From positions 111,452 through 175,451 of the forward strand of contig JAPPGZ010000092.1 of NCBI GenBank assembly GCA_028874905.1: 64,000 nucleotides of DNA, given 5' to 3'. The notes beneath the pieces are model-generated. The model had not been told where the DNA came from, ran no database searches, and worked only from the letters and a program-made list of their open reading frames with translations. Position 1 is the stretch's first letter, and each line of letters begins with the position of its first letter. Below, piece after piece: positions 1 to 64,000 of this stretch. The translations under genes were made by a program, and so were the position numbers. This DNA is from Gemmatimonadota bacterium (GTDB lineage Bacteria; Gemmatimonadota; Gemmatimonadetes; Longimicrobiales; Gaopeijiaceae).

Positions 1-1
1 C

Positions 2-547
2 CCCCGATGCGGCGGCATGTGGTTCGAACTGGGCGAGGTACAGCGGCTGCGTTCGGAGCCGCCCCAGTCGCTTTGGACGCGTGTGCCGGCTCGCACCGAG
101 CGGCATCGAGCCCAGTGTCACTCCTGCCGCGCGTTTCTCGACCGCGACGAGCCGGAGTGCGGTGCGTGCGGCGTGAAGGCCCGCCTGAACTGCCCCGCCT
201 GCGATACCAGGATGCTGTGGGTCCGCCGGTCGGAGTTGACGCTCGACGTCTGCAAGCAATGCAAGGGCGTATGGTTCGACCACCACGAACTCGAAGCGAT
301 CTGGATGCTCAAGCGCGATCAACTCGTCGCAATGTACGGTCGGCGGGGGAAGCTCGCGCGCTCTGCGGAGGAGGGCACTGCAGTCCTGTTCGAGGGCGTC
401 CTCTGGGCGCCGGACCTCCTGGCCGCGCCGGCGTATGCAGCCTCTGCCGCGGCCGAAGCGGTACCGGTGGTGGCCGAGGCCGTCGGCGAGGCGGCGTCCG
501 GCGTGTTCGAGACCATCGTCGAGATCGTGGCCGGGATTCTGGGCTGA
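2..547 (+). CDS. zinc-ribbon (zf-TFIIB-like) protein, 5' partial
   Basis: The frame is open from the first bases of the window and reads PRCGGMWFE before the ATG at 17, so the gene starts upstream and about 181 residues are present. PRCGGMWF is the second half of a zf-TFIIB zinc ribbon (C-x2-C...C-x2-CGG-x-W-F). Two further cysteine clusters follow: CHSC...CGAC, and CPAC...CKQCKGVWFDHHELE, the latter a second classic zf-TFIIB ribbon. The C-terminus is alanine/valine-rich and could be a membrane or amphipathic helix. The function of these small ribbon proteins is not established. It converges with the DinB-like gene 17 bases downstream. Confidence 0.8.
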   Translation, partial: PRCGGMWFELGEVQRLRSEPPQSLWTRVPARTERHRAQCHSCRAFLDRDEPECGACGVKARLNCPACDTRMLWVRRSELTLDVCKQCKGVWFDHHELEAIWMLKRDQLVAMYGRRGKLARSAEEGTAVLFEGVLWAPDLLAAPAYAASAAAEAVPVVAEAVGEAASGVFETIVEIVAGILG

Positions 548-563
548 GGGGGGGCGACCCGCC

Positions 564-1073
564 CTACTCCAGCATCAGGTCCCCGATCAGGTGCGTCGCG
601 TGTTCCCACTCGTCGAGGGGTGCCTTCCAGTCGCGGTCGCGGATCCGCCGCAGGTAGGTCATCTGGGCCAGGTGATAGAGATAGTGCTGGGCGATGTGGA
701 CCACATCCGCCCCCAGCCGCGCGCCCGTCTCGCCGTCGAGCGAGGTCCGCTCGGCCGTGAGGTCCGCATCGCTCTCACACCCCTCCACCTCCTCCAGAAT
801 CTGCTCCTGGACCCGGCGCATCCGCCCGGCGACCTCGTCGACCGACCCCGGGGCGTCGTGGCTGATCACGGGCTCGATCCCCAGCCGCTTCAGGAACCAG
901 ACATCGACGCGGTACATGTGGCGGCACATCTTGCCGATCCCGCGCGATTTGGGAGCCGGGTTCCAGTCGAAATCCTCCTGCGCGATCCCGTCGAGCACCA
1001 TGAACAGCGGGCGCCGCGCCGCCTCGAAGACCTCGACGGTGCGGGCGATCCGGGTCCGCTGCGAATGGCTCAT
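564..1073 (-). CDS. DinB-family protein
   Basis: A 169-residue protein of the DinB/DfsB four-helix bundle class, which includes metal-dependent thiol transferases and many uncharacterised stress proteins. Histidines that could form the family's three-His metal site are in CRHMYR, HIAQHYLYHLAQ and EWEHATHL. The start is ATG at 1073. The SD-like GAGAGGA just upstream is supplied by the last unit of an 11-bp tandem repeat that fills the gap to the preceding gene. The two genes run in the same direction and may share a transcript. The substrate is unknown. Confidence 0.8.
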   Translation of the reverse strand: MSHSQRTRIARTVEVFEAARRPLFMVLDGIAQEDFDWNPAPKSRGIGKMCRHMYRVDVWFLKRLGIEPVISHDAPGSVDEVAGRMRRVQEQILEEVEGCESDADLTAERTSLDGETGARLGADVVHIAQHYLYHLAQMTYLRRIRDRDWKAPLDEWEHATHLIGDLMLE

Positions 1074-1078
1074 TCGGG

Positions 1079-1144
1079 TCCTCTCGGGGTCTTCTCGGGG
1101 TCTTCTCGGGGTCGTCTCGGCGTCCGCTTGGGATCCTCTCGGGG
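1079..1144 (-). repeat. six-unit 11-bp tandem repeat containing SD-like motifs
   Basis: Six consecutive 11-mers (plus strand TCTTCTCGGGG and variants; minus strand CCCCGAGAAGA / CCCCGAGAGGA) fill essentially the whole gap between the stop of the upstream minus-strand gene (1145) and the start of the DinB-like gene (1073). Each unit carries a GAGAAGA/GAGAGGA purine stretch, and the promoter-distal unit is positioned as the ribosome binding site. Units 4 and 5 are degenerate. Confidence 0.9.
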
Positions 1145-1471
1145 CTACCCCTGCCCCAGCTGATGGGCGTCCTTCAAACGCTCGACCGTCTCGGCGAAGG
1201 TGTGAACCGGAACGATCTCGAGCATGTTGAACGAAGCCAGGCCGGTTTCGATGGCGAATCGTTCGATCGAGTGGGGATCATCCGCGTCGACGACCCACAG
1301 GAAGGTATGCTCCAGCGCCGAGTGATACTGCACCTCGATCCGGCGGATGCCGTAGACCTCGGCGATATGCGCCGGGTCGAGTCCGGCGATGTCGACGAAC
1401 ACCCGGGCGTACTTCCGTACGTAGATCGGGCAGGTTTCCGGCGTGTGGCTTCCGTAGATTCCGAATAGCAT
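1145..1471 (-). CDS. small dimeric-barrel-like protein (DUF3303-like)
   Basis: About 108 residues if started at the ATG at 1471 (MLFGIYGSH); the ORF track extends 16 residues further without a plausible leader. The sequence resembles small ferredoxin-like alpha/beta-barrel proteins: MLFGIYGSHTPE, a central VQYHSALEHTFLWVVDADD and a closing LEIVPVHTFAETVERL. These proteins often dimerise and bind small ligands, but no function is assigned. It lies upstream of the DinB-like gene on the same strand, separated only by the 11-bp repeat tract. Confidence 0.65.
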   Translation of the reverse strand: MLFGIYGSHTPETCPIYVRKYARVFVDIAGLDPAHIAEVYGIRRIEVQYHSALEHTFLWVVDADDPHSIERFAIETGLASFNMLEIVPVHTFAETVERLKDAHQLGQG

Positions 1472-1618
1472 GGCTGGCAGTCCGTAAAAAGGGCGAGGAA
1501 GGGTAACCAGCGAGAACACCCGTGGACAACCTTGGTGACACGGGATCGAGAATCCATTATTGTGACGATTGGGCTGCTACATCCTGCCCGCCGCGCTGCC
1601 TACCGTCGACGAAACCCC

Positions 1619-2029
1619 ATGAAAGACACCCTCGCCATCACTCCGTCGAGCACGTATCTGGCCTCTGGATCGAGGCTTGCGGCGTGCGCCGCGGGCTGGT
1701 GTGGCGTGCACTGTGCGCTGACTCCGTTCCTGGCCGTGGCGGCACCCGCGCTGGCGCTCTCCGAAGGCGTCGAGCGGGCCTTCTGGCTTGGGACCGTCGT
1801 TGTCGGAGCGGTGGTGCTCGTCATGGGTCCGGCCCGCAGGCACGCGGCCCTGATCCTCACCTTCGTGGGAGGGGCCGTGCTCTGGGCCGCCTCCCTCGCC
1901 GGCTGGCTCGAGCCGGTGCCCGAGACCGTGACATCGGCGGCCGGCAGCCTGATCCTTGCGGGTGCCATGGTGCGGAGTGCCCGCATCTGCCGGGACGGCG
2001 CGTGCTCGGTGTGCGCCGACGAGGAGTGA
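1619..2029 (+). CDS. MerC-domain membrane protein
   Basis: Started at MKDTLAI (1619) this is a 136-residue integral membrane protein with about four hydrophobic segments. AGWCGVHCALTP near residue 25 matches the Cys pair of MerC-family proteins, inner-membrane proteins first known from mercury uptake but common in genomes without mer operons. A C-terminal CRDGACSVC cluster could bind metal. No mer regulator or reductase is nearby, so a role in mercury transport is not supported. It is convergent with the PQQ dehydrogenase gene. Confidence 0.7.
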   Translation: MKDTLAITPSSTYLASGSRLAACAAGWCGVHCALTPFLAVAAPALALSEGVERAFWLGTVVVGAVVLVMGPARRHAALILTFVGGAVLWAASLAGWLEPVPETVTSAAGSLILAGAMVRSARICRDGACSVCADEE

Positions 2030-2039
2030 GGCTCTCTGG

Positions 2040-2055
2040 GGAGCCCGTGGACTCC
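2040..2055. terminator. short inverted repeat between convergent genes
   Basis: GGAGCCCGTGGACTCC sits between the MerC-like and PQQ dehydrogenase stops. GGAG pairs with CTCC, with partial pairing inside. There is no T-tract. The first 12 bases (GGAGCCCGTGGA) recur as the exact reverse complement at 41032-41043. Confidence 0.35.
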
Positions 2056-3749
2056 TAGAAGCTGCCCGGTCGAGCCCCACCGCTCCCGCCGCCTTCCGGC
2101 AGTCCGAACACGAACATCGTCCCGCCCGCCGAGTTCACGACGCGCTGCTGCCCGTCGATCTCGAAGGACATCGGACCGCTCCGCACCGCCGCACCCGCCT
2201 GGAAGTTCCACAGCGGCTCGCCTGTCCCGGCGTCCAGGGCGAAGATGTTGCCCTCTTCACTACCGCCGAACACCAGGTTGCCGGCCGTCGCCATCACGCC
2301 GGCCCACGGGGGTGACTGCAGGGGGAATTCCCACTTGAGTTCGCCGGTGAGCACGTCGAGCGCCTTCACCGCGCCGCTCGCCTCCTCGCCGCGCAGCGCC
2401 TGCTCGCCGCCGCCCATGAATGGCTGCCCGGGCTCGTACTCGACATCGGCCTTGTAATAGATCGCGCCCATGATCCGCGTGGGCTGGTAGAAGAGGCGCG
2501 TCATCGGGCTGTAGCTGGGACTGAACCAGTTGGCCGCGCCCTGCAGGCTGGGCCACACCAGGTTGCCTTCCTCCGTGGGATCGGTGCCGGGGATCACGAT
2601 CGGCCGCCCGTTCTCGTCCAGTCCCTCGGCCCAGGTCTGCTTGGAATACTCCGTGCCGTGCAGGAACTCGCCGGTCTCCCGGTCCAGCACGTAGTAGAAC
2701 GCGTTCCGGTTGGCGGTGACGACGAGCTTGCGGGGCTCGCCCTCCCACTCGGCGTCGACCAGCACCTGGATCTGGTTGGCGTCCCAGTCGTGGGTGTCGT
2801 GGGGCGTGAACTGGAACCACCACACGATCTCGCCCGTGTCGGGATCGAGCGCGAGCAGGCAGTCCGTGTAGAGGTTGTCGCCGGGGCGCACGTCACCGTT
2901 CCAGTCGGGGGCCGGGTTCCCGATCGGCCAGTAGAGCAGGTCGAGTTCGGGGTCGTACGAGCCGGTCAGCCACGTCGATCCGCCGCCGGTCTCCCAGCTG
3001 TTGCCGCCCCAGGTGTCGCTCCCGAACTCGCCGGGCGCCGGAATCGTATAGGTGCGCCAGATCAGCTTGCCGGTGTCCGGGTCGTAGGCGTCGATGAACC
3101 CGCGCACCCCCGCCTCCGCACCCGACACGCCCACGATGATCTTGCCGTCGAGGGCCAACGGAGCCAGCGTCAGCGAGAACCCGATCGCGTTGTCGGCGAC
3201 CTCGACGTCCCACCTGACTGCCCCGGACCGTGCGTCGAGCGCCACGAGGTGCGCGTCGAGGGTCCCCACGTAGAGCGTCGAGTCCAGGATCGCCACCCCC
3301 CGGTTCACCTCGGGAAAGCCGATGTGCAAGACGTCGGACCCCATCTGCGGCGTCCACTTCCACAGCCGTTTGCCCGTGCGCGCGTCCAGCGCCGTCACCG
3401 AGCTCGGCGGCTCGGTCACGTACATGACCCCGTCGGCCACGATCGGCGTCGTCTCGATCAGCCCCTCGTCCATCTGGTACGCCCACACGACGCGCAGGTC
3501 CGCCACGTTCGCCGCGTTGATCTGGTCCAGCCGCGAGAACCGGTGCGATCCGTAGTTGCCCGAGTAGGTCAGCCAGCTCTCGGGCTCGGAATCGGCCGCG
3601 ACGAGGCGCTCGTAGGGGACCTGGGCCGTGGCCGATTGGCCCGTTGACACGCCCAGCGCGACGGCCGCGAAGGCGATTCCCGAAGCCGCGCACCCCCTGC
3701 GGGCCGCGAGCCCACAGCCGATCAGCACCTCCATGCTCCGTCTCCTCAT
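2055..3749 (-). CDS. PQQ-dependent dehydrogenase (quinoprotein beta-propeller)
   Basis: A 564-residue secreted quinoprotein, probably oxidising alcohols or sugars in the periplasm. The track ORF runs further, but ATG 3749 overlaps the cytochrome stop as ATGA and is followed by a signal peptide ending SATAQ. Family motifs are clear: WLTYSGNYGSHRFSRLDQIN at the mature N-terminus, GGNSWETGGGSTW, GNPAPDWNGD, PGDNLYTD and DTHDWDANQ. The vicinal Cys-Cys of methanol dehydrogenases is absent (GFPEVNRGVAI at that place). There is no fused C-terminal heme domain; the diheme cytochrome encoded immediately upstream presumably accepts electrons. The substrate cannot be told from sequence. Confidence 0.9.
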   Translation of the reverse strand: MRRRSMEVLIGCGLAARRGCAASGIAFAAVALGVSTGQSATAQVPYERLVAADSEPESWLTYSGNYGSHRFSRLDQINAANVADLRVVWAYQMDEGLIETTPIVADGVMYVTEPPSSVTALDARTGKRLWKWTPQMGSDVLHIGFPEVNRGVAILDSTLYVGTLDAHLVALDARSGAVRWDVEVADNAIGFSLTLAPLALDGKIIVGVSGAEAGVRGFIDAYDPDTGKLIWRTYTIPAPGEFGSDTWGGNSWETGGGSTWLTGSYDPELDLLYWPIGNPAPDWNGDVRPGDNLYTDCLLALDPDTGEIVWWFQFTPHDTHDWDANQIQVLVDAEWEGEPRKLVVTANRNAFYYVLDRETGEFLHGTEYSKQTWAEGLDENGRPIVIPGTDPTEEGNLVWPSLQGAANWFSPSYSPMTRLFYQPTRIMGAIYYKADVEYEPGQPFMGGGEQALRGEEASGAVKALDVLTGELKWEFPLQSPPWAGVMATAGNLVFGGSEEGNIFALDAGTGEPLWNFQAGAAVRSGPMSFEIDGQQRVVNSAGGTMFVFGLPEGGGSGGARPGSF

Positions 3750-4579
3750 GATCCCCTCCCGAGGGTCGTCAGGTACGCAACCAGGTCTTCGACGTCGTCT
3801 TCGTCGAGGTCTTGCGCCACGGGCATCAGCGAGTGCCCGACGCGCTTCTCCATCTCGGCGATCTCGCCCTTGCGAAGCGACACGAAGGCCCCCGACACCG
3901 TCATCAGCTGAATCGTGAACGAATCCTCGTTCATGCGCATGCCGTTGTAGATGTCGCCGTCGTGCGTGACGATCCGCACCGGCAGGTACTCGAAAAAGCC
4001 GCTCCTCGCCCCGGACCGCGCTACGGGCAGCCGGGCGGCGGGCGCGCTCAGGGCCTCGCGCAGGTAGTCCGCCCCGCGACGCAGCCCGATGATCGTCAGC
4101 TCCGGCCCGACGGCTGTGCCCTGACCGGCGACGATGTGGCATGAGGCGCAGTCGCCCTCGGCCCAGAAGAGGTCGAGACCCCGGTCGGCATCGCCGGTAA
4201 CCGACGAGGCGTCCACGGTGGTCTGCGCACCTAGCCAGAGCACGTAGCCGGCCACAAGCGACACCGCGTCGTCGTCAAGGACCGTGGCGCGCGCCCCGGG
4301 CATGCCGGTCCCCGGGATCCCGAAGCGGATGATGCGCTCGAGCTGCACCTGATCGGCAACCCTCGGCAGCGCGAGCTGAGCCAATTCGGGACCCTCGCCA
4401 CCGAGACCCTGAACGCCGTGGCAGCGCGCGCAGTGGGCGCGGTATAGCCTCTCCGCGCGCTCGGCATCCTCGAGTTCGGGCGCCGCGTCAGCAGCCTCCT
4501 GGGCCGCAGCGGGCGGGCAGAGCAATAGCAGGATCGGCACCGCGAGCGACAGCGGCCAGGTGGTCTGCGCGATCCGCAT
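3746..4579 (-). CDS. secreted diheme cytochrome c
   Basis: 277 residues with a signal peptide (MRIAQTTWPLSLAVPILLLL...AAAQ) and two c-type heme sites, CARCH (about 50-54) and CASCH (about 145-149). GTGMPG (about 91-96) offers a likely axial Met for heme 1 and SLMPVA near the C-terminus for heme 2. The stop overlaps the next start as ATGA, so it is translationally coupled to the PQQ dehydrogenase and is its probable electron acceptor. Between the hemes is a segment (DGDIYNGMRMNEDSFTIQL) typical of the heme modules attached to such dehydrogenases. Confidence 0.88.
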   Translation of the reverse strand: MRIAQTTWPLSLAVPILLLLCPPAAAQEAADAAPELEDAERAERLYRAHCARCHGVQGLGGEGPELAQLALPRVADQVQLERIIRFGIPGTGMPGARATVLDDDAVSLVAGYVLWLGAQTTVDASSVTGDADRGLDLFWAEGDCASCHIVAGQGTAVGPELTIIGLRRGADYLREALSAPAARLPVARSGARSGFFEYLPVRIVTHDGDIYNGMRMNEDSFTIQLMTVSGAFVSLRKGEIAEMEKRVGHSLMPVAQDLDEDDVEDLVAYLTTLGRGS

Positions 4580-4622
4580 GTCGGTCGTTCCTTCGTGCTA
4601 GAGGTGGGTGGGGCAGTGCGAC

Positions 4623-4735
4623 GGTTACCATACGGCAGCCGCCGTTTCGCGGACAAGGCGTTTCCGGGTGCATGCCGCGAGGGAATGCCGCGGCCATCGC
4701 CCGGTCGCCCCGGACGTCAGGTGGCTACCATACGG
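4623..4735. promoter_or_regulatory. pair of direct repeats upstream of the cytochrome/PQQ operon
   Basis: GGTTACCATACGG (4623-4635) and GGCTACCATACGG (4723-4735) differ at one position and start exactly 100 bases apart. Both lie in the 176-base gap upstream of the cytochrome c gene. They could be operator sites or the ends of a small dispersed element. No promoter is convincing. Confidence 0.4.
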
Positions 4736-4755
4736 GCCCCGGCGGGCCTGCGCGG

Positions 4756-5754
4756 CTACCGCCTCTCGCTCAGCGGCCTCCCGTCCAGTCCCCAGGCCGG
4801 GTCGATCGTGAAGCCGAGGTGGGCGAGCGCGGTGGGGGCGATGTCCACGATGTAGGCCGGGCCGGGGGGTGGCCAGTCGGCTGTGTTGCCGGCGCCGCCG
4901 GGGTCCTCCGCGCCGCCGGGGCCGCCCGCGCCGAGTCCACTCGCCAGGATGAAGATGGTCATCTCCTCGGGAGAGTCCCCGCCGTGACCGCCGTCCTCGC
5001 GCCGCCCGTGGTCGGTACTGATCAGCACCAGCCAGTTCTCGTTCGCGTACCCGGGACGGTCCCTCACCGCGTCGATCAGCACGCCGACGTGCCTGTCGGC
5101 CAGCGCGATCGCGTCCCGGTATTCGGCCCCGATCGAGCCGTGCTGATGGCTGGTCTCGTCGGGGTTGCCCAGGTAGACGAACATCGCGTCGGAGTCGGCT
5201 TCGCCAAGGTGGCGCACGGCCTGCGCGGTGACCATGCCGTCGGCCTCGGCCCACCCATGGTCGTACCCGTTCAAAACGATGCGCGTGTCGATCGCGTCGG
5301 GGAGCACCGGGCCGCCGTCCGGCAGCTCCGCCAGCGGCAGCCAGTCCACCGCGGCGAAGGTGGCCAGTTCGGGGCGCTCACGTTCGGCGCGGGTGAGGAA
5401 GCCGGGCCAGACGTCGTAGTCGCGGCCCGTAAAGAAGTTGTTGGTGACGCCGTGCTTCTCGGGCCAGACACCGGTCAGCATCGAGGACCACGACGGACCG
5501 CTCACTGACGGATGGGTGGTCCGCGCCTCGGCCGTGTACCAGCCGCTTGCGGCCAGCAAGTCGATGTTGGGCGTGGGTACCTCGGCGAGCACGTCCGGGC
5601 GCACGCCGTCGATCCCGATCAGCAGGACCTTGGGCGTCGGCTGAGCGGCCAGCCCCCCGTAGGTCGCCAGGGCGAGTGCCGCGACGGCGGCCAGGGCGAG
5701 CCCCGCCGAAGTGGTCAGCGCCAGCCCCGCGGGCGGGATCGGCGTACCCCTCAT
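4756..5754 (-). CDS. type I phosphodiesterase / nucleotide pyrophosphatase family protein
   Basis: 332 residues, secreted (long Ala/Leu signal peptide ending GGLAAQ). Alkaline-phosphatase-superfamily motifs are KVLLIGIDGVRPDVL (first metal Asp), THPSVSGPSWSSMLTG (nucleophile region), DETSHQHGSIG and STDHGRREDGGHGG. It should hydrolyse phosphodiester or pyrophosphate bonds in the periplasm, or be exported. The ATG at 5754 overlaps the stop of the AHSA1 gene (ATGA), so it belongs to the ArsR-controlled operon, an uncommon third member for such a pair. Confidence 0.85.
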   Translation of the reverse strand: MRGTPIPPAGLALTTSAGLALAAVAALALATYGGLAAQPTPKVLLIGIDGVRPDVLAEVPTPNIDLLAASGWYTAEARTTHPSVSGPSWSSMLTGVWPEKHGVTNNFFTGRDYDVWPGFLTRAERERPELATFAAVDWLPLAELPDGGPVLPDAIDTRIVLNGYDHGWAEADGMVTAQAVRHLGEADSDAMFVYLGNPDETSHQHGSIGAEYRDAIALADRHVGVLIDAVRDRPGYANENWLVLISTDHGRREDGGHGGDSPEEMTIFILASGLGAGGPGGAEDPGGAGNTADWPPPGPAYIVDIAPTALAHLGFTIDPAWGLDGRPLSERR

Positions 5755-6194
5755 CGCCCGGCCACCGTTTCCACCAACCGCCCCACGCAGATCGTCCACC
5801 CCTCCTGGTGACCGTCCCGGTCGTCCGGCGTCGGGAACCCGTCATGCGTCAGCCGGATCTCGGTCCCGTCCTCGACGGGCACAAAGTCCACCGTCACCAC
5901 CGTCTCGGCGTTCATCGCGTGCGCCTCCTCCCTCCAGCCCCAGGTGTATACCAGCCGTCGAGGCGCGTCGACCTCACGATAGGTGCCGTATGCAGTGAAC
6001 GGCCCGCCCTCCACGTGCATGCGAATGGAGTAGTGCCCACCCGCCCGCAGGTCGATCTCCACGTCCACGCGCGCGCCCGGGTCGGGGCACGTCCAGAGCT
6101 TCACCTGCTCCGGGTTGGTCCACGCCTCGAAGACCCGTTCGGGACTCGCGGCCACCGTGCGAACGATGTGCAGCGCTCTTGTCGTCTCGGTCAT
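5751..6194 (-). CDS. AHSA1/SRPBCC-domain protein
   Basis: 147 residues with the START/SRPBCC fold pattern: IVRTVAASPERVFEAWTNPEQVKLW at the start, a central YREVDAPRRLVYTWGW, and a terminal helix EGWTICVGRLVETV. Related proteins bind hydrophobic ligands and are very often encoded next to ArsR regulators, as here (4-base gap). Ligand unknown. Confidence 0.85.
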   Translation of the reverse strand: MTETTRALHIVRTVAASPERVFEAWTNPEQVKLWTCPDPGARVDVEIDLRAGGHYSIRMHVEGGPFTAYGTYREVDAPRRLVYTWGWREEAHAMNAETVVTVDFVPVEDGTEIRLTHDGFPTPDDRDGHQEGWTICVGRLVETVAGR

Positions 6195-6198
6195 CGGG

Positions 6199-6531
6199 TC
6201 ACTCCGCGTCCTTCAGGTAGCGCGTCAGCGCGTCCATCTGCGCGGACCAGTACCGCTCGTGGGTCTCCAGCCAGTCCTTTGCCTCGGCGACCGCCGCGGG
6301 TTCGAAACGGCACCGCCGCGAACGCCCCTCCTTCTTCCGGCTGATCAGCCCGGCGCCCTCAAGGATCTTCACGTGTCGGGAAACCGCGACGAGCGACATG
6401 TCGAAGGGCTCGGCCAGCGCGGTGACCGACGCGATCTCGCCCCGGGCCAGGCGGCCGAGAATGGCGCGCCGGGCCGGGTGGGCCAGGGCGGCGAAGGTGC
6501 GGTCGAGGGTGTCTTCCTGGACGGCAGGCAT
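6199..6531 (-). CDS. ArsR-family transcriptional regulator
   Basis: 110 residues of winged helix: LAHPARRAILGRLARGEIASVTALAEPFDMSLVAVSRHVKILEGAGLISRKKEGR. No metal-binding Cys motif is present, so this is the non-metal subgroup that is paired with SRPBCC proteins. It heads an operon with the AHSA1 gene and the phosphodiesterase. A 6+6 inverted repeat lies 55 bases upstream and is the likely autoregulatory operator. Confidence 0.9.
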   Translation of the reverse strand: MPAVQEDTLDRTFAALAHPARRAILGRLARGEIASVTALAEPFDMSLVAVSRHVKILEGAGLISRKKEGRSRRCRFEPAAVAEAKDWLETHERYWSAQMDALTRYLKDAE

Positions 6532-6585
6532 GGTGATCTCCGGTCGAACTGGGGTCTGTCGGCGGGTCGGGCAAGGCGACGAATG

Positions 6586-6603
6586 CTAAACATAATGGTT
6601 TAG
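6586..6603 (-). promoter_or_regulatory. probable ArsR operator with promoter
   Basis: CTAAAC-ATAATG-GTTTAG is a perfect 6-bp inverted repeat with a 6-base spacer, in an AT-rich island upstream of arsR. On the minus strand TATACT and CATTAT hexamers within or beside it resemble a -10 element, so repressor binding would block the promoter. The remaining gap to 6770 holds only a small AGGCG/CGCCT hairpin (6698-6710), possibly terminating the VPS10-like gene. Confidence 0.65.
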
Positions 6604-6770
6604 TATAGATGGTGCCACGGCGTTGGTATGGGTTGCCGTATTGCCACGGAGAAGATTGGCTGTGTATCACTGGATGCGGCCGCAGGCGTGTGGCGCAAGG
6701 CGGCTCGCCTCCACCGGCCGGCCGGGGTCGCGGCTGGTGTGGAAGAGTGCGAGGCGCGGATGGGGAGGCG

Positions 6771-9700
6771 TTAACCCACCCTCCGCCCCGGCGTCCAAGG
6801 CGCGCCCGCTGCCTCCATGTCGGCCTCCAGTTCGGCCAGCGTCTCCTCCAGCAGGGTCCTGAGCGCGATCGACACCCTCTGGAAGCCGCCCCGCGCAATC
6901 TCGAGGCTTTCCCGCTGCGTTTGCGTGGGCAGCTGGCGCGTACCCCAGTGCCCCCCGGCGACCTGGCCGATGCGGCCCAGGATCGCGGGCGCGCTCGGCT
7001 CGTTGAGGGCGCCGCGGGCGGGGTCGCCCTGCAGCCGCACCGCGATGCCGGCGAGCCGGGTCTCGATTGCTTCCAGGCGCGTGTACAGGTCGTTGGCGGC
7101 GTTGGGGGTCTCGTCCAGGGCCGCCCGCATGTGGCGGATCCGGTCGCGCGCGCGGCCGATCTCGGCGGCGGCGCCCCGGGCGCGGCGCTGCAGGTCGGCG
7201 GTCTCCTCCGCGAAGGCCATCGCAGCCGCAAAGTCCGTCGTCGCGTCGATGTTGGGCACCGGCTTCACGGTGAACGGCTGCGGCTCGCCGACCCGCTCGA
7301 CACCGGTCTCGGTGATCAGCGCCATCTCGACCGTGTAGTTGCCCGGCGGCGCCAGGGGGCCGCGTGGTGTGCCCGCCCACGGGGGCGTGAAGCCTGGTGT
7401 CGTGAGGTTGACGGGGTCGGGGGCGGGGCGGCGCAGATCCCACGTGACGCGGTGGAGGCCCTCGGTCGCGGGGCCCATGACGCGCCGGACGGCGTCGCCG
7501 GCGGCGTCCCGTACAACCATTGCCACGCGCGGCCCGCTCTCCAGCGCTTCGTCTCGCAGGGCGTCGTAGCCGGGGAACGTGATGTCCTCGCCACGTGCCA
7601 CCGCCGCCCGTTCCGCCTCGCGGCGCTCAGTGCGCATTGTCTCGGGCGTCTCCGCCAGCCAATAGGTGAACGTGGCGCCGAAGTCGGGGTTGGGCGTCAC
7701 GAACGAGGTCGTGCCCAGGGTCGGCTGGCCCGGGGCCTGTAGCGGGGCGTTGGGGACGTACCACCATGCGTCCCGCACGGGGAACAGAACGGCTCCCGCC
7801 GCAAGCGCACCGTCGGCCATATCCCTCAGGGGCGCGTAGTCGTCGAGAACGTAGAAGCCACGGCCGAAGGTTGCTCCCACCAGATCATTGTCGCGGCGCT
7901 GGATCTCCAGGTCTCGGAACGAGATCGTGGGTGCGCCCGCGCCCAGCAGGACCCAGTTGGCACCGCCGTTGGGCGTGAAATAGATGCCGTTCTCGGCGCC
8001 AAGGAATAGCAGATCGGGACGCACGTGGTCCTGCTCGACCGACCAGATGATGACGCCGTCGGGCAGGTCGCCGGCGATCGAGCGCCAGGTGCGGCCGGCG
8101 TCGTTGGTCTCGAAGAGGTAGGGGGTGTAGTCGCCCTCCTTGTGGTTGTCCGGCGCAACGAAAAATGATGCGCGGTCGTGCTGGGACGCCTTGACGTCGT
8201 TCATGAAGGCGCGCTCCGGGAGGCCCGGCAGCGGGGCGGCCTGGCGCCAGTTCGCGCCTCCGTCCTCCGTCACCTGAACCAGCCCGTCGTCGGTGCCGGC
8301 GACAATGACGCCCTCGTCGAGCGGCGATTCCGAAATGGCCGAAATCGTTGAGTACCATGACATTGCGGTGTTGCCCCAGAGCGCGTTCACACTGCGGACA
8401 CGTCCGGCCACCGGCAACTCGTAGCGGTTGTCGTCGCGGGTCAGGTCGCCGCTCACGGCCGTCCAGGAGTTGCCGCGGTCGTCGCTCCGCCACACGCGCT
8501 GGGACGCGTAGTAGATCCGGCCTTCCGCGTGGGGGCTCGCAACAACGGGGCTGTCCCAGTTCCAGCGCTCGGGCGGGTCGCCGGGGGCCGGCAGCGGGCG
8601 GATGTTGATGAGCTCGTGGTTGTGCAGGTTGACCCGCTGGAGGTTGCCTTGCTGGGACTGGATATAGGCAATGGCTGGATCGGTCGGGTCGAAGGCGAGC
8701 GCGTACCCGTCGGCGCCCAGCGGGGCGTACCAGTCGCGGTTGCGGACGCCCTCCATGTTCATCGTTCGCGAGGGCCCGTGGAGCGTTCCCAGGTCCTGCG
8801 CTCCGCCGAGGATGTTGTAGAAGGGCTCCGAGTTGTCTAGCGCGAGCTTGTAGAACTGCGAGATCGGCATGTTGGGGAAGTGCCGCCAGGTCGTGCCCTC
8901 GTCGAAGGTCTCGTAAAGGCCCGCGTCGGTGCCGGCGAGCATGTGTCTGCCGTTGGCGGGGTCGATCCACAGCGCGTGGTTGTCGCTGTGCTTCTCGCGG
9001 CCGGTCCCCAACTCGGTGAACGTGGCGCCGCCGTCGCGGGTGACGTGGATGAAGACGTCCATCTGGTAGACGAGGTCGGGGTCGTGGGGCGACGCCTCGA
9101 TCTCCTGGTAGTAGTGCGGCCCCGTGCCGCCCGAGATGTAGGAATTGCGGCGCTCCCAGCTTTCGCCCCGGTCGGTGGAGCGGTAGAAGCCGCGGTCGTT
9201 GGGTCCGCCCTCGATGGTGGCGTAGACGATGTTGCGGTCGGCGCCGGAGACGTCGATGCCGATCTTGCCCATGTCGCCATTGGGCAGGCCCGCTGTGACC
9301 TCACGCCATGTGCGACCGCCGTCGGTGGACTTGTGAATGCCCGAGCCCGGGCCACCCGCCAGCAGCGACCAGACGGTACGGCGGCGCTCGTAGGTGGCCG
9401 CGTACATGATGTCGGGGTCTACGGGATCGAACTCGACGTCGGTCACGCCGGTGTTCTCGTCGACGGTCAGCACGGCGTCCCAGGTCTCGCCGCCGTCCCC
9501 GGTCCGGTAGAGGCCGCGCTCGCCCCCCGCCGACCATAGCGGACCCTCGGCCGCCACGAACACGGTGTTGCCATCCCGCGGATCGACCAGGATCCTGCCG
9601 ATGTGCTCGGACGCGGCCAGCCCCGCCTGCTCCCAGGTGCGTCCGCCGTCGCGGCTCCGGTAGACGCCGTCGCCCCAGGCCACGTGCCGCCCGCTGACAT

Positions 9701-10100
9701 TTTCGCCGGTGCCGGCCCAGACAATGTCCGGATCGGACGGATCGATGGCCACGGCCCCGATCGAGTACGACGGCTGGTCGTCGAAGACGGGCGTCCACGT
9801 GACGCCTGAATTCGTGGTCTTCCAGACGCCGCCGGAGCCGACCGCGATGTACCAGGTCGTGGGGTCGCCGGGGTGTACCGCGATGTCCGCGATGCGCCCG
9901 CCCATCAGCGCCGGGCCGATTCCGCGAAGCGGGAGCCCTCGGGTGGCCTGGGTGATGAGGGCGATGTCGGGCTGCGTCGCTTGGGCGGTCGCGCCCTGCG
10001 GGGTGGCGGCGAGCGCCGCAAGCGCGGCGGCGGGGATGACGGTGGCGAGGGTCGCGCGGGTGAGGTGGTCGAACATGGGTCGCGTCGTGGTGCGGGACAT
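6771..10100 (-). CDS. sortilin/VPS10-like BNR-repeat secreted protein
   Basis: About 1109 residues from ATG 10100 (MSRTTTRP...), with a signal peptide ending GATAQ; an internal ATG at 10076 is an alternative. Two stacked beta-propellers are indicated by WYIAVGSGGVWKTTNSGVTW and many Asp-boxes (SRDGGRTW, TGDGGETW, STDGGRTW). The C-terminus has a Fn3/Ig-like region (RVTWDLRRPAPDP) and a terminal helical stretch. This architecture is annotated in related genomes as glycosyl hydrolase or VPS10-domain protein. No catalytic residues can be named. It is paralogous to the gene at 14418-17546. Confidence 0.85.
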   Translation of the reverse strand: MSRTTTRPMFDHLTRATLATVIPAAALAALAATPQGATAQATQPDIALITQATRGLPLRGIGPALMGGRIADIAVHPGDPTTWYIAVGSGGVWKTTNSGVTWTPVFDDQPSYSIGAVAIDPSDPDIVWAGTGENVSGRHVAWGDGVYRSRDGGRTWEQAGLAASEHIGRILVDPRDGNTVFVAAEGPLWSAGGERGLYRTGDGGETWDAVLTVDENTGVTDVEFDPVDPDIMYAATYERRRTVWSLLAGGPGSGIHKSTDGGRTWREVTAGLPNGDMGKIGIDVSGADRNIVYATIEGGPNDRGFYRSTDRGESWERRNSYISGGTGPHYYQEIEASPHDPDLVYQMDVFIHVTRDGGATFTELGTGREKHSDNHALWIDPANGRHMLAGTDAGLYETFDEGTTWRHFPNMPISQFYKLALDNSEPFYNILGGAQDLGTLHGPSRTMNMEGVRNRDWYAPLGADGYALAFDPTDPAIAYIQSQQGNLQRVNLHNHELINIRPLPAPGDPPERWNWDSPVVASPHAEGRIYYASQRVWRSDDRGNSWTAVSGDLTRDDNRYELPVAGRVRSVNALWGNTAMSWYSTISAISESPLDEGVIVAGTDDGLVQVTEDGGANWRQAAPLPGLPERAFMNDVKASQHDRASFFVAPDNHKEGDYTPYLFETNDAGRTWRSIAGDLPDGVIIWSVEQDHVRPDLLFLGAENGIYFTPNGGANWVLLGAGAPTISFRDLEIQRRDNDLVGATFGRGFYVLDDYAPLRDMADGALAAGAVLFPVRDAWWYVPNAPLQAPGQPTLGTTSFVTPNPDFGATFTYWLAETPETMRTERREAERAAVARGEDITFPGYDALRDEALESGPRVAMVVRDAAGDAVRRVMGPATEGLHRVTWDLRRPAPDPVNLTTPGFTPPWAGTPRGPLAPPGNYTVEMALITETGVERVGEPQPFTVKPVPNIDATTDFAAAMAFAEETADLQRRARGAAAEIGRARDRIRHMRAALDETPNAANDLYTRLEAIETRLAGIAVRLQGDPARGALNEPSAPAILGRIGQVAGGHWGTRQLPTQTQRESLEIARGGFQRVSIALRTLLEETLAELEADMEAAGAPWTPGRRVG

Positions 10101-10195
10101 GGGTGCCGCCTGCTGTCCGGCAGGCGGAAGGAAGGGTGCTGCTGGACGGCGCGGGCGGATTGCCGCGCGGCCCGGCGTCATTCTAGGTTGCGCCC

Positions 10196-11455
10196 ATGAC
10201 CGACGCCAGCAACGAGTCCACCGCCGAAGCCACGTACGAAGCCACGTCCGGCGCCAGCGCCGATAGTGCCCTGTGCGAGAACTGCGGACGCCCGCGCGCA
10301 GAGCGCTTCTGCTCGCAGTGCGGCCAGAACGACCGCACCTACTCGCGATCCCTCTTCCCGGTGCTGGGCGAGCTGGTGCGCGAGTCCTTCGAGTTCGACG
10401 GCCGCCTCGCGCAGACGCTCAAGCTCCTGCTCTTCAAGCCTGGCAGCCTGTCGACCGAGTTTTCCCGCAACCGGCGCGCGCGATACATGACGCCGGTCCG
10501 GCTCTACCTCTTCACCAGCGTGATCTTCTTCCTCACGATGTCGCTGGTGATGTCGCGGGTTCCCAACCTGCTCGAGGAGGAGCCGGACCAGGATCCATCT
10601 TCAAGCTTCGCCGAGATCCCGGGGGAGGTGATGGATTCCCTTCAGGTCGCGATGGATTCCCTGCAGGCCATGGTGCCCGGAATTCAGCTGCAGATCGACG
10701 GCGACGACGTTTCGGGGTCGATGGAGATCGGCGAGTCCGGGATTGCAGCGCTCAGGGCGAACCTGGAGCCTTCCCAGCACGGCAAGCTCGACGATCTGCT
10801 CAATCGCGAGTCGGAGTGGGTCACGCAGACCGCCCTCGCCCTCCTGGCTGCGGTATTCGATTCCGAAGCTCAGGCGTCGTCGGTGGGCGGACGGCAAGCG
10901 GATCCGGGGCCGGCGGAGGACATTGCGCCGGCCGCCGACAGCGCGGCGCAGACGGCCGGGACGGTCGCCGGCGAACCGCCCCCTGGCGCTGCAGTCGTAC
11001 TGCCGGGTTTCCGCGGCTTCCTGGCGAGGATGATGCTGAACAGCATGGTCGACCTGCTGCACGACCGCGACGCGTTCTTCGAACGTATCATCGGCAACCT
11101 GTCGATTGCCATGTTCTTCCTGTTGCCCGTCTACGCGTTGATCCTCGCCGTGTTCTATTGGCGCAAGAAGCGGTACTACATCGAGCACCTCATCTTCGGC
11201 ATGCATGTCCACTCGTTTCTGTTCATCATCTTCACCCTGATGCTGATCGCGTCGATCACACCCATGGGCGCGGCCGGGCAGGGGTGGGCCCAGGGAATCC
11301 TCGGACTGACGGTCGTGGCCTACCCGATCATCGCCCTGCGCCGCTTCTACGGGAACGGCTGGTTCGTCACCCTGGTCAAGGCGTTCGTGCTGAGTATCCT
11401 GTACTTCACGATCGTAAGTCCCCTGACCACGATCGTCCTGTTCCTGACCGCCTGA
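10196..11455 (+). CDS. DUF3667-type membrane protein with N-terminal zinc ribbon
   Basis: 419 residues. A ribbon CENCGRPRAERFCSQCGQ lies near residue 30, followed by the conserved SLFPVLGELVRESFEFDGRLAQTLKLLLFKPGSLSTEFSRNRRARYMTPVRLYLFTSVIFF that typifies DUF3667. A poorly conserved acidic loop follows (residues about 120-275), then roughly four transmembrane helices at the C-terminus. Function unknown. It starts 95 bases from the divergent VPS10-like gene and ends 3 bases before the amidase, so the two are probably cotranscribed. Confidence 0.85.
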   Translation: MTDASNESTAEATYEATSGASADSALCENCGRPRAERFCSQCGQNDRTYSRSLFPVLGELVRESFEFDGRLAQTLKLLLFKPGSLSTEFSRNRRARYMTPVRLYLFTSVIFFLTMSLVMSRVPNLLEEEPDQDPSSSFAEIPGEVMDSLQVAMDSLQAMVPGIQLQIDGDDVSGSMEIGESGIAALRANLEPSQHGKLDDLLNRESEWVTQTALALLAAVFDSEAQASSVGGRQADPGPAEDIAPAADSAAQTAGTVAGEPPPGAAVVLPGFRGFLARMMLNSMVDLLHDRDAFFERIIGNLSIAMFFLLPVYALILAVFYWRKKRYYIEHLIFGMHVHSFLFIIFTLMLIASITPMGAAGQGWAQGILGLTVVAYPIIALRRFYGNGWFVTLVKAFVLSILYFTIVSPLTTIVLFLTA

Positions 11456-11458
11456 CCC

Positions 11459-13333
11459 ATGCTTCTCCGCCCTGCCCTCGTCGCCCTCCTCGCGATGGCT
11501 TCCGCGTGCGGACCCCAGAGGTCGGCCACCGACACCGGCTTCGAGGTCGCCGAGGCCACGATTTTCGAGTTGCAGGACGCGATGGCCGCGCGCCAGGTCA
11601 CCTCGGTGCAGCTGGTCGATTCCTACCTGACCCGCATCGCCGCCTATGACCGGGCGGGTTCGGCGCTCAACACGATCATCCGTCTGAATCCGCTCGCGCT
11701 GGAGCAAGCCGCGGCGCTGGATGCGGAGCGGGCGGCGGGAACGGTGCGGGGCCCGATGCACGGCATCCCGGTCCTCATGAAAGACAACTACGACATGGAC
11801 TGGATGCCGACGACGGGATCAAGTCTGGCGCTCGCGGGTCTCCGTCCGGTCGACAACGCGTTTCAGGTGAAACGTCTTCTCGATGCCGGCGCCGTGATCC
11901 TGGGCAAGACGAACCTGCACGAACTCGCGGCGGGGATCACCACGATCAGCTCGCTGGGCGGGCAGACGCGGAACCCGTACGATCCGGCTCGGAACCCCGG
12001 CGGCAGTTCGGGCGGCACCGGCGCGGCCGTCGCCGCCAGCTTCGCGGCCGTGGCGTGGGGCAGCGACACCTGCGGTTCGATCCGGATCCCCGCCTCCGTG
12101 CACAACCTCTTCGGGCTGAGGCCGACCAAGGGGCTGTCGAGCATCGACGGGATTCTGCCACTGTCTCATTCGCAGGACACAGGCGGACCGCTGGCGCGCA
12201 CGGTGACCGATCTGGCCATTGCGCTGGATGCCACGGTGGGACGCGATCCCGCCGACCCTGCAACCGCCATTCTCGAGGGGCACGACACGCCGAACTTCCA
12301 GGCCGCGCTCGACCCGACCGCCCTCGATGAAGCCCGGATCGGGGTGCTGGAGACATGGGTGCCGGAGGAGGGAAGCGCGGGCAGCGTGACGCAGGTGATT
12401 CGCGATGCCCTCGCGGAGATGGAGGCCCTCGGCGCGACGGTCCTGGATGTCGAAATCCCCGAAATGGACGACCTGCTCTCCAACACCGGCCTGATCGATT
12501 TCGATTTCAAGTTCGACCTGATGAACTACCTGGCCGGCGTTCCCGACGCACCCGTCGCGTCGCTGGAAGAGATCCTCGAAGCCGGCCTCCATCACGAGGC
12601 GCTGGACGGCAGCTTCCGCCGCCGCAACGAACGCGCCGCCCGCGACACCCCCGAGCTCGACGAGACCCTGGAGCGCCGCCGCGTCCTCACGGCGGCGGTC
12701 GTCGACCTCCTCACCCGGCACGATCTCGACGCGCTGGCCTACCCGACCATGCGGCAGGAGACCGCCCTCATCGGCGCGGCACCTACCGGCGCGACCTGCT
12801 TCCTGAGCGCGCACACCGGCCTCCCTGCGCTCACCATCCCGGCCGGCTTCACCGAGCGCGGCCTCCCGGTCGGCCTGGAACTGCTGGGCCGCTCGCTCGA
12901 CGACGCCCGCCTGGTCGCGTTCGCGTTCGCCTACGAGGCCGCGCGTCCCAAACGGCGCGCTCCGCTGCGCACCCCGCCCCTGGTCAACGGCGCCGCACCG
13001 CCCCCCGTGCAAATCACCACCGATCCCCCCAGCGGCAACGGAGTCGACGCCGTCATGGGCGTGGACCTCCCCACCGGCACCCTCTCATACCGCATCACCA
13101 TCTCCGGCACCGACCCCACCGACGTCTACGGCACCGTTCTTCGCCGCACCTCCGGCGAGGACGGCCCGGTCGTCGTGCTGCGGATCGGCGGTCCTGAAGA
13201 AGCGGACATGAACGGCACGATGGCGCTGTCCCCCCGACTCCTGCACGACATCATGAACGGCGACCTCGAGCTGCTGGTCCACACCAGCCGCGGCTCCGAC
13301 CACCGCAGCCTTGCGCCTCGGACCAGGCCCTGA
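11459..13333 (+). CDS. amidase lipoprotein with CHRD-like C-terminal domain
   Basis: 624 residues. The lipobox MASAC near residue 17 predicts a lipoprotein. The amidase-signature core is complete: GIPVLMKDNYDM supplies Lys, NPGGSSGGTGAAVA the cis-Ser and TCGSIRIPAS the nucleophile, the Ser-cisSer-Lys triad. The core ends near residue 500 (RPKRRAPLRTPPLV). The remaining 120 residues (GTLSYRITISG...DGPVVVLRIGG...SPRLLHDIMNGDLELLVHT) resemble a CHRD domain, with the usual HIH-type segment replaced. Substrate unknown. It contains a copy of the 16-bp palindrome found in three other genes. Confidence 0.9.
   Translation: MLLRPALVALLAMASACGPQRSATDTGFEVAEATIFELQDAMAARQVTSVQLVDSYLTRIAAYDRAGSALNTIIRLNPLALEQAAALDAERAAGTVRGPMHGIPVLMKDNYDMDWMPTTGSSLALAGLRPVDNAFQVKRLLDAGAVILGKTNLHELAAGITTISSLGGQTRNPYDPARNPGGSSGGTGAAVAASFAAVAWGSDTCGSIRIPASVHNLFGLRPTKGLSSIDGILPLSHSQDTGGPLARTVTDLAIALDATVGRDPADPATAILEGHDTPNFQAALDPTALDEARIGVLETWVPEEGSAGSVTQVIRDALAEMEALGATVLDVEIPEMDDLLSNTGLIDFDFKFDLMNYLAGVPDAPVASLEEILEAGLHHEALDGSFRRRNERAARDTPELDETLERRRVLTAAVVDLLTRHDLDALAYPTMRQETALIGAAPTGATCFLSAHTGLPALTIPAGFTERGLPVGLELLGRSLDDARLVAFAFAYEAARPKRRAPLRTPPLVNGAAPPPVQITTDPPSGNGVDAVMGVDLPTGTLSYRITISGTDPTDVYGTVLRRTSGEDGPVVVLRIGGPEEADMNGTMALSPRLLHDIMNGDLELLVHTSRGSDHRSLAPRTRP
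11859..11874. repeat. palindrome copy 1 (CGTTTCAGGTGAAACG)
   Basis: One mismatch from CGTTTCAGCTGAAACG, found also at 30737, 56327 and 60402. Here it lies inside the amidase gene and encodes FQVKR. Confidence 0.75.
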
Positions 13334-13360
13334 CAGTTGCGCATTCGGACCTTCCCACAG

Positions 13361-14326
13361 TTACGCCTCCGGACCCTCCCCGAGGAAGCCCCTGAAGGGG
13401 TTCGGAAGCGGTTTTGGGCTCGAAAAACCCCCACCGGTCTCGATGTCGACAGAGATCGAGCCGATCAGGTCCCGGATAGCCTTCTCCCCACGGCGCAACG
13501 CGTAACGATAAATCCCGCGCCAGCCCAGCATCGCTAGCCCTCCGACCGCTGCCGCACCGGCCAGGAACCCCGCCACCGCCGTACCGGCCGCGAAACCTCC
13601 GATACCCAGGGCAGCCCCCGCCGCCCCGCCCGCGAAGCCGCCAACAACCCCACTCAACGACGCGACCACCCCCGAAATCCCACCCCCGACCCACAGGTTG
13701 AGCTTGTGGCTGTGAATCAGGCTCCCTTGCACAGTCAACTCGGTCGCGGGCGGTTCGGTGTCCAGGCGCCGGAGGCTGAAGTGCAGCTGCTTGAGGTTGG
13801 CCCAGGCCATCTCGTAAGGGAACGACTGGTCCGCCGCGGTTGCCGTGTACGAGTAGGCAGGAACGTTGAACGCCAGCACGCCTCCGTCGAGGGGATCGGC
13901 TCCATAGTGATCGACAAGACTGAGGCGAAACGGGCGCGCCGGGAGGATCCTTTGCATGGCGGCGTAGACCTCCTCCGCCGGTGCGTGGATCACCCGGGAA
14001 ACCTCCAGCTTGAGCGGCGGCTCGCCCAGGAAACGCGCTGCCATCGCCGACGGCCGGGCCTGGTCTCCTTCGGCCAGCGCCCGGCTGTGAGATTCCGCTA
14101 GCGCGTGATCCACGAACTCGGGCGAGATCCCGGCTTCTTCCGCGGCGGCCCGCACATCCGCGAGGCGGTATCCTTCGACCTCGCCCACGTCGGCGGGCCG
14201 CCCCCGCGGAGCCAGCTGTCTCGAACGCTCTTCGAGGCGACGAGCGGCCTCGGCTTGCAACTCGGCCGCGCGGCGCCAGAGTACGCGTGCCTTCTCCTCG
14301 GAGATGCGGGTTTCGTCCTCGCTCAT
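13361..14326 (-). CDS. uncharacterised protein with Gly-rich membrane segment
   Basis: 321 residues from MSEDETRIS (14326). The N-terminal third is charged and helical, with a short VRAAAEEAGISPEFVDHAL segment that recurs in other proteins of unknown function. The middle has a beta-rich domain (LEVSRVIHAPAEEVYAAMQRIL...PYEMAWANLKQLHFSL) reminiscent of SRPBCC proteins. Residues about 220-285 form a glycine/alanine-rich hydrophobic stretch like a two-helix membrane hairpin. Function not recognised. It is convergent with the amidase and divergent from the next VPS10-like gene. Confidence 0.7.
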   Translation of the reverse strand: MSEDETRISEEKARVLWRRAAELQAEAARRLEERSRQLAPRGRPADVGEVEGYRLADVRAAAEEAGISPEFVDHALAESHSRALAEGDQARPSAMAARFLGEPPLKLEVSRVIHAPAEEVYAAMQRILPARPFRLSLVDHYGADPLDGGVLAFNVPAYSYTATAADQSFPYEMAWANLKQLHFSLRRLDTEPPATELTVQGSLIHSHKLNLWVGGGISGVVASLSGVVGGFAGGAAGAALGIGGFAAGTAVAGFLAGAAAVGGLAMLGWRGIYRYALRRGEKAIRDLIGSISVDIETGGGFSSPKPLPNPFRGFLGEGPEA

Positions 14327-14417
14327 GGCATCCAAGTTGCCCCGACGACTCGTCGCGCGCCACGTTGCACCCCGAGCGCCCGCGAGTAACTCACCGCCCC
14401 AGCCGGAGAATCCACCA

Positions 14418-17400
14418 ATGCAGCGCACCACGACGACCACCCTGGTCCTGTCCCTCACCTGCGCCGCCGCAGTGCATTTCGCCGCGATGCATTTCGCTGC
14501 CAACCCCGCGGCCGCCCAGACCCCCGGCCGCATCGCCGCCGGCCTCACCTGGCGCTACATTGGCCCCGCCATCGCGGGCGGGCGGATCAGCGACCTCGAG
14601 GTCGTGCCGGGCACCCAGTCGCACATCTACGTCGGGGCCGCGTCGGGCGGCGTCTGGGAGAGTGTCAACCACGGCACCACGTGGACCCCGATCTTCGACG
14701 ACCAGCCCAACCTGTCCGTTGGAGACATTGCGCTGGCCCCGTCCGATCCGCTCGAGATCTGGGTCGGGACCGGCGAGGCCAACAACCGCAACAGCTCGCC
14801 GTGGGGACAGGGCGTCTACCACTCGTCGGACGGCGGCAAGACGTGGCGGCTCACCGGGCTCGAGGACACGAGGCACGTTGGCCGCATCGTGGTGCATCCC
14901 ACCGATCCGGACCGCGTTTGGGTGGCCGCGGTGGGCCATCTCTTCGGCCCGAACGAGGAGCGCGGCGTCTTCCGCACGACCGACCGGGGTGCCACATGGG
15001 AAAGGCTGCTCTACATCGATGAGAACACGGGCGCAATCGATCTCGCCATGGATCCGTCCGATCCAGCCATTCTCTACGCGGCGATGTACCAGCGCCAGCG
15101 GCGGGCGCACGGGTTCATCGGGGGCGGTCCGGGGAGCGGCATCTACAAGAGCACGGACGGCGGCGATACCTGGCGGGAGCTGACCGAGGGTTTGCCGGAG
15201 GGCGACATGGGCCGTATCGGCCTCGCGGTGTCGCGCCGCAATCCGCAGCTGGTCATGGCGGTGGTCGAAGCAGAGGAAGGCGGGATCTTCAAGTCGACCG
15301 ATCGTGGTGAATCGTGGACACGGGTCAACGAGCTCAACCAGCGCCCCATGTACTACAGCCAGCTCAGGATCGATCCCAACGACGACGAGACCGTGTACCT
15401 GGTAGCGGGCTCGCTGCACCGCACCACCGACGGGGGCGAGACGTTCAACACGGTGGCACAGGAGGTCGTGTACAACACCGGCGTGCACGTCGACCACCAC
15501 GACCTGTGGATCGACCCCGAGAACTCGGCGCACATGATCCTGGGCAACGACGGCGGCCTCTATTCGACCTGGGACCGGGGCGACAACTGGACCTTCATCT
15601 CCAACATTCCGATCCAGCAGTTCTACGACATCGACCTCGACATGGCCGACCCGTACTTCGTCTATGGCGGTCTGCAGGACAACAACTCGTACCGGGGACC
15701 GAGCCGGAACACCCGCTACCACGGCATCCTCAACCGCGACTGGCAGGTGATCGACTACGGCGACGGGATGTACGCGGAGACGGACCCGTCCGACCCGGGC
15801 ACGGTTTACGTCACTTCGCAGAACGCGGGGATCGTGCGCGTGGACCTGGCGACGGGCGACCGCAAGGCCCTGAAGCCCTTCCCGCGCGACACCACCGAGG
15901 TGTACAACTTCGACTGGAAGTCGCCGATCCTGGTGTCTCCCCACAACTCGAACCGCGTCTACCTGGGCGGCAACCGCCTCTTCATTTCGGACGATCGGGG
16001 CGAGAGCTGGCGCGCCACCGGGGAACTGACGCGGGGACTCCTCCCCGACAGCCTGCCGATCATGGGGATGATGCCGGACTCGACCACCCTGTCGAAGCAC
16101 GACGGGGTGTCGGGGTACGGCGAGATCACGGCCGTTTCCGAGTCGCCGGTCACGGCGGGCGTGCTGTGGACCGGCGCGGACGACGGCACCGTGCAGGTCA
16201 GCCCCGACGACGGCGAGACGTGGACGGACGTCACGGCGAATATCGTGGGCGCGGCAGGCGGGCCGCCCTTCCCGTACTACGTGAGTTGGATGGAGGCGTC
16301 GCACTTCGAGGGCGCGCGCGCGTACGTTAGCCTCGACGGGCACTGGGACGACGACTACGCGCCCTACATCTTCGTGACCGAGGACATGGGGGCGACGTGG
16401 CGACCGCTTGTGGCCGGGCTCGCCAGCGCCACCGTCAACGTGATCCGCGAGCACCACGCCAACCCGAACGTGCTGATCGTGGGCGCGGAGGACGGCGCCT
16501 TCGCGTCGATCGACGGGGGTGCGACGTGGGGCCACCTTGGCTCCGGGATGCCGGCCGTGCCGGTCGACGACATCGAGATCCACCCGCGCGACAACGACGT
16601 GGTGGCCGGGACGCACGGCCGCGGCATCTACGTCCTGGACGACATTGGCCTGATCTCGCCGTATCTGTACATCGAGTTCGAAAGTGGCGTCGCGACCGGG
16701 CGCCTGACCGAGGTCGACGAGCCGATCTTCACGCCGCCCAGGCCCGCGACGATGTTCCTCTATCGCAACGATGTCCCATCACAGGGGCAGGGGATGTATC
16801 GGGCCGAGAATCCGGCCTACGGCGCGAACTTCGACTACTGGCTGCCGGAAGCGGTCGAAGGCGGGGTGAGCATCGAGGTGCGTGACGCCTCCGGCGCGGT
16901 CGTGCGTACCCTGACCGGGCCTGGAGCGGCGGGGACGAGCCGTGTGACCTGGGACCTGCGCCACGAGCCCATTCCGCACGACACGGCCCGCTACGAGGTG
17001 CCCAACCTGGACTCGGGTCCCGATGGGCCGTTCGTTTTGCCGGGCGAGTTCATCGTGGTCCTCACGGTCGGGGACGAGCGTCGCCAGCAGGATCTCACCG
17101 TACGGCCCGACGAGCGGCTGCGCGTGACCGCGGAAGAGCGGCTCGCGCGCTACGGGTTCACGATGGAGCTGCACGAGCTGAAGCGGTTTGCGTACGACGA
17201 GGGTGTCGCCGCCTACGACCTTGAGCGGGAGGCCGAGGACGCAATCGAAGCGCTTGAAGAAGGCGACGGCATCGACGAGGACGACCTGGAACGCGCGCAG
17301 GAGCTGGCCGCCGAAATCGAGGAGGTTGCCGACGAATGGCGCCGCCTCAACGCCGATATCCGTAACTGGTGGACCGGTCTGCTGGGCAAGTTCGACGGCG

Positions 17401-17546
17401 GGCCTTCAACGACCGGCTCGCTCACCGGGCCGTCCGACGACCAGCGGCGCCGCATGGCGAGGATCTGGGAGGAGGCCCGCGCGGCGGAAGAACAACTGGA
17501 GGGGCTGGACGACGTGATCGAGGAATTGCGGGGGCTGTCACCGTAG
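14418..17546 (+). CDS. sortilin/VPS10-like BNR-repeat secreted protein (paralog)
   Basis: 1042 residues from MQRTTTTT (14418), preceded by GGAGAA and followed by a signal peptide ending PAAAQ. The track ORF's extra 38 residues are upstream noise. Motifs match the gene at 6771-10100: WRYIGPAIAGGRISDLEV, VGAASGGVWESVNHGTTW, Asp-boxes SSDGGKTW, STDGGDTW, STDRGESW, and a C-terminal RVTWDLRHEP domain, followed by an acidic helical segment (EEGDGIDEDDLERAQELAAE). Likely a cell-surface or periplasmic protein; no enzymatic role can be assigned. Confidence 0.85.
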   Translation: MQRTTTTTLVLSLTCAAAVHFAAMHFAANPAAAQTPGRIAAGLTWRYIGPAIAGGRISDLEVVPGTQSHIYVGAASGGVWESVNHGTTWTPIFDDQPNLSVGDIALAPSDPLEIWVGTGEANNRNSSPWGQGVYHSSDGGKTWRLTGLEDTRHVGRIVVHPTDPDRVWVAAVGHLFGPNEERGVFRTTDRGATWERLLYIDENTGAIDLAMDPSDPAILYAAMYQRQRRAHGFIGGGPGSGIYKSTDGGDTWRELTEGLPEGDMGRIGLAVSRRNPQLVMAVVEAEEGGIFKSTDRGESWTRVNELNQRPMYYSQLRIDPNDDETVYLVAGSLHRTTDGGETFNTVAQEVVYNTGVHVDHHDLWIDPENSAHMILGNDGGLYSTWDRGDNWTFISNIPIQQFYDIDLDMADPYFVYGGLQDNNSYRGPSRNTRYHGILNRDWQVIDYGDGMYAETDPSDPGTVYVTSQNAGIVRVDLATGDRKALKPFPRDTTEVYNFDWKSPILVSPHNSNRVYLGGNRLFISDDRGESWRATGELTRGLLPDSLPIMGMMPDSTTLSKHDGVSGYGEITAVSESPVTAGVLWTGADDGTVQVSPDDGETWTDVTANIVGAAGGPPFPYYVSWMEASHFEGARAYVSLDGHWDDDYAPYIFVTEDMGATWRPLVAGLASATVNVIREHHANPNVLIVGAEDGAFASIDGGATWGHLGSGMPAVPVDDIEIHPRDNDVVAGTHGRGIYVLDDIGLISPYLYIEFESGVATGRLTEVDEPIFTPPRPATMFLYRNDVPSQGQGMYRAENPAYGANFDYWLPEAVEGGVSIEVRDASGAVVRTLTGPGAAGTSRVTWDLRHEPIPHDTARYEVPNLDSGPDGPFVLPGEFIVVLTVGDERRQQDLTVRPDERLRVTAEERLARYGFTMELHELKRFAYDEGVAAYDLEREAEDAIEALEEGDGIDEDDLERAQELAAEIEEVADEWRRLNADIRNWWTGLLGKFDGGPSTTGSLTGPSDDQRRRMARIWEEARAAEEQLEGLDDVIEELRGLSP

Positions 17547-17604
17547 GGGCCTCAACGACGTGCTGGAAGGCGCGGGAATGGACGGAATCGGCGGTTAGTG
17601 ACCT

Positions 17605-17619
17605 GATTGTTACACAATC
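17605..17619. promoter_or_regulatory. palindrome GATTGT-TAC-ACAATC with T-rich flank
   Basis: A perfect 6-bp inverted repeat in an AT-rich pocket, followed by CCCGTTTTT. It could be a weak terminator for the VPS10-like gene or an operator in the promoter of the ORF starting at 17657. Confidence 0.4.
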
Positions 17620-17656
17620 GCCCGTTTTTCGTGTGTTTTGTTCGTGAGAATCATGC

Positions 17657-18235
17657 ATGAAGGACGCCAAACATGCCGATAGGCTGTCCGGTCCGCGACC
17701 TGGCAGGCCCACCAACGTGATTCCGTTCCTGACCGCACCGCACCGCCGGCGTGGATACGGTCCGGCGGTACTGGCCGATGCCCTTCGGCGAGTCCGCGCT
17801 GCCGGTCTCCGCGGCGGCTTCGTCCTCCTGGTGCCTGCACCGCCGGGCACGGAACGGGACCCGCGACCCCCCGTCGGATCCCGTTCGGATTCCGCCCTGG
17901 AGTGCTGGAAGCAGTTGTGCGACCGGATCGCGGAGCACACCCCGTTGCGTGTCGCTTTGCTCGGCGTGGAGCCGCCCGGCGAGACCTCGTCCGCAGTGGG
18001 CGATTGCCCGGAAAAGCGGTGCGTCGTCCTCTCCGGTTTCCCGCAAAGTCAGCGTTCGGTCCTGCTGGAACTAGCGCGGGCCGTCTGCTCCGACGACCCC
18101 GTCCTAATGGCGGAAGCGCGTGCTACGGGAGTGCCGGCCTTCGAACCTGATCAATTGGTCGCCGCGAGTCGCGACGGAACGCTGCCGGAGCTGTTGGTGC
18201 ACCCGGTCGCGCGGACTTTTCCGGCCTCCGCCTAG
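17657..18235 (+). CDS. hypothetical protein, weakly supported
   Basis: 192 residues, no recognised family. It reads as an alpha/beta protein (GGFVLLVPAPPGT, LRVALLGVEPPGE, KRCVVLSGFPQSQRSVLLELARAV), which is more protein-like than the competing minus-strand ORFs, and an AT-rich promoter-like stretch precedes it. If it is not real, 17547-18264 is a 718-base region without a gene whose only visible signal is the palindrome at 17605. Confidence 0.45.
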   Translation: MKDAKHADRLSGPRPGRPTNVIPFLTAPHRRRGYGPAVLADALRRVRAAGLRGGFVLLVPAPPGTERDPRPPVGSRSDSALECWKQLCDRIAEHTPLRVALLGVEPPGETSSAVGDCPEKRCVVLSGFPQSQRSVLLELARAVCSDDPVLMAEARATGVPAFEPDQLVAASRDGTLPELLVHPVARTFPASA

Positions 18236-18264
18236 CACCGGTCAGCGCGACCGCGCCAATCGCG

Positions 18265-18834
18265 TCACTTCCCCCGCGCGATACACTCGATCTCCACCCT
18301 GGCGCCGAGCGCCAGGCCGCTTCCAGCCATCGCCGAGCGCGCCGGCGGTTCGATCCCCTCGAAGTACGTGACATAGGCCTCGTTCATCTCCGCGTAGTCG
18401 GCGATGTCGGCGAGGAACACGGTGCACTTCACGAGGTCCGCGAAGCCGAGCCCCGCCGCCTCAAGGACGCGGCCGATGTTGTCCATGGTTGCACGGGTTT
18501 CGGCGCCGACCCCGCCGTCGACGACGCGCAGTTCGCCGCTGGGCGGGGTGCCGATCGCGCCGGAGAGGAAGACCAGGTCGCCGACGCGCACCGCAGGCGT
18601 GAAGACGGGGAGCCGTGCTACGCCGTCGGGGACGATGTGTTCGATGGGCGTGGGTTCGGGCATTGCGCGGTCTCCTTGCTGTGCGTCCTCGCCGGGCGCG
18701 GGAGGTGACTCACAGGCGATGATCGTGGCCAGCGCGGCCAGGGCGGGCATCATGCAGGCGCGCCCGGGCGGGGTCGCCGCCGGTCCGCCGCCGGGGCGAA
18801 GCCATAGCGGGAACGGTCGCTCTCTACCTCTCAT
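18265..18834 (-). CDS. RidA-family (YjgF/UK114) lipoprotein-like protein
   Basis: About 189 residues from ATG 18834, which overlaps the end of the amidohydrolase gene by 11 bases. The N-terminus carries a hydrophobic segment ending ATIIACES, a probable lipobox, unusual for RidA proteins, which are normally cytosolic. The domain runs from about residue 60: FTPAVRVGDLVFLSGAIG, ETRATMDNIGRVLEAAGLGFADLVKCTVFLADI, and SAMAGSGLALGARVEIECIA. The Arg that hydrolyses enamine/imines in RidA, normally in a P-x-R segment, is not clear here (PPARSAM), so deaminase activity is uncertain. Confidence 0.8.
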   Translation of the reverse strand: MRGRERPFPLWLRPGGGPAATPPGRACMMPALAALATIIACESPPAPGEDAQQGDRAMPEPTPIEHIVPDGVARLPVFTPAVRVGDLVFLSGAIGTPPSGELRVVDGGVGAETRATMDNIGRVLEAAGLGFADLVKCTVFLADIADYAEMNEAYVTYFEGIEPPARSAMAGSGLALGARVEIECIARGK

Positions 18835-20572
18835 ACCGAACCACTCCTCCCACGATGGTGGCGTCGACACGAGCGTCGGCCAGGTCCTCGTCGGACACGG
18901 TAAGGATGTTGCGGTCGATGACGACCACGTCGCCCAGCTTGCCGACCTCGAGCGAGCCCTTGTAGTGCTCCTCGAAGGCGGCGTACGCGTTGTTGATCGT
19001 GTAGCTGCGGAGCGCCTCGGTGCGCGTCATGTTCTGCCCCGGGTAGTAGATCGACCCGTCGGCGGTTTGGCGGGTGACCGAGGAGCGGAAGCTGGCGAGC
19101 GGATCGATGTCCTCGACGGGGACGTCGGTGCCGTTGTTGATCGGTACGCCCGCGTCGAGGAAAGAGCGCCACAGGTAGGTCCGCTCCTCCGCGCGGGTGT
19201 CGCCAAGGCGGATCGGCACCCATGGAAAGTCCGAAGTGGCGTGGACGCCCTGCATGGAAGCGAGCACGCCGAGTTCGGCGAAGCGGGGAATGTCGTCGGG
19301 GTGGACGTGCTGCGCGTGCTCGATCCGCCAGCGGAGGTCGTCGCGCGCCCCGGCCGAGTCGAAGACGGACTCGTAGATGTCGAGGACCTCGCGGTTGGCG
19401 CGGTCGCCAATCGCGTGCGTGTTGACCTGGAAGCCGTGTTTGATGGCGACGTGGGCGGTGCCGGTGATGTCTTCCACGGTTTCGAGGACGAGGCCGGCCG
19501 AGCTGGGCATGTCCTCGTAAGGCTCCAGGAGCCAGGCGCCGTGCGAACCCAGCGCGCCATCGATCTGACGCTTGATGGAGCGCACGGTCAGGTAGTCGTC
19601 GCCCTCGGACGGCATGTAGTAGTCCCCCAGGCGCGCGTCCATCTCCTCGTTGGACTGGCGGCGGACCATGATGTATAGGCGGACGGGGAGCGCACCCTCG
19701 GCCTCCATCTCCTTGAGGCGGTCGATGGTTCCGAAGCCGGTGCCCGCGTCCTGGAACGAGGTCACGCCCTTGGATAGCGCTTCTTCGGCGGCGAGCATCA
19801 CCTCGCGCCGGAACTGGGCTTCGATCTCTTCCGCCGTGCGGCCCAGCTGCGAATCGGCGAAGGCCGCGGATACCGGTCCCTGGGCCGTCTCGCGCAGGAG
19901 GCCGGTCAGTTCGCCGTTCTCGTCGCGGACCAGCTCACCCCCCGGCGGCGGTTCGGAGTCCCGGTCGTAGCCGCCGAGTTCCATCGCCAGCGCGTTGGCG
20001 AAGGCGGCGTGCCCCGACGCGTGGCCCAGCAGCACCGGGTTCTCCGGGCTGACCGCAGTGAGCGTGGCGTGGGTCGGGTTGCCCTCCACGACCGGGTCCG
20101 GCGGCCGGTCCCACTTCTCCTGGTGCCAGCCGCGACCGCGGATCCACTCCCCGGGCTCGGCGTCCGCAACCGCGTCGGCGACCATCTGCACGATCTCGCC
20201 CCAGTTGGCGACGTCGTTGAGATCGAGGATGGTCTTCGAGTTGCCGAGGCTCATGTAGTGGCCGTGCCCCTCGATGAAGCCGGGGGCCGCGAACCGGCCG
20301 TCCAGCTCGATCACCTGGGTCTGTGCGCCGATCAGCGGGTCGATATCCGTGTCGCTGCCCACCGCGACGATCCAGCCGTCGTCGATCGCGACGGCTTCGG
20401 CCATTGTGTTGTCGGCGTCGACGGTGGCGACGATGCCGCCGCGGAGGACGAGGTCGGCGCCTTCGCGTGTCTCGCAGGCGGCCAACGGAAAAGCGGCGAG
20501 GACGAGCGCGAAACACCTGCTCTTCGGTGCGGCACCCCAGCGCGCGACCGCGCCCTGCCAAGAAATGTACAC
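18824..20572 (-). CDS. amidohydrolase-family lipoprotein (YtcJ-like)
   Basis: 582 residues from GTG 20572, with GAGG nine bases upstream. The lipobox is PLAACETREGAD. YtcJ-like metal-dependent hydrolase features: GFIEGHGHYMSLG (HxH metal ligands), WHQEKWDRPPDP, HASGHAAFANALA, NTHAIGDRANREVLDIYE, WRIEHAQHVHPDDIPRFAELG, NNGTDVPVEDIDPL (last metal Asp) and a C-terminal GKLGDVVVIDRNI barrel cap. Likely hydrolyses an amide or ester outside the cytoplasm. It is downstream of the epimerase gene and coupled to the RidA-like gene. Confidence 0.88.
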   Translation of the reverse strand: MYISWQGAVARWGAAPKSRCFALVLAAFPLAACETREGADLVLRGGIVATVDADNTMAEAVAIDDGWIVAVGSDTDIDPLIGAQTQVIELDGRFAAPGFIEGHGHYMSLGNSKTILDLNDVANWGEIVQMVADAVADAEPGEWIRGRGWHQEKWDRPPDPVVEGNPTHATLTAVSPENPVLLGHASGHAAFANALAMELGGYDRDSEPPPGGELVRDENGELTGLLRETAQGPVSAAFADSQLGRTAEEIEAQFRREVMLAAEEALSKGVTSFQDAGTGFGTIDRLKEMEAEGALPVRLYIMVRRQSNEEMDARLGDYYMPSEGDDYLTVRSIKRQIDGALGSHGAWLLEPYEDMPSSAGLVLETVEDITGTAHVAIKHGFQVNTHAIGDRANREVLDIYESVFDSAGARDDLRWRIEHAQHVHPDDIPRFAELGVLASMQGVHATSDFPWVPIRLGDTRAEERTYLWRSFLDAGVPINNGTDVPVEDIDPLASFRSSVTRQTADGSIYYPGQNMTRTEALRSYTINNAYAAFEEHYKGSLEVGKLGDVVVIDRNILTVSDEDLADARVDATIVGGVVRYER

Positions 20573-20603
20573 TTTACTTTACCTCATGTAATGTACGCTT
20601 TAC
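20565..20603. promoter_or_regulatory. direct repeat overlapping the amidohydrolase start
   Basis: ATGTACACTTTAC (20565-20577) and ATGTACGCTTTAC (20591-20603) are 12/13 identical and 26 bases apart, in the AT-rich 36-base gap between the epimerase stop and the amidohydrolase GTG. On the coding strand they read GTAAAG(C/T)GTACAT. The spacing of about 2.5 helical turns and the position over the start suggest a repressor or attenuator site. Confidence 0.5.
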
Positions 20604-20608
20604 AGTAC

Positions 20609-21784
20609 CTATCCACCCTGCGACGCGTGCCACATGGCCAAGACCTCGGCCTCCTGTTCTGCGGTAATCCCCGCCCTCAGTTCCGCCTGGCGCTCCGGCG
20701 GCCGCGAGAAATGGAACTCCAGAGTCGCCGCTGTCGTGTCGGCCAGCGACCGGAACGTCAGCCCCTTCTCCACCTCCGGCGTGAGGTCGAAGCGGGCGAA
20801 ACCCTCCGCACCGTCACGCGCGGGGCGCCATACCGGCATTTCGCCGTAGGGGCGCAGCCCCGCGTTGATCGCGAAGTCGGTGTCGACCCAGGTGAAGGTC
20901 GTCTCGGCGGTGGTTACCGCGCGGATCCCGTACAGCAGCTCGGCCATGGGACGCGGCGTGCGCGGCCCGACCACGTTGTAGGTGCCGGACTCGCCCGCCT
21001 CGGCCATGCGCACCAGCCAGTCGCCGAAATCGCGCACGTCGATGATCTGCACCGGGTCGGTGCCGTCGCCGGGCGCAAGTACCTCGCCGCCCCGATGAAT
21101 CCGCACCGGCCAGTAGGTGAAGCGGTCGGTCGGGTCGCCGGGGCCGATGATCAGTCCGGGCCGGAAGACGATGGTGCGGTCTTCGCCGAAGACGTCCCGG
21201 ACGATCTGCTCGGACACCGCCTTGCCGAGTCCGTATGGCAGCCGCTCGGCGCCCGGTTCCACACCTGCCAGCTCGTGGGTCCACACCGGCGCGTCGCTCG
21301 TCATGGGGACACGGCTCGTGTCGGCGTAGACCGACCTCGTGGACACGAAGATGTACCGTTCGCAGGTGTCTCTCAGCAGGTTGGCGCTGGCTTCGACCCA
21401 GTGCGGGGCGTTGGTCGCCGAGTTGTCCACGACCACGTCCCAGCTTCGGCCTTCCAGCGCGGTGAGGTCGCTCTCGCGGTCGCCGACGAGCTTCTCCACT
21501 TCAGGGAAGAGGTGGGCGTTCGTGCGGCCGCGGTTGAAGAGGGTGACTTCGTGGCCGCGCGACAGCGCGTACTCGACCTGGTGGGGTCCGATGAAGCCGG
21601 TCCCGCCGAGGATCAGGATCCTGAGCGGCCTCGCGGCCCCGGGCTGGCCCGCACCCTGGGACCCCGCCGCGGGGCCATCTCCTTCAGCCGCGCATCCCGT
21701 GAGTGCGAACGAACCCATCCCTGCCGCGACCGCGCCTCCCGCGGCCGCCGTCGTCTTCAGAAAGTCACGCCGATTCGTCCTCAT
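20609..21784 (-). CDS. Tat-exported NAD-dependent epimerase/dehydratase-like protein
   Basis: 391 residues. The N-terminus MRTNRRDFLKTTAAAGG is a twin-arginine signal and FALTGCAAEG a lipobox, so a folded, probably cofactor-loaded lipoprotein is exported. The Rossmann motif ILGGTGFIGPHQ follows, with YIFVSTRSVYAD, LPYGLGKAVSEQ (YxxxK) and VRIHRGGEVLAPGDG. This subgroup of extended SDR proteins is annotated as epimerase or isomerase. How it keeps NAD outside the cytoplasm is not evident. Neighbours: ABC permease 76 bases upstream, amidohydrolase downstream. Confidence 0.85.
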   Translation of the reverse strand: MRTNRRDFLKTTAAAGGAVAAGMGSFALTGCAAEGDGPAAGSQGAGQPGAARPLRILILGGTGFIGPHQVEYALSRGHEVTLFNRGRTNAHLFPEVEKLVGDRESDLTALEGRSWDVVVDNSATNAPHWVEASANLLRDTCERYIFVSTRSVYADTSRVPMTSDAPVWTHELAGVEPGAERLPYGLGKAVSEQIVRDVFGEDRTIVFRPGLIIGPGDPTDRFTYWPVRIHRGGEVLAPGDGTDPVQIIDVRDFGDWLVRMAEAGESGTYNVVGPRTPRPMAELLYGIRAVTTAETTFTWVDTDFAINAGLRPYGEMPVWRPARDGAEGFARFDLTPEVEKGLTFRSLADTTAATLEFHFSRPPERQAELRAGITAEQEAEVLAMWHASQGG

Positions 21785-21860
21785 TCCCGCCTTCCTTGTT
21801 TCCAGAGTGTGTCGGCAGGGGGCGGCAGCGGCCCCGGCCTTGATGAAGCCAAAGTGCGGC

Positions 21861-22670
21861 TTACAGATCCCGCCTGCGCATGTTCACGTATGCCAGCCCC
21901 AGAAAGAGTACCACGTAGGCCGTCGCCGCGACCAGCGGGATCCACAGATCCGGGTACACCAGCAGGTCCTGGCCGCGTTCGGCCCGCGCGGCGTTGGTGC
22001 GTGCCAGCACCTCGGGGTAGTACAGACCTGTGTTCGTGATCGTCTGGTACAACTGGGCGGGCAGGAAGTCGAAAAAGCGCTCGAGCGCCCTCCACCGAAT
22101 CGAAAGCAGTTGCGTGACGATCTGCTCGCAGATGAAATAGAGGAAGAGCAGACCCAGCCCGGCGCCGGCGGCCCGAACCAGCGCCGAGATCATCAGCGCA
22201 GCCGTTCCCCACAACAACAGCGCGACGACGAACCCCAGCATGTAGTTGAAATCCATGGGCTCGACGAGGCCGCCGCCGCCTCCACGCGGGTTCGGGGCCA
22301 CTTCCAGGACGCCGATCACCGTCGGGATCGCGATGAAGACCGCCATCATCGGCACCAGCAAAAGGACCTTCGCCCAGTAGAACTGCTCCTTGCTCAGCCC
22401 GTCGATGACGTTCTGCCGGGCGGTCCGCCACCGAAACTCAGGCGCGAAGAGCAGGATCATCAGGGCCGCCAGGAAAACCGGCCCCAGGTTGATCGCGGGC
22501 TCGATGATGCCCCTCCAGGCGTCGGGGAACGAAGCCTGCGACGAGGGGCCGCCCGACGACAGGGTCGCGATCGCGTTGAACACGGTGAACACGCCCAGGG
22601 TCACCCAGCACGCGGGGCGTTTGACCGCCTTGAGCATCTCGATCCGCACCAGGACGCCGAGCAGCCTCAC
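21861..22670 (-). CDS. ABC-2-type transporter permease
   Basis: 269 residues from GTG 22670, which overlaps the ATPase stop as GTGA; the longer track ORF is a frame artefact. About six transmembrane helices with a large loop after the first (SSGGPSSQASFPDAWRGI), then APEFRWRTARQNVIDGLSKEQF, characteristic of ABC-2 permeases with an EFR...R motif. It ends with a membrane helix and RRRDL. Substrate unknown; the neighbouring heme/copper protein raises the possibility of a NosFY-like maturation role, which is inference only. Confidence 0.88.
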   Translation of the reverse strand: MRLLGVLVRIEMLKAVKRPACWVTLGVFTVFNAIATLSSGGPSSQASFPDAWRGIIEPAINLGPVFLAALMILLFAPEFRWRTARQNVIDGLSKEQFYWAKVLLLVPMMAVFIAIPTVIGVLEVAPNPRGGGGGLVEPMDFNYMLGFVVALLLWGTAALMISALVRAAGAGLGLLFLYFICEQIVTQLLSIRWRALERFFDFLPAQLYQTITNTGLYYPEVLARTNAARAERGQDLLVYPDLWIPLVAATAYVVLFLGLAYVNMRRRDL

Positions 22671-23602
22671 GACGCGAACTCCGTGAGCGACGCCTGACCC
22701 GCACCTTCGTCCTCGCCGGTGAGGTCCATGAAGGCGTCCTCGAGGCTCCGGTGCCGTCGCGCGAGATGCGAGACGTAGATCCCCTGGCCCGCGAGATACC
22801 GGTTGAGGGCCGCGAGGTCGTCCGAAGCCAGCGCGACCACCAGCCCGTCGTCGGACGCGCGCACGGACGTAGCCTCCGGGAAGGCCTCCAGGGCCGCGCG
22901 CAACAAGTCGTCGTCTTCCGCACGCACGACCGCGGTAATCTCGCCGCCGACGATCTCCGCCACCGTCCCGGTGCCGACAACCCGACCCTTCCTCACAATC
23001 GAAACATGCGTGCACGTGCGTTCCACCTCCCACAGGAGATGGCTCGACAGGAAGATCGTCTTTCCGCGGTCGGCCAGCAGCCGGATGATGTTGCGGACCT
23101 CCTTCATCCCCTTTGGATCCAGGCCGTTGGCCGGCTCGTCGAGCACGATCAGCTCGGGGTCGTTCAGCATCGTGGCCGCCAGCGCAAGCCGCTGCTTCAT
23201 GCCCAGCGAATAGGTCCGAAAGCGATGCTTGCCGCGCCCGCGCAGCCCCACGATGTCCAGACATTCCTCGATCCGCGCCTTGCCGATCCCCTTGATCGCC
23301 GCAGCGATCCGCAGATTGTCACGGCCGCTGAGGTAGGGGTAGAAGTTCGGCGTCTCCAGCGTGGCCCCGACCCTGGCGCGCGCGGCCAGGAGTTCACGCG
23401 GGGCGCCTGCGCCGAAGAGTCGAAAACTCCCCGCTGTGGGCTTGATGATGCCCATCAGCATCCCGATCGTCGTGGTCTTGCCGCTGCCGTTCGGGCCCAG
23501 GAAGCCGAAGATCTGGCCCTGCTCGACCGTGAGCGAGACGCGGTCGACGGCCAGGACGGCCGGGAAGCGCTTGGTGAGCTCGGTTGTCTCGATGACGGGC
23601 AT
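22667..23602 (-). CDS. ABC transporter ATP-binding protein
   Basis: 311 residues. Walker A GPNGSGKT (36-43), signature YSLGMKQ (about 131-137, LSGGQ replaced by SLGMKQ as in ABC-2 exporters), Walker B LIVLDEP (151-157), and SSHLLWEVERTCTHV with the switch His. The C-terminal 90 residues are an accessory domain. It forms an export system with the coupled permease. It starts 26 bases after the secreted partner protein of the heme/monooxygenase cassette, so it probably shares that transcript. Confidence 0.92.
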   Translation of the reverse strand: MPVIETTELTKRFPAVLAVDRVSLTVEQGQIFGFLGPNGSGKTTTIGMLMGIIKPTAGSFRLFGAGAPRELLAARARVGATLETPNFYPYLSGRDNLRIAAAIKGIGKARIEECLDIVGLRGRGKHRFRTYSLGMKQRLALAATMLNDPELIVLDEPANGLDPKGMKEVRNIIRLLADRGKTIFLSSHLLWEVERTCTHVSIVRKGRVVGTGTVAEIVGGEITAVVRAEDDDLLRAALEAFPEATSVRASDDGLVVALASDDLAALNRYLAGQGIYVSHLARRHRSLEDAFMDLTGEDEGAGQASLTEFAS

Positions 23603-23628
23603 GTCAGCCGGTTGTCATCACCGCCACG

Positions 23629-24522
23629 TCAGGGCGTGACGGTCACCCGCACGTAGGCGTTCGTCCAGCAGCACTGGTCGCCACCGGTGCTGTCGTTCGC
23701 AGCCCAGTTGTCGATGCGCGCGCGCAGCACGTACTCGCCGGGCTCGCTGAACACGACGCTCGCGGTGGCCTCGCCGGTGCCGCCTTCCACCACGACGCGC
23801 CTGGGATCGACCGTGACTGCGCCGGCGGGTCCCTGGTGCTTGAACCAGCTGAGGCCGACGTTGACGACCTGGTTGACCATGTCGTCGGGTGCGCGGACCG
23901 ATACCTCTTCCGTCCACACCGTCAGCGTGAGCGGCTCGCCCACCGTGGCGGTGCGCGGCTCCCCCCACACGCCCTGAATGTGCTGGCCCGCCGGCCCGTC
24001 CGGGCTGAACCGCACGACCGGCGACACCGATCCCATGGCCCGCGGCCCGTAATCCAGTTGTAGCGCCGGGATCCCGACGCGCCCCGGGGTCGCGTTGGTG
24101 TATCCGTTCGCCGTGATCGTCCACACCACCGCCTGCTCCCCGTCCTCGTAGGAAGCCGGCACCGTGACGTGGAAGACGCCCCGGTCCCTGCGCGGACGCA
24201 CCGGGAAGTGGGTGGGCTGCATGCCGTCGAACTCGGCCGGCTCGATGAAGTTGTCGGGACCGACCGGGATGTCGAGGACCTGCTCGCTGTTCAGGTTGAA
24301 GAACCCGAACGAGAGCGTGAAGGTGCCGTCGTCGTTGCGGTACCAGCCCTCGAAGAAGGGGGCCACCTCATCCCCCTTGGGCAGGATCGGGGCAAGAGGC
24401 AGCCGCTGCCGCTCCTGGGCGTGCAGGGACACGCCCGCCGCCGCACACACAACGAGCACGAGGAGCGGCGCCGGCAGGATCCTCGCGGCGGCCGCAGTCC
24501 GCGCCACAGATGGGCCGTGCAT
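23629..24522 (-). CDS. secreted beta-sandwich partner of the heme/monooxygenase-like protein (cassette A)
   Basis: 297 residues with a signal peptide ending SLHAQ. ATG 24522 shares its A with the upstream stop (TGATG), so the pair is translationally coupled. The first 130 residues (VAPFFEGWYRNDDGTFTLSFGFFNLN, PTHFPVRPRRDRGVFHVTVP) match the first part of the protein encoded at 43778-44872. The rest looks like Ig-like strands ending GEYVLRARIDNWAAND...CCWTNAYVRVTV. No known enzyme motif. A structural, substrate-presenting or redox-accessory role beside its partner is inferred from conserved pairing. Confidence 0.75.
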   Translation of the reverse strand: MHGPSVARTAAAARILPAPLLVLVVCAAAGVSLHAQERQRLPLAPILPKGDEVAPFFEGWYRNDDGTFTLSFGFFNLNSEQVLDIPVGPDNFIEPAEFDGMQPTHFPVRPRRDRGVFHVTVPASYEDGEQAVVWTITANGYTNATPGRVGIPALQLDYGPRAMGSVSPVVRFSPDGPAGQHIQGVWGEPRTATVGEPLTLTVWTEEVSVRAPDDMVNQVVNVGLSWFKHQGPAGAVTVDPRRVVVEGGTGEATASVVFSEPGEYVLRARIDNWAANDSTGGDQCCWTNAYVRVTVTP

Positions 24523-25913
24523 CAGCGGCTGTCGGTGCCGTCGTTGCCGTTGCGGCTGCTGTCGTCTTCGCTGTCGGTCGCGAGCTTGGCTTCCCGCTCC
24601 TCGACCAGCTTCTGGTAGCCTTCCTCGGTCAGGTGCGTGACGGCGATCCACGCGTGCGACATCTCGTCCATCGTGCGCGAGCCGCGCGCATACCAGATCT
24701 CGGGGTCCGGCGTGAGTTCGTTCTCGGCGGTGTTGTCGTACCATCCGGTCAGCACGACCACGGTGCCCGTCGGAAGGAGCGGCGCGACGTCGTCCTCGTA
24801 GATGTAGCTGTGGTGCCAGCGGGCGTCGAAGTCCGTGACCATGCTGATCAACTCGATATCGCCATCGGGGTACACCGCCTGTATCGACATCGCATGGAGG
24901 TGCACGTGGCCGTGCGGCTGGTAGCTGTCGATGCGCACCGGGTGGTCCCACCGGTGAAAGCCCTGGGTCATCGCGGTCCCGCCGGGCGCCAGCGCGATGT
25001 CGCCCCGAAGCGGATAGAGGCGCAGGTCCTGCTGGAACTCCGGCTCATAGCCCTCCTCGTGGAACCAGACGCCCAGCTCCACCTGGTCCCCCGGCACGTC
25101 GTATCCCATGGGGTAGTAGTGGGCGTCCCATTCGATCATGTCGTCCGCCTTCAGGAGCCGCGCGGCATCGCCCGGCACGATCTCGCCGACCTTGCCCATG
25201 GCGTACTCGGACAGGCTCTGGATGCGCCGGTACTGGCCCTCCTCGTTGAGCCGCAGGAGGCGCGGGATCGCGTGATGGACGACCTGCCGGCCGGCCGGGA
25301 AGGACGGACGCGTCTCGAACGCCATCGCCCACTTGTCCTCGTCAAGCCCGGTCGGCATCCGCGGACGCCACCAGGTGTCGCCGCCTTCTGCGGGCACGTC
25401 GAACGGCTTCGACTTGATCACGTGATCGGGCGGGCCAAGGATGTCCTCGAGCTGCCATTTCTGCTCGTTCGGCCACTCGATCGGCGGCGGCAGGTCGGCT
25501 GGGTCCCCCTCGGGCGCTCCGGCGTCCACCCACGCCACGACGGTCTCGATCTCCTCGTCGGTCAGCCGCCAGTCGTCCTTGATTTCCTGGATTCCGACCC
25601 CTGTGTCGAGGTGGTACGGAGGCATGAGGCGCTTCGAGACGAGATCTCGCGCACGCGATGCATAGCGGCGTACCTCCTGGTACGTCATGAGCGACATGGG
25701 ACCCACGGACGCCGGCCGGTGGCAGATCTCGCAGTTGGCCTGGAGGATGGGGGCGATATCCTTCGAGAAGGTCACCCCGTTCCCGTGCGCACGGCCGTTG
25801 GCCGCGGATTGCTGTGCGGCGACGGGAAGGGCGGTCAAGGTCGCCGCGATGGCCAGGGCCAGGACGGCCGGGGGGGTTGACATGCGGCCGGGTCGGACGT
25901 GCTGGCTGCGCAT
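24522..25913 (-). CDS. c-heme plus copper type II monooxygenase-like protein (cassette A)
   Basis: 463 residues from ATG 25913, chosen because AAGGAGG lies 8 bases upstream; the signal peptide ends VAAQQ. One c-type heme site CEICH (61-65) is followed by a small cytochrome domain (LMTYQEVRRYASRARDLV...MPPYHLD). The C-terminal 300 residues show a pattern like peptidylglycine/dopamine monooxygenases: VVHHAIPRLLRL, HGHVHLHAMSI, and GTVVVLTGWYDNTAENELTP. Copper ligation by these His residues is inferred, not shown. Expected location is the periplasm. A related gene is at 42208-43773. Confidence 0.75.
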   Translation of the reverse strand: MRSQHVRPGRMSTPPAVLALAIAATLTALPVAAQQSAANGRAHGNGVTFSKDIAPILQANCEICHRPASVGPMSLMTYQEVRRYASRARDLVSKRLMPPYHLDTGVGIQEIKDDWRLTDEEIETVVAWVDAGAPEGDPADLPPPIEWPNEQKWQLEDILGPPDHVIKSKPFDVPAEGGDTWWRPRMPTGLDEDKWAMAFETRPSFPAGRQVVHHAIPRLLRLNEEGQYRRIQSLSEYAMGKVGEIVPGDAARLLKADDMIEWDAHYYPMGYDVPGDQVELGVWFHEEGYEPEFQQDLRLYPLRGDIALAPGGTAMTQGFHRWDHPVRIDSYQPHGHVHLHAMSIQAVYPDGDIELISMVTDFDARWHHSYIYEDDVAPLLPTGTVVVLTGWYDNTAENELTPDPEIWYARGSRTMDEMSHAWIAVTHLTEEGYQKLVEEREAKLATDSEDDSSRNGNDGTDSR

Positions 25914-25942
25914 GGGCAGGGCCTCCTTCAAGAGCGATCGCG

Positions 25943-25986
25943 CGGAGCCGCCCCGTTTCCCGCGCGCCACGCACGGCGCGGCTCCG
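25943..25986 (-). promoter_or_regulatory. leader inverted repeat upstream of cassette A
   Basis: CGGAGCCGC (25943-25951) and GCGGCTCCG (25978-25986) form a perfect 9-bp stem with a 26-base loop between the CapA-like stop and the SD of the heme/monooxygenase gene. It could be the CapA transcript terminator (no T-run) or a leader structure. Confidence 0.45.
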
Positions 25987-26070
25987 ATCCCACCTACAAT
26001 GCGCCCGCGATGGTCGGCAAGGCAAGCGGAGGCTTCGTGGCTTCCCGGCGAAGCCGACCGAAGCCGCGCG

Positions 26071-27489
26071 CTACCGCCGCCACACCCCTACGCCGTCCTC
26101 ATAGCGGATCTCGGTCCCGTACGGCCGTGACAGCGCGGCGAGGTGCTCGATGATCTTGCGGCCCAGCTCCTCCGGTGCGATCCGAGGGGTGCCCCGGCGG
26201 CCGCGCGGTGCCTTCCAGCTCAGCTCGATCGGGTGGAAGACGATCTCGACGACCTCGTCGCCCTCGAACGTGGCCACGGGAACAACGCTCTCGTACCACT
26301 CGGCGCCCGTCGGGAACCCCGTGGTGGGGTTGCCGTCCTCGTCCACCCGGAATCGCGTGTCGTAGATCTCCGACGCGAGCCGGTCGAGCGGGATGCCGTA
26401 GCGGTCGCGCTGGTCCGACGGCATCGGGTCGATCGTCTCGTTCTGGAAGATGAAGTTGGCGAGCGAGTAGAAGATCGGGCGCCCGTTGTAGATCTCGACC
26501 GCGCGGAGCTGGTGCGGCCCGTGGATGACGAACGTGTTTGCGCCCGCGTCGATCGCCTGCCGCGCGAACTCTTCCATCCACGGCGGTGGCACCTGTGACG
26601 CGTTGCCCGGCTCGTGCGAGTGGCTGTTGACGACCACGTAGTCGGCCTGGTCGGTGGCGTTGCGCACCTCGTGCAGAACACGCTCCCGGTCCACATCGTT
26701 CAGCGACACGATGCTGCGGTCCTCGTCCCCTGGATGCACGGTCGAGCCGAAAACCCGCACGGGCCCGTCCTCGTCGTCCGAGAGATCGCGGCCCTGCCTG
26801 CGCGCGACATCCCGCAGCGCGGCCATCGTCTCGGGGGACCCCTCGTGGCGGGTGCTCAGGCGCAGCGGGTTCAGTCCCGGCCGTCCCTGCACGGTGGGTC
26901 CGGCCCTTCCCGCGCGCGACATGGGCGTGAACGTGGACGCCATCCCGATCAGCGCGATCCGTCCCTTCGGCGTCTCCAGGTACCCGGGACGGCTGGCCCA
27001 CCCCAGGTTCTCGCCCGTCCCGGAATGGATGAGCCCCCACTCGTCCAGCAGCCGGTTCGTGAGCCGCATCCCCTCGACGCCGTAGTCTGTGGTGTGGTTG
27101 TTGGCGTTGTTGAAGAGGTCGAAGCCCATGTCGACCAGATCCCGAAGCGTCTCGGGCGATCCGACCTCGTAATTGCCCCCGTTCTCCGCCGCCGGCCAGC
27201 CCGTGAACTCCTGCAGCCGGAACACCGACTGCTCCAGGTTCATGAACGCCGCGTCGGCCGCGCGAATGATGTTGGCGAGTTCATGGAAGCCTTGGTCCCC
27301 CGGATGATCGAACGGCGCCGTCCGCCGGTTCATGATCACGTCCCCCACCGCTGCGAGGGTCCAGCGAGTGTCGGGTTGGATGGGCGAGCGCGACTGCGCG
27401 TGGGCGTTCTGCTGCGCCGGCGGGCCGAGCATGGATGCGGCGACGAGGAGAAGGGTCGGGGAGACGAACCTGGACGGGCGGCGGCGCAT
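26071..27489 (-). CDS. CapA-family (poly-gamma-glutamate synthesis-like) metallophosphatase
   Basis: 472 residues from ATG 27489, with AAGGAGGATCCC before it; signal peptide ends QNAHAQ. PGA_cap-type motifs: LAAVGDVIMNRR, FMNLEQSVF, FNNANNHTTDYGVEGM, VVNSHSHEPGN, NTFVIHGPHQLRAVEIYNGRPIFYSLANFIFQ. These define the calcineurin-like fold of CapA proteins. No capB or capC neighbour exists, so a poly-glutamate role is not supported; a generic secreted phosphoesterase is more cautious. It is divergent from the TolB/TPR gene. Confidence 0.88.
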   Translation of the reverse strand: MRRRPSRFVSPTLLLVAASMLGPPAQQNAHAQSRSPIQPDTRWTLAAVGDVIMNRRTAPFDHPGDQGFHELANIIRAADAAFMNLEQSVFRLQEFTGWPAAENGGNYEVGSPETLRDLVDMGFDLFNNANNHTTDYGVEGMRLTNRLLDEWGLIHSGTGENLGWASRPGYLETPKGRIALIGMASTFTPMSRAGRAGPTVQGRPGLNPLRLSTRHEGSPETMAALRDVARRQGRDLSDDEDGPVRVFGSTVHPGDEDRSIVSLNDVDRERVLHEVRNATDQADYVVVNSHSHEPGNASQVPPPWMEEFARQAIDAGANTFVIHGPHQLRAVEIYNGRPIFYSLANFIFQNETIDPMPSDQRDRYGIPLDRLASEIYDTRFRVDEDGNPTTGFPTGAEWYESVVPVATFEGDEVVEIVFHPIELSWKAPRGRRGTPRIAPEELGRKIIEHLAALSRPYGTEIRYEDGVGVWRR

Positions 27490-27540
27490 GGGATCCTCCT
27501 TGGGGCACGTGCTAAGATCCTTGCTAATCGCTGGGGTCGG

Positions 27541-27641
27541 TTCGCGAATGGCAAGTGCAACCCTGTTCGCACTAGCGAAACCCAACCCTCGGGGGTCCCA
27601 TAATGGGACGGCGGTGTGCATAATGCGTTGTGCACAATGCG
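27541..27641. promoter_or_regulatory. palindrome-rich divergent intergenic region
   Basis: The gap between the CapA-like and TolB/TPR starts contains TTCGCGAA (27541-27548), TTCGC-ACTA-GCGAA (27566-27579), the perfect 15-mer GTCCCATAATGGGAC (27595-27609), and an imperfect tandem repeat GTGCATAATGCG / GTGCACAATGCG (27616-27627, 27630-27641). Such density suggests several regulator sites serving two divergent promoters. Confidence 0.5.
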
Positions 27642-27675
27642 GTGGTGGCTGGCCATGACTGGACGGGATCGAAAG

Positions 27676-29559
27676 ATGAAGCCAAAGCAGGGGCTGGGTG
27701 CCTTCTGGCGGGAGCTGCGCCGAAGGCACGTCGTGCGCGCGGGCGGCGTGTACGTGGCGGCGGCGTTCGTGGTGCTGCAGCTCGGCGAGATCGTGCTTCC
27801 GGCCTTCAACGCGCCGGACTGGGTGCTGCAGTCCCTGGTGGTGGCGGCCTTCCTGGGCCTGCCGGTCGTGCTTGCCTTCGCCTGGGTCTACGACCTCACC
27901 CCGGAAGGATTGGCGAAGACGCGCCAGTCCCCGGGCGGCGTGAAAGTCACCATGGCGCCGCGTCTGGCGCTGCTGGTCGTGACCTCGATCTCGGTCGCGC
28001 TGGGGTTGGTGTGGTTCCAGCGGAGTGCGGCGACGGGGGACGCGAGCGCCGGAACCGACGCCGCGCCAGCCGCGGCCGTGCGGTTCGCGAGCCTGGACCC
28101 GGATGCGCCCATAACAGCCATCGCGGTCCTTCCCCTGGCGGACTTCGCGGAGGGGGACGACCTCTTCGCGCGCCAGCTCCACGAGGAGATCATCACACAA
28201 CTCAGTCTCATCACAAGCCTTCGGATCGTATCGCGGACTTCGGTGGAGCGGTATGCCGATTCCGACATGCTGCTGCCCGAAATCGCGGCGGAACTGGGGG
28301 TGCAGGCCGTCGTCACGGGTTCGGTGGCCATGACGTCCGAGAGCGACAGCGTGCGGATTACCCTGCAGCTTCTGCACGCAGCGACCGACACGCACATGCT
28401 GTCGCGCACCTTCCAGCGCGAGATGAAGGACATTCTGCGATTGCAGACCGAGGTCGCAGTCGAGATCGCCACCACGGTGCAGGGGGAACTGGGCGAACAG
28501 CTAATCGACGAGGTGGAGCAGGTAGCTGAGGTGGATCCGGAGGCCTACCGGGCGTTTCTGCAGGGAAAGAGCGAGTTGGAGCAGCGGACACCCGGGGGGC
28601 TGCAGGCGGCCCTGGCCTCCTTCGACCGATCGGCGGCGCTGGATCCGAGCTTCTCGCTGCCCGTGGCATGGAGGGCGGGCGTACGCTTGATGCAGTTCCC
28701 GAACCGCGACTCGGTGCCGCCCGAGCTTCTGGCGCAGGTGTTGGAGGATGTGCGGCGGGCCGAGGCTCTGGGGGGTGCGGAGGACGAGGTGGCGGCGGCG
28801 AGGGTCGTGCTGTTCGACCAGATTGGCGCGGGCTTCGCGGGCGTGAACGCGGAGGTGGTTGAGGGGGTGGAGGCGACGGCGGAAGTGGCTCGCTTCGTTG
28901 AGGCAGCAGGAGATTCGCTCCGGCGGCGGTATCTGCTGGAATCAACCCGATTCGGGCGCCGGCTCGGACGGGGCTCTCCCGTTGTCGAGGGTCACCGTCT
29001 GCTCAATGAAGGCCGGTATGACAGCGCGGCCGTTGTGTTCACGGCAATCGTGGAGGCTGATCCAAACGTCGCTCCGGCCTGGTCCGGGCTCGAGGAAGCA
29101 CACCTGTTGCAGGGCAACCATGCGGGTGCGGTCGGGGTCCGGGAGCAACGGATTCTTGCCACCCAGGGTGAAACGCCCGACGCAGCGGCCTCTATCGAGG
29201 CGCTACATGAGACGTTCGAGGAAGACGATCCGGCGAGCTACTGGCGGTGGCGGCAGGAACACAATGAGGGCCTTGTGGCGCGCGGCGAACGCGTGTCGGA
29301 TGTGGAGATGGCGGCCACGGCCCTCGGTCTGGGTGACCACGGCGCGGCCCTGGCACACCTCGAAGCTGCCGTCCGGAATCGCGATCCGGCGCTGGTATCT
29401 CTGATGACCAGCTCGATGTGGGATCCCCTGCGCAGCGACCCGCGCTTCACGGACATCGTCCGGCGTGCGCGTGAGTTGTGGCGACGAGGTGGAGGGCCCC
29501 GCGCCGGTGAGGGAGCGCCGGACAGACCGAACACGCCGGGCAGGCCGCCTCCGCGGTGA
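27676..29559 (+). CDS. TolB-like / TPR membrane-anchored signalling protein
   Basis: About 627 residues from MKPKQGLG (27676; ATG 27655 is also possible). WRELRRRHVVRAGGVYVAAAFVVLQL is the typical start of proteins with two N-terminal transmembrane helices and a TolB-like domain. A third helix (APRLALLVVTSISVALGLVWF) leads to ITAIAVLPLADFAEGDDLFARQLHEEIITQLS...LGVQAVVTGSVAMTSESDSVRITLQLL, the domain usually found beside adenylate cyclase or protein kinase modules. The C-terminal half has TPR-like repeats (DPEAYRAFLQGKSELEQRT, EGHRLLNEGRYDSAAVVFTAI). No catalytic domain is present. Its role is probably protein-protein sensing. Confidence 0.85.
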   Translation: MKPKQGLGAFWRELRRRHVVRAGGVYVAAAFVVLQLGEIVLPAFNAPDWVLQSLVVAAFLGLPVVLAFAWVYDLTPEGLAKTRQSPGGVKVTMAPRLALLVVTSISVALGLVWFQRSAATGDASAGTDAAPAAAVRFASLDPDAPITAIAVLPLADFAEGDDLFARQLHEEIITQLSLITSLRIVSRTSVERYADSDMLLPEIAAELGVQAVVTGSVAMTSESDSVRITLQLLHAATDTHMLSRTFQREMKDILRLQTEVAVEIATTVQGELGEQLIDEVEQVAEVDPEAYRAFLQGKSELEQRTPGGLQAALASFDRSAALDPSFSLPVAWRAGVRLMQFPNRDSVPPELLAQVLEDVRRAEALGGAEDEVAAARVVLFDQIGAGFAGVNAEVVEGVEATAEVARFVEAAGDSLRRRYLLESTRFGRRLGRGSPVVEGHRLLNEGRYDSAAVVFTAIVEADPNVAPAWSGLEEAHLLQGNHAGAVGVREQRILATQGETPDAAASIEALHETFEEDDPASYWRWRQEHNEGLVARGERVSDVEMAATALGLGDHGAALAHLEAAVRNRDPALVSLMTSSMWDPLRSDPRFTDIVRRARELWRRGGGPRAGEGAPDRPNTPGRPPPR

Positions 29560-29625
29560 GTTCCGGCCGGTCGCATCGCAGGGCCAACACGACCAGGCCG
29601 CGGTGTCCAGGAGGGCTGCTCCGGA

Positions 29626-30927
29626 TCACAGCCCGCCGCCGGAACTGTCCCTGATCCGCACCCTTGCGCCGCCGCTCGGCTTCGCGGCGAACATCTCTTC
29701 GCGACTCGGCGGCCGGCTCAGGCGCGGGCCGTAGAAGCGTTCGGACAGGGCGTCCATGACAGGCCCCATGGTCGGAGCATCACACAGAGCCACCGCGCAC
29801 CCACCGAAGCCGGCCCCCGTAAGGCGGGCCCCCGCCGCCCCCGCCTCCAATGCGACCGTGACAATCTCGTCCAGTTCCGACGTGCTCACTGCGTAGTCGT
29901 CCCGGAGACTCTCGTGCGACCGCACCATGAGATCGCCGAATCCGCGCATGTCGGCTTCGCGCATTGCCACCTCGGCGAGCGCTACCCGTCGTCCCTCCGT
30001 CACGACGTGCCGGAAGCGGCGAAACAGCGCAGGGGGGAGGATTCGGCGGGTTCGCTCGAGCAGACCGTCCACGTCGCCGTCGGCGATGAGGTCGCGGTAG
30101 CTGACCGGCGCAACACCCGGACGGTCCCGTTCAGCCGTCACCGACGCGTCGTTGGCGAAGACGCTGCCCAGCACCGCCAGCGCCTCCCGGCATTGCCCTG
30201 CCCGCTCGTTGTACGCGTCGCGGGCGCCTCTTGATTTCTCCGCGCGCACCAGAGACGAGGCCACTACCCACCGCCACCCCTCCGGCACGGCCACCGGCGT
30301 CACGCGCAACGGCTCGAAGTCGATCCGGAGCGCATGCCCCTCGGCTCCGTGGAGACACGCCGCCTGGTCCATCCCTCCTCCTTCGAGCCCCACGAACCGC
30401 TCGGCGCGGGCCATCAGAGTTGCGAGTTCCAGCCGGGAGATGGGGGCGACAGGCGAGCGGGGCGACAGGGCGGGCTCAGGTTGCGCGCGGGTGGACGAAG
30501 CGGGACCGCCGGTGGTCTCCGAGGCACCGGCCACCTCCACCCCATTCGCCTTCAGCAACGCCAGCGCAGACGCCACTACCAGCGCGGACGAGGACGACAG
30601 CCCGGATGCGATCGGCACGTCGCCCGTCACGGTGCCCTCGATGCCCTGCTTCAGTGGCACACCATGCTCCAGCAGCCCGTTGGCCGCCGCCCGCACGTAG
30701 TTCGACCAGTGCCCCTGGTCCGCTGCCTCGATGGGACGTTTCAGCTGAAACGCGAAGGTGTCCAAACGCGCGAGGGGGCTGTCCAGCCGCACCACTGGAC
30801 CGTCCGCCACCGCGAACTCGATGCGCACGTCCCGGTCCAGCGCCATCGGCAACACCGGCAGGCCGTTGTAGTCGGTGTGCTCGCCGATCAGGTTGACGCG
30901 GCCGGGCGCGATGGCCAGCCAGTTCAA
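29626..30927 (-). CDS. galK: galactokinase (GHMP kinase)
   Basis: 433 residues if started at TTG 30927, which overlaps the symporter stop (TTGA); the track's longer N-terminus lies inside the symporter gene. Galactokinase signature APGRVNLIGEHTDYNG at residues 8-22, ATP loop PIASGLSSSSALVVASALALL, and C-terminal LTGAGFGGCAVAL. It phosphorylates galactose or a close sugar at C1. Encoded after a sugar nucleotidyltransferase and an SSS transporter, which together would import, phosphorylate and activate a sugar. It holds a perfect copy of the 16-bp palindrome. Confidence 0.9.
   Translation of the reverse strand: MNWLAIAPGRVNLIGEHTDYNGLPVLPMALDRDVRIEFAVADGPVVRLDSPLARLDTFAFQLKRPIEAADQGHWSNYVRAAANGLLEHGVPLKQGIEGTVTGDVPIASGLSSSSALVVASALALLKANGVEVAGASETTGGPASSTRAQPEPALSPRSPVAPISRLELATLMARAERFVGLEGGGMDQAACLHGAEGHALRIDFEPLRVTPVAVPEGWRWVVASSLVRAEKSRGARDAYNERAGQCREALAVLGSVFANDASVTAERDRPGVAPVSYRDLIADGDVDGLLERTRRILPPALFRRFRHVVTEGRRVALAEVAMREADMRGFGDLMVRSHESLRDDYAVSTSELDEIVTVALEAGAAGARLTGAGFGGCAVALCDAPTMGPVMDALSERFYGPRLSRPPSREEMFAAKPSGGARVRIRDSSGGGL
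30737..30752. repeat. palindrome copy 2 (CGTTTCAGCTGAAACG)
   Basis: Perfect 16-bp palindrome inside galK, encoding FQLKR on the coding strand in the same frame as in the amidase and soxB. Confidence 0.85.
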
Positions 30928-32696
30928 TCCGAGAAGCCGAGTCTGGGCAATAGCCGGAAGAGCCACACTCCCGCCCCCGCCGAGACCGCCAGCGCGGCCA
31001 CCCCCGCGAGCCCCTGCCCGTAAAGCAGGTACCCCGTCGCGAAGAGTGCCGCGTAGACCAGCACGCACCCGAGGAACCAGGCCAGGAACGCAGCGGTGAT
31101 CGATTCGGCGTCACGCGGACCGGTTCCCACGTCTACAACTCGCCGCCACCCCTTGCCGAGCGGCTGGATCCTGTCGTAGAAGCGCTGCAGGGTTCCCCGG
31201 GGCGCGGGCGGTGTCACGAGAGTCACCGCGAGCCACCCCACGGTGGTGATCGCCACGCCGATGACCAGCTGCTGCCAGCCGGTAAGCGGCGCGAAGCCCA
31301 GCGCCCCGTGCACCCACGCGAAATAGATGGCGACGAGGAACGAGATCGTCATCCCGGCGAGTTCGCTCCAGACGTTCACGCGGTACCAGAACCAGCGCAG
31401 CAGGAAGATGAGCCCGGTCCCGGCGCCGATCTGGAGCAGGATCTGGAAGCCCTGGCCCGCGGTGTCCAGTTGGAGAGCGATGAAGGCGCCGAGCACCATC
31501 AGTCCGACCGTCGACAGTCGACCCACCGCCACCAGCCGCCGCTGGCTCGCTCCCGGGTTCACGAAGCGCCGGTAGAAGTCGCTCACCACGTACGACGAAC
31601 CCCAGTTGAGCTGCGTGCTGATCGTCGACATGTACGCCGCCGCCAATGACGCGACCACCAGACCCAGCAGGCCCGCCGGCAGGAAGACGAGCATCGCGGG
31701 GTAGGCGAGGTCGTTGCCGACCAGAGAGGGGTCGAGGTCGGGGAAGCGGGTCTGGATGTCGGCCAGCTCCGGGTAGATGACCATCGAGCAGAGCGCCACG
31801 ATGATCCACGGCCAGGGCCGCAGCCCGTAGTGGGCGACGTTGAACCACAGCGTGGCCTTCATCGATTCCTTCTCGTTCCTGGCGGCCAGCATCCGCTGTG
31901 CCACATAGCCGCCGCCGCCGGGCTCGGAGCCCGGGTACCACGCGCTCCACCACTGTACCGCGATCGGGATGATGAAGATCCCGGCTGCAACACTCCAGTT
32001 CGAGAAGTCGGGGAGGAACCGCATCGCCGAACGCAGCTCGGGGTTGGCGACGAGCCCTGCCAGGCCGCCGACCTCGGGCTGTGCGAGCGCGAAGTATGCG
32101 GCGGCGACCGATCCAACCATTGCCACGACGAACAGGACGAGATCCGTGACGACCACACCCCAGAGCCCCGAGGTGGCCGAGTAGAGCATAGTCACGGACC
32201 CCGCGATCAGCACGGTCGTGAGCGGGTCCAGCCCGAGCAGGACACCGCCGATCTTGGTCGCGGCGAGCGTGACGGTCGCGATGATCATCACGTTGTAGAA
32301 GACGCCCAGGTACAGCGCGCGGAAGCCCCGCAGGAAGGCGGCGGGACGCCCCGAATAGCGCAGCTCGTAGAACTCGATGTCGGTGAGCGCGCCCGACCGC
32401 CGCCAGAGCTTCGCGTAGAAGAAAACGGTGCACATCCCGGTGATGAGGAAGGCCCACCAGGACCAGTTCTGCGCGACTCCCCCGGTGCGCACGAAGTCGG
32501 CGACCAGGTTGGGCGTGTCGGTCGAGAAGGTCGTCGCAACCATGGACGTGCCCAGCAGCCACCAGGGCAGCTTGCGCCCCGACAGGAAGAACTCGTCGGC
32601 GCCCTTGCCTGCGCGCCGCGCGAAGTAGAGGCCGATCGCGAGAGCCGTCAGCCCGTACAGCGCGATGACGATCCAGTCGAGGGGGGCAAGTTGCAT
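30924..32696 (-). CDS. sodium:solute symporter (SSS family)
   Basis: 590 residues from MQLAPLDW (32696), about 13-14 membrane helices. SSS features: ADEFFLSGRKLPWWLLGTSMVATTFSTDTPN near residue 40, a central VVTDLVLFVVAMVGSVAAAYFAL, and SLAAAYMSTISTQLNWGSSYVVSDFYRRFVNP, the conserved segment near the sodium site. The C-terminus includes a cytoplasmic stretch (YDRIQPLGKGWRRVVDVGTG) and two further helices. Probably imports the sugar handled by the adjoining kinase and nucleotidyltransferase. Confidence 0.92.
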   Translation of the reverse strand: MQLAPLDWIVIALYGLTALAIGLYFARRAGKGADEFFLSGRKLPWWLLGTSMVATTFSTDTPNLVADFVRTGGVAQNWSWWAFLITGMCTVFFYAKLWRRSGALTDIEFYELRYSGRPAAFLRGFRALYLGVFYNVMIIATVTLAATKIGGVLLGLDPLTTVLIAGSVTMLYSATSGLWGVVVTDLVLFVVAMVGSVAAAYFALAQPEVGGLAGLVANPELRSAMRFLPDFSNWSVAAGIFIIPIAVQWWSAWYPGSEPGGGGYVAQRMLAARNEKESMKATLWFNVAHYGLRPWPWIIVALCSMVIYPELADIQTRFPDLDPSLVGNDLAYPAMLVFLPAGLLGLVVASLAAAYMSTISTQLNWGSSYVVSDFYRRFVNPGASQRRLVAVGRLSTVGLMVLGAFIALQLDTAGQGFQILLQIGAGTGLIFLLRWFWYRVNVWSELAGMTISFLVAIYFAWVHGALGFAPLTGWQQLVIGVAITTVGWLAVTLVTPPAPRGTLQRFYDRIQPLGKGWRRVVDVGTGPRDAESITAAFLAWFLGCVLVYAALFATGYLLYGQGLAGVAALAVSAGAGVWLFRLLPRLGFSD

Positions 32697-32701
32697 TGGC
32701 T

Positions 32702-33826
32702 TCAGCCTTGGGCAGGGAGGGTTGGCGGAGCGTCCCAAAGACGCATCGGATAGACCCCCGCGTCCGCGAGTGCCCGCAGGGATTCGGCTACACGGGGGTG
32801 GTCGTCGGGAAACGTGACGCCAAGCCACGTAGCCCGGGTGGGTATCACGGTACAGTGGACATGACCGGCGGCGATCAGGTCGTTTACAGCCTCGGTAAGA
32901 TAGAACTCGCGGTCGAGCCCCGGTCCGGAGGCGAGGAATCGCGAGAAGAGGCGTTCCAGGTGTTCCAGGATTCCGCGACCCGCCGCCAGCGCACGTGAAT
33001 GGCCGTGCGAATCACCTCGTGTGACAGATTCACGGTTGCTTTTGTCCTTATGAGTGCTGCCCACACGCTCACCACTATCTTTGTGACTGAGTTCACAAGC
33101 CATTTTGACAGAATCATCTTGGTTTTTGTCATATCCTCCAGTTTCCGGGAATCCCCAGAGGTTGGTGCATACCAAAGTATCCAGGGGCACGTCAATGGGC
33201 CCGCCGGCCAGGTCGCGACCCATGACCCGGCTCCCGGAGCGGCGGAGCTCGAAGCGCTCGGACAGCCGCTGAAGTGTGCCCGTCTCATCGACTTCGCAGA
33301 TCCCGCGGGATACACCGCCACTGTCGGAAAGGGTTGTGGAAAGCGGGTAGCCGACGGTTATGGCCGGCGTCACGCCGAGAGGCGAGCCGCTCTCCGCTGC
33401 GCATTCCCCTTCGCGCATCGCGTCCGCCAGTGCCTTGAACGCGCCGCGGCCGTAGAAGTCGTCGGCGTTGCAGAGCGCGAAGGAGCCGCTGATGCGCTCC
33501 GCTGCAGTCAGAACGGCGTGGCCCGTGCCCCAGGGACGAGTCCGGCCGGCTGGCGTTACACCGGCACCAGGCGTGAGCCCCTGGTATACGTAGCCGATGT
33601 CGAGTCCGGCGGCGACGGTGGGGGCGAGGTGTGCGTCGAAGTCACGCTGCTTGTCCTCCTGGATGACCAGCACGAAGCGTGTGAACCCCGCGAGAGCGCC
33701 GTCATGGAGGGCGTAATCGAGGAGGGCTTCGCCGCCGGGACCGATCGGCGCGAGTTGCTTGAGACGGCCGAAGCGCGTGGAGCTGCCGGCCGCGAGGATG
33801 ACGAGGGTGAGCGGTGGAGGGGTCAC
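32702..33826 (-). CDS. sugar-phosphate nucleotidyltransferase with AT-rich internal insertion
   Basis: 374 residues. LVILAAGSSTRFGRLKQLAPIG is the nucleotide-binding signature, with FALCNADDFYGRGAF as the metal-binding Asp region and PIDVPLDTLVCTNLWGFPE further on. The family's usual continuation (ILEHLERLFSRFLA) is displaced by about 55 hydrophilic residues (YDKNQDDSVKMACELSHK...) whose DNA is far more AT-rich than the rest of the window. The frame is preserved. It is the first gene of a nucleotidyltransferase-symporter-galactokinase operon. Whether the enzyme is still active is unknown. Confidence 0.85.
   Translation of the reverse strand: MTPPPLTLVILAAGSSTRFGRLKQLAPIGPGGEALLDYALHDGALAGFTRFVLVIQEDKQRDFDAHLAPTVAAGLDIGYVYQGLTPGAGVTPAGRTRPWGTGHAVLTAAERISGSFALCNADDFYGRGAFKALADAMREGECAAESGSPLGVTPAITVGYPLSTTLSDSGGVSRGICEVDETGTLQRLSERFELRRSGSRVMGRDLAGGPIDVPLDTLVCTNLWGFPETGGYDKNQDDSVKMACELSHKDSGERVGSTHKDKSNRESVTRGDSHGHSRALAAGRGILEHLERLFSRFLASGPGLDREFYLTEAVNDLIAAGHVHCTVIPTRATWLGVTFPDDHPRVAESLRALADAGVYPMRLWDAPPTLPAQG
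33022..33130. repeat. AT-rich insertion with a 25-bp imperfect direct repeat
   Basis: Segments 33022-33046 and 33106-33130 are 19/25 identical (both begin TGACAGA and end TTTTGTC) and are 84 bases, 28 codons, apart. TGTGACAGATTCAC (33020) and TGTGACTGAGTTCAC (33082) are also related. The block of roughly 33000-33160 stands out in base composition inside the nucleotidyltransferase gene. Confidence 0.6.
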
Positions 33827-33898
33827 ACAGGAATGCTATGACATCGGCCCGCGTCCCGCGATAGGGTCCCGGGTTGGCACATGCTCCACGAGCAAGGG

Positions 33899-35854
33899 CT
33901 AGTCGCCGGGGTCCGGTCCCAGCCCCACCATTTTCAGGAGCTTCAGCGCGTTCGTCGACGTAGCGATACCGGCGCGCAGCCGATAGTCGAAGGTGAGGCC
34001 GTCCGCTCCGTCGTCCACCGATTCCGTGAAGTGCATCGCCACTGCCCGCGCGACGAGGTCGTCGGCGTCGGCGAGCGACAGATCGTGCGTGGTCACCGCG
34101 CCGATGGCGTCCGTTTCCAGCAGATGACGCAATACCGTGCGGGCCGCGATCCGCCGCTCGGCGCTGTTGGTGCCCCGCAGGATCTCGTCGAGGAGATAGA
34201 GCGTGCGCGGTGTGTCGGTGCCGGACGATGCGGAATCCGGCCGGGGAGAGTCCACTCCGACGCGGGCCGCATCCACGACCTCCTTCAGCCGGTGCAGGCC
34301 CGCCATAAAGAAGGACACGCCGCCGGTGACCGAGTCCTCGACCCGCATGCTCGTCACGACCCGCATTGGCTGCATCCGCAGCGCCCCGGCGCACACCGGT
34401 CCCCCGGCCTGCGCCAGAACGGCGTTCAGTCCGACAGCCCGGAGCAGGGTCGACTTGCCGGACATGTTGGAGCCCGTCACGAGGAGGAACGAGCCCGCGG
34501 GACCGATCTCGACATCGTTGCGCACGCAGACCCCGGGGGCGAGAAGAGGGTGGCCGAGTGAGCGGGCCCGCAGCGTGCCGGCGTCCCGGTCCAGCGCGGG
34601 CACGGTCCAGTCGGGATGGTCGGCCGCGGTGGCTGCGAGGGCCGCCAGGGCCTCGGCCTCGCCGATTGCGTCGAGCCAGTCCCGTACGCGCCGGCCCGAC
34701 CGCGCCTTCCAGCGCTCGAGCGCGGCCAGCACGTGCACGTCCCAGTGCAGCACGATCGCGAGGGGGAGATGGAAGAGAGGCGACCTCCGGACGTCGGCCA
34801 GGTCCAGGAGCCGCCTCAGCCTGGCGATCTCCTCGGGGGCGGCCCGCTGTCCCTCGCCGATGCGCTGTCGGATCCCGGTCATGTAGTTCGACGTGAGGGG
34901 GGCGCGGTGAAGGTGCCCCAGCAGGGGGCCGTACCGCCTCACCCCGGATTCGCCGTCGCCCGCTTCCGCGAAGACCTGGCGGATCGCCTTGCGCCTCAGC
35001 GTCCGGACCAGGACCGAGACGAGCAACGTCCAGGCCAGCGCCGCGGTGGGTACCGCGCCCGCCAGGTAGAGGGCGACGGCGGCGAGGTTCAACGGTGCGA
35101 GCACAAGGGCGGTGAACCGGACCCAGCGGTGGTTCGGCAACCAGGAATCGCCCTCGGCCCAGCCAAGGAAGCGTTCGGTTGGGGCATCCGGGTCGTTCGA
35201 GTGCGATGCCGTGCCGGCGACGGGCGTCGGGGCGTCCCGACCGGGCGTCGAGGCCTCTGCCGCGAGGCGCGCCTCCGCCGCGAGCCGATCCCGAAAGTCC
35301 ATCGCCGCGGCCATCTCGCGGACCGCCTCCTGGCGCAGCGCGATTGTCTCCGGGTCGGCCCGGCCGAGCAGCCACGACTGCAGCGTCTTCCACCCGGGCG
35401 CCGTCCCGCACGTCCCGACCAGCCGCAGCAGCGACGCATCGCCGTACAGATCGAGGTCCGTGGCGTAGTCGTGGCTCCCCGGAGCCGTGAACCGGGGCGC
35501 AGGTGGCAGATCCGCCCAGCGGCGTTCGACCCGGGCGATCCCGGCCCGGTTGAAGTCGGCCATGAACTCGGCGCGCCGCAGGCGGTGCCGCGCGGCCCGT
35601 TGCCGCACGACGAGGACCGCGAACGCGACCGCCGAGCCGGCGAGGGCCGCCCAGGCCGCGGTGTGGTTTCCCGAGGCGAACTGCCACCAGACACCGGCCA
35701 CCGCGGCCACGAACAGGACCAGGCGCCACGTCCCGTATGCGCCGACCGTGGCCGTCCTCGCGGCCACCTCCCCGGCGAAGCGCTCCGCCCGCTCCGCGTA
35801 TACCGCAACGGGGGAAGCGCTTGCGGCGTCTTCGCGGCGACCATCACGTTCCAT
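33899..35854 (-). CDS. membrane-anchored MutS-family ATPase
   Basis: 651 residues from MERDGRRED (35854). Two hydrophobic segments near residues 40-90 (LVLFVAAVAGVWWQFA, AALAGSAVAFAVLVV) and another pair near 230-270 anchor it. The C-terminus is a MutS domain V: Walker A LVTGSNMSGKST, LRMQPMRVVTSMRVEDSVTGGVSFFMAGLHRLKEVV, Walker B LYLLDEILRGTNSAERRIAARTV, VTTHDLSLA. There is no mismatch-recognition domain, so this belongs to the MutS-like membrane ATPases rather than canonical MutS. The biological role of the group is not established. Its start is 2 bases from the divergent serine hydrolase start. Confidence 0.88.
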   Translation of the reverse strand: MERDGRREDAASASPVAVYAERAERFAGEVAARTATVGAYGTWRLVLFVAAVAGVWWQFASGNHTAAWAALAGSAVAFAVLVVRQRAARHRLRRAEFMADFNRAGIARVERRWADLPPAPRFTAPGSHDYATDLDLYGDASLLRLVGTCGTAPGWKTLQSWLLGRADPETIALRQEAVREMAAAMDFRDRLAAEARLAAEASTPGRDAPTPVAGTASHSNDPDAPTERFLGWAEGDSWLPNHRWVRFTALVLAPLNLAAVALYLAGAVPTAALAWTLLVSVLVRTLRRKAIRQVFAEAGDGESGVRRYGPLLGHLHRAPLTSNYMTGIRQRIGEGQRAAPEEIARLRRLLDLADVRRSPLFHLPLAIVLHWDVHVLAALERWKARSGRRVRDWLDAIGEAEALAALAATAADHPDWTVPALDRDAGTLRARSLGHPLLAPGVCVRNDVEIGPAGSFLLVTGSNMSGKSTLLRAVGLNAVLAQAGGPVCAGALRMQPMRVVTSMRVEDSVTGGVSFFMAGLHRLKEVVDAARVGVDSPRPDSASSGTDTPRTLYLLDEILRGTNSAERRIAARTVLRHLLETDAIGAVTTHDLSLADADDLVARAVAMHFTESVDDGADGLTFDYRLRAGIATSTNALKLLKMVGLGPDPGD

Positions 35855-35856
35855 GG

Positions 35857-37431
35857 ATGAAAGTAAGCACTTCCCCGATCCGCGCGTGGCGGCCGGCCTC
35901 GTTCGGAATCGAGGCCGCAACCGCCCGTCCGGCCTCGTTCAGGACCGTTGCCGCGACCGCGCGCGCAACCGTGTTCGCGAGCGCCCTCGCCACGGCCGCG
36001 CTCACCGCCTGCCGCCCGGCTGGCGACGGGGAGATCCCACCGGGCACCGACCCCGCCACGCTCGCCCGCGTCGACGCCGTCTTTGCCGACTACGCCAGCC
36101 CCGACGGGCCCGGGTGCTCGCTGGGCGTGATCCGTGATGGCCGCCTCGTCCACGCCACCGGTTACGGCACCGCCAACCTCGACCACGGCATCCCGAATGG
36201 TCCCGCGACGATTCACCGCGTCGGCTCGGTCTCCAAGCAATTCACGGCCGCCGCGATCGCCCTGCTCAGCATCCGTCGTGACCTCGACCTGGATGCTCCC
36301 GTCCGCGACTACATCTCCGAGTTCCCCGACTACCCCCACCCTCCCACCATCAGACACCTGGTACACCACACGTCCGGAGTGCGCGACTACATCGTGCTCA
36401 TGTCCCTGGCGGGGAACCGGAGCGAGGACTTCTACACCAACCAGGAGGTTCTCGACGCGATCAGCCGGCAGCGCGAGCTCAACTTCACGCCGGGCTCCGA
36501 GTTTCTGTACAGCAATTCCGGCTACTTCCTGCTCGGCGAGATCGTGGCCCGCACCTCGGGCCAAAGCCTGCGGGAGTTTGCCGAGACCGAGTTTTTCGGG
36601 CCGCTGGGGATGACCCGCACGCACTTCCACGACGACCACAACGAGATCGTGCCCGACCGCGCCATCGGCTACGCGCCCACCGCCGACGGCGAGGGTTTCC
36701 GCATCAACGTGACCACCCTCGACATGGTCGGCGACGGGGGAATCTTCACCTCGGTGGAGGAGTGGGCGGCCTGGGACCGCAACCTGACCGACGGCACGGT
36801 CGGCGGGCCCGAGTGGGTGGCGCTCATGCACCAGCGGGGCGTGCTCAACTCGGGCGACACCATTGCCTACGCGTTCGGCATCGCGCACGGCGAGCATCGG
36901 GGGCTGGCGACGGTCGGCCACGGGGGCGCGTGGGTCGGGTACCGCGCGGGCATGTCGCGCTACCCCGAGACCGGCCATTCCTTCGTGGCGCTGTGCAACC
37001 GTTCGCAGATCGACCCGATGGCGCTCATCGCGAGCACCGCAGAGACTTATCTGGCGGACCGCATGGAGCCGCCCGCGGCCGCGGAAACGGAGGCGGAGGG
37101 CGAGGCGCCGGCGGAGACCGGGGAGGAGGGGGACGCTCCGCAGGATCGGCCCGGCCACGACATCCCGGACCGCACGCGCTACGCGGGATCCTTCCACAGT
37201 CCCGAGTTGAATGCCACCTACCGGATTCTGGAGGAGGGCGGCGCAGGGCTCACGCTTCACGCGGGACGGTGGGAGCCCCTCACCCTGCGGGCCGAAGTGG
37301 ACGGGGTGCTTGGGAGCGAACGCGGGCTGACGCTCCGGTTCTCCGAGCTCCGGGGCGGGCGTTTCCAGTCGCTGATGGTGGACGCCGGCCGTGTGCGGAA
37401 CCTGCGGTTCAGCCGGATGGAGGACCGTTGA
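35857..37431 (+). CDS. serine hydrolase, class C beta-lactamase fold
   Basis: 524 residues from ATG 35857. SxxK motif SVSK (124-127), YSN (in FLYSNSGYFLLGEIV) and HGG (VGHGGAWVGYRAG) are complete, as in penicillin-binding protein/D-aminopeptidase-like esterases. A lipobox-like ALTAC at about 48-52 suggests a lipoprotein; a GTG at 35971 (MFASALATAALTAC) is an alternative start that would skip the 36-bp tandem duplication. A C-terminal beta domain (about 430-524) follows an Ala/Glu linker. The stop overlaps the P450 TTG start. Confidence 0.88.
   Translation: MKVSTSPIRAWRPASFGIEAATARPASFRTVAATARATVFASALATAALTACRPAGDGEIPPGTDPATLARVDAVFADYASPDGPGCSLGVIRDGRLVHATGYGTANLDHGIPNGPATIHRVGSVSKQFTAAAIALLSIRRDLDLDAPVRDYISEFPDYPHPPTIRHLVHHTSGVRDYIVLMSLAGNRSEDFYTNQEVLDAISRQRELNFTPGSEFLYSNSGYFLLGEIVARTSGQSLREFAETEFFGPLGMTRTHFHDDHNEIVPDRAIGYAPTADGEGFRINVTTLDMVGDGGIFTSVEEWAAWDRNLTDGTVGGPEWVALMHQRGVLNSGDTIAYAFGIAHGEHRGLATVGHGGAWVGYRAGMSRYPETGHSFVALCNRSQIDPMALIASTAETYLADRMEPPAAAETEAEGEAPAETGEEGDAPQDRPGHDIPDRTRYAGSFHSPELNATYRILEEGGAGLTLHAGRWEPLTLRAEVDGVLGSERGLTLRFSELRGGRFQSLMVDAGRVRNLRFSRMEDR
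35892..35963 (+). repeat. 36-bp imperfect tandem duplication in the signal region
   Basis: Two 36-base units (both begin CGGCCTCGTTC) encode ASFGIEAATARP and ASFRTVAATARA, with a third, weaker TVFASALATAAL echo. The duplication lies between the proposed ATG and the lipobox of the serine hydrolase. Confidence 0.7.
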
Positions 37432-38657
37432 GCACGCAGGCCGTCCTCACCGACGATCTCTTCGCGCCCGAGGTGATTGCCGACCCGTACACCTATTTCG
37501 GCGCGCTCCGGGAGATTGAGCCGGTGCACCGGAACGACCGCTTCGGCCTCTGGCTGGTGACCGGATACGAGGAACTGGTGTGGATCCTGCGCCACCACGA
37601 ACTCTTTTCGTCGGCGGTGATCAGACATGTCGAGGCGCCGCCGTATCCGCCGGTCGACGCGGCCGACCTGCCCCTCTTCGACGAGATCCGCGATTTCCGC
37701 GCGAACCAGCTGGTGGAGCAGGACCGGCCGGAGCACCTGCATCAGCGCGGTGTCGTCCACGGATACTTCACGCCCAAGGCGATGGAGCGGTGGCGCCCGT
37801 TCGTGCGCTCTGCGGTCGCCGAGCTCCTCGATGGCGTGCACGCGAAGGGGTCGATGGACGTGCTCACGGAGCTCGCCGCGCCGCTTCCGGTTCGCATCAT
37901 CGCGGAGATGATGGGGGTTCCCTACGAGGACCGCGACCGCCTTCGGGCGATGGCCGACGGAATCCTGTACATCAATCGCGGCGAGCCTTATCGTCTCCGC
38001 CCGCTCGCCCGCGCCGTGAGGGGAATCGTTGACTATGCGTCGCCGCTGGTGCGGGAACGGATCGTGGACCCGGGGACGGATTTCATTTCAGTGCTCGCAG
38101 AGGGTGAGAACCGGGGCGTATTCGACAGGCGGCAAGTGCTGGTGAACACGGGTCTCCTGCTCTTCGCGGGCCACGAGACGACGATGAACCTGATCTGCAA
38201 CGGGCTGTTGGCCTTCATCCGCAATCCCGAGCAGTGGGAGCGGCTACGGGCCGACCCGAAGGGAATGGCGCGTTTGGCCACCGAGGAATGCCTGCGCTAC
38301 GACCCGCCGGTCAAGTCGACTCAGCGGATCGCCGCCGAAGACGTCGAGATCGCCGGGCGGACCATCCGGAAGGGCGAGTCGCTACGCTGGATCATGGCGG
38401 CGGCGAACCGCGATCCCGCGGTCTTCAGCGATCCGGACACTTTCGATATCGGGCGGCAGCCGAACCCGCATCTGTCGTTCGGGTCGGGAATCCACTACTG
38501 CCTCGGCGCCACGCTGGCGCGGGTCGAGGGACAGGAGGTGTTCCGCGGCCTCGCGGAGCGATTCTCCCGCTTCGAACTGGCCACGGACCGGATCGAGTAC
38601 CAGCCCAGCCTGCAGTTCCGGTCGGTCAAGTCGCTGCCCGTGAGGTGGCCGGCATGA
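37428..38657 (+). CDS. cytochrome P450
   Basis: 409 residues from TTG 37428, chosen because GGAGG lies 4 bases upstream and TTGA overlaps the previous stop. Complete P450 motifs: I-helix AGHETT (247-252), ExxR ECLR (287-290), heme-binding FGSGIHYCLG with Cys358. Soluble bacterial class I type, without a membrane anchor. It is coupled by ATGA to a small ferredoxin that probably delivers electrons; no ferredoxin reductase is encoded in the window. Substrate unknown. Confidence 0.95.
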   Translation: MSTQAVLTDDLFAPEVIADPYTYFGALREIEPVHRNDRFGLWLVTGYEELVWILRHHELFSSAVIRHVEAPPYPPVDAADLPLFDEIRDFRANQLVEQDRPEHLHQRGVVHGYFTPKAMERWRPFVRSAVAELLDGVHAKGSMDVLTELAAPLPVRIIAEMMGVPYEDRDRLRAMADGILYINRGEPYRLRPLARAVRGIVDYASPLVRERIVDPGTDFISVLAEGENRGVFDRRQVLVNTGLLLFAGHETTMNLICNGLLAFIRNPEQWERLRADPKGMARLATEECLRYDPPVKSTQRIAAEDVEIAGRTIRKGESLRWIMAAANRDPAVFSDPDTFDIGRQPNPHLSFGSGIHYCLGATLARVEGQEVFRGLAERFSRFELATDRIEYQPSLQFRSVKSLPVRWPA

Positions 38658-38899
38658 CGAAGCCACCACGGCGCGTACCGGCAGCGCTGGACATCTACGT
38701 CGACCATGACCGCTGCGTTGGCAATGCCATGTGTCTGACGCTGGCGCCGGGTGTGTTCGCTCACAACGCGCGGCGCCAGAGCGAGGTCGTGGACCCTGAA
38801 GGCGACGCGATCGCGGACATTATCGTGGCGGCGGAAAACTGCCCGACTGCGGCCATCCTGCTGAGCGACGCGGCGACGGGCGAGCCGTACGAGGTGTAG
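38654..38899 (+). CDS. 3Fe-4S-type ferredoxin, P450 partner
   Basis: 81 residues. DHDRCVGNAMCLTLAPGVF has CX5C instead of CX2CX2C, and ENCPTAAI gives the third cysteine with Pro, the layout of [3Fe-4S] ferredoxins that serve actinobacterial-type P450s. The start overlaps the P450 stop (ATGA), which supports a dedicated redox pair. Confidence 0.93.
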   Translation: MTKPPRRVPAALDIYVDHDRCVGNAMCLTLAPGVFAHNARRQSEVVDPEGDAIADIIVAAENCPTAAILLSDAATGEPYEV

Positions 38900-38931
38900 C
38901 AGCGCATGGACAGGATTCCCCCGGCAGACTG

Positions 38932-39735
38932 ATGGCAGCCATGACGGTTCTGGACTTCGCGCGCCGCAAGAAGGCGGGAGAGCCGATCGTCATGATCACC
39001 GCGTACGATGCATTGTTCGCCTCGATGGTGGACGCGGCCGGGGTCGATGCCATCCTGGTGGGCGATTCGCTCGTGTCGGTGCTCTGCGGCGAAGAGACGA
39101 CCCTGTCGGCGACCGTCGACCAGATGATCTACCACGGCCGCATCGTCCGCCGGGGTGCGTCGCGAGCGCTGGTTGTGGTCGACATGCCCTATCTCAGCTA
39201 CCAGGTGTCGCCCGTGGACGCGGTCCGGAACGGGGGACGCATCCTGAAGGAGACGGGCGCCGGCGCGGTGAAAGTGGAGGGTGGGGCCGAGATCGCCCCC
39301 GCGGTGGAAGCGCTCGTGAACGCCGGGGTTCCGGTGATGGGACACCTCGGCTTTACGCCCCAGTCGGTGCACGCGCTGGGCGGACCCCGGGTCCAGGGAC
39401 GGGGCGAAGGCGCGCTCGAGAAGCTGTTGCGCGACGCCAGGGCACTCGAGAACGCGGGCGTCTTCGCGATCGTCCTGGAACTCATGCCGGCGTTGATCGC
39501 GCAACGGCTGACGGCCGGTCTCGCGGCACCCACGATCGGCATCGGGGCCGGTCCGCGCTGCGACGGACAGGTGCTCGTGCTGCACGACATGCTCGGTCTG
39601 AACGAGGGGTTCGCCCCCCGCTTCCTGAAGCGCTACGCCGAGTTGGGCGCGGAGGTGGAGGGCGCGGTCAAGCGCTACGCGGAAGAGGTGCGCACGGGCA
39701 GGTTTCCCGGGCCCGAACACGTATACAAGGTGTGA
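38932..39735 (+). CDS. panB: 3-methyl-2-oxobutanoate hydroxymethyltransferase
   Basis: 267 residues, the normal PanB length. MITAYDALFASMVDAAGVDAILVGDSL, the substrate loop GAVKVEGG, PVMGHLGFTPQSVHALGG and GIGAGPRCDGQVLVLHDMLGL are all conserved. It converts 2-oxoisovalerate and methylene-tetrahydrofolate to ketopantoate, the first committed step of pantothenate and CoA synthesis. No panC or panD is nearby. It converges with leucine/valine dehydrogenase, which interconverts valine and the same 2-oxoisovalerate. Confidence 0.95.
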   Translation: MAAMTVLDFARRKKAGEPIVMITAYDALFASMVDAAGVDAILVGDSLVSVLCGEETTLSATVDQMIYHGRIVRRGASRALVVVDMPYLSYQVSPVDAVRNGGRILKETGAGAVKVEGGAEIAPAVEALVNAGVPVMGHLGFTPQSVHALGGPRVQGRGEGALEKLLRDARALENAGVFAIVLELMPALIAQRLTAGLAAPTIGIGAGPRCDGQVLVLHDMLGLNEGFAPRFLKRYAELGAEVEGAVKRYAEEVRTGRFPGPEHVYKV

Positions 39736-39787
39736 CGCCCGGTCGCCCAGGCCCGGTCCCCCGCGCCCGGCCGCGCCTCCCTGGTCC

Positions 39788-40837
39788 CTACTTCCTCGTT
39801 GCGATACGCTCTTCGGCCATCCAGTCGGCGGCCGCCGCCGTGCTCGTCCCCAACTCCTCGGCCAGCTTGATCACCTGGAGCGTCTGGTCGTAGATCTGCG
39901 TCACCTTGGAGTAGATCGTGAAATCCTCGGTGGGCCGCTCGAAGACTTCCTCCTGACAACGGATCAGGCCGCCGGAGTTGACGAGGTAGTCGGGCCCGTA
40001 GGTGATTCCGCGCGTCGTGAGCGCGTCCGCGTGACGAGCTTCGGCCAGCACGTTGTTGGCGCCCCCCGCCACCGCCGGACAGCGAAGGCGGGGCACCGTG
40101 TCATCGTTGATCACGCCACCGATCGAGTTGGGTGAGAACACGTCGCACTCCACGTCGTAGATGTCGTTCGTGGACACGACTTCGGCCCCCATTTCACTTG
40201 CGGCCCTGACCACCACCGGTTCGTAGATGTCGGCAACGGTGAGCTTCGCACCGGCCTCGTGGCAGAAGCGCGCCACGGAGAAGCCGACGTTGCCCAGCCC
40301 CTGGATCGCGATGTGACGCCCGGCGAGCGAGTCGTTGCCCGTTGTGGCCTTCAACACCGCCCTGATTCCGCAACTGACACCGTACGCGGTCGTGCGCGAG
40401 GGGTCGCCCGCGCCTCCCGCGGACTCGTTCACGCACGCCACGTGTTTCGTTGCGCCGCGAATGACGGCCATATCATGCGAGTTGGTTCCAATGTCCTGGC
40501 CGGCGATGTACTCCCCGCCCATCGTCTCGATGAAACGGCCCAGTGCACGCAGCAACGCGGGGTTCTTCGAGGTGCGTGCATCCCCGATCACCACCGACTT
40601 CCCGCCGCCCAGGTCGACGCCGCTGATGGCCGCCTTGTAGGTCATGCCGCGCGACAGGCGCAGCACGTCGTGCAGTGCTTCTTCTTCCGTGCGGTAGGGC
40701 AGCATCCGCACGCCGCCGAGCGCGGGGCCCAGGGTCGTGTCGTGAATCGCGATGATCGCCCGCAGTCCCGACTCGTTGTCGTTGCAGAAAACCACCTTCT
40801 CGTAATCGTATTCGGAAAGACGCTCGAACACATGCAT
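39788..40837 (-). CDS. leucine (branched-chain amino acid) dehydrogenase
   Basis: 349 residues from ATG 40837 (MHVFERLSEYDYEKVVFC), matching the usual family start; the GTG farther upstream on the track would add an unlikely leader. Catalytic region GMTYKAAISGVDLGGGKSVV carries Lys68 and Lys80, equivalent to the family's substrate and catalytic lysines. Rossmann motif IQGLGNVGFSVA follows. NAD-dependent oxidative deamination of leucine, valine or isoleucine to 2-oxo acids in the cytoplasm. Confidence 0.93.
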   Translation of the reverse strand: MHVFERLSEYDYEKVVFCNDNESGLRAIIAIHDTTLGPALGGVRMLPYRTEEEALHDVLRLSRGMTYKAAISGVDLGGGKSVVIGDARTSKNPALLRALGRFIETMGGEYIAGQDIGTNSHDMAVIRGATKHVACVNESAGGAGDPSRTTAYGVSCGIRAVLKATTGNDSLAGRHIAIQGLGNVGFSVARFCHEAGAKLTVADIYEPVVVRAASEMGAEVVSTNDIYDVECDVFSPNSIGGVINDDTVPRLRCPAVAGGANNVLAEARHADALTTRGITYGPDYLVNSGGLIRCQEEVFERPTEDFTIYSKVTQIYDQTLQVIKLAEELGTSTAAAADWMAEERIATRK

Positions 40838-40973
40838 CGGACGGGTGAGCTCCAGTTCTTCAGATCGGTCTTGGAGGAACCTCGCCGCACCGGTCCCTTG
40901 CCGGGCGGCGACACCTCGGGATGGAAAACAGCCCACTAAAATAAGCCCATCGGAGCCTTCGTGCCGTCCCCTG

Positions 40974-41043
40974 GGAGTCCGTGGATAAAGCCGCCCGGAT
41001 GCATCGCCGTTCGAATGCCGGGGGGATTTTGTCCACGGGCTCC
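40974..41043. terminator. 12-bp inverted repeat downstream of the TPR lipoprotein gene
   Basis: GGAGTCCGTGGA (40974-40985) and TCCACGGGCTCC (41032-41043) pair over 12 positions with one G-T wobble, separated by 46 bases, directly after the minus-strand stop. The 205-base gap has no gene. An AT-rich CCACTAAAATAAG at 40934 could hold the leucine dehydrogenase promoter. Confidence 0.45.
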
Positions 41044-42023
41044 TAACGCCGCGCGATCTCCGCTTCCGCCGCGATGTAGCCGAAGCCCGCCCAGCCGGAG
41101 CCGTCCAGAATGCGCCGGAACATCTCCTCGGCCTGCTCGGGGCGCCCGTTGTAGAGGTGCCACGCCGCGACCCCGTACGCGATCGCCACGCCGGCGGGAT
41201 TGTCTTCCTCCGGGTTCCACAACTCGTCGGCCGAGATCTCTCCCTTGTACATCAGGAGGAGACTGTGGTAGCTCGTGTTCTCGATCACGTCCATGTCGGC
41301 CGTGATTCGCTCCAGGACGGTCGCGGCCTCCTCGTCGCGGCCCATGCGGCGCAGCGCCATGTACCACCAGTGCGAGATCGCGACGAGCTGGTCGGGGTTC
41401 GTGGTCACCGCAAAGTAGTCTTCGTACGACTGCAACGCGGTTTCGAAGTCGCCGTTCAGGTAGTGGGCCAGGGCAAGGTGGTAATGGATGTTCGACTGCA
41501 GGGTGCTCGTGGGGATCCCGCGCTCGTTCGGCTGGCCGTCCGGTTCCACCTCGTCCGGCTCCCCAGCGACGAGCCCGGCGGCGTGAGACAGGTCCTCAAT
41601 GGCGCGGTCGAACTCGCGCACGCTGATCCAGCGATGCCCGCGGTGGCGATACATGCGCGCGTCGCCGGGATGTTTCTGGATCCCTTCCGAGAACACGTCG
41701 ATCGCGTCCCGGTATCGGCCCGTGTAGCCGATTCGCCGGCCCAGCCAGATGATCGCCTCGGCGTCGTCGGGGGTGGACTCGTAGTCGGCGCGGGCCGCGG
41801 CTTCGTCCGCCGCCTGGCGGGCCGCTACCTCGGGTGGCGCCTGCGGAGGGTAGAGCGGCTCGCCCAGCAGCGAGATGGCCTCCGCGCCTTCGGGCAGCGC
41901 CGCGACCACGGCATCGGGAGCGTCGGCGGGTGGGACGTCGCCCGAACCGCTGTCGGACGGGCCGCACGCGGCGGACCAGGGAGCGATGGACAATGCGGCG
42001 GCGGCTAGAAGGGTGCGGCACAT
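41043..42023 (-). CDS. TPR-repeat lipoprotein
   Basis: 326 residues from ATG 42023. Lipobox APWSAACGPSD. After an acidic linker, tetratricopeptide-like helical repeats run to the end: EAIIWLGRRIGYTGRYRDAIDVFSEGI, ARMYRHRGHRWISVREFDRAIEDL, IHYHLALAHYLNGDFETALQSYEDYF, VAAWHLYNGRPEQAEEMFRRIL. Probably a periplasmic or outer-membrane scaffold. It is divergent from the second heme/monooxygenase cassette, sharing a 184-base promoter region. Confidence 0.85.
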   Translation of the reverse strand: MCRTLLAAAALSIAPWSAACGPSDSGSGDVPPADAPDAVVAALPEGAEAISLLGEPLYPPQAPPEVAARQAADEAAARADYESTPDDAEAIIWLGRRIGYTGRYRDAIDVFSEGIQKHPGDARMYRHRGHRWISVREFDRAIEDLSHAAGLVAGEPDEVEPDGQPNERGIPTSTLQSNIHYHLALAHYLNGDFETALQSYEDYFAVTTNPDQLVAISHWWYMALRRMGRDEEAATVLERITADMDVIENTSYHSLLLMYKGEISADELWNPEEDNPAGVAIAYGVAAWHLYNGRPEQAEEMFRRILDGSGWAGFGYIAAEAEIARR

Positions 42024-42207
42024 AGGGGTGTCCCGATCGGTCAGGGGAGGTGATGCGTCGGGGGACAAGGTTGGGTCGCGGCCCGGCCGGGTCAAACCGC
42101 CGGAGCCGCCACAGAACGGGGCCGCCACTGTTTTGCGTAGCGCGTATGGGCCGGATAGACTTTGCCGTGGCCCACCGAATTGGCCCCAACGGAAAGAAGC
42201 GTACCGC

Positions 42208-43773
42208 ATGTCGATCGCAAAGCTGTCCGGAACCTCGCGGCTGGCGGGGGCTCTCACCCTGGCGGGCGCCGCCGCCATGGGCCTCACCGCCACGGCCCTC
42301 GCACCGCAACCGCTCGCCGCGCAGACGGAAGCCGGGGCCGGCGTAACCGCACCCGCCGCCAACCGCGACGTCACCTTCAACCGCGACATTGCGCCGATCC
42401 TGCAGCGCGCCTGCGTGCGCTGTCACCGCGACAACGGCGTGGCCCCGATGTCGCTCGTCGCCTACGACGAGGTGAAGGACTACGCGAGCCGGATCGCGCG
42501 TCGCACGCAGATCCGTGACCGCGCCGGTGCAATGCCGCCGTGGTACGTCGAGAAGGACATCGGCATCCAGCATTTCAAGGACGACATGTCGCTGGAAGAC
42601 CGCGAGATCGCCGCGCTGGAGCAGTGGTGGCGCGCCGGAATGCCCGAGGGGGACCCGGCGGACCTGCCGCCCCCGCTCGAGTTCAACGACGACGTGGTGT
42701 GGGTCGCGGGCGAACCCGACCTGATCGTCCGCCTCCCCGAGGTGCTGGTCAAGGGCGACGTCCCCGACTGGTGGGGCGACATCGAACCGATCCCGACGGG
42801 CCTCACCGAAGACCGCTACGTCAAGTCGGTCGAGATCCGCGAGGTCAACGACGTCGGCCGCAACCCCGACGGCGGACACGAGGGCCGCCACACCGTCGGC
42901 GGCCGGTTCGTGGTGCACCACATGATCTGGAGCACGCGCGTGCCCGCCGAGGAAGCGGGCGACGGCCCGAGAAGCACGAGCTGGCCCGTCCACGAAGTGG
43001 GCCGCGAGCCCGACATCTTCGACGAGGACGCAGGGCGCCTCCTGCGAGCCGGCTCCTCCGTCGTTTCCAACTCGCTGCACCTGCACTCCAATGGCCGCGA
43101 CACCCGCGCCCACCTCGAGATCGGCTTCCGCTTCCACCCGCCGGACTACCAGCCCAAATACCGCCGCGCCTTCTTCGGCCTGGGCAACGGCAGCGACATC
43201 GACATCCGCGCCGGCGAGGCGGGCCAGGAACTGCACGCCTACCAGGTCCTCAACCAGCACACCAAGATCGTCACCTTCGAGCCCCACCTGCACGCACCCG
43301 GCATGCGCATGTGCCTCGAGGCGATCTGGGGCTTCAACGTCGAGACGATCAACTGTGTCGGCTACGACCACAACTGGGTGCGCGGCTACACCTACGCCCA
43401 GGACCACCAGCCCCTGCTGCCCAGGGGGACGGTCCTGCACATCATCGGATACATGGACACCTCGGAAGCGAACCGCAACGTGCCCGACACCCGCAACTGG
43501 CAGGGGTCGGGCAACCGCTCCGTTGCCAACATGTTCATCGACCTCGGTATGCGCGTTGCCCTCACCGACGAGCAGTTCGTCGAGGAGATGGCGCTCCGCC
43601 GCGAGCGTCTCGCACTCGGTCCCAACGACCATGTGATCGGGTGTCCGCTCTGCATGGTGATCCCCGAGAACGGGAATCCCCGCTACTACGCCGGGGATGG
43701 TGGTGGGGCCGGAGGCCAGAGCGGCCAGGCCGGCAATTCGACGGGCGCGAACCGTGGTCGCGGGAATCGGTAG
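42208..43773 (+). CDS. c-heme plus copper type II monooxygenase-like protein (cassette B)
   Basis: 521 residues from ATG 42208, with GGAAAGAAG upstream and a signal peptide ending PLAAQT. One heme motif CVRCH (69-73) followed by APMSLVAYDEVKDYASRIARRTQ, very close to cassette A. The C-terminal part shows VVHHMIWSTRV, LHLHSNGRDTRAHLEIGFRF, EPHLHAPGMRMCLEAIW and GTVLHIIGYMDTSEANRN. The HHM, HxH and late Tyr-Asp-x-(S/T) pattern resembles peptidylglycine-type copper monooxygenases. The tail is Gly/Asn-rich. Copper and monooxygenase activity are inferred; heme attachment is well supported. Confidence 0.78.
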   Translation: MSIAKLSGTSRLAGALTLAGAAAMGLTATALAPQPLAAQTEAGAGVTAPAANRDVTFNRDIAPILQRACVRCHRDNGVAPMSLVAYDEVKDYASRIARRTQIRDRAGAMPPWYVEKDIGIQHFKDDMSLEDREIAALEQWWRAGMPEGDPADLPPPLEFNDDVVWVAGEPDLIVRLPEVLVKGDVPDWWGDIEPIPTGLTEDRYVKSVEIREVNDVGRNPDGGHEGRHTVGGRFVVHHMIWSTRVPAEEAGDGPRSTSWPVHEVGREPDIFDEDAGRLLRAGSSVVSNSLHLHSNGRDTRAHLEIGFRFHPPDYQPKYRRAFFGLGNGSDIDIRAGEAGQELHAYQVLNQHTKIVTFEPHLHAPGMRMCLEAIWGFNVETINCVGYDHNWVRGYTYAQDHQPLLPRGTVLHIIGYMDTSEANRNVPDTRNWQGSGNRSVANMFIDLGMRVALTDEQFVEEMALRRERLALGPNDHVIGCPLCMVIPENGNPRYYAGDGGGAGGQSGQAGNSTGANRGRGNR

Positions 43774-43777
43774 CGGG

Positions 43778-44872
43778 GTGGGAGGAAGGTTCGCGGTAGC
43801 CGCGCTGCCCGGAGTGCGGTGCCTGGGCGCGATTGGGGCGCTGCGTCGGGCGGCCCCTGCGACCGCTCGGCTCGCGATCCCGCTGCTGGTCGCCCTCGCG
43901 ATCCCCCCCGAAGCCGCCGCCCAGACCTATCAGCGCGGCCAGAACGTGGCGCCTGCGTTCGAGGGCTGGGAGCGCAACGAGGACGGCTCGTTCAGCTTCC
44001 TGTTCGGCTACATGAACCGGAACTGGCTCGAGGAAGTCGACGTGCCGGTCGGCGAACACAACGCGTTTTCGCCCGGCCCCGCGGACCGCGGGCAGCCCAC
44101 GCACTTCCTCCCGCGCCGCAACCGCTTCGTGTTCAAGGTCCGCGTTCCCGCCGATTGGGGCGACCGGGAACTCGTGTGGACGCTCACGAGCAACGGCGTC
44201 ACCGAGCGCGCCTACGCGACGCTTCGGCCCGACTACGTCGTGGACAATGTCGTGATCATGTCCGAGACGGGCGCGCTGGGCGCGGGATCGAGCAATGCCC
44301 GGATGCGGGCGAACGAGCCCCCGACGATCACGCTCGAAGGACCCGTCGCGCGCCAGGCCACCGTAGGCGTCCCGCTCGGCATCACGGTGCTGGTGGAAGA
44401 CGATGGCCTGCTGAGATCGCGCCGCCGACCTCCGGGCCCGCCACCCGAGACCGCCGCAGACTCCGCGCGCGCCGACTCGATCTGGAACGCGCCGCCCACC
44501 TTCAGCCGCAGACAGCTTACGCCCCCGTCCCGGATCACGGTGCAGAAGGCCAACGGTTTGTTCATGTCGTGGTTTCTGTACCGCGGCGAAGGAGCGGGAG
44601 ACGAGACCGGGGACGGCGGGAGTTCTGCGACCGGTGAGAGCCGCGTGACCTTCGATCCGCCTCAGATCAAGGTGTGGGAGGACACGCGCGCCGGGGCCAA
44701 CTCACCCTGGGCGCCGCTGTGGGTGCCGCCCGAACTGCCCGAAGGCGGGCTGTGGACCGTGAACGTGACCTTCGACCGCCCGGGGACCTACCTGCTGCGC
44801 GGGCGCGCGGACGACGGCGGGCTGTTCGCCGACGTGGAGGTCACGGTCACCGTGAGGCCGGTGGCGAGTTAG
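43778..44872 (+). CDS. secreted beta-sandwich partner of the heme/monooxygenase-like protein (cassette B)
   Basis: About 364 residues from GTG 43778; GTG 43754 and GTG 43814 are alternatives, and the last gives the neatest signal peptide (ending EAAAQ). Shares VAPAFEGWERNEDGSFSFLFGYMNRN and PTHFLPRRNRFVFKVRVP with the cassette A partner. Then PPTITLEGPVARQATVGVPLGITVLVEDDG and a terminal GTYLLRGRADDGGLFADVEVTVTV suggest Ig-like domains. Gene order, strand relation and tight spacing to its partner are the same as in cassette A. Function unknown. Confidence 0.72.
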   Translation: MGGRFAVAALPGVRCLGAIGALRRAAPATARLAIPLLVALAIPPEAAAQTYQRGQNVAPAFEGWERNEDGSFSFLFGYMNRNWLEEVDVPVGEHNAFSPGPADRGQPTHFLPRRNRFVFKVRVPADWGDRELVWTLTSNGVTERAYATLRPDYVVDNVVIMSETGALGAGSSNARMRANEPPTITLEGPVARQATVGVPLGITVLVEDDGLLRSRRRPPGPPPETAADSARADSIWNAPPTFSRRQLTPPSRITVQKANGLFMSWFLYRGEGAGDETGDGGSSATGESRVTFDPPQIKVWEDTRAGANSPWAPLWVPPELPEGGLWTVNVTFDRPGTYLLRGRADDGGLFADVEVTVTVRPVAS

Positions 44873-44883
44873 GGCGACGAGCG

Positions 44884-46875
44884 CTACAGCCGATATCGCT
44901 CCTGCAGCACCGCCACCGACGCCAGCATCAGCAGGAGCGAGTCCAGGGAGGGACGGTCCTCGGTCGGGAGCGTGGGCACTTGGTCCAGCAGTTGCTCGAC
45001 CGACGCGTGATCCAGGAACGGCACCGCGCGCATGGCGTCGCCGCGCAGGGTGTCCTGGAGGAAGTCGTGGAGCGGGCCGTCCGTGCCGACCGCCGATGGT
45101 CCCATGAACGGACGCTTTACGCGGTCGTAGACGGGGCCCGGGATGTACGGGCGCATGGCCTCGCGCAGCAGGTGCTTTTCGCGGGGATGGCGGGCGAGGA
45201 GGGAGACGGGGAGGCTGTTCGTGTATTCGAAGAGGTGGTGGTCGAGGAAGGGAAGCCGCACCTCGACGCCGTGTGCCATGTCGAGCCGGTCGGCGGCAAG
45301 GTGGTAGTTGACGAAGAGCGAGTGCAGCCAGAGGTACAGCAGTCGCCGGGCGGGCTCGCGCCGTGACAGGTCGGCGGTCCGCCGGCAGCGGCGGTAGTAG
45401 GCGCGGTAGAGGTCGTACCCGGCGAAGCCGTCCAGGAAGTCGCGGGAGCACACCGCGTGGAGCCGGCCGAGTCCGCGCGCGAGGCGGGTGAAAAGCGAGG
45501 GGGCGGCCGGAAGCAGGAGAGCGAGGCGCGCGAGCCAGGGTGAGGCGGCCGCGAGACCGCGGTTGTGGCGCGAGGGGGAGCGCAGAAGGGCTGACAGGAT
45601 TTGCGGCAGACGGGTCAGGGTGCGGCGTACGCCGCCCGCGGCGGAAGTGGGGGCCGCTCCCGCGCCGGTGCCGCCTCCCGCATCCGCGCCCCGGCCGGCC
45701 CCCGCCGCCGCGCGCAAGAACTCGTAGCCGAAGAAGGCCTCGTCGGCGCCCTCGCCGGCGAGCACCGACTTGTAGCCGGCGTCGCGCACGCCACGGCTGA
45801 GCAGGTACCTGGCGGCTCCGTGCGTGTTGTATTGGATCGTCTCGGCGTGGAACACCGCGTCGGCGAAGTGGTCGGCCAGATCGGAGTCCGCTGCGGTCAC
45901 GACCGTGTGGTGTGCGCCGGCTGCCGCAGCCGCTTCGCGCGCGCCCTGGCTTTCGTCGTAGTCGCGGCGCTCGAACCCGACGGTGAAGGCGGCGACCGGG
46001 TCGTCGACACATGACGCGGCCACGCCGAGCACCGCGGACGAGTCCAGCCCGCCGCTCAGCAGACACCCCACGGGCACGGCGGCGACCATGCGGAGCGCGA
46101 CCGACTCCTCGGTGAGCTCGCGCACACGCTCGATCGCGTCGCCCACCGTGGGGCCGGGCGACCGCCTGCGGCCGAGGGCGGTGCCCTGAGAGCGGTGCGA
46201 CGGGGTGGGGAGGTCCCAGTAGCGTTCGAGGCGAACGCCGGATCGGTCGGCGTGCAGCACGTAGCCCGGCGGCACCTGCGAGATGCCCGCGAATAGCGAG
46301 ATCCTCTCGTCGGGGCAAGCGTGAAGCGCGTGGTAGACGCCCCGCGGGTCCCACGAAGCCGCGATGCCGGCGGCAAAAAGAGCCTTTGCCTCGGACGCGA
46401 GGTAGAGGCGGCCTTCCTTCTCGGCGTAAAAGAGGGGCTTCAGGCCGAACCGGTCGCGCGCCGCGAAGAGGGCGCCGCTCTCTTCATCCCAGACAACCAT
46501 TGCAAACTGCCCGCGCAGGTGCGGCAGGCACGCGGGGCCGAGGTCCTCGTACAGGTGGAGCGCGATCTCGCTGTCCGACCGCGTGCGGAAGCGGTGACCC
46601 TTTGCTTCGAGGGCCGTCCGGATGCGCCTGTAGTCGTAGAACTGGCCGTTGACGACGATGTGGAGGCGCCCGTCCTCGCTGGCGATCGGCTGGTGTCCCT
46701 CCGGGTCGGTGATCGCGAGGAGGTTGTGACCCAGCCCGGCGCGTCCGGAGGGCGAGACCCAGATCCTCTGTCCGTCGGGGCCGCGGTGACGCAGCGCGTC
46801 CGTGGAGCGGCGCAGGGCGTGCTCGGGGACCGGGCGACCGGGGTCGGGCGACAGAATCGCGGCGATTCCACACAT
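44884..46875 (-). CDS. asparagine synthase (glutamine-hydrolysing) family
   Basis: 663 residues. MCGIAAIL leaves Cys2 as the glutaminase nucleophile; LRHRGPDGQ and HIVVNGQFYDYRRIR complete the N-terminal amidotransferase domain. The synthetase domain has CLLSGGLDSSAVLG, the pyrophosphate loop, and AGEGADEAFFGYEFLRAA. It makes an amide from a carboxylate with ATP and glutamine; asparagine is the default product, but paralogs amidate other substrates. It follows an HTTM membrane protein gene by 8 bases, an unusual operon partner. Confidence 0.9.
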   Translation of the reverse strand: MCGIAAILSPDPGRPVPEHALRRSTDALRHRGPDGQRIWVSPSGRAGLGHNLLAITDPEGHQPIASEDGRLHIVVNGQFYDYRRIRTALEAKGHRFRTRSDSEIALHLYEDLGPACLPHLRGQFAMVVWDEESGALFAARDRFGLKPLFYAEKEGRLYLASEAKALFAAGIAASWDPRGVYHALHACPDERISLFAGISQVPPGYVLHADRSGVRLERYWDLPTPSHRSQGTALGRRRSPGPTVGDAIERVRELTEESVALRMVAAVPVGCLLSGGLDSSAVLGVAASCVDDPVAAFTVGFERRDYDESQGAREAAAAAGAHHTVVTAADSDLADHFADAVFHAETIQYNTHGAARYLLSRGVRDAGYKSVLAGEGADEAFFGYEFLRAAAGAGRGADAGGGTGAGAAPTSAAGGVRRTLTRLPQILSALLRSPSRHNRGLAAASPWLARLALLLPAAPSLFTRLARGLGRLHAVCSRDFLDGFAGYDLYRAYYRRCRRTADLSRREPARRLLYLWLHSLFVNYHLAADRLDMAHGVEVRLPFLDHHLFEYTNSLPVSLLARHPREKHLLREAMRPYIPGPVYDRVKRPFMGPSAVGTDGPLHDFLQDTLRGDAMRAVPFLDHASVEQLLDQVPTLPTEDRPSLDSLLLMLASVAVLQERYRL

Positions 46876-46883
46876 CGGGCGGC

Positions 46884-48440
46884 TCAGTCGGGGACGCGGC
46901 GCACGGCCGGCTCGGTGGGCGGGCCGTCGGGGAGGTGCACGCGGGCCTGCCCGCCGGCGCAGGTGAAGCGCATCAGCGGGAGTCGCTCGCCGCGGGTAAG
47001 CTCGAGGTTGTCCGGCGTGATCCGCTGGACCACCGCGACCGCCTCGATGTCGCCCGCATCGGGGTGGGCGCGTGCGAATCTGCGCGCGTGCCGCTCAAGC
47101 AGCGAACTGCGGACGGCTGCGAGCTTCTCGGGTTCCATCTGCAGCCAGACGTTGCCGAAGAAGTAGGATTGGAGGAGGAGGTGCCGCATCCCGTCCGGGA
47201 AGAGTTCACGCGGGTCGACGCGTCTTTCACGGCCCGGGCGGAGGCTACGCACCTCGTACCGCGCGTGATAGTTGCGCTTGTCCACCCAGTCGAACAACCG
47301 GTAGCTCTGGTAGAGCCCCACGAGCCACAGGAGGGCGCGCACGGGGTTCGCCCACGCCATGCCGGAATACGGCTGGCCCGGTTTCGGCAGCCGCCGCCAC
47401 GCCCTCACCGCCTGCCAGACGCTCATGATCGCCAGAAGTGCGACCAGGGTGAGCGCGGCGAGGTCCGCGGGGCCGGTGCCGGTCGCGGTGGTGTCGGTAG
47501 CGGTGGGCGCGGAGGTGGCGAGCCTGGAAGCGGATCCGGCGGCGGCGAGTCCCGGGACGCCCTGCAAGCCGCCCTGCACGATCTCGGGCGCGAACGGAAC
47601 CACCAGCGCGGCCAGCATGAGCGCGTTGGAGTACGGGATCTTCAGCGTGGCGATGATGCCCAGGTGGAACACGGCGGCGGCCGCCAGGAGCGCCCACTTG
47701 GCGGCCGAGCCGGCCGGAAGCACGAAGATCAGGACGAAGAGCGGTTCCAGGAACAGTGCGGCCCAGGTCACCAGGCGCAGACCGGACCGATGGCGGATCG
47801 ACCAGAAGTCCGGCGCTCGGGCGATCGGCATCTTCAGCGCCGCGTGCATCGCGGCGCCGTCCCTCCACATGGGACTGGCGAACTTGTACAGGCCGGCGAC
47901 CAGGTAGATCAGCGCCATGTTGGCCATGAAGGCACGGGGTGCGGTGCCGGGGACGGTGGCGGTGGCCCAGTCGGAGACGGCCGCCGGTCCCGCCGCGTCC
48001 CCGCCGGCACCCGGCAGGGCCGCCAGGTTCAGGGTAGTGCCGACGGGCAGCAGGATCAGCCACAGGCAGAACAGGTGGACGATCGAGTCGTCGAGGTAGG
48101 CGGCCAGCGCCTTCCAGCGATAGGTCGAGACCGCGACCGCAAAGAGGAACACGGCCGCTGCGCGGGGGTGCCAGCCGACAACGACCAGGACCGCAGCCGC
48201 GCACGCGCAAAGGTAGACGGCGCGGAAGACCCAGCCGGGCATCCCGGGCTGAAAGAGACCGATCCGGGTCGGGGGAAAGAGGCGAACCGAGAGCCGGTGG
48301 TCGATCAGACCGTCGGGATCGCTGAAGTCGCGCGCCTGTCGGAGAGCGTTGGCGAAGTAGACGAAGAGCACGCCTCCCACGAGGACGCGCATGATGTCGA
48401 GCGGGAGGGCGTGGATCGGGGCGGCGAGCAGCGTATGCAT
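46884..48440 (-). CDS. HTTM-domain membrane protein (gamma-carboxylase-like)
   Basis: 518 residues from ATG 48440 (MHTLLAAPIHALPLDIMRVLVGGVLFVYFANAL). About eight to ten membrane helices with HTTM hallmarks: YRWKALAAYLDDSIVHLFCLWLILLP, FMANMALIYLVAGLYKFASPMWRDGAAMHAAL, and a soluble C-terminal domain (NVWLQMEPEKLAAVRSSLLERHARRFA). HTTM is the membrane domain shared by vitamin K-dependent gamma-glutamyl carboxylase and many bacterial proteins of unknown activity. Forms an operon with the AsnB-like gene. Confidence 0.82.
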   Translation of the reverse strand: MHTLLAAPIHALPLDIMRVLVGGVLFVYFANALRQARDFSDPDGLIDHRLSVRLFPPTRIGLFQPGMPGWVFRAVYLCACAAAVLVVVGWHPRAAAVFLFAVAVSTYRWKALAAYLDDSIVHLFCLWLILLPVGTTLNLAALPGAGGDAAGPAAVSDWATATVPGTAPRAFMANMALIYLVAGLYKFASPMWRDGAAMHAALKMPIARAPDFWSIRHRSGLRLVTWAALFLEPLFVLIFVLPAGSAAKWALLAAAAVFHLGIIATLKIPYSNALMLAALVVPFAPEIVQGGLQGVPGLAAAGSASRLATSAPTATDTTATGTGPADLAALTLVALLAIMSVWQAVRAWRRLPKPGQPYSGMAWANPVRALLWLVGLYQSYRLFDWVDKRNYHARYEVRSLRPGRERRVDPRELFPDGMRHLLLQSYFFGNVWLQMEPEKLAAVRSSLLERHARRFARAHPDAGDIEAVAVVQRITPDNLELTRGERLPLMRFTCAGGQARVHLPDGPPTEPAVRRVPD

Positions 48441-48582
48441 GATTGCGCCGGGAATGTAGCACGGGCGGATACTGTGGCCATCCATTGCCCGCCGTGACGG
48501 GGCGACCGACCTTGCGCGTGTGGTCGCCGTGGTGGCCAGGGCCGCCGTTCCTCCCCAGGGATCCGTCGAAAGCGAGGCATCG

Positions 48583-50436
48583 ATGACAGTCCGACGATTC
48601 GTCCGCCTGCCGGCCGTACTGAGCGCCGCCGCACTGAGCGCCGCCGTACTGAGCGCCGTCGCACTGGGCGCCGCCGCGCTGCTCACGCCGCCCCCCGCCT
48701 CCGCCCAGCTCTCCGAGGTCCAGATGGAGTGGGGCGTGACAATCCCCGTGCAGGACGGGACGGAACTCCGCGGCACGATCTACCGCCCGGCGGACCAGAC
48801 CGAACCGCTGCCGGTCATCCTCGGCTTCACGCCCTACATCGCGGACGTGTACCACGGTAAGGCGAGGTACTACGCCCGCCGCGGCTACGTATTCGCTGCC
48901 GTCGACGTCCGCGGACGCGGCAACTCGGGGGGCGTATTCGAGCCCTTCCACGACGCCGACAAGGACGGCCACGATGTCGTCGAATGGCTCGCGGCGCAGC
49001 CATGGTCGAACGGCAAGGTAGCGATGTACGGGGCGTCGTACGGCGGGTGGGACCAGTGGGCGACCGCGAAGGAGCTCCCGCCGAGCCTGGAATCGATCGT
49101 GCCGGCCGCTGCGGCCTATCTCGGCACCGACTTCCCATTCGTGCACAACGTCTTTGTGCCCTACAACATGACGTGGCTGACGTTCACCAGCGGGAAGGCC
49201 GCGCAGAGCACCATCTTCGGCGACGCGGAGCTGTGGGCCGATGCGTTCGGCGAGCGGTATTTCAACCACCGTCCCTTCGCGGAGCTGGACCGCATCGTCG
49301 GCAACCTCACCACGCGCTTCCAGACCTGGATGGAGCACCCCACGCCCGACGAGTACTGGCTGGCGTCCGCGCCCAGTCCCGAACAGCTCGCGGCGATGGA
49401 GATTCCCATCCTCACGATCACCGGGCACTACGACGGCGACCAGCGAGGCGCGCTCCAGCACTACCGAATGCACATGCGCCACGGCAACGAAGCGGCCAGG
49501 GCGCGGCACTACCTGGTGATCGGCCCGTGGAACCACGGCGGCGTCGGCACTTCGGTGGACCAGGTGGGCGGGCTCGAGTTCGGCCCCAATGCGTTGCTCC
49601 CGCAGGACTCGCTGCGCAAGGCCTGGTACGACTGGACGCTGAAGGACGGCCCGCGTCCCTGGTTCCTCGAGAAGCGGGTGGCCGTCTACATCGCCGGCCG
49701 CGACGCCTGGGAGTACGCGGATGCCCTGGAGGAGGTCGCGAACGACCGGCTGGTCTACTACTTCGACTCGGCGGACGGCCACCCCAACGACGTTTTCCGT
49801 TCAGGCACGCTCGCCCCGGAGCCCACCGGCAACACCCCGGCCGACTCCTATGTCTACGACCCCCTCGACACGCGCCCCGGGCACTTCGAAAGCTTTGAGT
49901 CCGGCAACAACCTCTCCCACTTCTTCTGGGGCGAGCAGCCGCTCAACCAGCACTTCGCGCTGAACATGTTCGGCAACGGCCTGGTCTACCACACCGAGCC
50001 GTTCGAGACCGAAACCGACCTCGCGGGCTTCATGGAGTTCGACGCGTGGATCAGCCTCGACGTGCCCGACACCGACTTCATGGTGACGGTCTACGAGATC
50101 ATGCCGGACGGCACCAGCATCTTCCTGACAGGCGACATCATGCGCGCGCGCTACCGCAACTCACGGACGATCGAGGAGCTGGTGACCCCGGGCGAGGTTG
50201 ACCTGTATCGCTTCGACGGCTTCCAGTTCTTCGCGCGCCGGATCGCCGAGGGCAGCCGCCTCCGCCTGATCCTGAATTCACCCAACTCGGTGTGGCTCCA
50301 GAAGAACTACAACAGCGGCGGCCGGGTCACGCACGAGTCGGGGGCGGATGCGCGCACGGCGACGATCACGTTCCATCACGGGGGCGAGCATCAGAGCCGG
50401 CTGAGCGTGCCGGTGAGGCGGCGGCCGGTGTCGTAG
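48583..50436 (+). CDS. CocE/NonD-family hydrolase (peptidase S15-like)
   Basis: 617 residues from ATG 48583, with GAGG 6 bases upstream. Signal peptide ASAQ end; its hydrophobic core is built from 15-bp repeats. Alpha/beta-hydrolase: AVDVRGRGNSGG oxyanion region, nucleophile Ser152 in GASYGG, Asp in TGHYDGDQ, His in GPWNHGG. The C-terminal jelly-roll (PepX_C type) runs from about 370 (EPFETETDLAGFMEFDAWISLD). Likely an exported acyl-amino-acid, ester or X-prolyl peptide hydrolase. Confidence 0.9.
   Translation: MTVRRFVRLPAVLSAAALSAAVLSAVALGAAALLTPPPASAQLSEVQMEWGVTIPVQDGTELRGTIYRPADQTEPLPVILGFTPYIADVYHGKARYYARRGYVFAAVDVRGRGNSGGVFEPFHDADKDGHDVVEWLAAQPWSNGKVAMYGASYGGWDQWATAKELPPSLESIVPAAAAYLGTDFPFVHNVFVPYNMTWLTFTSGKAAQSTIFGDAELWADAFGERYFNHRPFAELDRIVGNLTTRFQTWMEHPTPDEYWLASAPSPEQLAAMEIPILTITGHYDGDQRGALQHYRMHMRHGNEAARARHYLVIGPWNHGGVGTSVDQVGGLEFGPNALLPQDSLRKAWYDWTLKDGPRPWFLEKRVAVYIAGRDAWEYADALEEVANDRLVYYFDSADGHPNDVFRSGTLAPEPTGNTPADSYVYDPLDTRPGHFESFESGNNLSHFFWGEQPLNQHFALNMFGNGLVYHTEPFETETDLAGFMEFDAWISLDVPDTDFMVTVYEIMPDGTSIFLTGDIMRARYRNSRTIEELVTPGEVDLYRFDGFQFFARRIAEGSRLRLILNSPNSVWLQKNYNSGGRVTHESGADARTATITFHHGGEHQSRLSVPVRRRPVS
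48616..48675 (+). repeat. four 15-bp tandem repeats in a signal peptide
   Basis: Units such as GTACTGAGCGCCGCC repeat four times (48616, 48631, 48646, 48661) and encode VLSAA-ALSAA-VLSAV-ALGAA, the hydrophobic core of the CocE-like signal peptide. Copy-number change by slippage would keep the frame and lengthen or shorten the core. Confidence 0.85.
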
Positions 50437-50451
50437 GGGGGCGGCGGCCAC

Positions 50452-50477
50452 TGCAAGACGGCTACCCGTGTCTTGCA
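50452..50477. terminator. hairpin after the CocE-like gene
   Basis: TGCAAGAC (50452-50459) and GTCTTGCA (50470-50477) form a perfect 8-bp stem with a 10-base loop, then ATTTG. It lies 15 bases past the stop, in an AT-rich pocket that must also contain the promoter of the following AAA gene. Confidence 0.5.
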
Positions 50478-50566
50478 ATTTGTCATTCTGATTGATAATC
50501 TGCAAGGTAACATCCCGCCACCTTGATACTGCCAGCTCCATCATCCCTCGATGAGCCGGAGGCCCA

Positions 50567-51739
50567 ATGCCCGTCGTCGATCGCAACCTGGCGGGACCGC
50601 TCTTGAACCGTACGCGCCACTACCCGGTCGTCACCGTCACCGGACCCCGGCAATCGGGCAAGACTACGCTGTGCCGCACCGTTTTTCCCGATCGACCCTA
50701 CGTTTCGCTCGAGGGCATGGACGTGCGCACATATGCCCGCGAGGATCCCCGCGGCTTCCTGCGCGAATACCGTGACGGTGCAGTGATCGACGAGGTGCAG
50801 CGCGCGCCGGACTTGACCTCATACCTCCAGGAGGTGGTGGACGAAGATCCTACTCCGGGCCGTTTTGTGTTGACGGGGTCACAGCACTTCGGGCTGACCG
50901 AGGCGGTGAGTCAGTCACTGGCCGGCCGTGTTGGCGTGCTCCACCTGTTGCCTCCCGGGCTCGACGAGCTGGCCCGTTTTGGCGAGCCGGTACCGAGCCT
51001 GCTGGAGGTGCTCTGGACCGGCGCATACCCCAGGATTCACGACCGCCGCATTCCCCCCGACGTGTGGCTGCGGGACTACTTCGCCACGTATGTCGAGCGC
51101 GATGTCCGGTCGCTTCGCAATATCACCGACCTGGAGGCATTTTCAGCCTTCGTGCGAATGGCCGCCGGGCGTACCGCTGCCGAGATCAACCTTTCGGCGC
51201 TGGCGGGCGACATCGGTGTGCGGTACAACACGATTCGTGCCTGGCTGTCAGTTCTCGACGCTAGCTTCCTGATCTTTCGTCTGCCCGCCTTCCGCAGGAA
51301 CATCCGCAAACGTCAGATCAAGGCCCCGAAGCTTCACTTCCTCGACTGCGGGCTCGTGTGCCACCTGCTCCGCATTCGGTCCCCGGAAGAGCTGCGCCAC
51401 CACCCGCTACGCGGGGCGATTTTCGAAAGCTGGGTGGCTTCCGAGATCTTCAAGGCGGCGACGCACCGCGGGGTGCAGCCCTGGATGCACCACTACAGGG
51501 CGGCCGGCACCGAGGTCGACCTGATCGTCGACACGGGATCCGCGCTGATCCTCACCGAGGCCAAGTCGGGAAGCACCGTAACGCCGCGCTTTTTCGCGGG
51601 CATACTCAGACTCGGGCGCGAGCTGGCCAGCGCCGGATTCGCGATCGAGCACCGCGTCGTCTACGGGGGCGAGCGCCGCGATTCACGCGGTGATGCGGAA
51701 GTCGTCCCGTGGAATCGCCTCCTGGACCTCACCTGGTGA
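50567..51739 (+). CDS. AAA_14/DUF4143 ATP-binding protein
   Basis: 390 residues. Walker A GPRQSGKTT (26-34), Walker B GAVIDEVQRAPDL, sensor-1 GRFVLTGSQHF. The DUF4143 half follows (PDVWLRDYFATYVERDVRSL, ALAGDIGVRYNTIRAWLSVLDASFLIFRLPAF, LHFLDCGLVCHLL) and ends with GTEVDLIVDTGSALILTEAKSG, whose E-V-D...E-x-K spacing recalls PD-(D/E)xK nucleases. These proteins are common as isolated, patchily distributed genes; a link to mobile DNA or toxin-like functions has been proposed but is unproven. It stands alone here. Confidence 0.9.
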   Translation: MPVVDRNLAGPLLNRTRHYPVVTVTGPRQSGKTTLCRTVFPDRPYVSLEGMDVRTYAREDPRGFLREYRDGAVIDEVQRAPDLTSYLQEVVDEDPTPGRFVLTGSQHFGLTEAVSQSLAGRVGVLHLLPPGLDELARFGEPVPSLLEVLWTGAYPRIHDRRIPPDVWLRDYFATYVERDVRSLRNITDLEAFSAFVRMAAGRTAAEINLSALAGDIGVRYNTIRAWLSVLDASFLIFRLPAFRRNIRKRQIKAPKLHFLDCGLVCHLLRIRSPEELRHHPLRGAIFESWVASEIFKAATHRGVQPWMHHYRAAGTEVDLIVDTGSALILTEAKSGSTVTPRFFAGILRLGRELASAGFAIEHRVVYGGERRDSRGDAEVVPWNRLLDLTW

Positions 51740-51748
51740 GCGCCGCCC

Positions 51749-53746
51749 CTATCCGCCAACCTTCCCATAGACCCTGAAATCCAGCCTCGCGTCCATCCCC
51801 GGCCCGGTCGTCAGCTTCACCTTCACCGGCTCGCTCAGCCCACCCGGCGGGAGCCGATCGTGCGAGCCCATCCTGCCCTCGAACGACCACTCGCTGCCCT
51901 CTCGGGCCTCGCCACCCTCCGCGCGCAGCCGCACGGGTCCGTGCACAACCCCGTCCGACACGTTCCGAAGCTGCACTTCGACCGTCGCCGTGCCGCTTGC
52001 CGCATCGTAGACGACAGGCCCGGCCACCACGAGCAACGCGCCGGTGACATCCGTCTCCTCGCCGGTGGGGGCCGCCGGGGCGCTTGCCGTCACCTCCACC
52101 GTGGTCGTGAACAGTTCGTCGGTTCCGTTCCGGCGGCTGATCCAGAGGGGATGAAAGGCGCCGTTGGCGTCACCCGCGAGCCCGAGGTAATGACCGGGCT
52201 GGTTGCCCCGCGCGTTGTCGAAGGAGACCTCCAGGCGGGCGTGGTCCAGATCCCCGAAGTACTCCGCCCTGGCATTGCGGCTCTGCTCGGCCATCACCAC
52301 GGTCATGCGCTGAACCAGGTCCATCTTCGCGATCTCTTCTTCGGTCAGGTCCTTCACGTCGGGGTCGGCCGCGACGTTGTGGACGCGCGCCACGGGGGCG
52401 TGCGCCGGCGGCGGGCAGGACGGTGCGCTCGCCACGGGGACGTTCGCGCCGAAGGTCTCGCCGCCATCCGACGACGACGTGAAGAACAGCTCCCAGCAGC
52501 GGCGCGTATCGTCGCGGCGCCGGTCGTACCACGCGACGCCCACGACCCCGTCCCGGTTGACCTCGACCACGGGAAGCATGCGGTCGTCGAGCGGGTCGCC
52601 CGGCGCCGGCGGTTCGTTGTCGTTGAGCCGCATCTGGTCCGACCAGCTCCGCCCGCCGTCGGTGGAGCGCCGGAACCAGACATCGGAGGTGGCGGCGGTC
52701 GCCGCGTCCCCTCCGGTCACCCCGTCCCACACGACGTAGATGTTGTCGGCGTGCGGCCCGTCCGTGCGGTCCCAGGCCACGATCGGCAGCGTGAACGCGC
52801 TGGTCATCTCGGTCTGGGCGTAGGGCCACGAGTGGGTGCCGACCCGGAACGCGACCTCTGGCTCGGTGAAGGTCTCGCCGCCGTCCTCGGACCGCATGGT
52901 GAAGAACGGCATCCGGGCGTTCTTCTCGTCGCTCAGCGGGAAGAAGTACTGGTAGAAGGTGACCAGGAGCGTCCCGTCGGAGAGCACGACCGGCTCGGTG
53001 GCCACCAGCTTGCCGCCGGGGATCGTCGCCAGCAGCTTCGGCTCGCTCACCGTGTTGCCGCCGTCGTCGAGGGTGTGCAGGAAGAGCTGAAAGTCGTCCC
53101 GGATGAACGAATCGCGCACGTCGTTCCACACCACGTAGAGGCGCCCGCGGTTGGGGCCGTCGCTCCAGTCCGCGGCGATGCGGGCGTGGTCGGGCGGCAC
53201 GGGGCTGCGCAGACGCGCCGGGCCGGTCCAGGTGGCCCCTTCGTCGTCGGTCGACCATACCATGATCGTGCCGTCGCTGCGCACGGATTCGCCGAACATG
53301 TCACCCATCGTGTTGGCGCCGACGTAGCAGTACAGGATCCACATCCTGCCGTCGGGGCCGGGCACCACCATCGGGTCGAACGCGCCGACTTCGTCGCCGG
53401 GCAGCATGATCGGCTCCCAGGCCACGCCGCCGTTGCGGCTCAGGAAGGCCGCGTTGTTGCGCGTGGCCAGCGTCATGGCGATTGCCGGATCCGGGAAGCT
53501 CAACCCGCCCGTCTGGGTGACCGCGATCAGGAAGTCGGGGTTGTCCTGACTGGCCGCGATCCAGGGCTCGTTGAACTGGCCGGGCCCCACGCGCAGGTTG
53601 GGGCCGACGACGACCTCGGGGGACTGGGCGGCGAGGGGGGTGGTGAGTGCGAGCGGGCCGGTGAGAGGGCCATTGACGGGGATCAACCCGATCGCGACGA
53701 TGCCCGCCGCCAGTGTGATGACGGCCCGCAGAGGACTCGTCCTCAT
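51749..53746 (-). CDS. secreted sialidase-fold (BNR/Asp-box) protein
   Basis: 665 residues, AAGGAG 8 bases before ATG 53746, signal peptide ending PLAAQ. A single six-bladed propeller is suggested by SRNGGVAW, STDDEGATW, SEDGGETF, STDGGRSW and SSDGGETF boxes. The conserved Arg triad and catalytic Tyr/Glu of true sialidases cannot be confirmed. A C-terminal Ig-like domain (GTATVEVQLRNVSDGVVHGPVRLRAEGG) closes the protein. Divergent from the sarcosine oxidase locus. Confidence 0.8.
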   Translation of the reverse strand: MRTSPLRAVITLAAGIVAIGLIPVNGPLTGPLALTTPLAAQSPEVVVGPNLRVGPGQFNEPWIAASQDNPDFLIAVTQTGGLSFPDPAIAMTLATRNNAAFLSRNGGVAWEPIMLPGDEVGAFDPMVVPGPDGRMWILYCYVGANTMGDMFGESVRSDGTIMVWSTDDEGATWTGPARLRSPVPPDHARIAADWSDGPNRGRLYVVWNDVRDSFIRDDFQLFLHTLDDGGNTVSEPKLLATIPGGKLVATEPVVLSDGTLLVTFYQYFFPLSDEKNARMPFFTMRSEDGGETFTEPEVAFRVGTHSWPYAQTEMTSAFTLPIVAWDRTDGPHADNIYVVWDGVTGGDAATAATSDVWFRRSTDGGRSWSDQMRLNDNEPPAPGDPLDDRMLPVVEVNRDGVVGVAWYDRRRDDTRRCWELFFTSSSDGGETFGANVPVASAPSCPPPAHAPVARVHNVAADPDVKDLTEEEIAKMDLVQRMTVVMAEQSRNARAEYFGDLDHARLEVSFDNARGNQPGHYLGLAGDANGAFHPLWISRRNGTDELFTTTVEVTASAPAAPTGEETDVTGALLVVAGPVVYDAASGTATVEVQLRNVSDGVVHGPVRLRAEGGEAREGSEWSFEGRMGSHDRLPPGGLSEPVKVKLTTGPGMDARLDFRVYGKVGG

Positions 53747-53840
53747 GGTCCAGCTCCTTGCAAAAAGCGGTCGGTGGTCGAAAGTCTGTGTTGATCACCA
53801 TGACTGCCCGCTCTGGCCGAAACAAGAGAGAATGCTGCGT

Positions 53841-55148
53841 ATGAACCACGACTACGACGCGATCATCATCGGTGCCGGAGTCATCGGCACGGCCACCGGC
53901 TTCGAACTCGCCAAGCGCGGCTACCGCACCCTCAACGTGGACAAGCAGCCGACGGCCGGTTCCGGCTCGACGTGCAACACCTGCGCGATCATCCGGCTGC
54001 ACTACTCCACCCCCGACGGCTGCGCGATGGCCCGCGAGAGCTACTTCTACTGGCTCGACTGGGGCCGCTACCTGGGCGTTGCCGACGAGATGGGGCTGGC
54101 GAAGTACGTCAACACGGGATGCCTCGTCATCAAGAACGACCGCAACAGGAACCTCGTGAACGTGATGGCCGCGCTCGACGAGCTGCACGTCGCGTACGAG
54201 GACCTCACCGCCGACGGGGTGCGCGCGCGGTTCGCCTGGATCGACACCCGCACCTACGGCCCGCCGGTGACCACCGACGACGACCGCTTCGGCGAACCCA
54301 CGGGCGGGCACATCCGCGGAGCCGTCTACATCCCCGAGTCGGGCTACATCGACGATCCCACCCTCGCGTGCCACAACCTGCAGCGGGCGAACGAGGCGCA
54401 TGGCGGCGAGTATCGTTTCAACGCGGAGGTTGTGGAGGTTTTGAAGAGCGGAGGCCGCGTCGCTGGAATACGCCTCGCCGACGGCTCGGAGGTCCGCGCG
54501 CCGGTGGTGGTTAATGTGGGCGGACCCCACTCGGCGATCATCAACCGAATGGCCGGCGTTCTCGACGGCATGAACATCTCGACGCGCGCCCTCAAGCAGG
54601 AGGTGTGCTACGTCCCGGCCCCCGCCGGCCTGGACTACAACCAGCTCGCGCCCCTCATCTCGGATGGCGACATCGGCTGCTACTCGCGGCCGACCACCGG
54701 CAACCACATCCTGATCGGCTCGGAAGACCCGCCCTGCGACGTGCTCGAGTGGGTGGAGGACCCGGACGACTACAACACCAACTTCACCCACCAGTGGGAG
54801 ACCCAGGTGATGCGCGAGGCCCAGCGGCTCAAGGGCCTGGGCATCCCCGGGCAGACGGGCGGGTTGGTCGACCTGTACGACGTGTCCGACGACTGGATCC
54901 CGATCTACGACAAGTCCGATCTGCCCGGCTTCTACATGGCCGTGGGGACTTCGGGGAACCAGTTCAAGAACGCCCCCGTGGCGGGCAAGCTCATGGCCGA
55001 GCTGATCGAGCAGGTCGAGGGCGGGCACGACCACGACGCCGACCCGGTCACGATACCGCTCACGTACACACGCCGGACCTGTGACGTCGGCTTCTTCAGC
55101 AGGAGGAGGTCGCTGAATCCGGACTCGTCGTATTCGGTCATCGGTTGA
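53841..55148 (+). CDS. FAD-dependent oxidoreductase, SoxB paralog
   Basis: 435 residues from ATG 53841 (MNHDYDAIIIGAGVIG); ATG 53832 is an alternative with poorer SD spacing. Dinucleotide-binding GxGxxG at the N-terminus, GSTCNTCAIIRLHYSTPDG, IPESGYIDDPTLACHNLQRAN, VNVGGPHSAIINRMAG, and a GTSGNQFKNAPVAGKLMAELI FAD-domain closing motif. Belongs to the DAO/sarcosine oxidase beta family. Unlike the adjacent soxB, the position of the FMN-linking His (RHDAV) reads DDPTL, so covalent FMN is unlikely. It heads the sarcosine oxidase cluster. Confidence 0.88.
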   Translation: MNHDYDAIIIGAGVIGTATGFELAKRGYRTLNVDKQPTAGSGSTCNTCAIIRLHYSTPDGCAMARESYFYWLDWGRYLGVADEMGLAKYVNTGCLVIKNDRNRNLVNVMAALDELHVAYEDLTADGVRARFAWIDTRTYGPPVTTDDDRFGEPTGGHIRGAVYIPESGYIDDPTLACHNLQRANEAHGGEYRFNAEVVEVLKSGGRVAGIRLADGSEVRAPVVVNVGGPHSAIINRMAGVLDGMNISTRALKQEVCYVPAPAGLDYNQLAPLISDGDIGCYSRPTTGNHILIGSEDPPCDVLEWVEDPDDYNTNFTHQWETQVMREAQRLKGLGIPGQTGGLVDLYDVSDDWIPIYDKSDLPGFYMAVGTSGNQFKNAPVAGKLMAELIEQVEGGHDHDADPVTIPLTYTRRTCDVGFFSRRRSLNPDSSYSVIG

Positions 55149-55185
55149 TGATTCCGGACAGGCGCAGGGCGGGCCGCCCTGATCG

Positions 55186-56406
55186 ATGAGCTGGCTCCGA
55201 CCCAGCCGTCTCTGGCGCGCCGCGCCGCTTAAGCGCCACTACGAAGTCGTCATTATCGGCGGCGGCATCCACGGCCTCGCGACCGCCTACTACCTGGCCC
55301 GCACACACGGTATCCGCGACGTCGCCGTGCTCGAGTCCCACTACATCGGCTTCGGCGGGTCCGGGCGAAACACCGCGATCGTCCGGGCCAACCAGCGCAC
55401 GGCCGAGAATGTGCGGCTCTACGACGAAGGCCTGAAGCTGTGGCCCGTCCTGACCGACGAACTCGACTTCAACCTGATGTTTTTCAACTGTGGGAACCTG
55501 AACCTCGGGCACAGCGAAGCCGCGATGAACGCGTTCCGCATGCAGGCCAGCACCCACAACCTCCTGGGCGTGAAGTCCGAGCTGCTCGACCCGCAGCAGT
55601 GCGCCGACGTGATCCCGGGGCTCGACATCTCCGACCGTCTTGCGTTTCCGATACACGGAGGCCTGTACCATCCGCCCGGCGGGATCGTGCGGCATGACGC
55701 GGTCGTGTGGGGTCTGGCCAAGGGGGCGAGCGAGCACGGCGTGCACATCCACCAGGGGTGCGAGGTCCGGGGCATCGACACCCGCGAAGGCCGCGTGACC
55801 GGAGTCCGCACCAGCCTGGGCGCCATCGGGTGCAAGCGGCTGGGCATCATGGCGGGGGGATATGGCTCGGCGGTGGCCGCCATGCTGGGGATCGAGCTGC
55901 CCATCCATCCCCTCACGATCCAGGCGATGGTCACACACCCCTTCAAGCCGTTTCTCCACCACGTCTTCAGCTCGGGCGCGTACCACGTCTACGCCAACCA
56001 GACGCTCAAGGGGGAGATCGCGACCGGCGCCCACATGGACCCGCAGGTCAACTACACGACCGACGCGACCGCCTACTACCTCAAGCACCAGGCCGAGGCC
56101 CTCAGCGAACTCATGCCGGCGCTGCGCGGCGTCCGCTTCATGCGAATCTGGTCGGGCCTCGCCGACATGACACCGGACATGGCGCCGATCATGGAGGGCG
56201 AGCTGGGCTGCGACGGGCTCTATCTGGACGCCGGCTGGGGATACTTCGGCTTCAAGTCCGGCCCGGTGGCGGGCAAGTACATGGCCGAGTACATGTCGAG
56301 CGGCGAGCGGCCGGAGATCCTCAGGGCGTTTCAGCTGAAACGTTTCCTGGAGGGTCGCTACTCGGGTGAAACGGCGTCGGTCATGAAGTACGGGCACTGG
56401 GACTGA
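55186..56406 (+). CDS. soxB: sarcosine oxidase beta subunit
   Basis: 406 residues. VVIIGGGIHGLATAYYLA is the FAD site; GGLYHPPGGIVRHDAVVWG keeps His170, equivalent to the His that covalently binds FMN in corynebacterial TSOX; IWSGLADMTPDMAPIM and AGWGYFGFKSGPVAGKYMAEY complete the family signature. It oxidises sarcosine (N-methylglycine) to glycine with formaldehyde or methylene-THF, as part of the alpha-beta-gamma-delta complex. A perfect 16-bp palindrome lies near the 3' end. Confidence 0.93.
   Translation: MSWLRPSRLWRAAPLKRHYEVVIIGGGIHGLATAYYLARTHGIRDVAVLESHYIGFGGSGRNTAIVRANQRTAENVRLYDEGLKLWPVLTDELDFNLMFFNCGNLNLGHSEAAMNAFRMQASTHNLLGVKSELLDPQQCADVIPGLDISDRLAFPIHGGLYHPPGGIVRHDAVVWGLAKGASEHGVHIHQGCEVRGIDTREGRVTGVRTSLGAIGCKRLGIMAGGYGSAVAAMLGIELPIHPLTIQAMVTHPFKPFLHHVFSSGAYHVYANQTLKGEIATGAHMDPQVNYTTDATAYYLKHQAEALSELMPALRGVRFMRIWSGLADMTPDMAPIMEGELGCDGLYLDAGWGYFGFKSGPVAGKYMAEYMSSGERPEILRAFQLKRFLEGRYSGETASVMKYGHWD
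56327..56342. repeat. palindrome copy 3 (CGTTTCAGCTGAAACG)
   Basis: Perfect copy near the 3' end of soxB, encoding FQLKR in the same frame as in galK. Confidence 0.85.
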
Positions 56407-56413
56407 CGCGGTC

Positions 56414-56656
56414 ATGACCTTTCGGCTCACCTGCCCCGTCTGCGGCAAGCGCGATGTGTACGAGTTCACCTTCGGCGGACAGGAGCGGGGTCCGCGGCCG
56501 GAGCAGGACGGGCTGAGCGCGGAGGAACACTTCCGGTGGACGCAGTTCCGCCTGATCCCGAACGAGCCGCAGGAGGAATGGTGGTACCACGGGCAGGGCT
56601 GCGGCGTGTGGTTCAAGACGACTCGGGATCCGGGCACCAACCGGGAGGTCAAGTGA
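56414..56656 (+). CDS. soxD: sarcosine oxidase delta subunit
   Basis: 80 residues. Zinc ligands CPVCG near residue 7, EEHFRW and QGCGVW match the small Zn-binding delta subunit. GRP/EWWYHGQGCGVWFKTTRDP is conserved. It starts 7 bases after soxB and its stop overlaps soxA. Confidence 0.93.
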   Translation: MTFRLTCPVCGKRDVYEFTFGGQERGPRPEQDGLSAEEHFRWTQFRLIPNEPQEEWWYHGQGCGVWFKTTRDPGTNREVK

Positions 56657-59600
56657 GCCGCGGGCGTGCGGGGGGAAGCCACCAGCGTCGGCAGGGGAGC
56701 CGACCGCGTCCAGGGCCGAGCCGCCTGCGCCCGGGGCCGACGTGCCGCGTCGATTTCTCCCGCCCGCTTGACTTCACCTTCCTGGACCGGGAAATGACCG
56801 GGTACGCGGGCGATACGGTGGCTTCCGCGCTGTACGGCGCCGGAGTGCGGATCTTTGGCCGCAGCCTCAAGTATCATCGCCCACGCGGGCTGTACAGCAT
56901 GGAGGGTGAGTCGGCCAACACGTTCATGTCGATCGACGGGATCCCGAACGAATGCGCGGAGACCACGGAACTCCGCGCCGGGATGGCGATCGCGCCCCAG
57001 AACGTGCGCGGCGACCCGAGGAGGGATCGCTTCGGTTTCCTCAACGCGTTCGACCGGCTGATGCCGGCGGGATTCTACTACCATCTCTTCCATCGTCCCC
57101 AATTCCTCTGGCCGCTGTTCCAGTCCGGCCTCCGGCGGATGGCGGGCACCGGCGTCCTTGATCTGCAGGGGGACTACGGGACCGGCGTTCGGACCGAACG
57201 CTACCTGAACGCTGACGTGGTGGTGGTCGGGGGTGGTCCGGCGGGAATGGCGGCGGCGCTGGCCGCGGGCGAGAGTGGGCTCAGGGTCTGCCTCTTCGAG
57301 CGGCGCAGGCAGCTCGGCGGACAAATGTCCTGGCGGGTTCGCGACTTCGAAGGCGAGCCCCTGTACCGGCGCGCCGAGGCGCTCGCCGCCCGGGTACGGG
57401 CCGCGGAGAATGTGAAAGTTCTCACAAGGTCGCTGGCCACCGGTGTCTGGGGCGAGAACCTCGTGACGGGGTTTACGGTGGGTACGGAGGACGACCCGTT
57501 TCGGGAATGCCACTGGGAATGCCGGGCAAGGACCGTGGTGGTAGCCGCGGGGTGCATGGACCGGCCGCTCGTGTTCAACCAGAACGACCGACCCGGCGTG
57601 ATGCAGGTCGGCACGGCGTGGCGTCTGGCGCGCACCTACGGGATTCGCCCGGGCAAGTCGGTTGCCTTCAGCGTGGCCGACGACCTGGGCCTCGAGGCAG
57701 CGATCGATCTCGACGACCTGGGCGTCAGAGTCCGTTTCATCGCCGACGCCCGCGAATCCGGACAACAGGATCGAGCGGTCTTTCAGGCCCTTAGCGACCG
57801 CGCGATACCTTTTTTCCCGGGGTGCGCCGTCTCTCGGGCGGTGGGGAGGAAACGTGTGAGGGGCTGCGTCCTTCGCTCTCTCAAGGGTCGAGGATCCCGT
57901 CGCTTCCACTGTGACCTGCTGGTTGCCAACGCCGGGATGCAGCCCAGGATCGGGACCCTCGCGACGGCCAATGCCCGGCTCGCGTACTGCGCGCACACCC
58001 ATGGCTATCAGCCCACCGAACTGCCGCCGGGAGTATTCGTTGCGGGAAGCATGACGGGTCTGCGCGATCCGCGTTCCATCGAGGCTTCGGGACGGGTCGC
58101 CGGGTACGGGGCGGCGGTGTGGTGCGGCGACCGGGCGAAGAGCGGCGCGCGCGCTGCGGGCAGGGGTCCGTCGCTGTCGCCGGGCCGGGCATCACGGGCC
58201 GCCGAGGCCGCCGTGCGGGAGGCGAAAGCCCTGCCCGGTCCGCCAGCCGGCTGCGGAATCATCCATGCCCCCGCGATCGGCCGCGGTGCGAAAGCGTTCG
58301 TCGACCTGGACGAGGACGGCACCTACAAGAACGTGAAGGAGTCGATGGCTCGGGGACTGGACGTGCCGGAACTTGCCAAGCGCTTCGCCGGGTTCGGCCT
58401 CGGGCCGGGCCAGTACCGGGTCGCGGGCCAGAACCTCGCGATGATCATGGCCGACCTGAGGGGCGACCCGGTGGAGACAGCGCATGCCACGACCGTGCGT
58501 CCGCCGCTGGGCGCTCCGAGTATCGCGACATTGGCGGGGCCGGGCCACGACGTGCACAAGCGGACGCCGCTGCACGCCGAACAGGCCGCAAGAGGGGCGG
58601 TCTTCCGCCGTGCGGGACCCTGGCAGCGGGCGCGTCACTTCGGCGACGATCCGTCCTGCCGCGACGAGATCCGGAACGTGCGCACCAACGTCGGCATCCT
58701 CGACAGCTCGCCGCTCGGCAAGTTCCGGATCCATGGCCCGGATGCCCTGAAGGCGCTGCAGCGGGTCTACATATCCGACATGCGCAAGACCCGCCCGGGC
58801 TCTTGCAAGTACTCCGCGATGTGCAATGACATGGGCCAGCTCATGGATGACGGTGTCGTCGTCAACGAAGGCCCGGACGACTACTACTTCACGACCAGTT
58901 CGGCCAGGGCGGGGGCGACCGTCGAATGGTTCCGCTTCCACACCCGGCACGACGGCTGGGACTACAACCTTGTCAACCTCACCGACGCGCTGGGTTCGCT
59001 CAACATCGCCGGGCCCAACGCGCGCAGGGTACTGGAGCGGGTCACCGGCGCCAACGTCTCCAACGAGGCGTTCCCGTACCTGGCGTGCCGGCGGATCACC
59101 GTCGGCGGCGGGGTCGAGGCGCGCTGTCTGCGGCTGGGGTTCGTGGGTGAACTCTCCTTCGAACTGCACGCGCCGGCGAGCTGCGTACCGTACCTGTGGG
59201 ATCTGCTGATGGAGGCGGGGGCCGACTTCCGGGTCCGGCCGTTTGGCCTGGAGGCGCAGAACTGCCTGCGTGCCGAAAAGGGCCACGTCATCATCGGGAC
59301 GGAGTCGGAGCAGCGCGTCACGCTGACGGACATCGGGATGGGGTGGATGTGGGACCGCGAGAACACGGTGTCGAAGAAGGTGGGCGCCCCCGCGCTGCGG
59401 GCGTGCGAGCGGCAGCCCGGACGCTTGAAGCTGGTGGGGTTACGGGTTGAGGAAGGTGCGAAGGCGCCCCGTGACGGGACGCTGGTGGTCGACGGGGAGA
59501 AGATCGTGGGGTACGTGTGCACGACGCGCAGCAGCGAGACGCTGGGGTGGCAGTATGGCCTGGCGCTTGTGCACAGGGAGCATGCTTTCCCGGGGCGGCG

Positions 59601-59706
59601 CATCCACCTCTGCCACGAGGAGAAGGCGGGAGGCCGCGTGACCTCCACGGCATTTGTGATATCGCCGCACTTCTACGATCCAAGGGGACAAAGGCTGCGC
59701 TCATGA
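56653..59706 (+). CDS. soxA: sarcosine oxidase alpha subunit
   Basis: 1017 residues from GTG 56653, overlapping the soxD stop (GTGA) with GGGAGG just upstream. The first 30 residues are an unusual Arg/Gly/Pro-rich extension; homology begins at VDFSRPLDFTFLDREMTGYAGDTVASAL. NAD-binding VVVVGGGPAGMAAALAA near residue 195 and a C-terminal aminomethyltransferase (GCV_T-like) folate domain from about 660 (SPLGKFRIHGPDALKALQRVY, GFVGELSFELHAPAS, RAEKGHVIIGTE). It channels the methyl carbon to tetrahydrofolate. Confidence 0.93.
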   Translation: MSRGRAGGSHQRRQGSRPRPGPSRLRPGPTCRVDFSRPLDFTFLDREMTGYAGDTVASALYGAGVRIFGRSLKYHRPRGLYSMEGESANTFMSIDGIPNECAETTELRAGMAIAPQNVRGDPRRDRFGFLNAFDRLMPAGFYYHLFHRPQFLWPLFQSGLRRMAGTGVLDLQGDYGTGVRTERYLNADVVVVGGGPAGMAAALAAGESGLRVCLFERRRQLGGQMSWRVRDFEGEPLYRRAEALAARVRAAENVKVLTRSLATGVWGENLVTGFTVGTEDDPFRECHWECRARTVVVAAGCMDRPLVFNQNDRPGVMQVGTAWRLARTYGIRPGKSVAFSVADDLGLEAAIDLDDLGVRVRFIADARESGQQDRAVFQALSDRAIPFFPGCAVSRAVGRKRVRGCVLRSLKGRGSRRFHCDLLVANAGMQPRIGTLATANARLAYCAHTHGYQPTELPPGVFVAGSMTGLRDPRSIEASGRVAGYGAAVWCGDRAKSGARAAGRGPSLSPGRASRAAEAAVREAKALPGPPAGCGIIHAPAIGRGAKAFVDLDEDGTYKNVKESMARGLDVPELAKRFAGFGLGPGQYRVAGQNLAMIMADLRGDPVETAHATTVRPPLGAPSIATLAGPGHDVHKRTPLHAEQAARGAVFRRAGPWQRARHFGDDPSCRDEIRNVRTNVGILDSSPLGKFRIHGPDALKALQRVYISDMRKTRPGSCKYSAMCNDMGQLMDDGVVVNEGPDDYYFTTSSARAGATVEWFRFHTRHDGWDYNLVNLTDALGSLNIAGPNARRVLERVTGANVSNEAFPYLACRRITVGGGVEARCLRLGFVGELSFELHAPASCVPYLWDLLMEAGADFRVRPFGLEAQNCLRAEKGHVIIGTESEQRVTLTDIGMGWMWDRENTVSKKVGAPALRACERQPGRLKLVGLRVEEGAKAPRDGTLVVDGEKIVGYVCTTRSSETLGWQYGLALVHREHAFPGRRIHLCHEEKAGGRVTSTAFVISPHFYDPRGQRLRS

Positions 59707-60413
59707 CGCACCATTCTTCCGGTGGTCCCCGCGCCTTCCGCCGCTCGCCCTGCTCCTTCGGCGCGAAGCCGGTCGAGACGGAGCTGCGCGACGGATGGAA
59801 CGTCGTCTTGCGCTATGAAGGCGAGGACGGCCATCCGGGTCGCGAGGACGGCGATCCAGGTCGCGAGGACCGCCATCCAGATCCGGGCCCCCGACTCGTC
59901 GACCTCAGCCACCGGCGGCGCTGGGATTTCCAGGACAGCGGCGTGGGCGGCCTGCGACCCATGGGACTTCCGGTCCCGGAGGGATTCGGCGAGGTGGGCG
60001 TGCACGAGGGACTGGTCATCAACCGGATGAACGGCACACAGGTCGCGATCTGGCACCTGGGCACGGGGCCGCCGCCGGACACGCCCCCGGACACCGGCTT
60101 CACCGAGGTCACCGATGGACACTGCATGCTGGCCTTCGTCGGTAGCGGGGTCCAGGAAGTCCTCGAGCACCTGACGTCCCTCGACCTCTTCGACCCGGCC
60201 CGCAACATGCCCTTCCTGACCCAGGGTCCGGTGCTCCACGTGCCGTGCCAGGTGGTGACTTTGGCGCCCGACCTGGTGGTGATGACCCTCGCCCGCGGCT
60301 ACGGCGAGACGTTCGCGGAGGCGGCGCTGGCGTCGGGTGCGATCGAAGGGCTGGCACCCGGCGGTGAGGCCGGCTTCAATACCGCGTTTTCGGAGGTGAA
60401 ACGTTTCAGCTGA
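59703..60413 (+). CDS. soxG: sarcosine oxidase gamma subunit
   Basis: 236 residues, ATGA overlap with soxA. The gamma-subunit domain is recognisable in QVAIWHLG, CMLAFVGSGVQEVLEHLTSLDLFDPARNM and VPCQVVTLAPDLVVMTLARGYGETFAEA. Residues about 41-61 are three 7-residue repeats (EDGHPGR, EDGDPGR, EDRHPDP) that most gamma subunits lack. The final codons and the stop are part of a long perfect palindrome. Confidence 0.9.
   Translation: MTHHSSGGPRAFRRSPCSFGAKPVETELRDGWNVVLRYEGEDGHPGREDGDPGREDRHPDPGPRLVDLSHRRRWDFQDSGVGGLRPMGLPVPEGFGEVGVHEGLVINRMNGTQVAIWHLGTGPPPDTPPDTGFTEVTDGHCMLAFVGSGVQEVLEHLTSLDLFDPARNMPFLTQGPVLHVPCQVVTLAPDLVVMTLARGYGETFAEAALASGAIEGLAPGGEAGFNTAFSEVKRFS
59823..59885 (+). repeat. three 21-bp tandem repeats inside soxG
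   Basis: Units at 59823, 59844 and 59865 (each begins GAGGAC) encode EDGHPGR, EDGDPGR, EDRHPDP. The frame is kept, so the repeat number could vary without destroying the subunit. Confidence 0.85.
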
Positions 60414-60423
60414 AACGTTTCAC
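60396..60423. promoter_or_regulatory. 28-bp perfect palindrome with two LacI-like half elements
   Basis: Two copies of TGAAACGTTTCA (60397-60408, 60411-60422) separated by GC and flanked by G...C give a perfect 28-base palindrome that spans the soxG stop codon and ends 10 bases before the convergent S9 peptidase stop. TGAAACGTTTCA has the shape of LacI-family operators. As RNA it could form a stem of up to about 12 bp and act as a bidirectional terminator, though no T-run follows. Its centre is the fourth copy of the 16-bp palindrome. Confidence 0.7.
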
Positions 60424-60433
60424 GCCGCGCCAG

Positions 60434-62746
60434 CTACGGAATCACCTCCCTCGCCCGCCCGGTCAGCCCCAGCAGGTGTTCCTGGAAGTACCGCCGCCGG
60501 GCCGCGTCCGTGAATTCCGCGCTCTGCCCCGTGAACCAGTGCGGCTGCTCGGGGACGACGATCAGGTCGTGCGGCTTCCCGGCCCGGATGAGCGCCTCAA
60601 CCAACTTCATCGTGGCCGAGAAGGTGGCGTTCACGTCACTGGTTCCGTGGATCAGCAGCAGCTTCGCCTTGAGCTGGTCGGCCAGGCGCAGGCTCGAACC
60701 GTACTCGTAGCCTTCGGGGTTCTCCCACGGCCGGTCCATGTAGGGCTCGATCGCCCACGCGTTCTGGTCATGGATGTCGTAGACGCCGTTCACCGCGACA
60801 CCGACGTCGTAGAAGTCGGGCTCGAGGACGAGCGCCCGCACGGTCATGTACCCACCCCAGGAGCCTCCGTGGATGCCGACCCGGTCGAGGTCCATCCAGG
60901 GCCGGGTGGCGGCGGCGTTCTCCATCGCGGCCCGGTGGTCGGGGATCTCGTTGCGGCCGAAGTTGCGGTACGCCACGTCCTGGAAGGCCTTGCCGCGCTC
61001 CGTGGTACCGCGCCCGTCGACCATGAACACGACGAATCCCAGCTGCGCCAGCGCGGCCTGGCTGAGCCCGCGGCCGTCGGTGAACGTCTTCGGTACCCAA
61101 CTGATGAAGGGGCCGTTGTAGATGTAGTCGATGACGGGGTACTTCCTGGCGGGATCGAAGTCGTGCGGCTTGTAGATCACCCCGTAGAGGTCCGTCTCGC
61201 CGTCGGCGGCCTTGACGATGAACTCCTCGGGCGGTGACCAGCCGAGTTCGTCCAGCGCGCTGATGTCGGCTTCGGTCACGACGTGCACGAACTCGCCGTC
61301 GGTGGTGCGCACCTCGGTGCGGGGCGGGCGGCTCGTGCTCGAATGCGTGTCGACGATGTAGGCGCCGTTCGGCGACACCGTGGCGCTGTGCTGACCCTCT
61401 CCTTCCGTGAGGCGCACCACATCGCCGCCGTCCAGCGCGACGCGGTAGAGGTGTGTGTCGTACAGCCGCTCCTCCTCCATATGACCGGTGAAATAGACAT
61501 GCCCCGCGGCCTCGTCGACGTGAACGATGCCGAGCACCGGCCACTCGCCCCCGGTGAGCCTGCGGATCAGCCGGCCGTCCAGGCCGTACAGGTAGATGTG
61601 ATCCCAGCCCTCACGCTCGCTGATCCAGAGGAACCGCTCTCCGTCGGTGAGCGGCCGGGCCAGGGCGCGCCAGGACGGCGTCGTCCCGATCCCCTTGATG
61701 AAGGTGGGCTGCGTCTCTTCGAGGATGACGCGGGTTTCGCCCGTGGCGGGATCGGCGGCGACCAGGTGCAGGGTCTCGTAGCTCCTCAACATCCGCAGGA
61801 AGAGGTACTCCGACCCGTCCGGGAGCCATCCGACCGGGCTGAGAATCTGCTCATCCCCGCCGACATCGACCTCGACCGCGCGGCGGCCGACGATGTCCAC
61901 GATGTGCAGTTCCTGGCGCGGCATCGGATTGCCCGCCTTCGCGTACGGGGCGTACTCGACCTCCTCGGTCTGCTTCAGCCAGTGCAGGATCGGCACGCGC
62001 TCCATGTGGCGGCTGTCCACCTTCATGGCCGCGACCCGGCCGCCGTCGGGCGCCCACCTCGCCCCCTCGACGCTCCAGGCGTAGTCCTGCTCACCGTCCT
62101 CCACGACCGGATGCTCGCGCCCGTCGAACGTCGCGCGTACCCAGAGGCCGTGGTCCTTCTCGGTGAGCAGCCAGCGACCATCGGGCGAGGGCACCTCCAT
62201 GACCGGGGGCGCTCCGCTCGTGAAGCCTTCGCGCACGACACGAGGAGCCGCACGCGCCGCAGCCTCGGCCCCGGCAGCCGGCCGGGCCGTGACCGCGTAG
62301 CCGTCGAGGTCGAGTTCGAAGCCGCGATCCTCGACCGTGAAGCGCACCAGGCGCTCACCCTCGCCGGCGAACGTGAAGCTGTCGAAGGGCAGTCCCTCGT
62401 ACGGCGGCTCATGCCCCAGCACGGGCGCCAGCGCGTCCCGGAGACGCTCGGTGTCGAAGAACGGCTCGGTGGCCCGAGTCTCCGGATCCGTCCGGTAGAT
62501 CACCGTCTGGTCGGGCTGCCCCTCGGCGAACCAGAAGCTCTGACCGTCGGCCATCCAGTTGATGGCGCACGCGGCCCCACCCAGGGGCCCGACATCCGGA
62601 CAGATCACCCCGCCCTCGATCAGGCTCGGGATCTGCATGTAGCGGGCGTACAGTTCGTCCCGCTCGGGATCCAGGGATTCCTGGGCGGCGGCGGTCGCCG
62701 GCGCGAGGGCGCTGAAAAGAGTGAGGAAACAGGCGGCGAGGCGCAT
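60434..62746 (-). CDS. S9 family peptidase (dipeptidyl peptidase IV-like)
   Basis: 770 residues from MRLAACFLTLFSA (62746), GGAG 8 bases upstream, signal peptide ending AAAQ. An N-terminal beta-propeller (about 60-520) and a C-terminal alpha/beta-hydrolase with Ser629 in GIHGGSWGGYM, Asp704 in HGTSDVNA and His736 in EQPHWF form the catalytic triad. Removes N-terminal dipeptides from peptides outside the cytoplasm. It is divergent from another S9-type gene with 140 bases between the starts. Confidence 0.93.
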   Translation of the reverse strand: MRLAACFLTLFSALAPATAAAQESLDPERDELYARYMQIPSLIEGGVICPDVGPLGGAACAINWMADGQSFWFAEGQPDQTVIYRTDPETRATEPFFDTERLRDALAPVLGHEPPYEGLPFDSFTFAGEGERLVRFTVEDRGFELDLDGYAVTARPAAGAEAAARAAPRVVREGFTSGAPPVMEVPSPDGRWLLTEKDHGLWVRATFDGREHPVVEDGEQDYAWSVEGARWAPDGGRVAAMKVDSRHMERVPILHWLKQTEEVEYAPYAKAGNPMPRQELHIVDIVGRRAVEVDVGGDEQILSPVGWLPDGSEYLFLRMLRSYETLHLVAADPATGETRVILEETQPTFIKGIGTTPSWRALARPLTDGERFLWISEREGWDHIYLYGLDGRLIRRLTGGEWPVLGIVHVDEAAGHVYFTGHMEEERLYDTHLYRVALDGGDVVRLTEGEGQHSATVSPNGAYIVDTHSSTSRPPRTEVRTTDGEFVHVVTEADISALDELGWSPPEEFIVKAADGETDLYGVIYKPHDFDPARKYPVIDYIYNGPFISWVPKTFTDGRGLSQAALAQLGFVVFMVDGRGTTERGKAFQDVAYRNFGRNEIPDHRAAMENAAATRPWMDLDRVGIHGGSWGGYMTVRALVLEPDFYDVGVAVNGVYDIHDQNAWAIEPYMDRPWENPEGYEYGSSLRLADQLKAKLLLIHGTSDVNATFSATMKLVEALIRAGKPHDLIVVPEQPHWFTGQSAEFTDAARRRYFQEHLLGLTGRAREVIP

Positions 62747-62886
62747 GACCGGACTCCAGGTGGATTGCAAACGGCGGGGAGGGACTGGCTCAGGAACCAG
62801 ACCGAAGTCACTATATCGGCGACGTGGTCGCTCAACCAGCCACGTCCCTTCACAATCGCGCCTGCATGACAGCCACCGAGGTCACA

Positions 62887-64000
62887 ATGCCCACGTTCCT
62901 TCGCAGACTCCCGCACACCACGGCCGCGCTCGCCCTCGTCTCCGTTGCCTCCCACCTGCCAGGATCCCTGGTGCTGCCGGCGACGCCGGCGCTCGCCGCC
63001 CAGCAGGTCACCGAGAGCGCCTACGCCCGCGCGGAGCAATTCCTGCCCTGGAACGCGTCCAGGCTGATCTCGGGCGACCAGGTCTCGCCCGAGTTCTTTG
63101 ACGCTGACCGTTTCTGGTTCCGCAGCCGCACCGAGTCGGGCCACGAGTTCATCGTGGTCGATCCCGCCGCCGCCACCCGCCGCCCCGCCTTCGACCACGC
63201 GCGCCTGGCCGCGGCTCTGTCACTCGCCGCGGACACCGCATACGAGGGGCGCGCGCTGCCCTTCGAGGAGTTCGAGTTCGTGGACGGGACCGGCTCCATC
63301 CGCTTCCAGGTCGCCGATTCCGTGCAGTGGACCTGCGACATCGGCGCCTACACCTGCGCCGGACCGACCAGCGCCACGGCGGCATCCGACGCCGAGCGCC
63401 CCTCGCCCGACGGCCGCTGGATCGCCTTTGCCCGCGGCGAAAACCTGTGGGTGCGCGATGCGGCCAGCGGGGCGGAAACACAACTCACCCAGGACGGCGA
63501 CACCGACTTCGGCTACGGCGCGATCCCGGAAGGGTGCTGCCAGGAAATCACGAGCCGCCGCGCCAACCGCGAGCGTTCACCCCTCATGCAGTGGTCGCCG
63601 GATTCGCGCCGCATCGCTACGCACCGGTACGACGAGCGCGAAGTCGAGCGCTTCCACCTGCTCGAAGCCGCCGACGGACGCCCGATCCTCCACTCCTGGG
63701 CCTACGCGCTTCCCGGCGACTCCATCGTCCCCACGTCGGAACTGTGGATCCTCGACGTCGACGCCGGCGCTTCGTTCCGCGCCGACATCCCGCCCCAACC
63801 GGGCAACTTCGCCCGCGGCGACACCGCCTACGCCGACGTGCAGTGGACCGCGGACGGCAGCCACGTCTTCTACACGCACCGCAGCCGCGACTTCAAGAGC
63901 TACAGGCTCTTCCGCGTGGATGCGGCCACCGGGAGCGCGACGGAGCTGCTGGAAGAGACCGGGCCGACCTATGTCGAACTCAACAACTTCACCTCGTTCC
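62887..64000 (+). CDS. S9 family peptidase (DPP IV N-terminal region), 3' partial
   Basis: Not in the ORF track because it runs off the window; translating from ATG 62887 (GAGG 5 bases upstream; ATG 62866 in frame) gives 371 residues without a stop. MPTFLRRLPHTTAALALVSVA...PALAAQQ is a signal peptide, followed by DPP IV N-terminal propeller motifs: SPDGRWIAFARGENLWVRDAASG, TDFGYGAIPEGCCQEI, LMQWSPDSRRIATHRYDER, VQWTADGSHVFYTHRSRD. The catalytic domain lies beyond the window, so activity cannot be judged. Confidence 0.88.
   Translation, partial: MPTFLRRLPHTTAALALVSVASHLPGSLVLPATPALAAQQVTESAYARAEQFLPWNASRLISGDQVSPEFFDADRFWFRSRTESGHEFIVVDPAAATRRPAFDHARLAAALSLAADTAYEGRALPFEEFEFVDGTGSIRFQVADSVQWTCDIGAYTCAGPTSATAASDAERPSPDGRWIAFARGENLWVRDAASGAETQLTQDGDTDFGYGAIPEGCCQEITSRRANRERSPLMQWSPDSRRIATHRYDEREVERFHLLEAADGRPILHSWAYALPGDSIVPTSELWILDVDAGASFRADIPPQPGNFARGDTAYADVQWTADGSHVFYTHRSRDFKSYRLFRVDAATGSATELLEETGPTYVELNNFTSF

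Follow-up and report, generated by a model that had tools for sequence, protein, structure and literature searches.

Nature of the two-gene cassette

The 64,000-nucleotide stretch of DNA analysed here (the window) carries, in two places, a gene for a protein with a c-type heme motif next to a gene for a secreted partner protein. A preliminary description, guided by motifs like those of peptidylglycine monooxygenases, had proposed that such a pair forms a two-component periplasmic oxidase or monooxygenase. The question raised by the locus is thus whether the heme protein belongs among the copper monooxygenases and, if so, what its heme and its partner contribute. The genes concerned are as follows.

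42208..43773, + strand: heme protein of clade A, 521 amino acids (window copy 1)
43778..44872, + strand: partner protein of clade A, 364 amino acids (window copy 1)
24522..25913, - strand: heme protein of clade B, 463 amino acids (window copy 2)
23629..24522, - strand: partner protein of clade B, 297 amino acids (window copy 2)

In copy 1 the partner gene follows the heme gene on the same strand at a distance of 4 bp, and in copy 2 the start of the partner overlaps the stop of the heme gene by 1 bp, again on the same strand. The two pairs are homologous, as had been claimed, with the heme proteins sharing 33% identity over 448 aligned positions (E 2e-62) and the partners 37% over 211 (E 1e-28). 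The motifs picked out earlier, CxxCH, HH, HxH and the DT/DNT region in the first genes and EGW, DG, QPTHF and RR in the second, were all found, the latter set in both window partners. The view that the cassette occurs twice holds for the window only; a search of the whole genome (4.05 Mb, 111 contigs) revealed four heme/partner pairs, together with a fifth c-heme/monooxygenase protein that is a distant, unpaired relative. On contigs C104 and C106 the order is reversed, the partner gene lying 14 bp ahead of the heme gene or overlapping it. Thus, with the partner first in two of the four genomic copies, the proposed conservation stands for the pairing but not for the gene order. A search for carriage of the cassette on plasmids gave no match.

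Predicted fold of the heme protein

Neither the heme protein nor the partner matched Pfam or NCBIfam above cut-off. Against the Pfam copper-monooxygenase models the copy 2 heme protein scored at best E 0.28 (11.1 bits, compared with a cut-off of 23), and three of 86 family members matched the Cu2_monoox models at E up to 1 (best 0.0038). The gathering scores of PF01082 and PF03712, below which the paired heme proteins fall, are thresholds of library models and not structural features, and with these models below cut-off a link to PHM needs structure or a profile bridge. An AlphaFold model of the copy 1 heme protein, built from 86 homologues (pLDDT 82, pTM 0.80), provided the first. The best 28 matches of this model in the PDB were all DBH or PHM (Foldseek, E 8.5e-10 to 1.2e-5, probability 1.00), DBM/DBH (PDB 4zel) being the best of them and having the same predicted copper ligands. 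The TM-scores were modest (0.28-0.36 by query, 0.34-0.57 by target) and sequence identity to PHM/DBM was low, at 8-13%; the predicted model nevertheless displays the two-domain beta-sandwich fold of these enzymes.

The profile bridge was provided by unpaired bacterial c-heme/PHM proteins: a profile-against-profile alignment (hhalign) of the paired family with these spans 361 columns at E 3e-50 and brings the ligands into register. In these proteins (L097, L098, L012 and L093) CxxCH is followed by a PHM-like domain whose ligands align with those of the paired family. One such bridging protein exceeds the Pfam Cu2_monoox_C cut-off and aligns with rat PHM at VHH, HY and DEM, with weak statistics (E 0.015); L012 and L093 (with YceI) exceed that cut-off, whereas the paired family does not. 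PHM was reached only by the structure search and through the bridging protein; searching PDB sequences with the family profile missed it. The PHM-like fold anticipated in the preliminary description is thus borne out by the predicted model; the Pfam profiles suggested as a check stayed below cut-off, and the connection to PHM was made through structure and the bridge. The predicted fold and ligands place the heme protein in the PHM/DBM superfamily, as a fusion of a c-heme domain to that fold. One unpaired relative (G000:C80, L012:5332-7461) is a fusion of a YceI domain to a c-heme/PHM-like protein that lies above the Cu2_monoox_C cut-off, and genes for a PQQ dehydrogenase and an FAD-type oxidoreductase are found near it.

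Predicted copper ligands and the c-type heme

The features of the heme proteins are listed below.

Copy 1, residues ~1-39: probable Sec signal peptide, identified by eye
Copy 1, C69-x-x-C72-H73 and M109: c-heme domain with its likely distal Met
Copy 1, residues ~170-450: PHM/DBM-type domain (AlphaFold, Foldseek, hhalign)
Copy 1, H237, H238 and H291: predicted CuH ligands
Copy 1, H360, H362 and M442: predicted CuM ligands
Copy 2: signal peptide, CxxCH, the same six predicted copper ligands, a DEM-type CuM methionine and no CPLC tail

C69, C72, H73, M109 and all six predicted copper ligands were invariant across 100 paired homologues, of which 98 were complete and two contained gaps. The His-His plus third His expected of CuH (H237, H238 and H291) was present in 100/100, and the HxH plus Met expected of CuM (H360, H362 and M442) in every row with letters at those positions. 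The hallmarks of a class I cytochrome c were equally constant, CxxCH occurring in 99 of the 99 rows with letters there and M109, the likely distal heme ligand, in 100/100. Apart from these positions, the only invariant His, Met or Cys in the 86-sequence alignment is M81. All 86 family members match Cytochrome_CBB3, although weakly (best E 3.5e-5), and the window's genome encodes cytochrome c assembly proteins.

In rat PHM the copper ligands are H107/H108/H172 (CuH) and H242/H244/M314 (CuM) (PMC6123673). The six predicted ligands of the heme protein match this pattern, His-His...His followed by His-x-His...Met, and its CuM Met is in register with the DEMC of PHM through the bridging protein. 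The residue two before HxH is E358 in clade A and Q or R in clade B, a position that we take to be that of the substrate-binding Arg240 of rat PHM. The occurrence of Glu, Gln or Arg here, in place of Arg240, points to a substrate that, at least in clade A, would not be bound through its carboxylate as in PHM, and to a difference between the clades. A CP-x-C motif, which in copy 1 forms the C-terminal CPLC tail (residues ~478-482), occurs in 66 of the 75 clade A heme proteins and in none of clade B.

Proposed mechanism and electron supply

The textbook dicopper enzymes PHM and DBM, known mainly from animals, draw their electrons from ascorbate there; DBM, which uses ascorbate as reductant, also has an N-terminal DOMON domain. 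The paired heme protein resembles PHM (PF01082 plus PF03712) in its predicted two-domain beta-sandwich, its six copper-ligand positions and its secretion, but is only 8-12% identical to it, falls below the Pfam cut-offs and, unlike PHM, carries an N-terminal c-heme domain and has a dedicated partner protein. Compared with DBM, the heme c domain stands where DOMON would be, and a separate Ig-like partner is added. Taken together, the homology, the predicted fold, the conserved ligands and the pairing make it probable that each cassette specifies a dicopper monooxygenase with the PHM/DBM fold, secreted and probably periplasmic, which takes in electrons through its own heme c and has an Ig-like protein as its dedicated partner. 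Such an enzyme would bind copper and act as an oxygenase. The single covalent, His/Met-ligated heme c would receive electrons from a quinoprotein dehydrogenase or from the cytochrome c pool of the periplasm and pass them to CuH (H237/H238/H291), while CuM (H360/H362/M442) would bind O2 and hydroxylate a C-H bond of the substrate. For the partner, the most likely role is to dock on the enzyme and set substrate access, stability or localisation. PHM takes one electron per copper from ascorbate (PMC6123673); if electrons do enter through the heme, then the heme would replace the role of ascorbate in animal PHM/DBM.

The possible quinoprotein donor bears on the genomic context of the pair. Members of the PQQ dehydrogenase cluster occur at ~8-10 of some 80 loci compared with roughly 2 expected, an expectation that reflects the density in the window's genome (about nine such genes) and may differ for other genomes, so that the linkage is only suggestive. 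The partner on C106 of the window's genome starts 4 bp after a PQQ dehydrogenase gene. At some loci the product alcohol may pass straight to the neighbouring PQQ dehydrogenase, the cytochrome domain of which would return an electron; such a periplasmic hydroxylase/quinoprotein relay would be loosely comparable to the one in methanotrophs, but built on another enzyme fold. We raise only tentatively the broader idea that these proteins constitute an undescribed, large class of bacterial dicopper hydroxylases, ascorbate-free and fed by the respiratory chain through the fused heme c, with an Ig-like subunit and, at some loci, a PQQ relay.

It could be argued that a copper enzyme of the same fold acts instead as a peroxygenase or oxidase, with H2O2 driving CuM and the heme draining electrons or protecting the active site. 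PHM itself can bypass O2 and reductant when supplied with H2O2 (PMC6123673), electrons can travel in either direction through a fused heme c, and the PQQ dehydrogenase genes near several pairs offer a possible respiratory context. The full two-copper ligand set is, however, always kept, yet a peroxide-driven enzyme would have little need of CuH, and we regard this alternative as improbable.

The partner protein and neighbouring genes

The features of the partners are listed below.

Copy 1, N terminus: probable signal peptide
Copy 1, residues ~57-150 and 183-360: two Ig-like beta-sandwich domains
Copy 1, conserved motifs: EGW, DG and GQPTHF-PRR
Copy 2, C terminus: CCWTN motif

A structure search with the AlphaFold model of the clade A partner (pLDDT 83, pTM 0.77) returned generic Ig-fold matches only. 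The EGW, DG, QP and RR positions are common to the partners of both clades, while CCW is found in 25/25 clade B partners and 0/75 of clade A. The partner profile matches the CuA domains of COX2 weakly (E 0.02), and some family members display weak similarity to YtkA, as is also the case for PKD; all three similarities are too weak to identify the partner. A CuA-like partner was rejected, given the weakness of that match and the lack of a metal-ligand set conserved in both clades.

Copper does feature in the surroundings of some pairs. In ten gammaproteobacterial loci, several of which are syntenic and hence not independent, the pair has CopC genes nearby, and in L034 and L037 CopC is directly downstream on the same strand; a CopD-like gene, a weak match, also occurs near gammaproteobacterial pairs. 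These genes, together with the faint COX2 CuA and YtkA resemblances of the partner, might indicate a non-catalytic periplasmic module that binds, delivers or senses copper or heme on a PHM fold, with the partner as a docking domain. The absence of an obvious partner metal-ligand set common to both clades argues against such a role. In addition, the occurrence of up to 18 matches in a single genome looks more like substrate diversification, which also better fits the two deep clades and their divergent CuM surroundings (E358 versus Q or R), and we consider a copper-handling function quite unlikely.

Peptide amidation (PHM plus PAL) was likewise considered and rejected. The genes predicted around the window pairs include none that is PAL-like, and NHL beta-propeller genes, of a generic kind, lie near the pair at only 4 of about 80 loci (L038, L048, L049 and L079); the L038 protein matches the PAL of the animal amidating enzyme at E 1.5e-19, but other NHL proteins match it better. 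A recurring secreted set accompanies the pair in L055, L056, L059, L075, L079 and L080, and comprises a DUF1587/1592/1595/1588/1585 cytochrome-like protein, a DUF1552 protein, an ankyrin protein and an uncharacterised PRTxxGxPDLQG family. The DUF1592/DUF1552, ankyrin and PRTxxGxPDLQG neighbours recur in Acidobacteriota and others.

Pairing across genomes

In 101 Gemmatimonadota genomes, which contain 79 full-length heme proteins and 80 partners, a partner adjoins 78 of the 79 heme proteins on the same strand, with the heme gene first in 50 pairs and the partner first in 28. Conversely, 79 of the 80 partners adjoin a heme protein, so that a partner family found mostly apart from it, which would have spoken against the original proposal, is not what these genomes contain. 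Among 21 distant, lower-scoring c-heme/PHM relatives in the same genomes just one has an adjacent partner, and it is a family member cut off by the start of a contig. In a cross-phylum sample, 80 loci in Gemmatimonadota, Acidobacteriota, Gammaproteobacteria and Actinomycetota were picked by the heme protein alone; 73 of the 77 informative loci were paired, and three further loci end at a contig edge. A few heme proteins (L065, L072, L081, one in L038, and G050:C456) stand without a partner next to them, so that some lineages may not strictly need it. Of the two-component periplasmic monooxygenase originally proposed, the predicted PHM/DBM fold and the pairing are upheld; the two proteins may act as components of one enzyme.

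The heme-protein family comprises at least 574 matching stretches in at least four phyla of environmental bacteria, and goes unrecognised by Pfam and NCBIfam. No description of the heme protein/partner pair was found in a search of open-access literature. Since the heme c fusion is also present in unpaired relatives, the novelty lies in the paired family: in how large it is, in the near-constant presence of the partner and in the division into two clades. This study places a predicted PHM/DBM-like active site in a large family of environmental bacteria, with a built-in heme as the probable electron inlet. With such a family, a defined donor could be used to test how electrons enter the PHM dicopper site. 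The family also points to a further type of oxidation chemistry in the periplasm of bacteria from marine, freshwater and soil habitats and from sponges.

Two old clades

The gene trees of the heme protein and the partner display an identical split into clades A and B, with support of 100 in both. From these trees, window copies 1 (clade A) and 2 (clade B) represent two old clades and not a recent duplication. Distances between partners correlate with those between heme proteins (0.95 overall, 0.76 and 0.88 within clades), and gene order has switched at least four times with the pairing kept, a count that is still 4 when L052, for which the order call is ambiguous, is omitted. Jointly inherited cassettes can yield concordant trees without interaction, but the persistence of the pair through these switches, the strength of the correlation and the lack of a nearby partner in 20/21 distant relatives make it very improbable that the pairing merely reflects operon inheritance, with a secreted partner of unrelated function. 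Clade A pairs in three metagenome-assembled genomes titled Gammaproteobacteria (L020, L021 and L022) are nested among Gemmatimonadota sequences and have shared neighbouring genes, a placement that may reflect horizontal transfer, misbinning or a wrong title.
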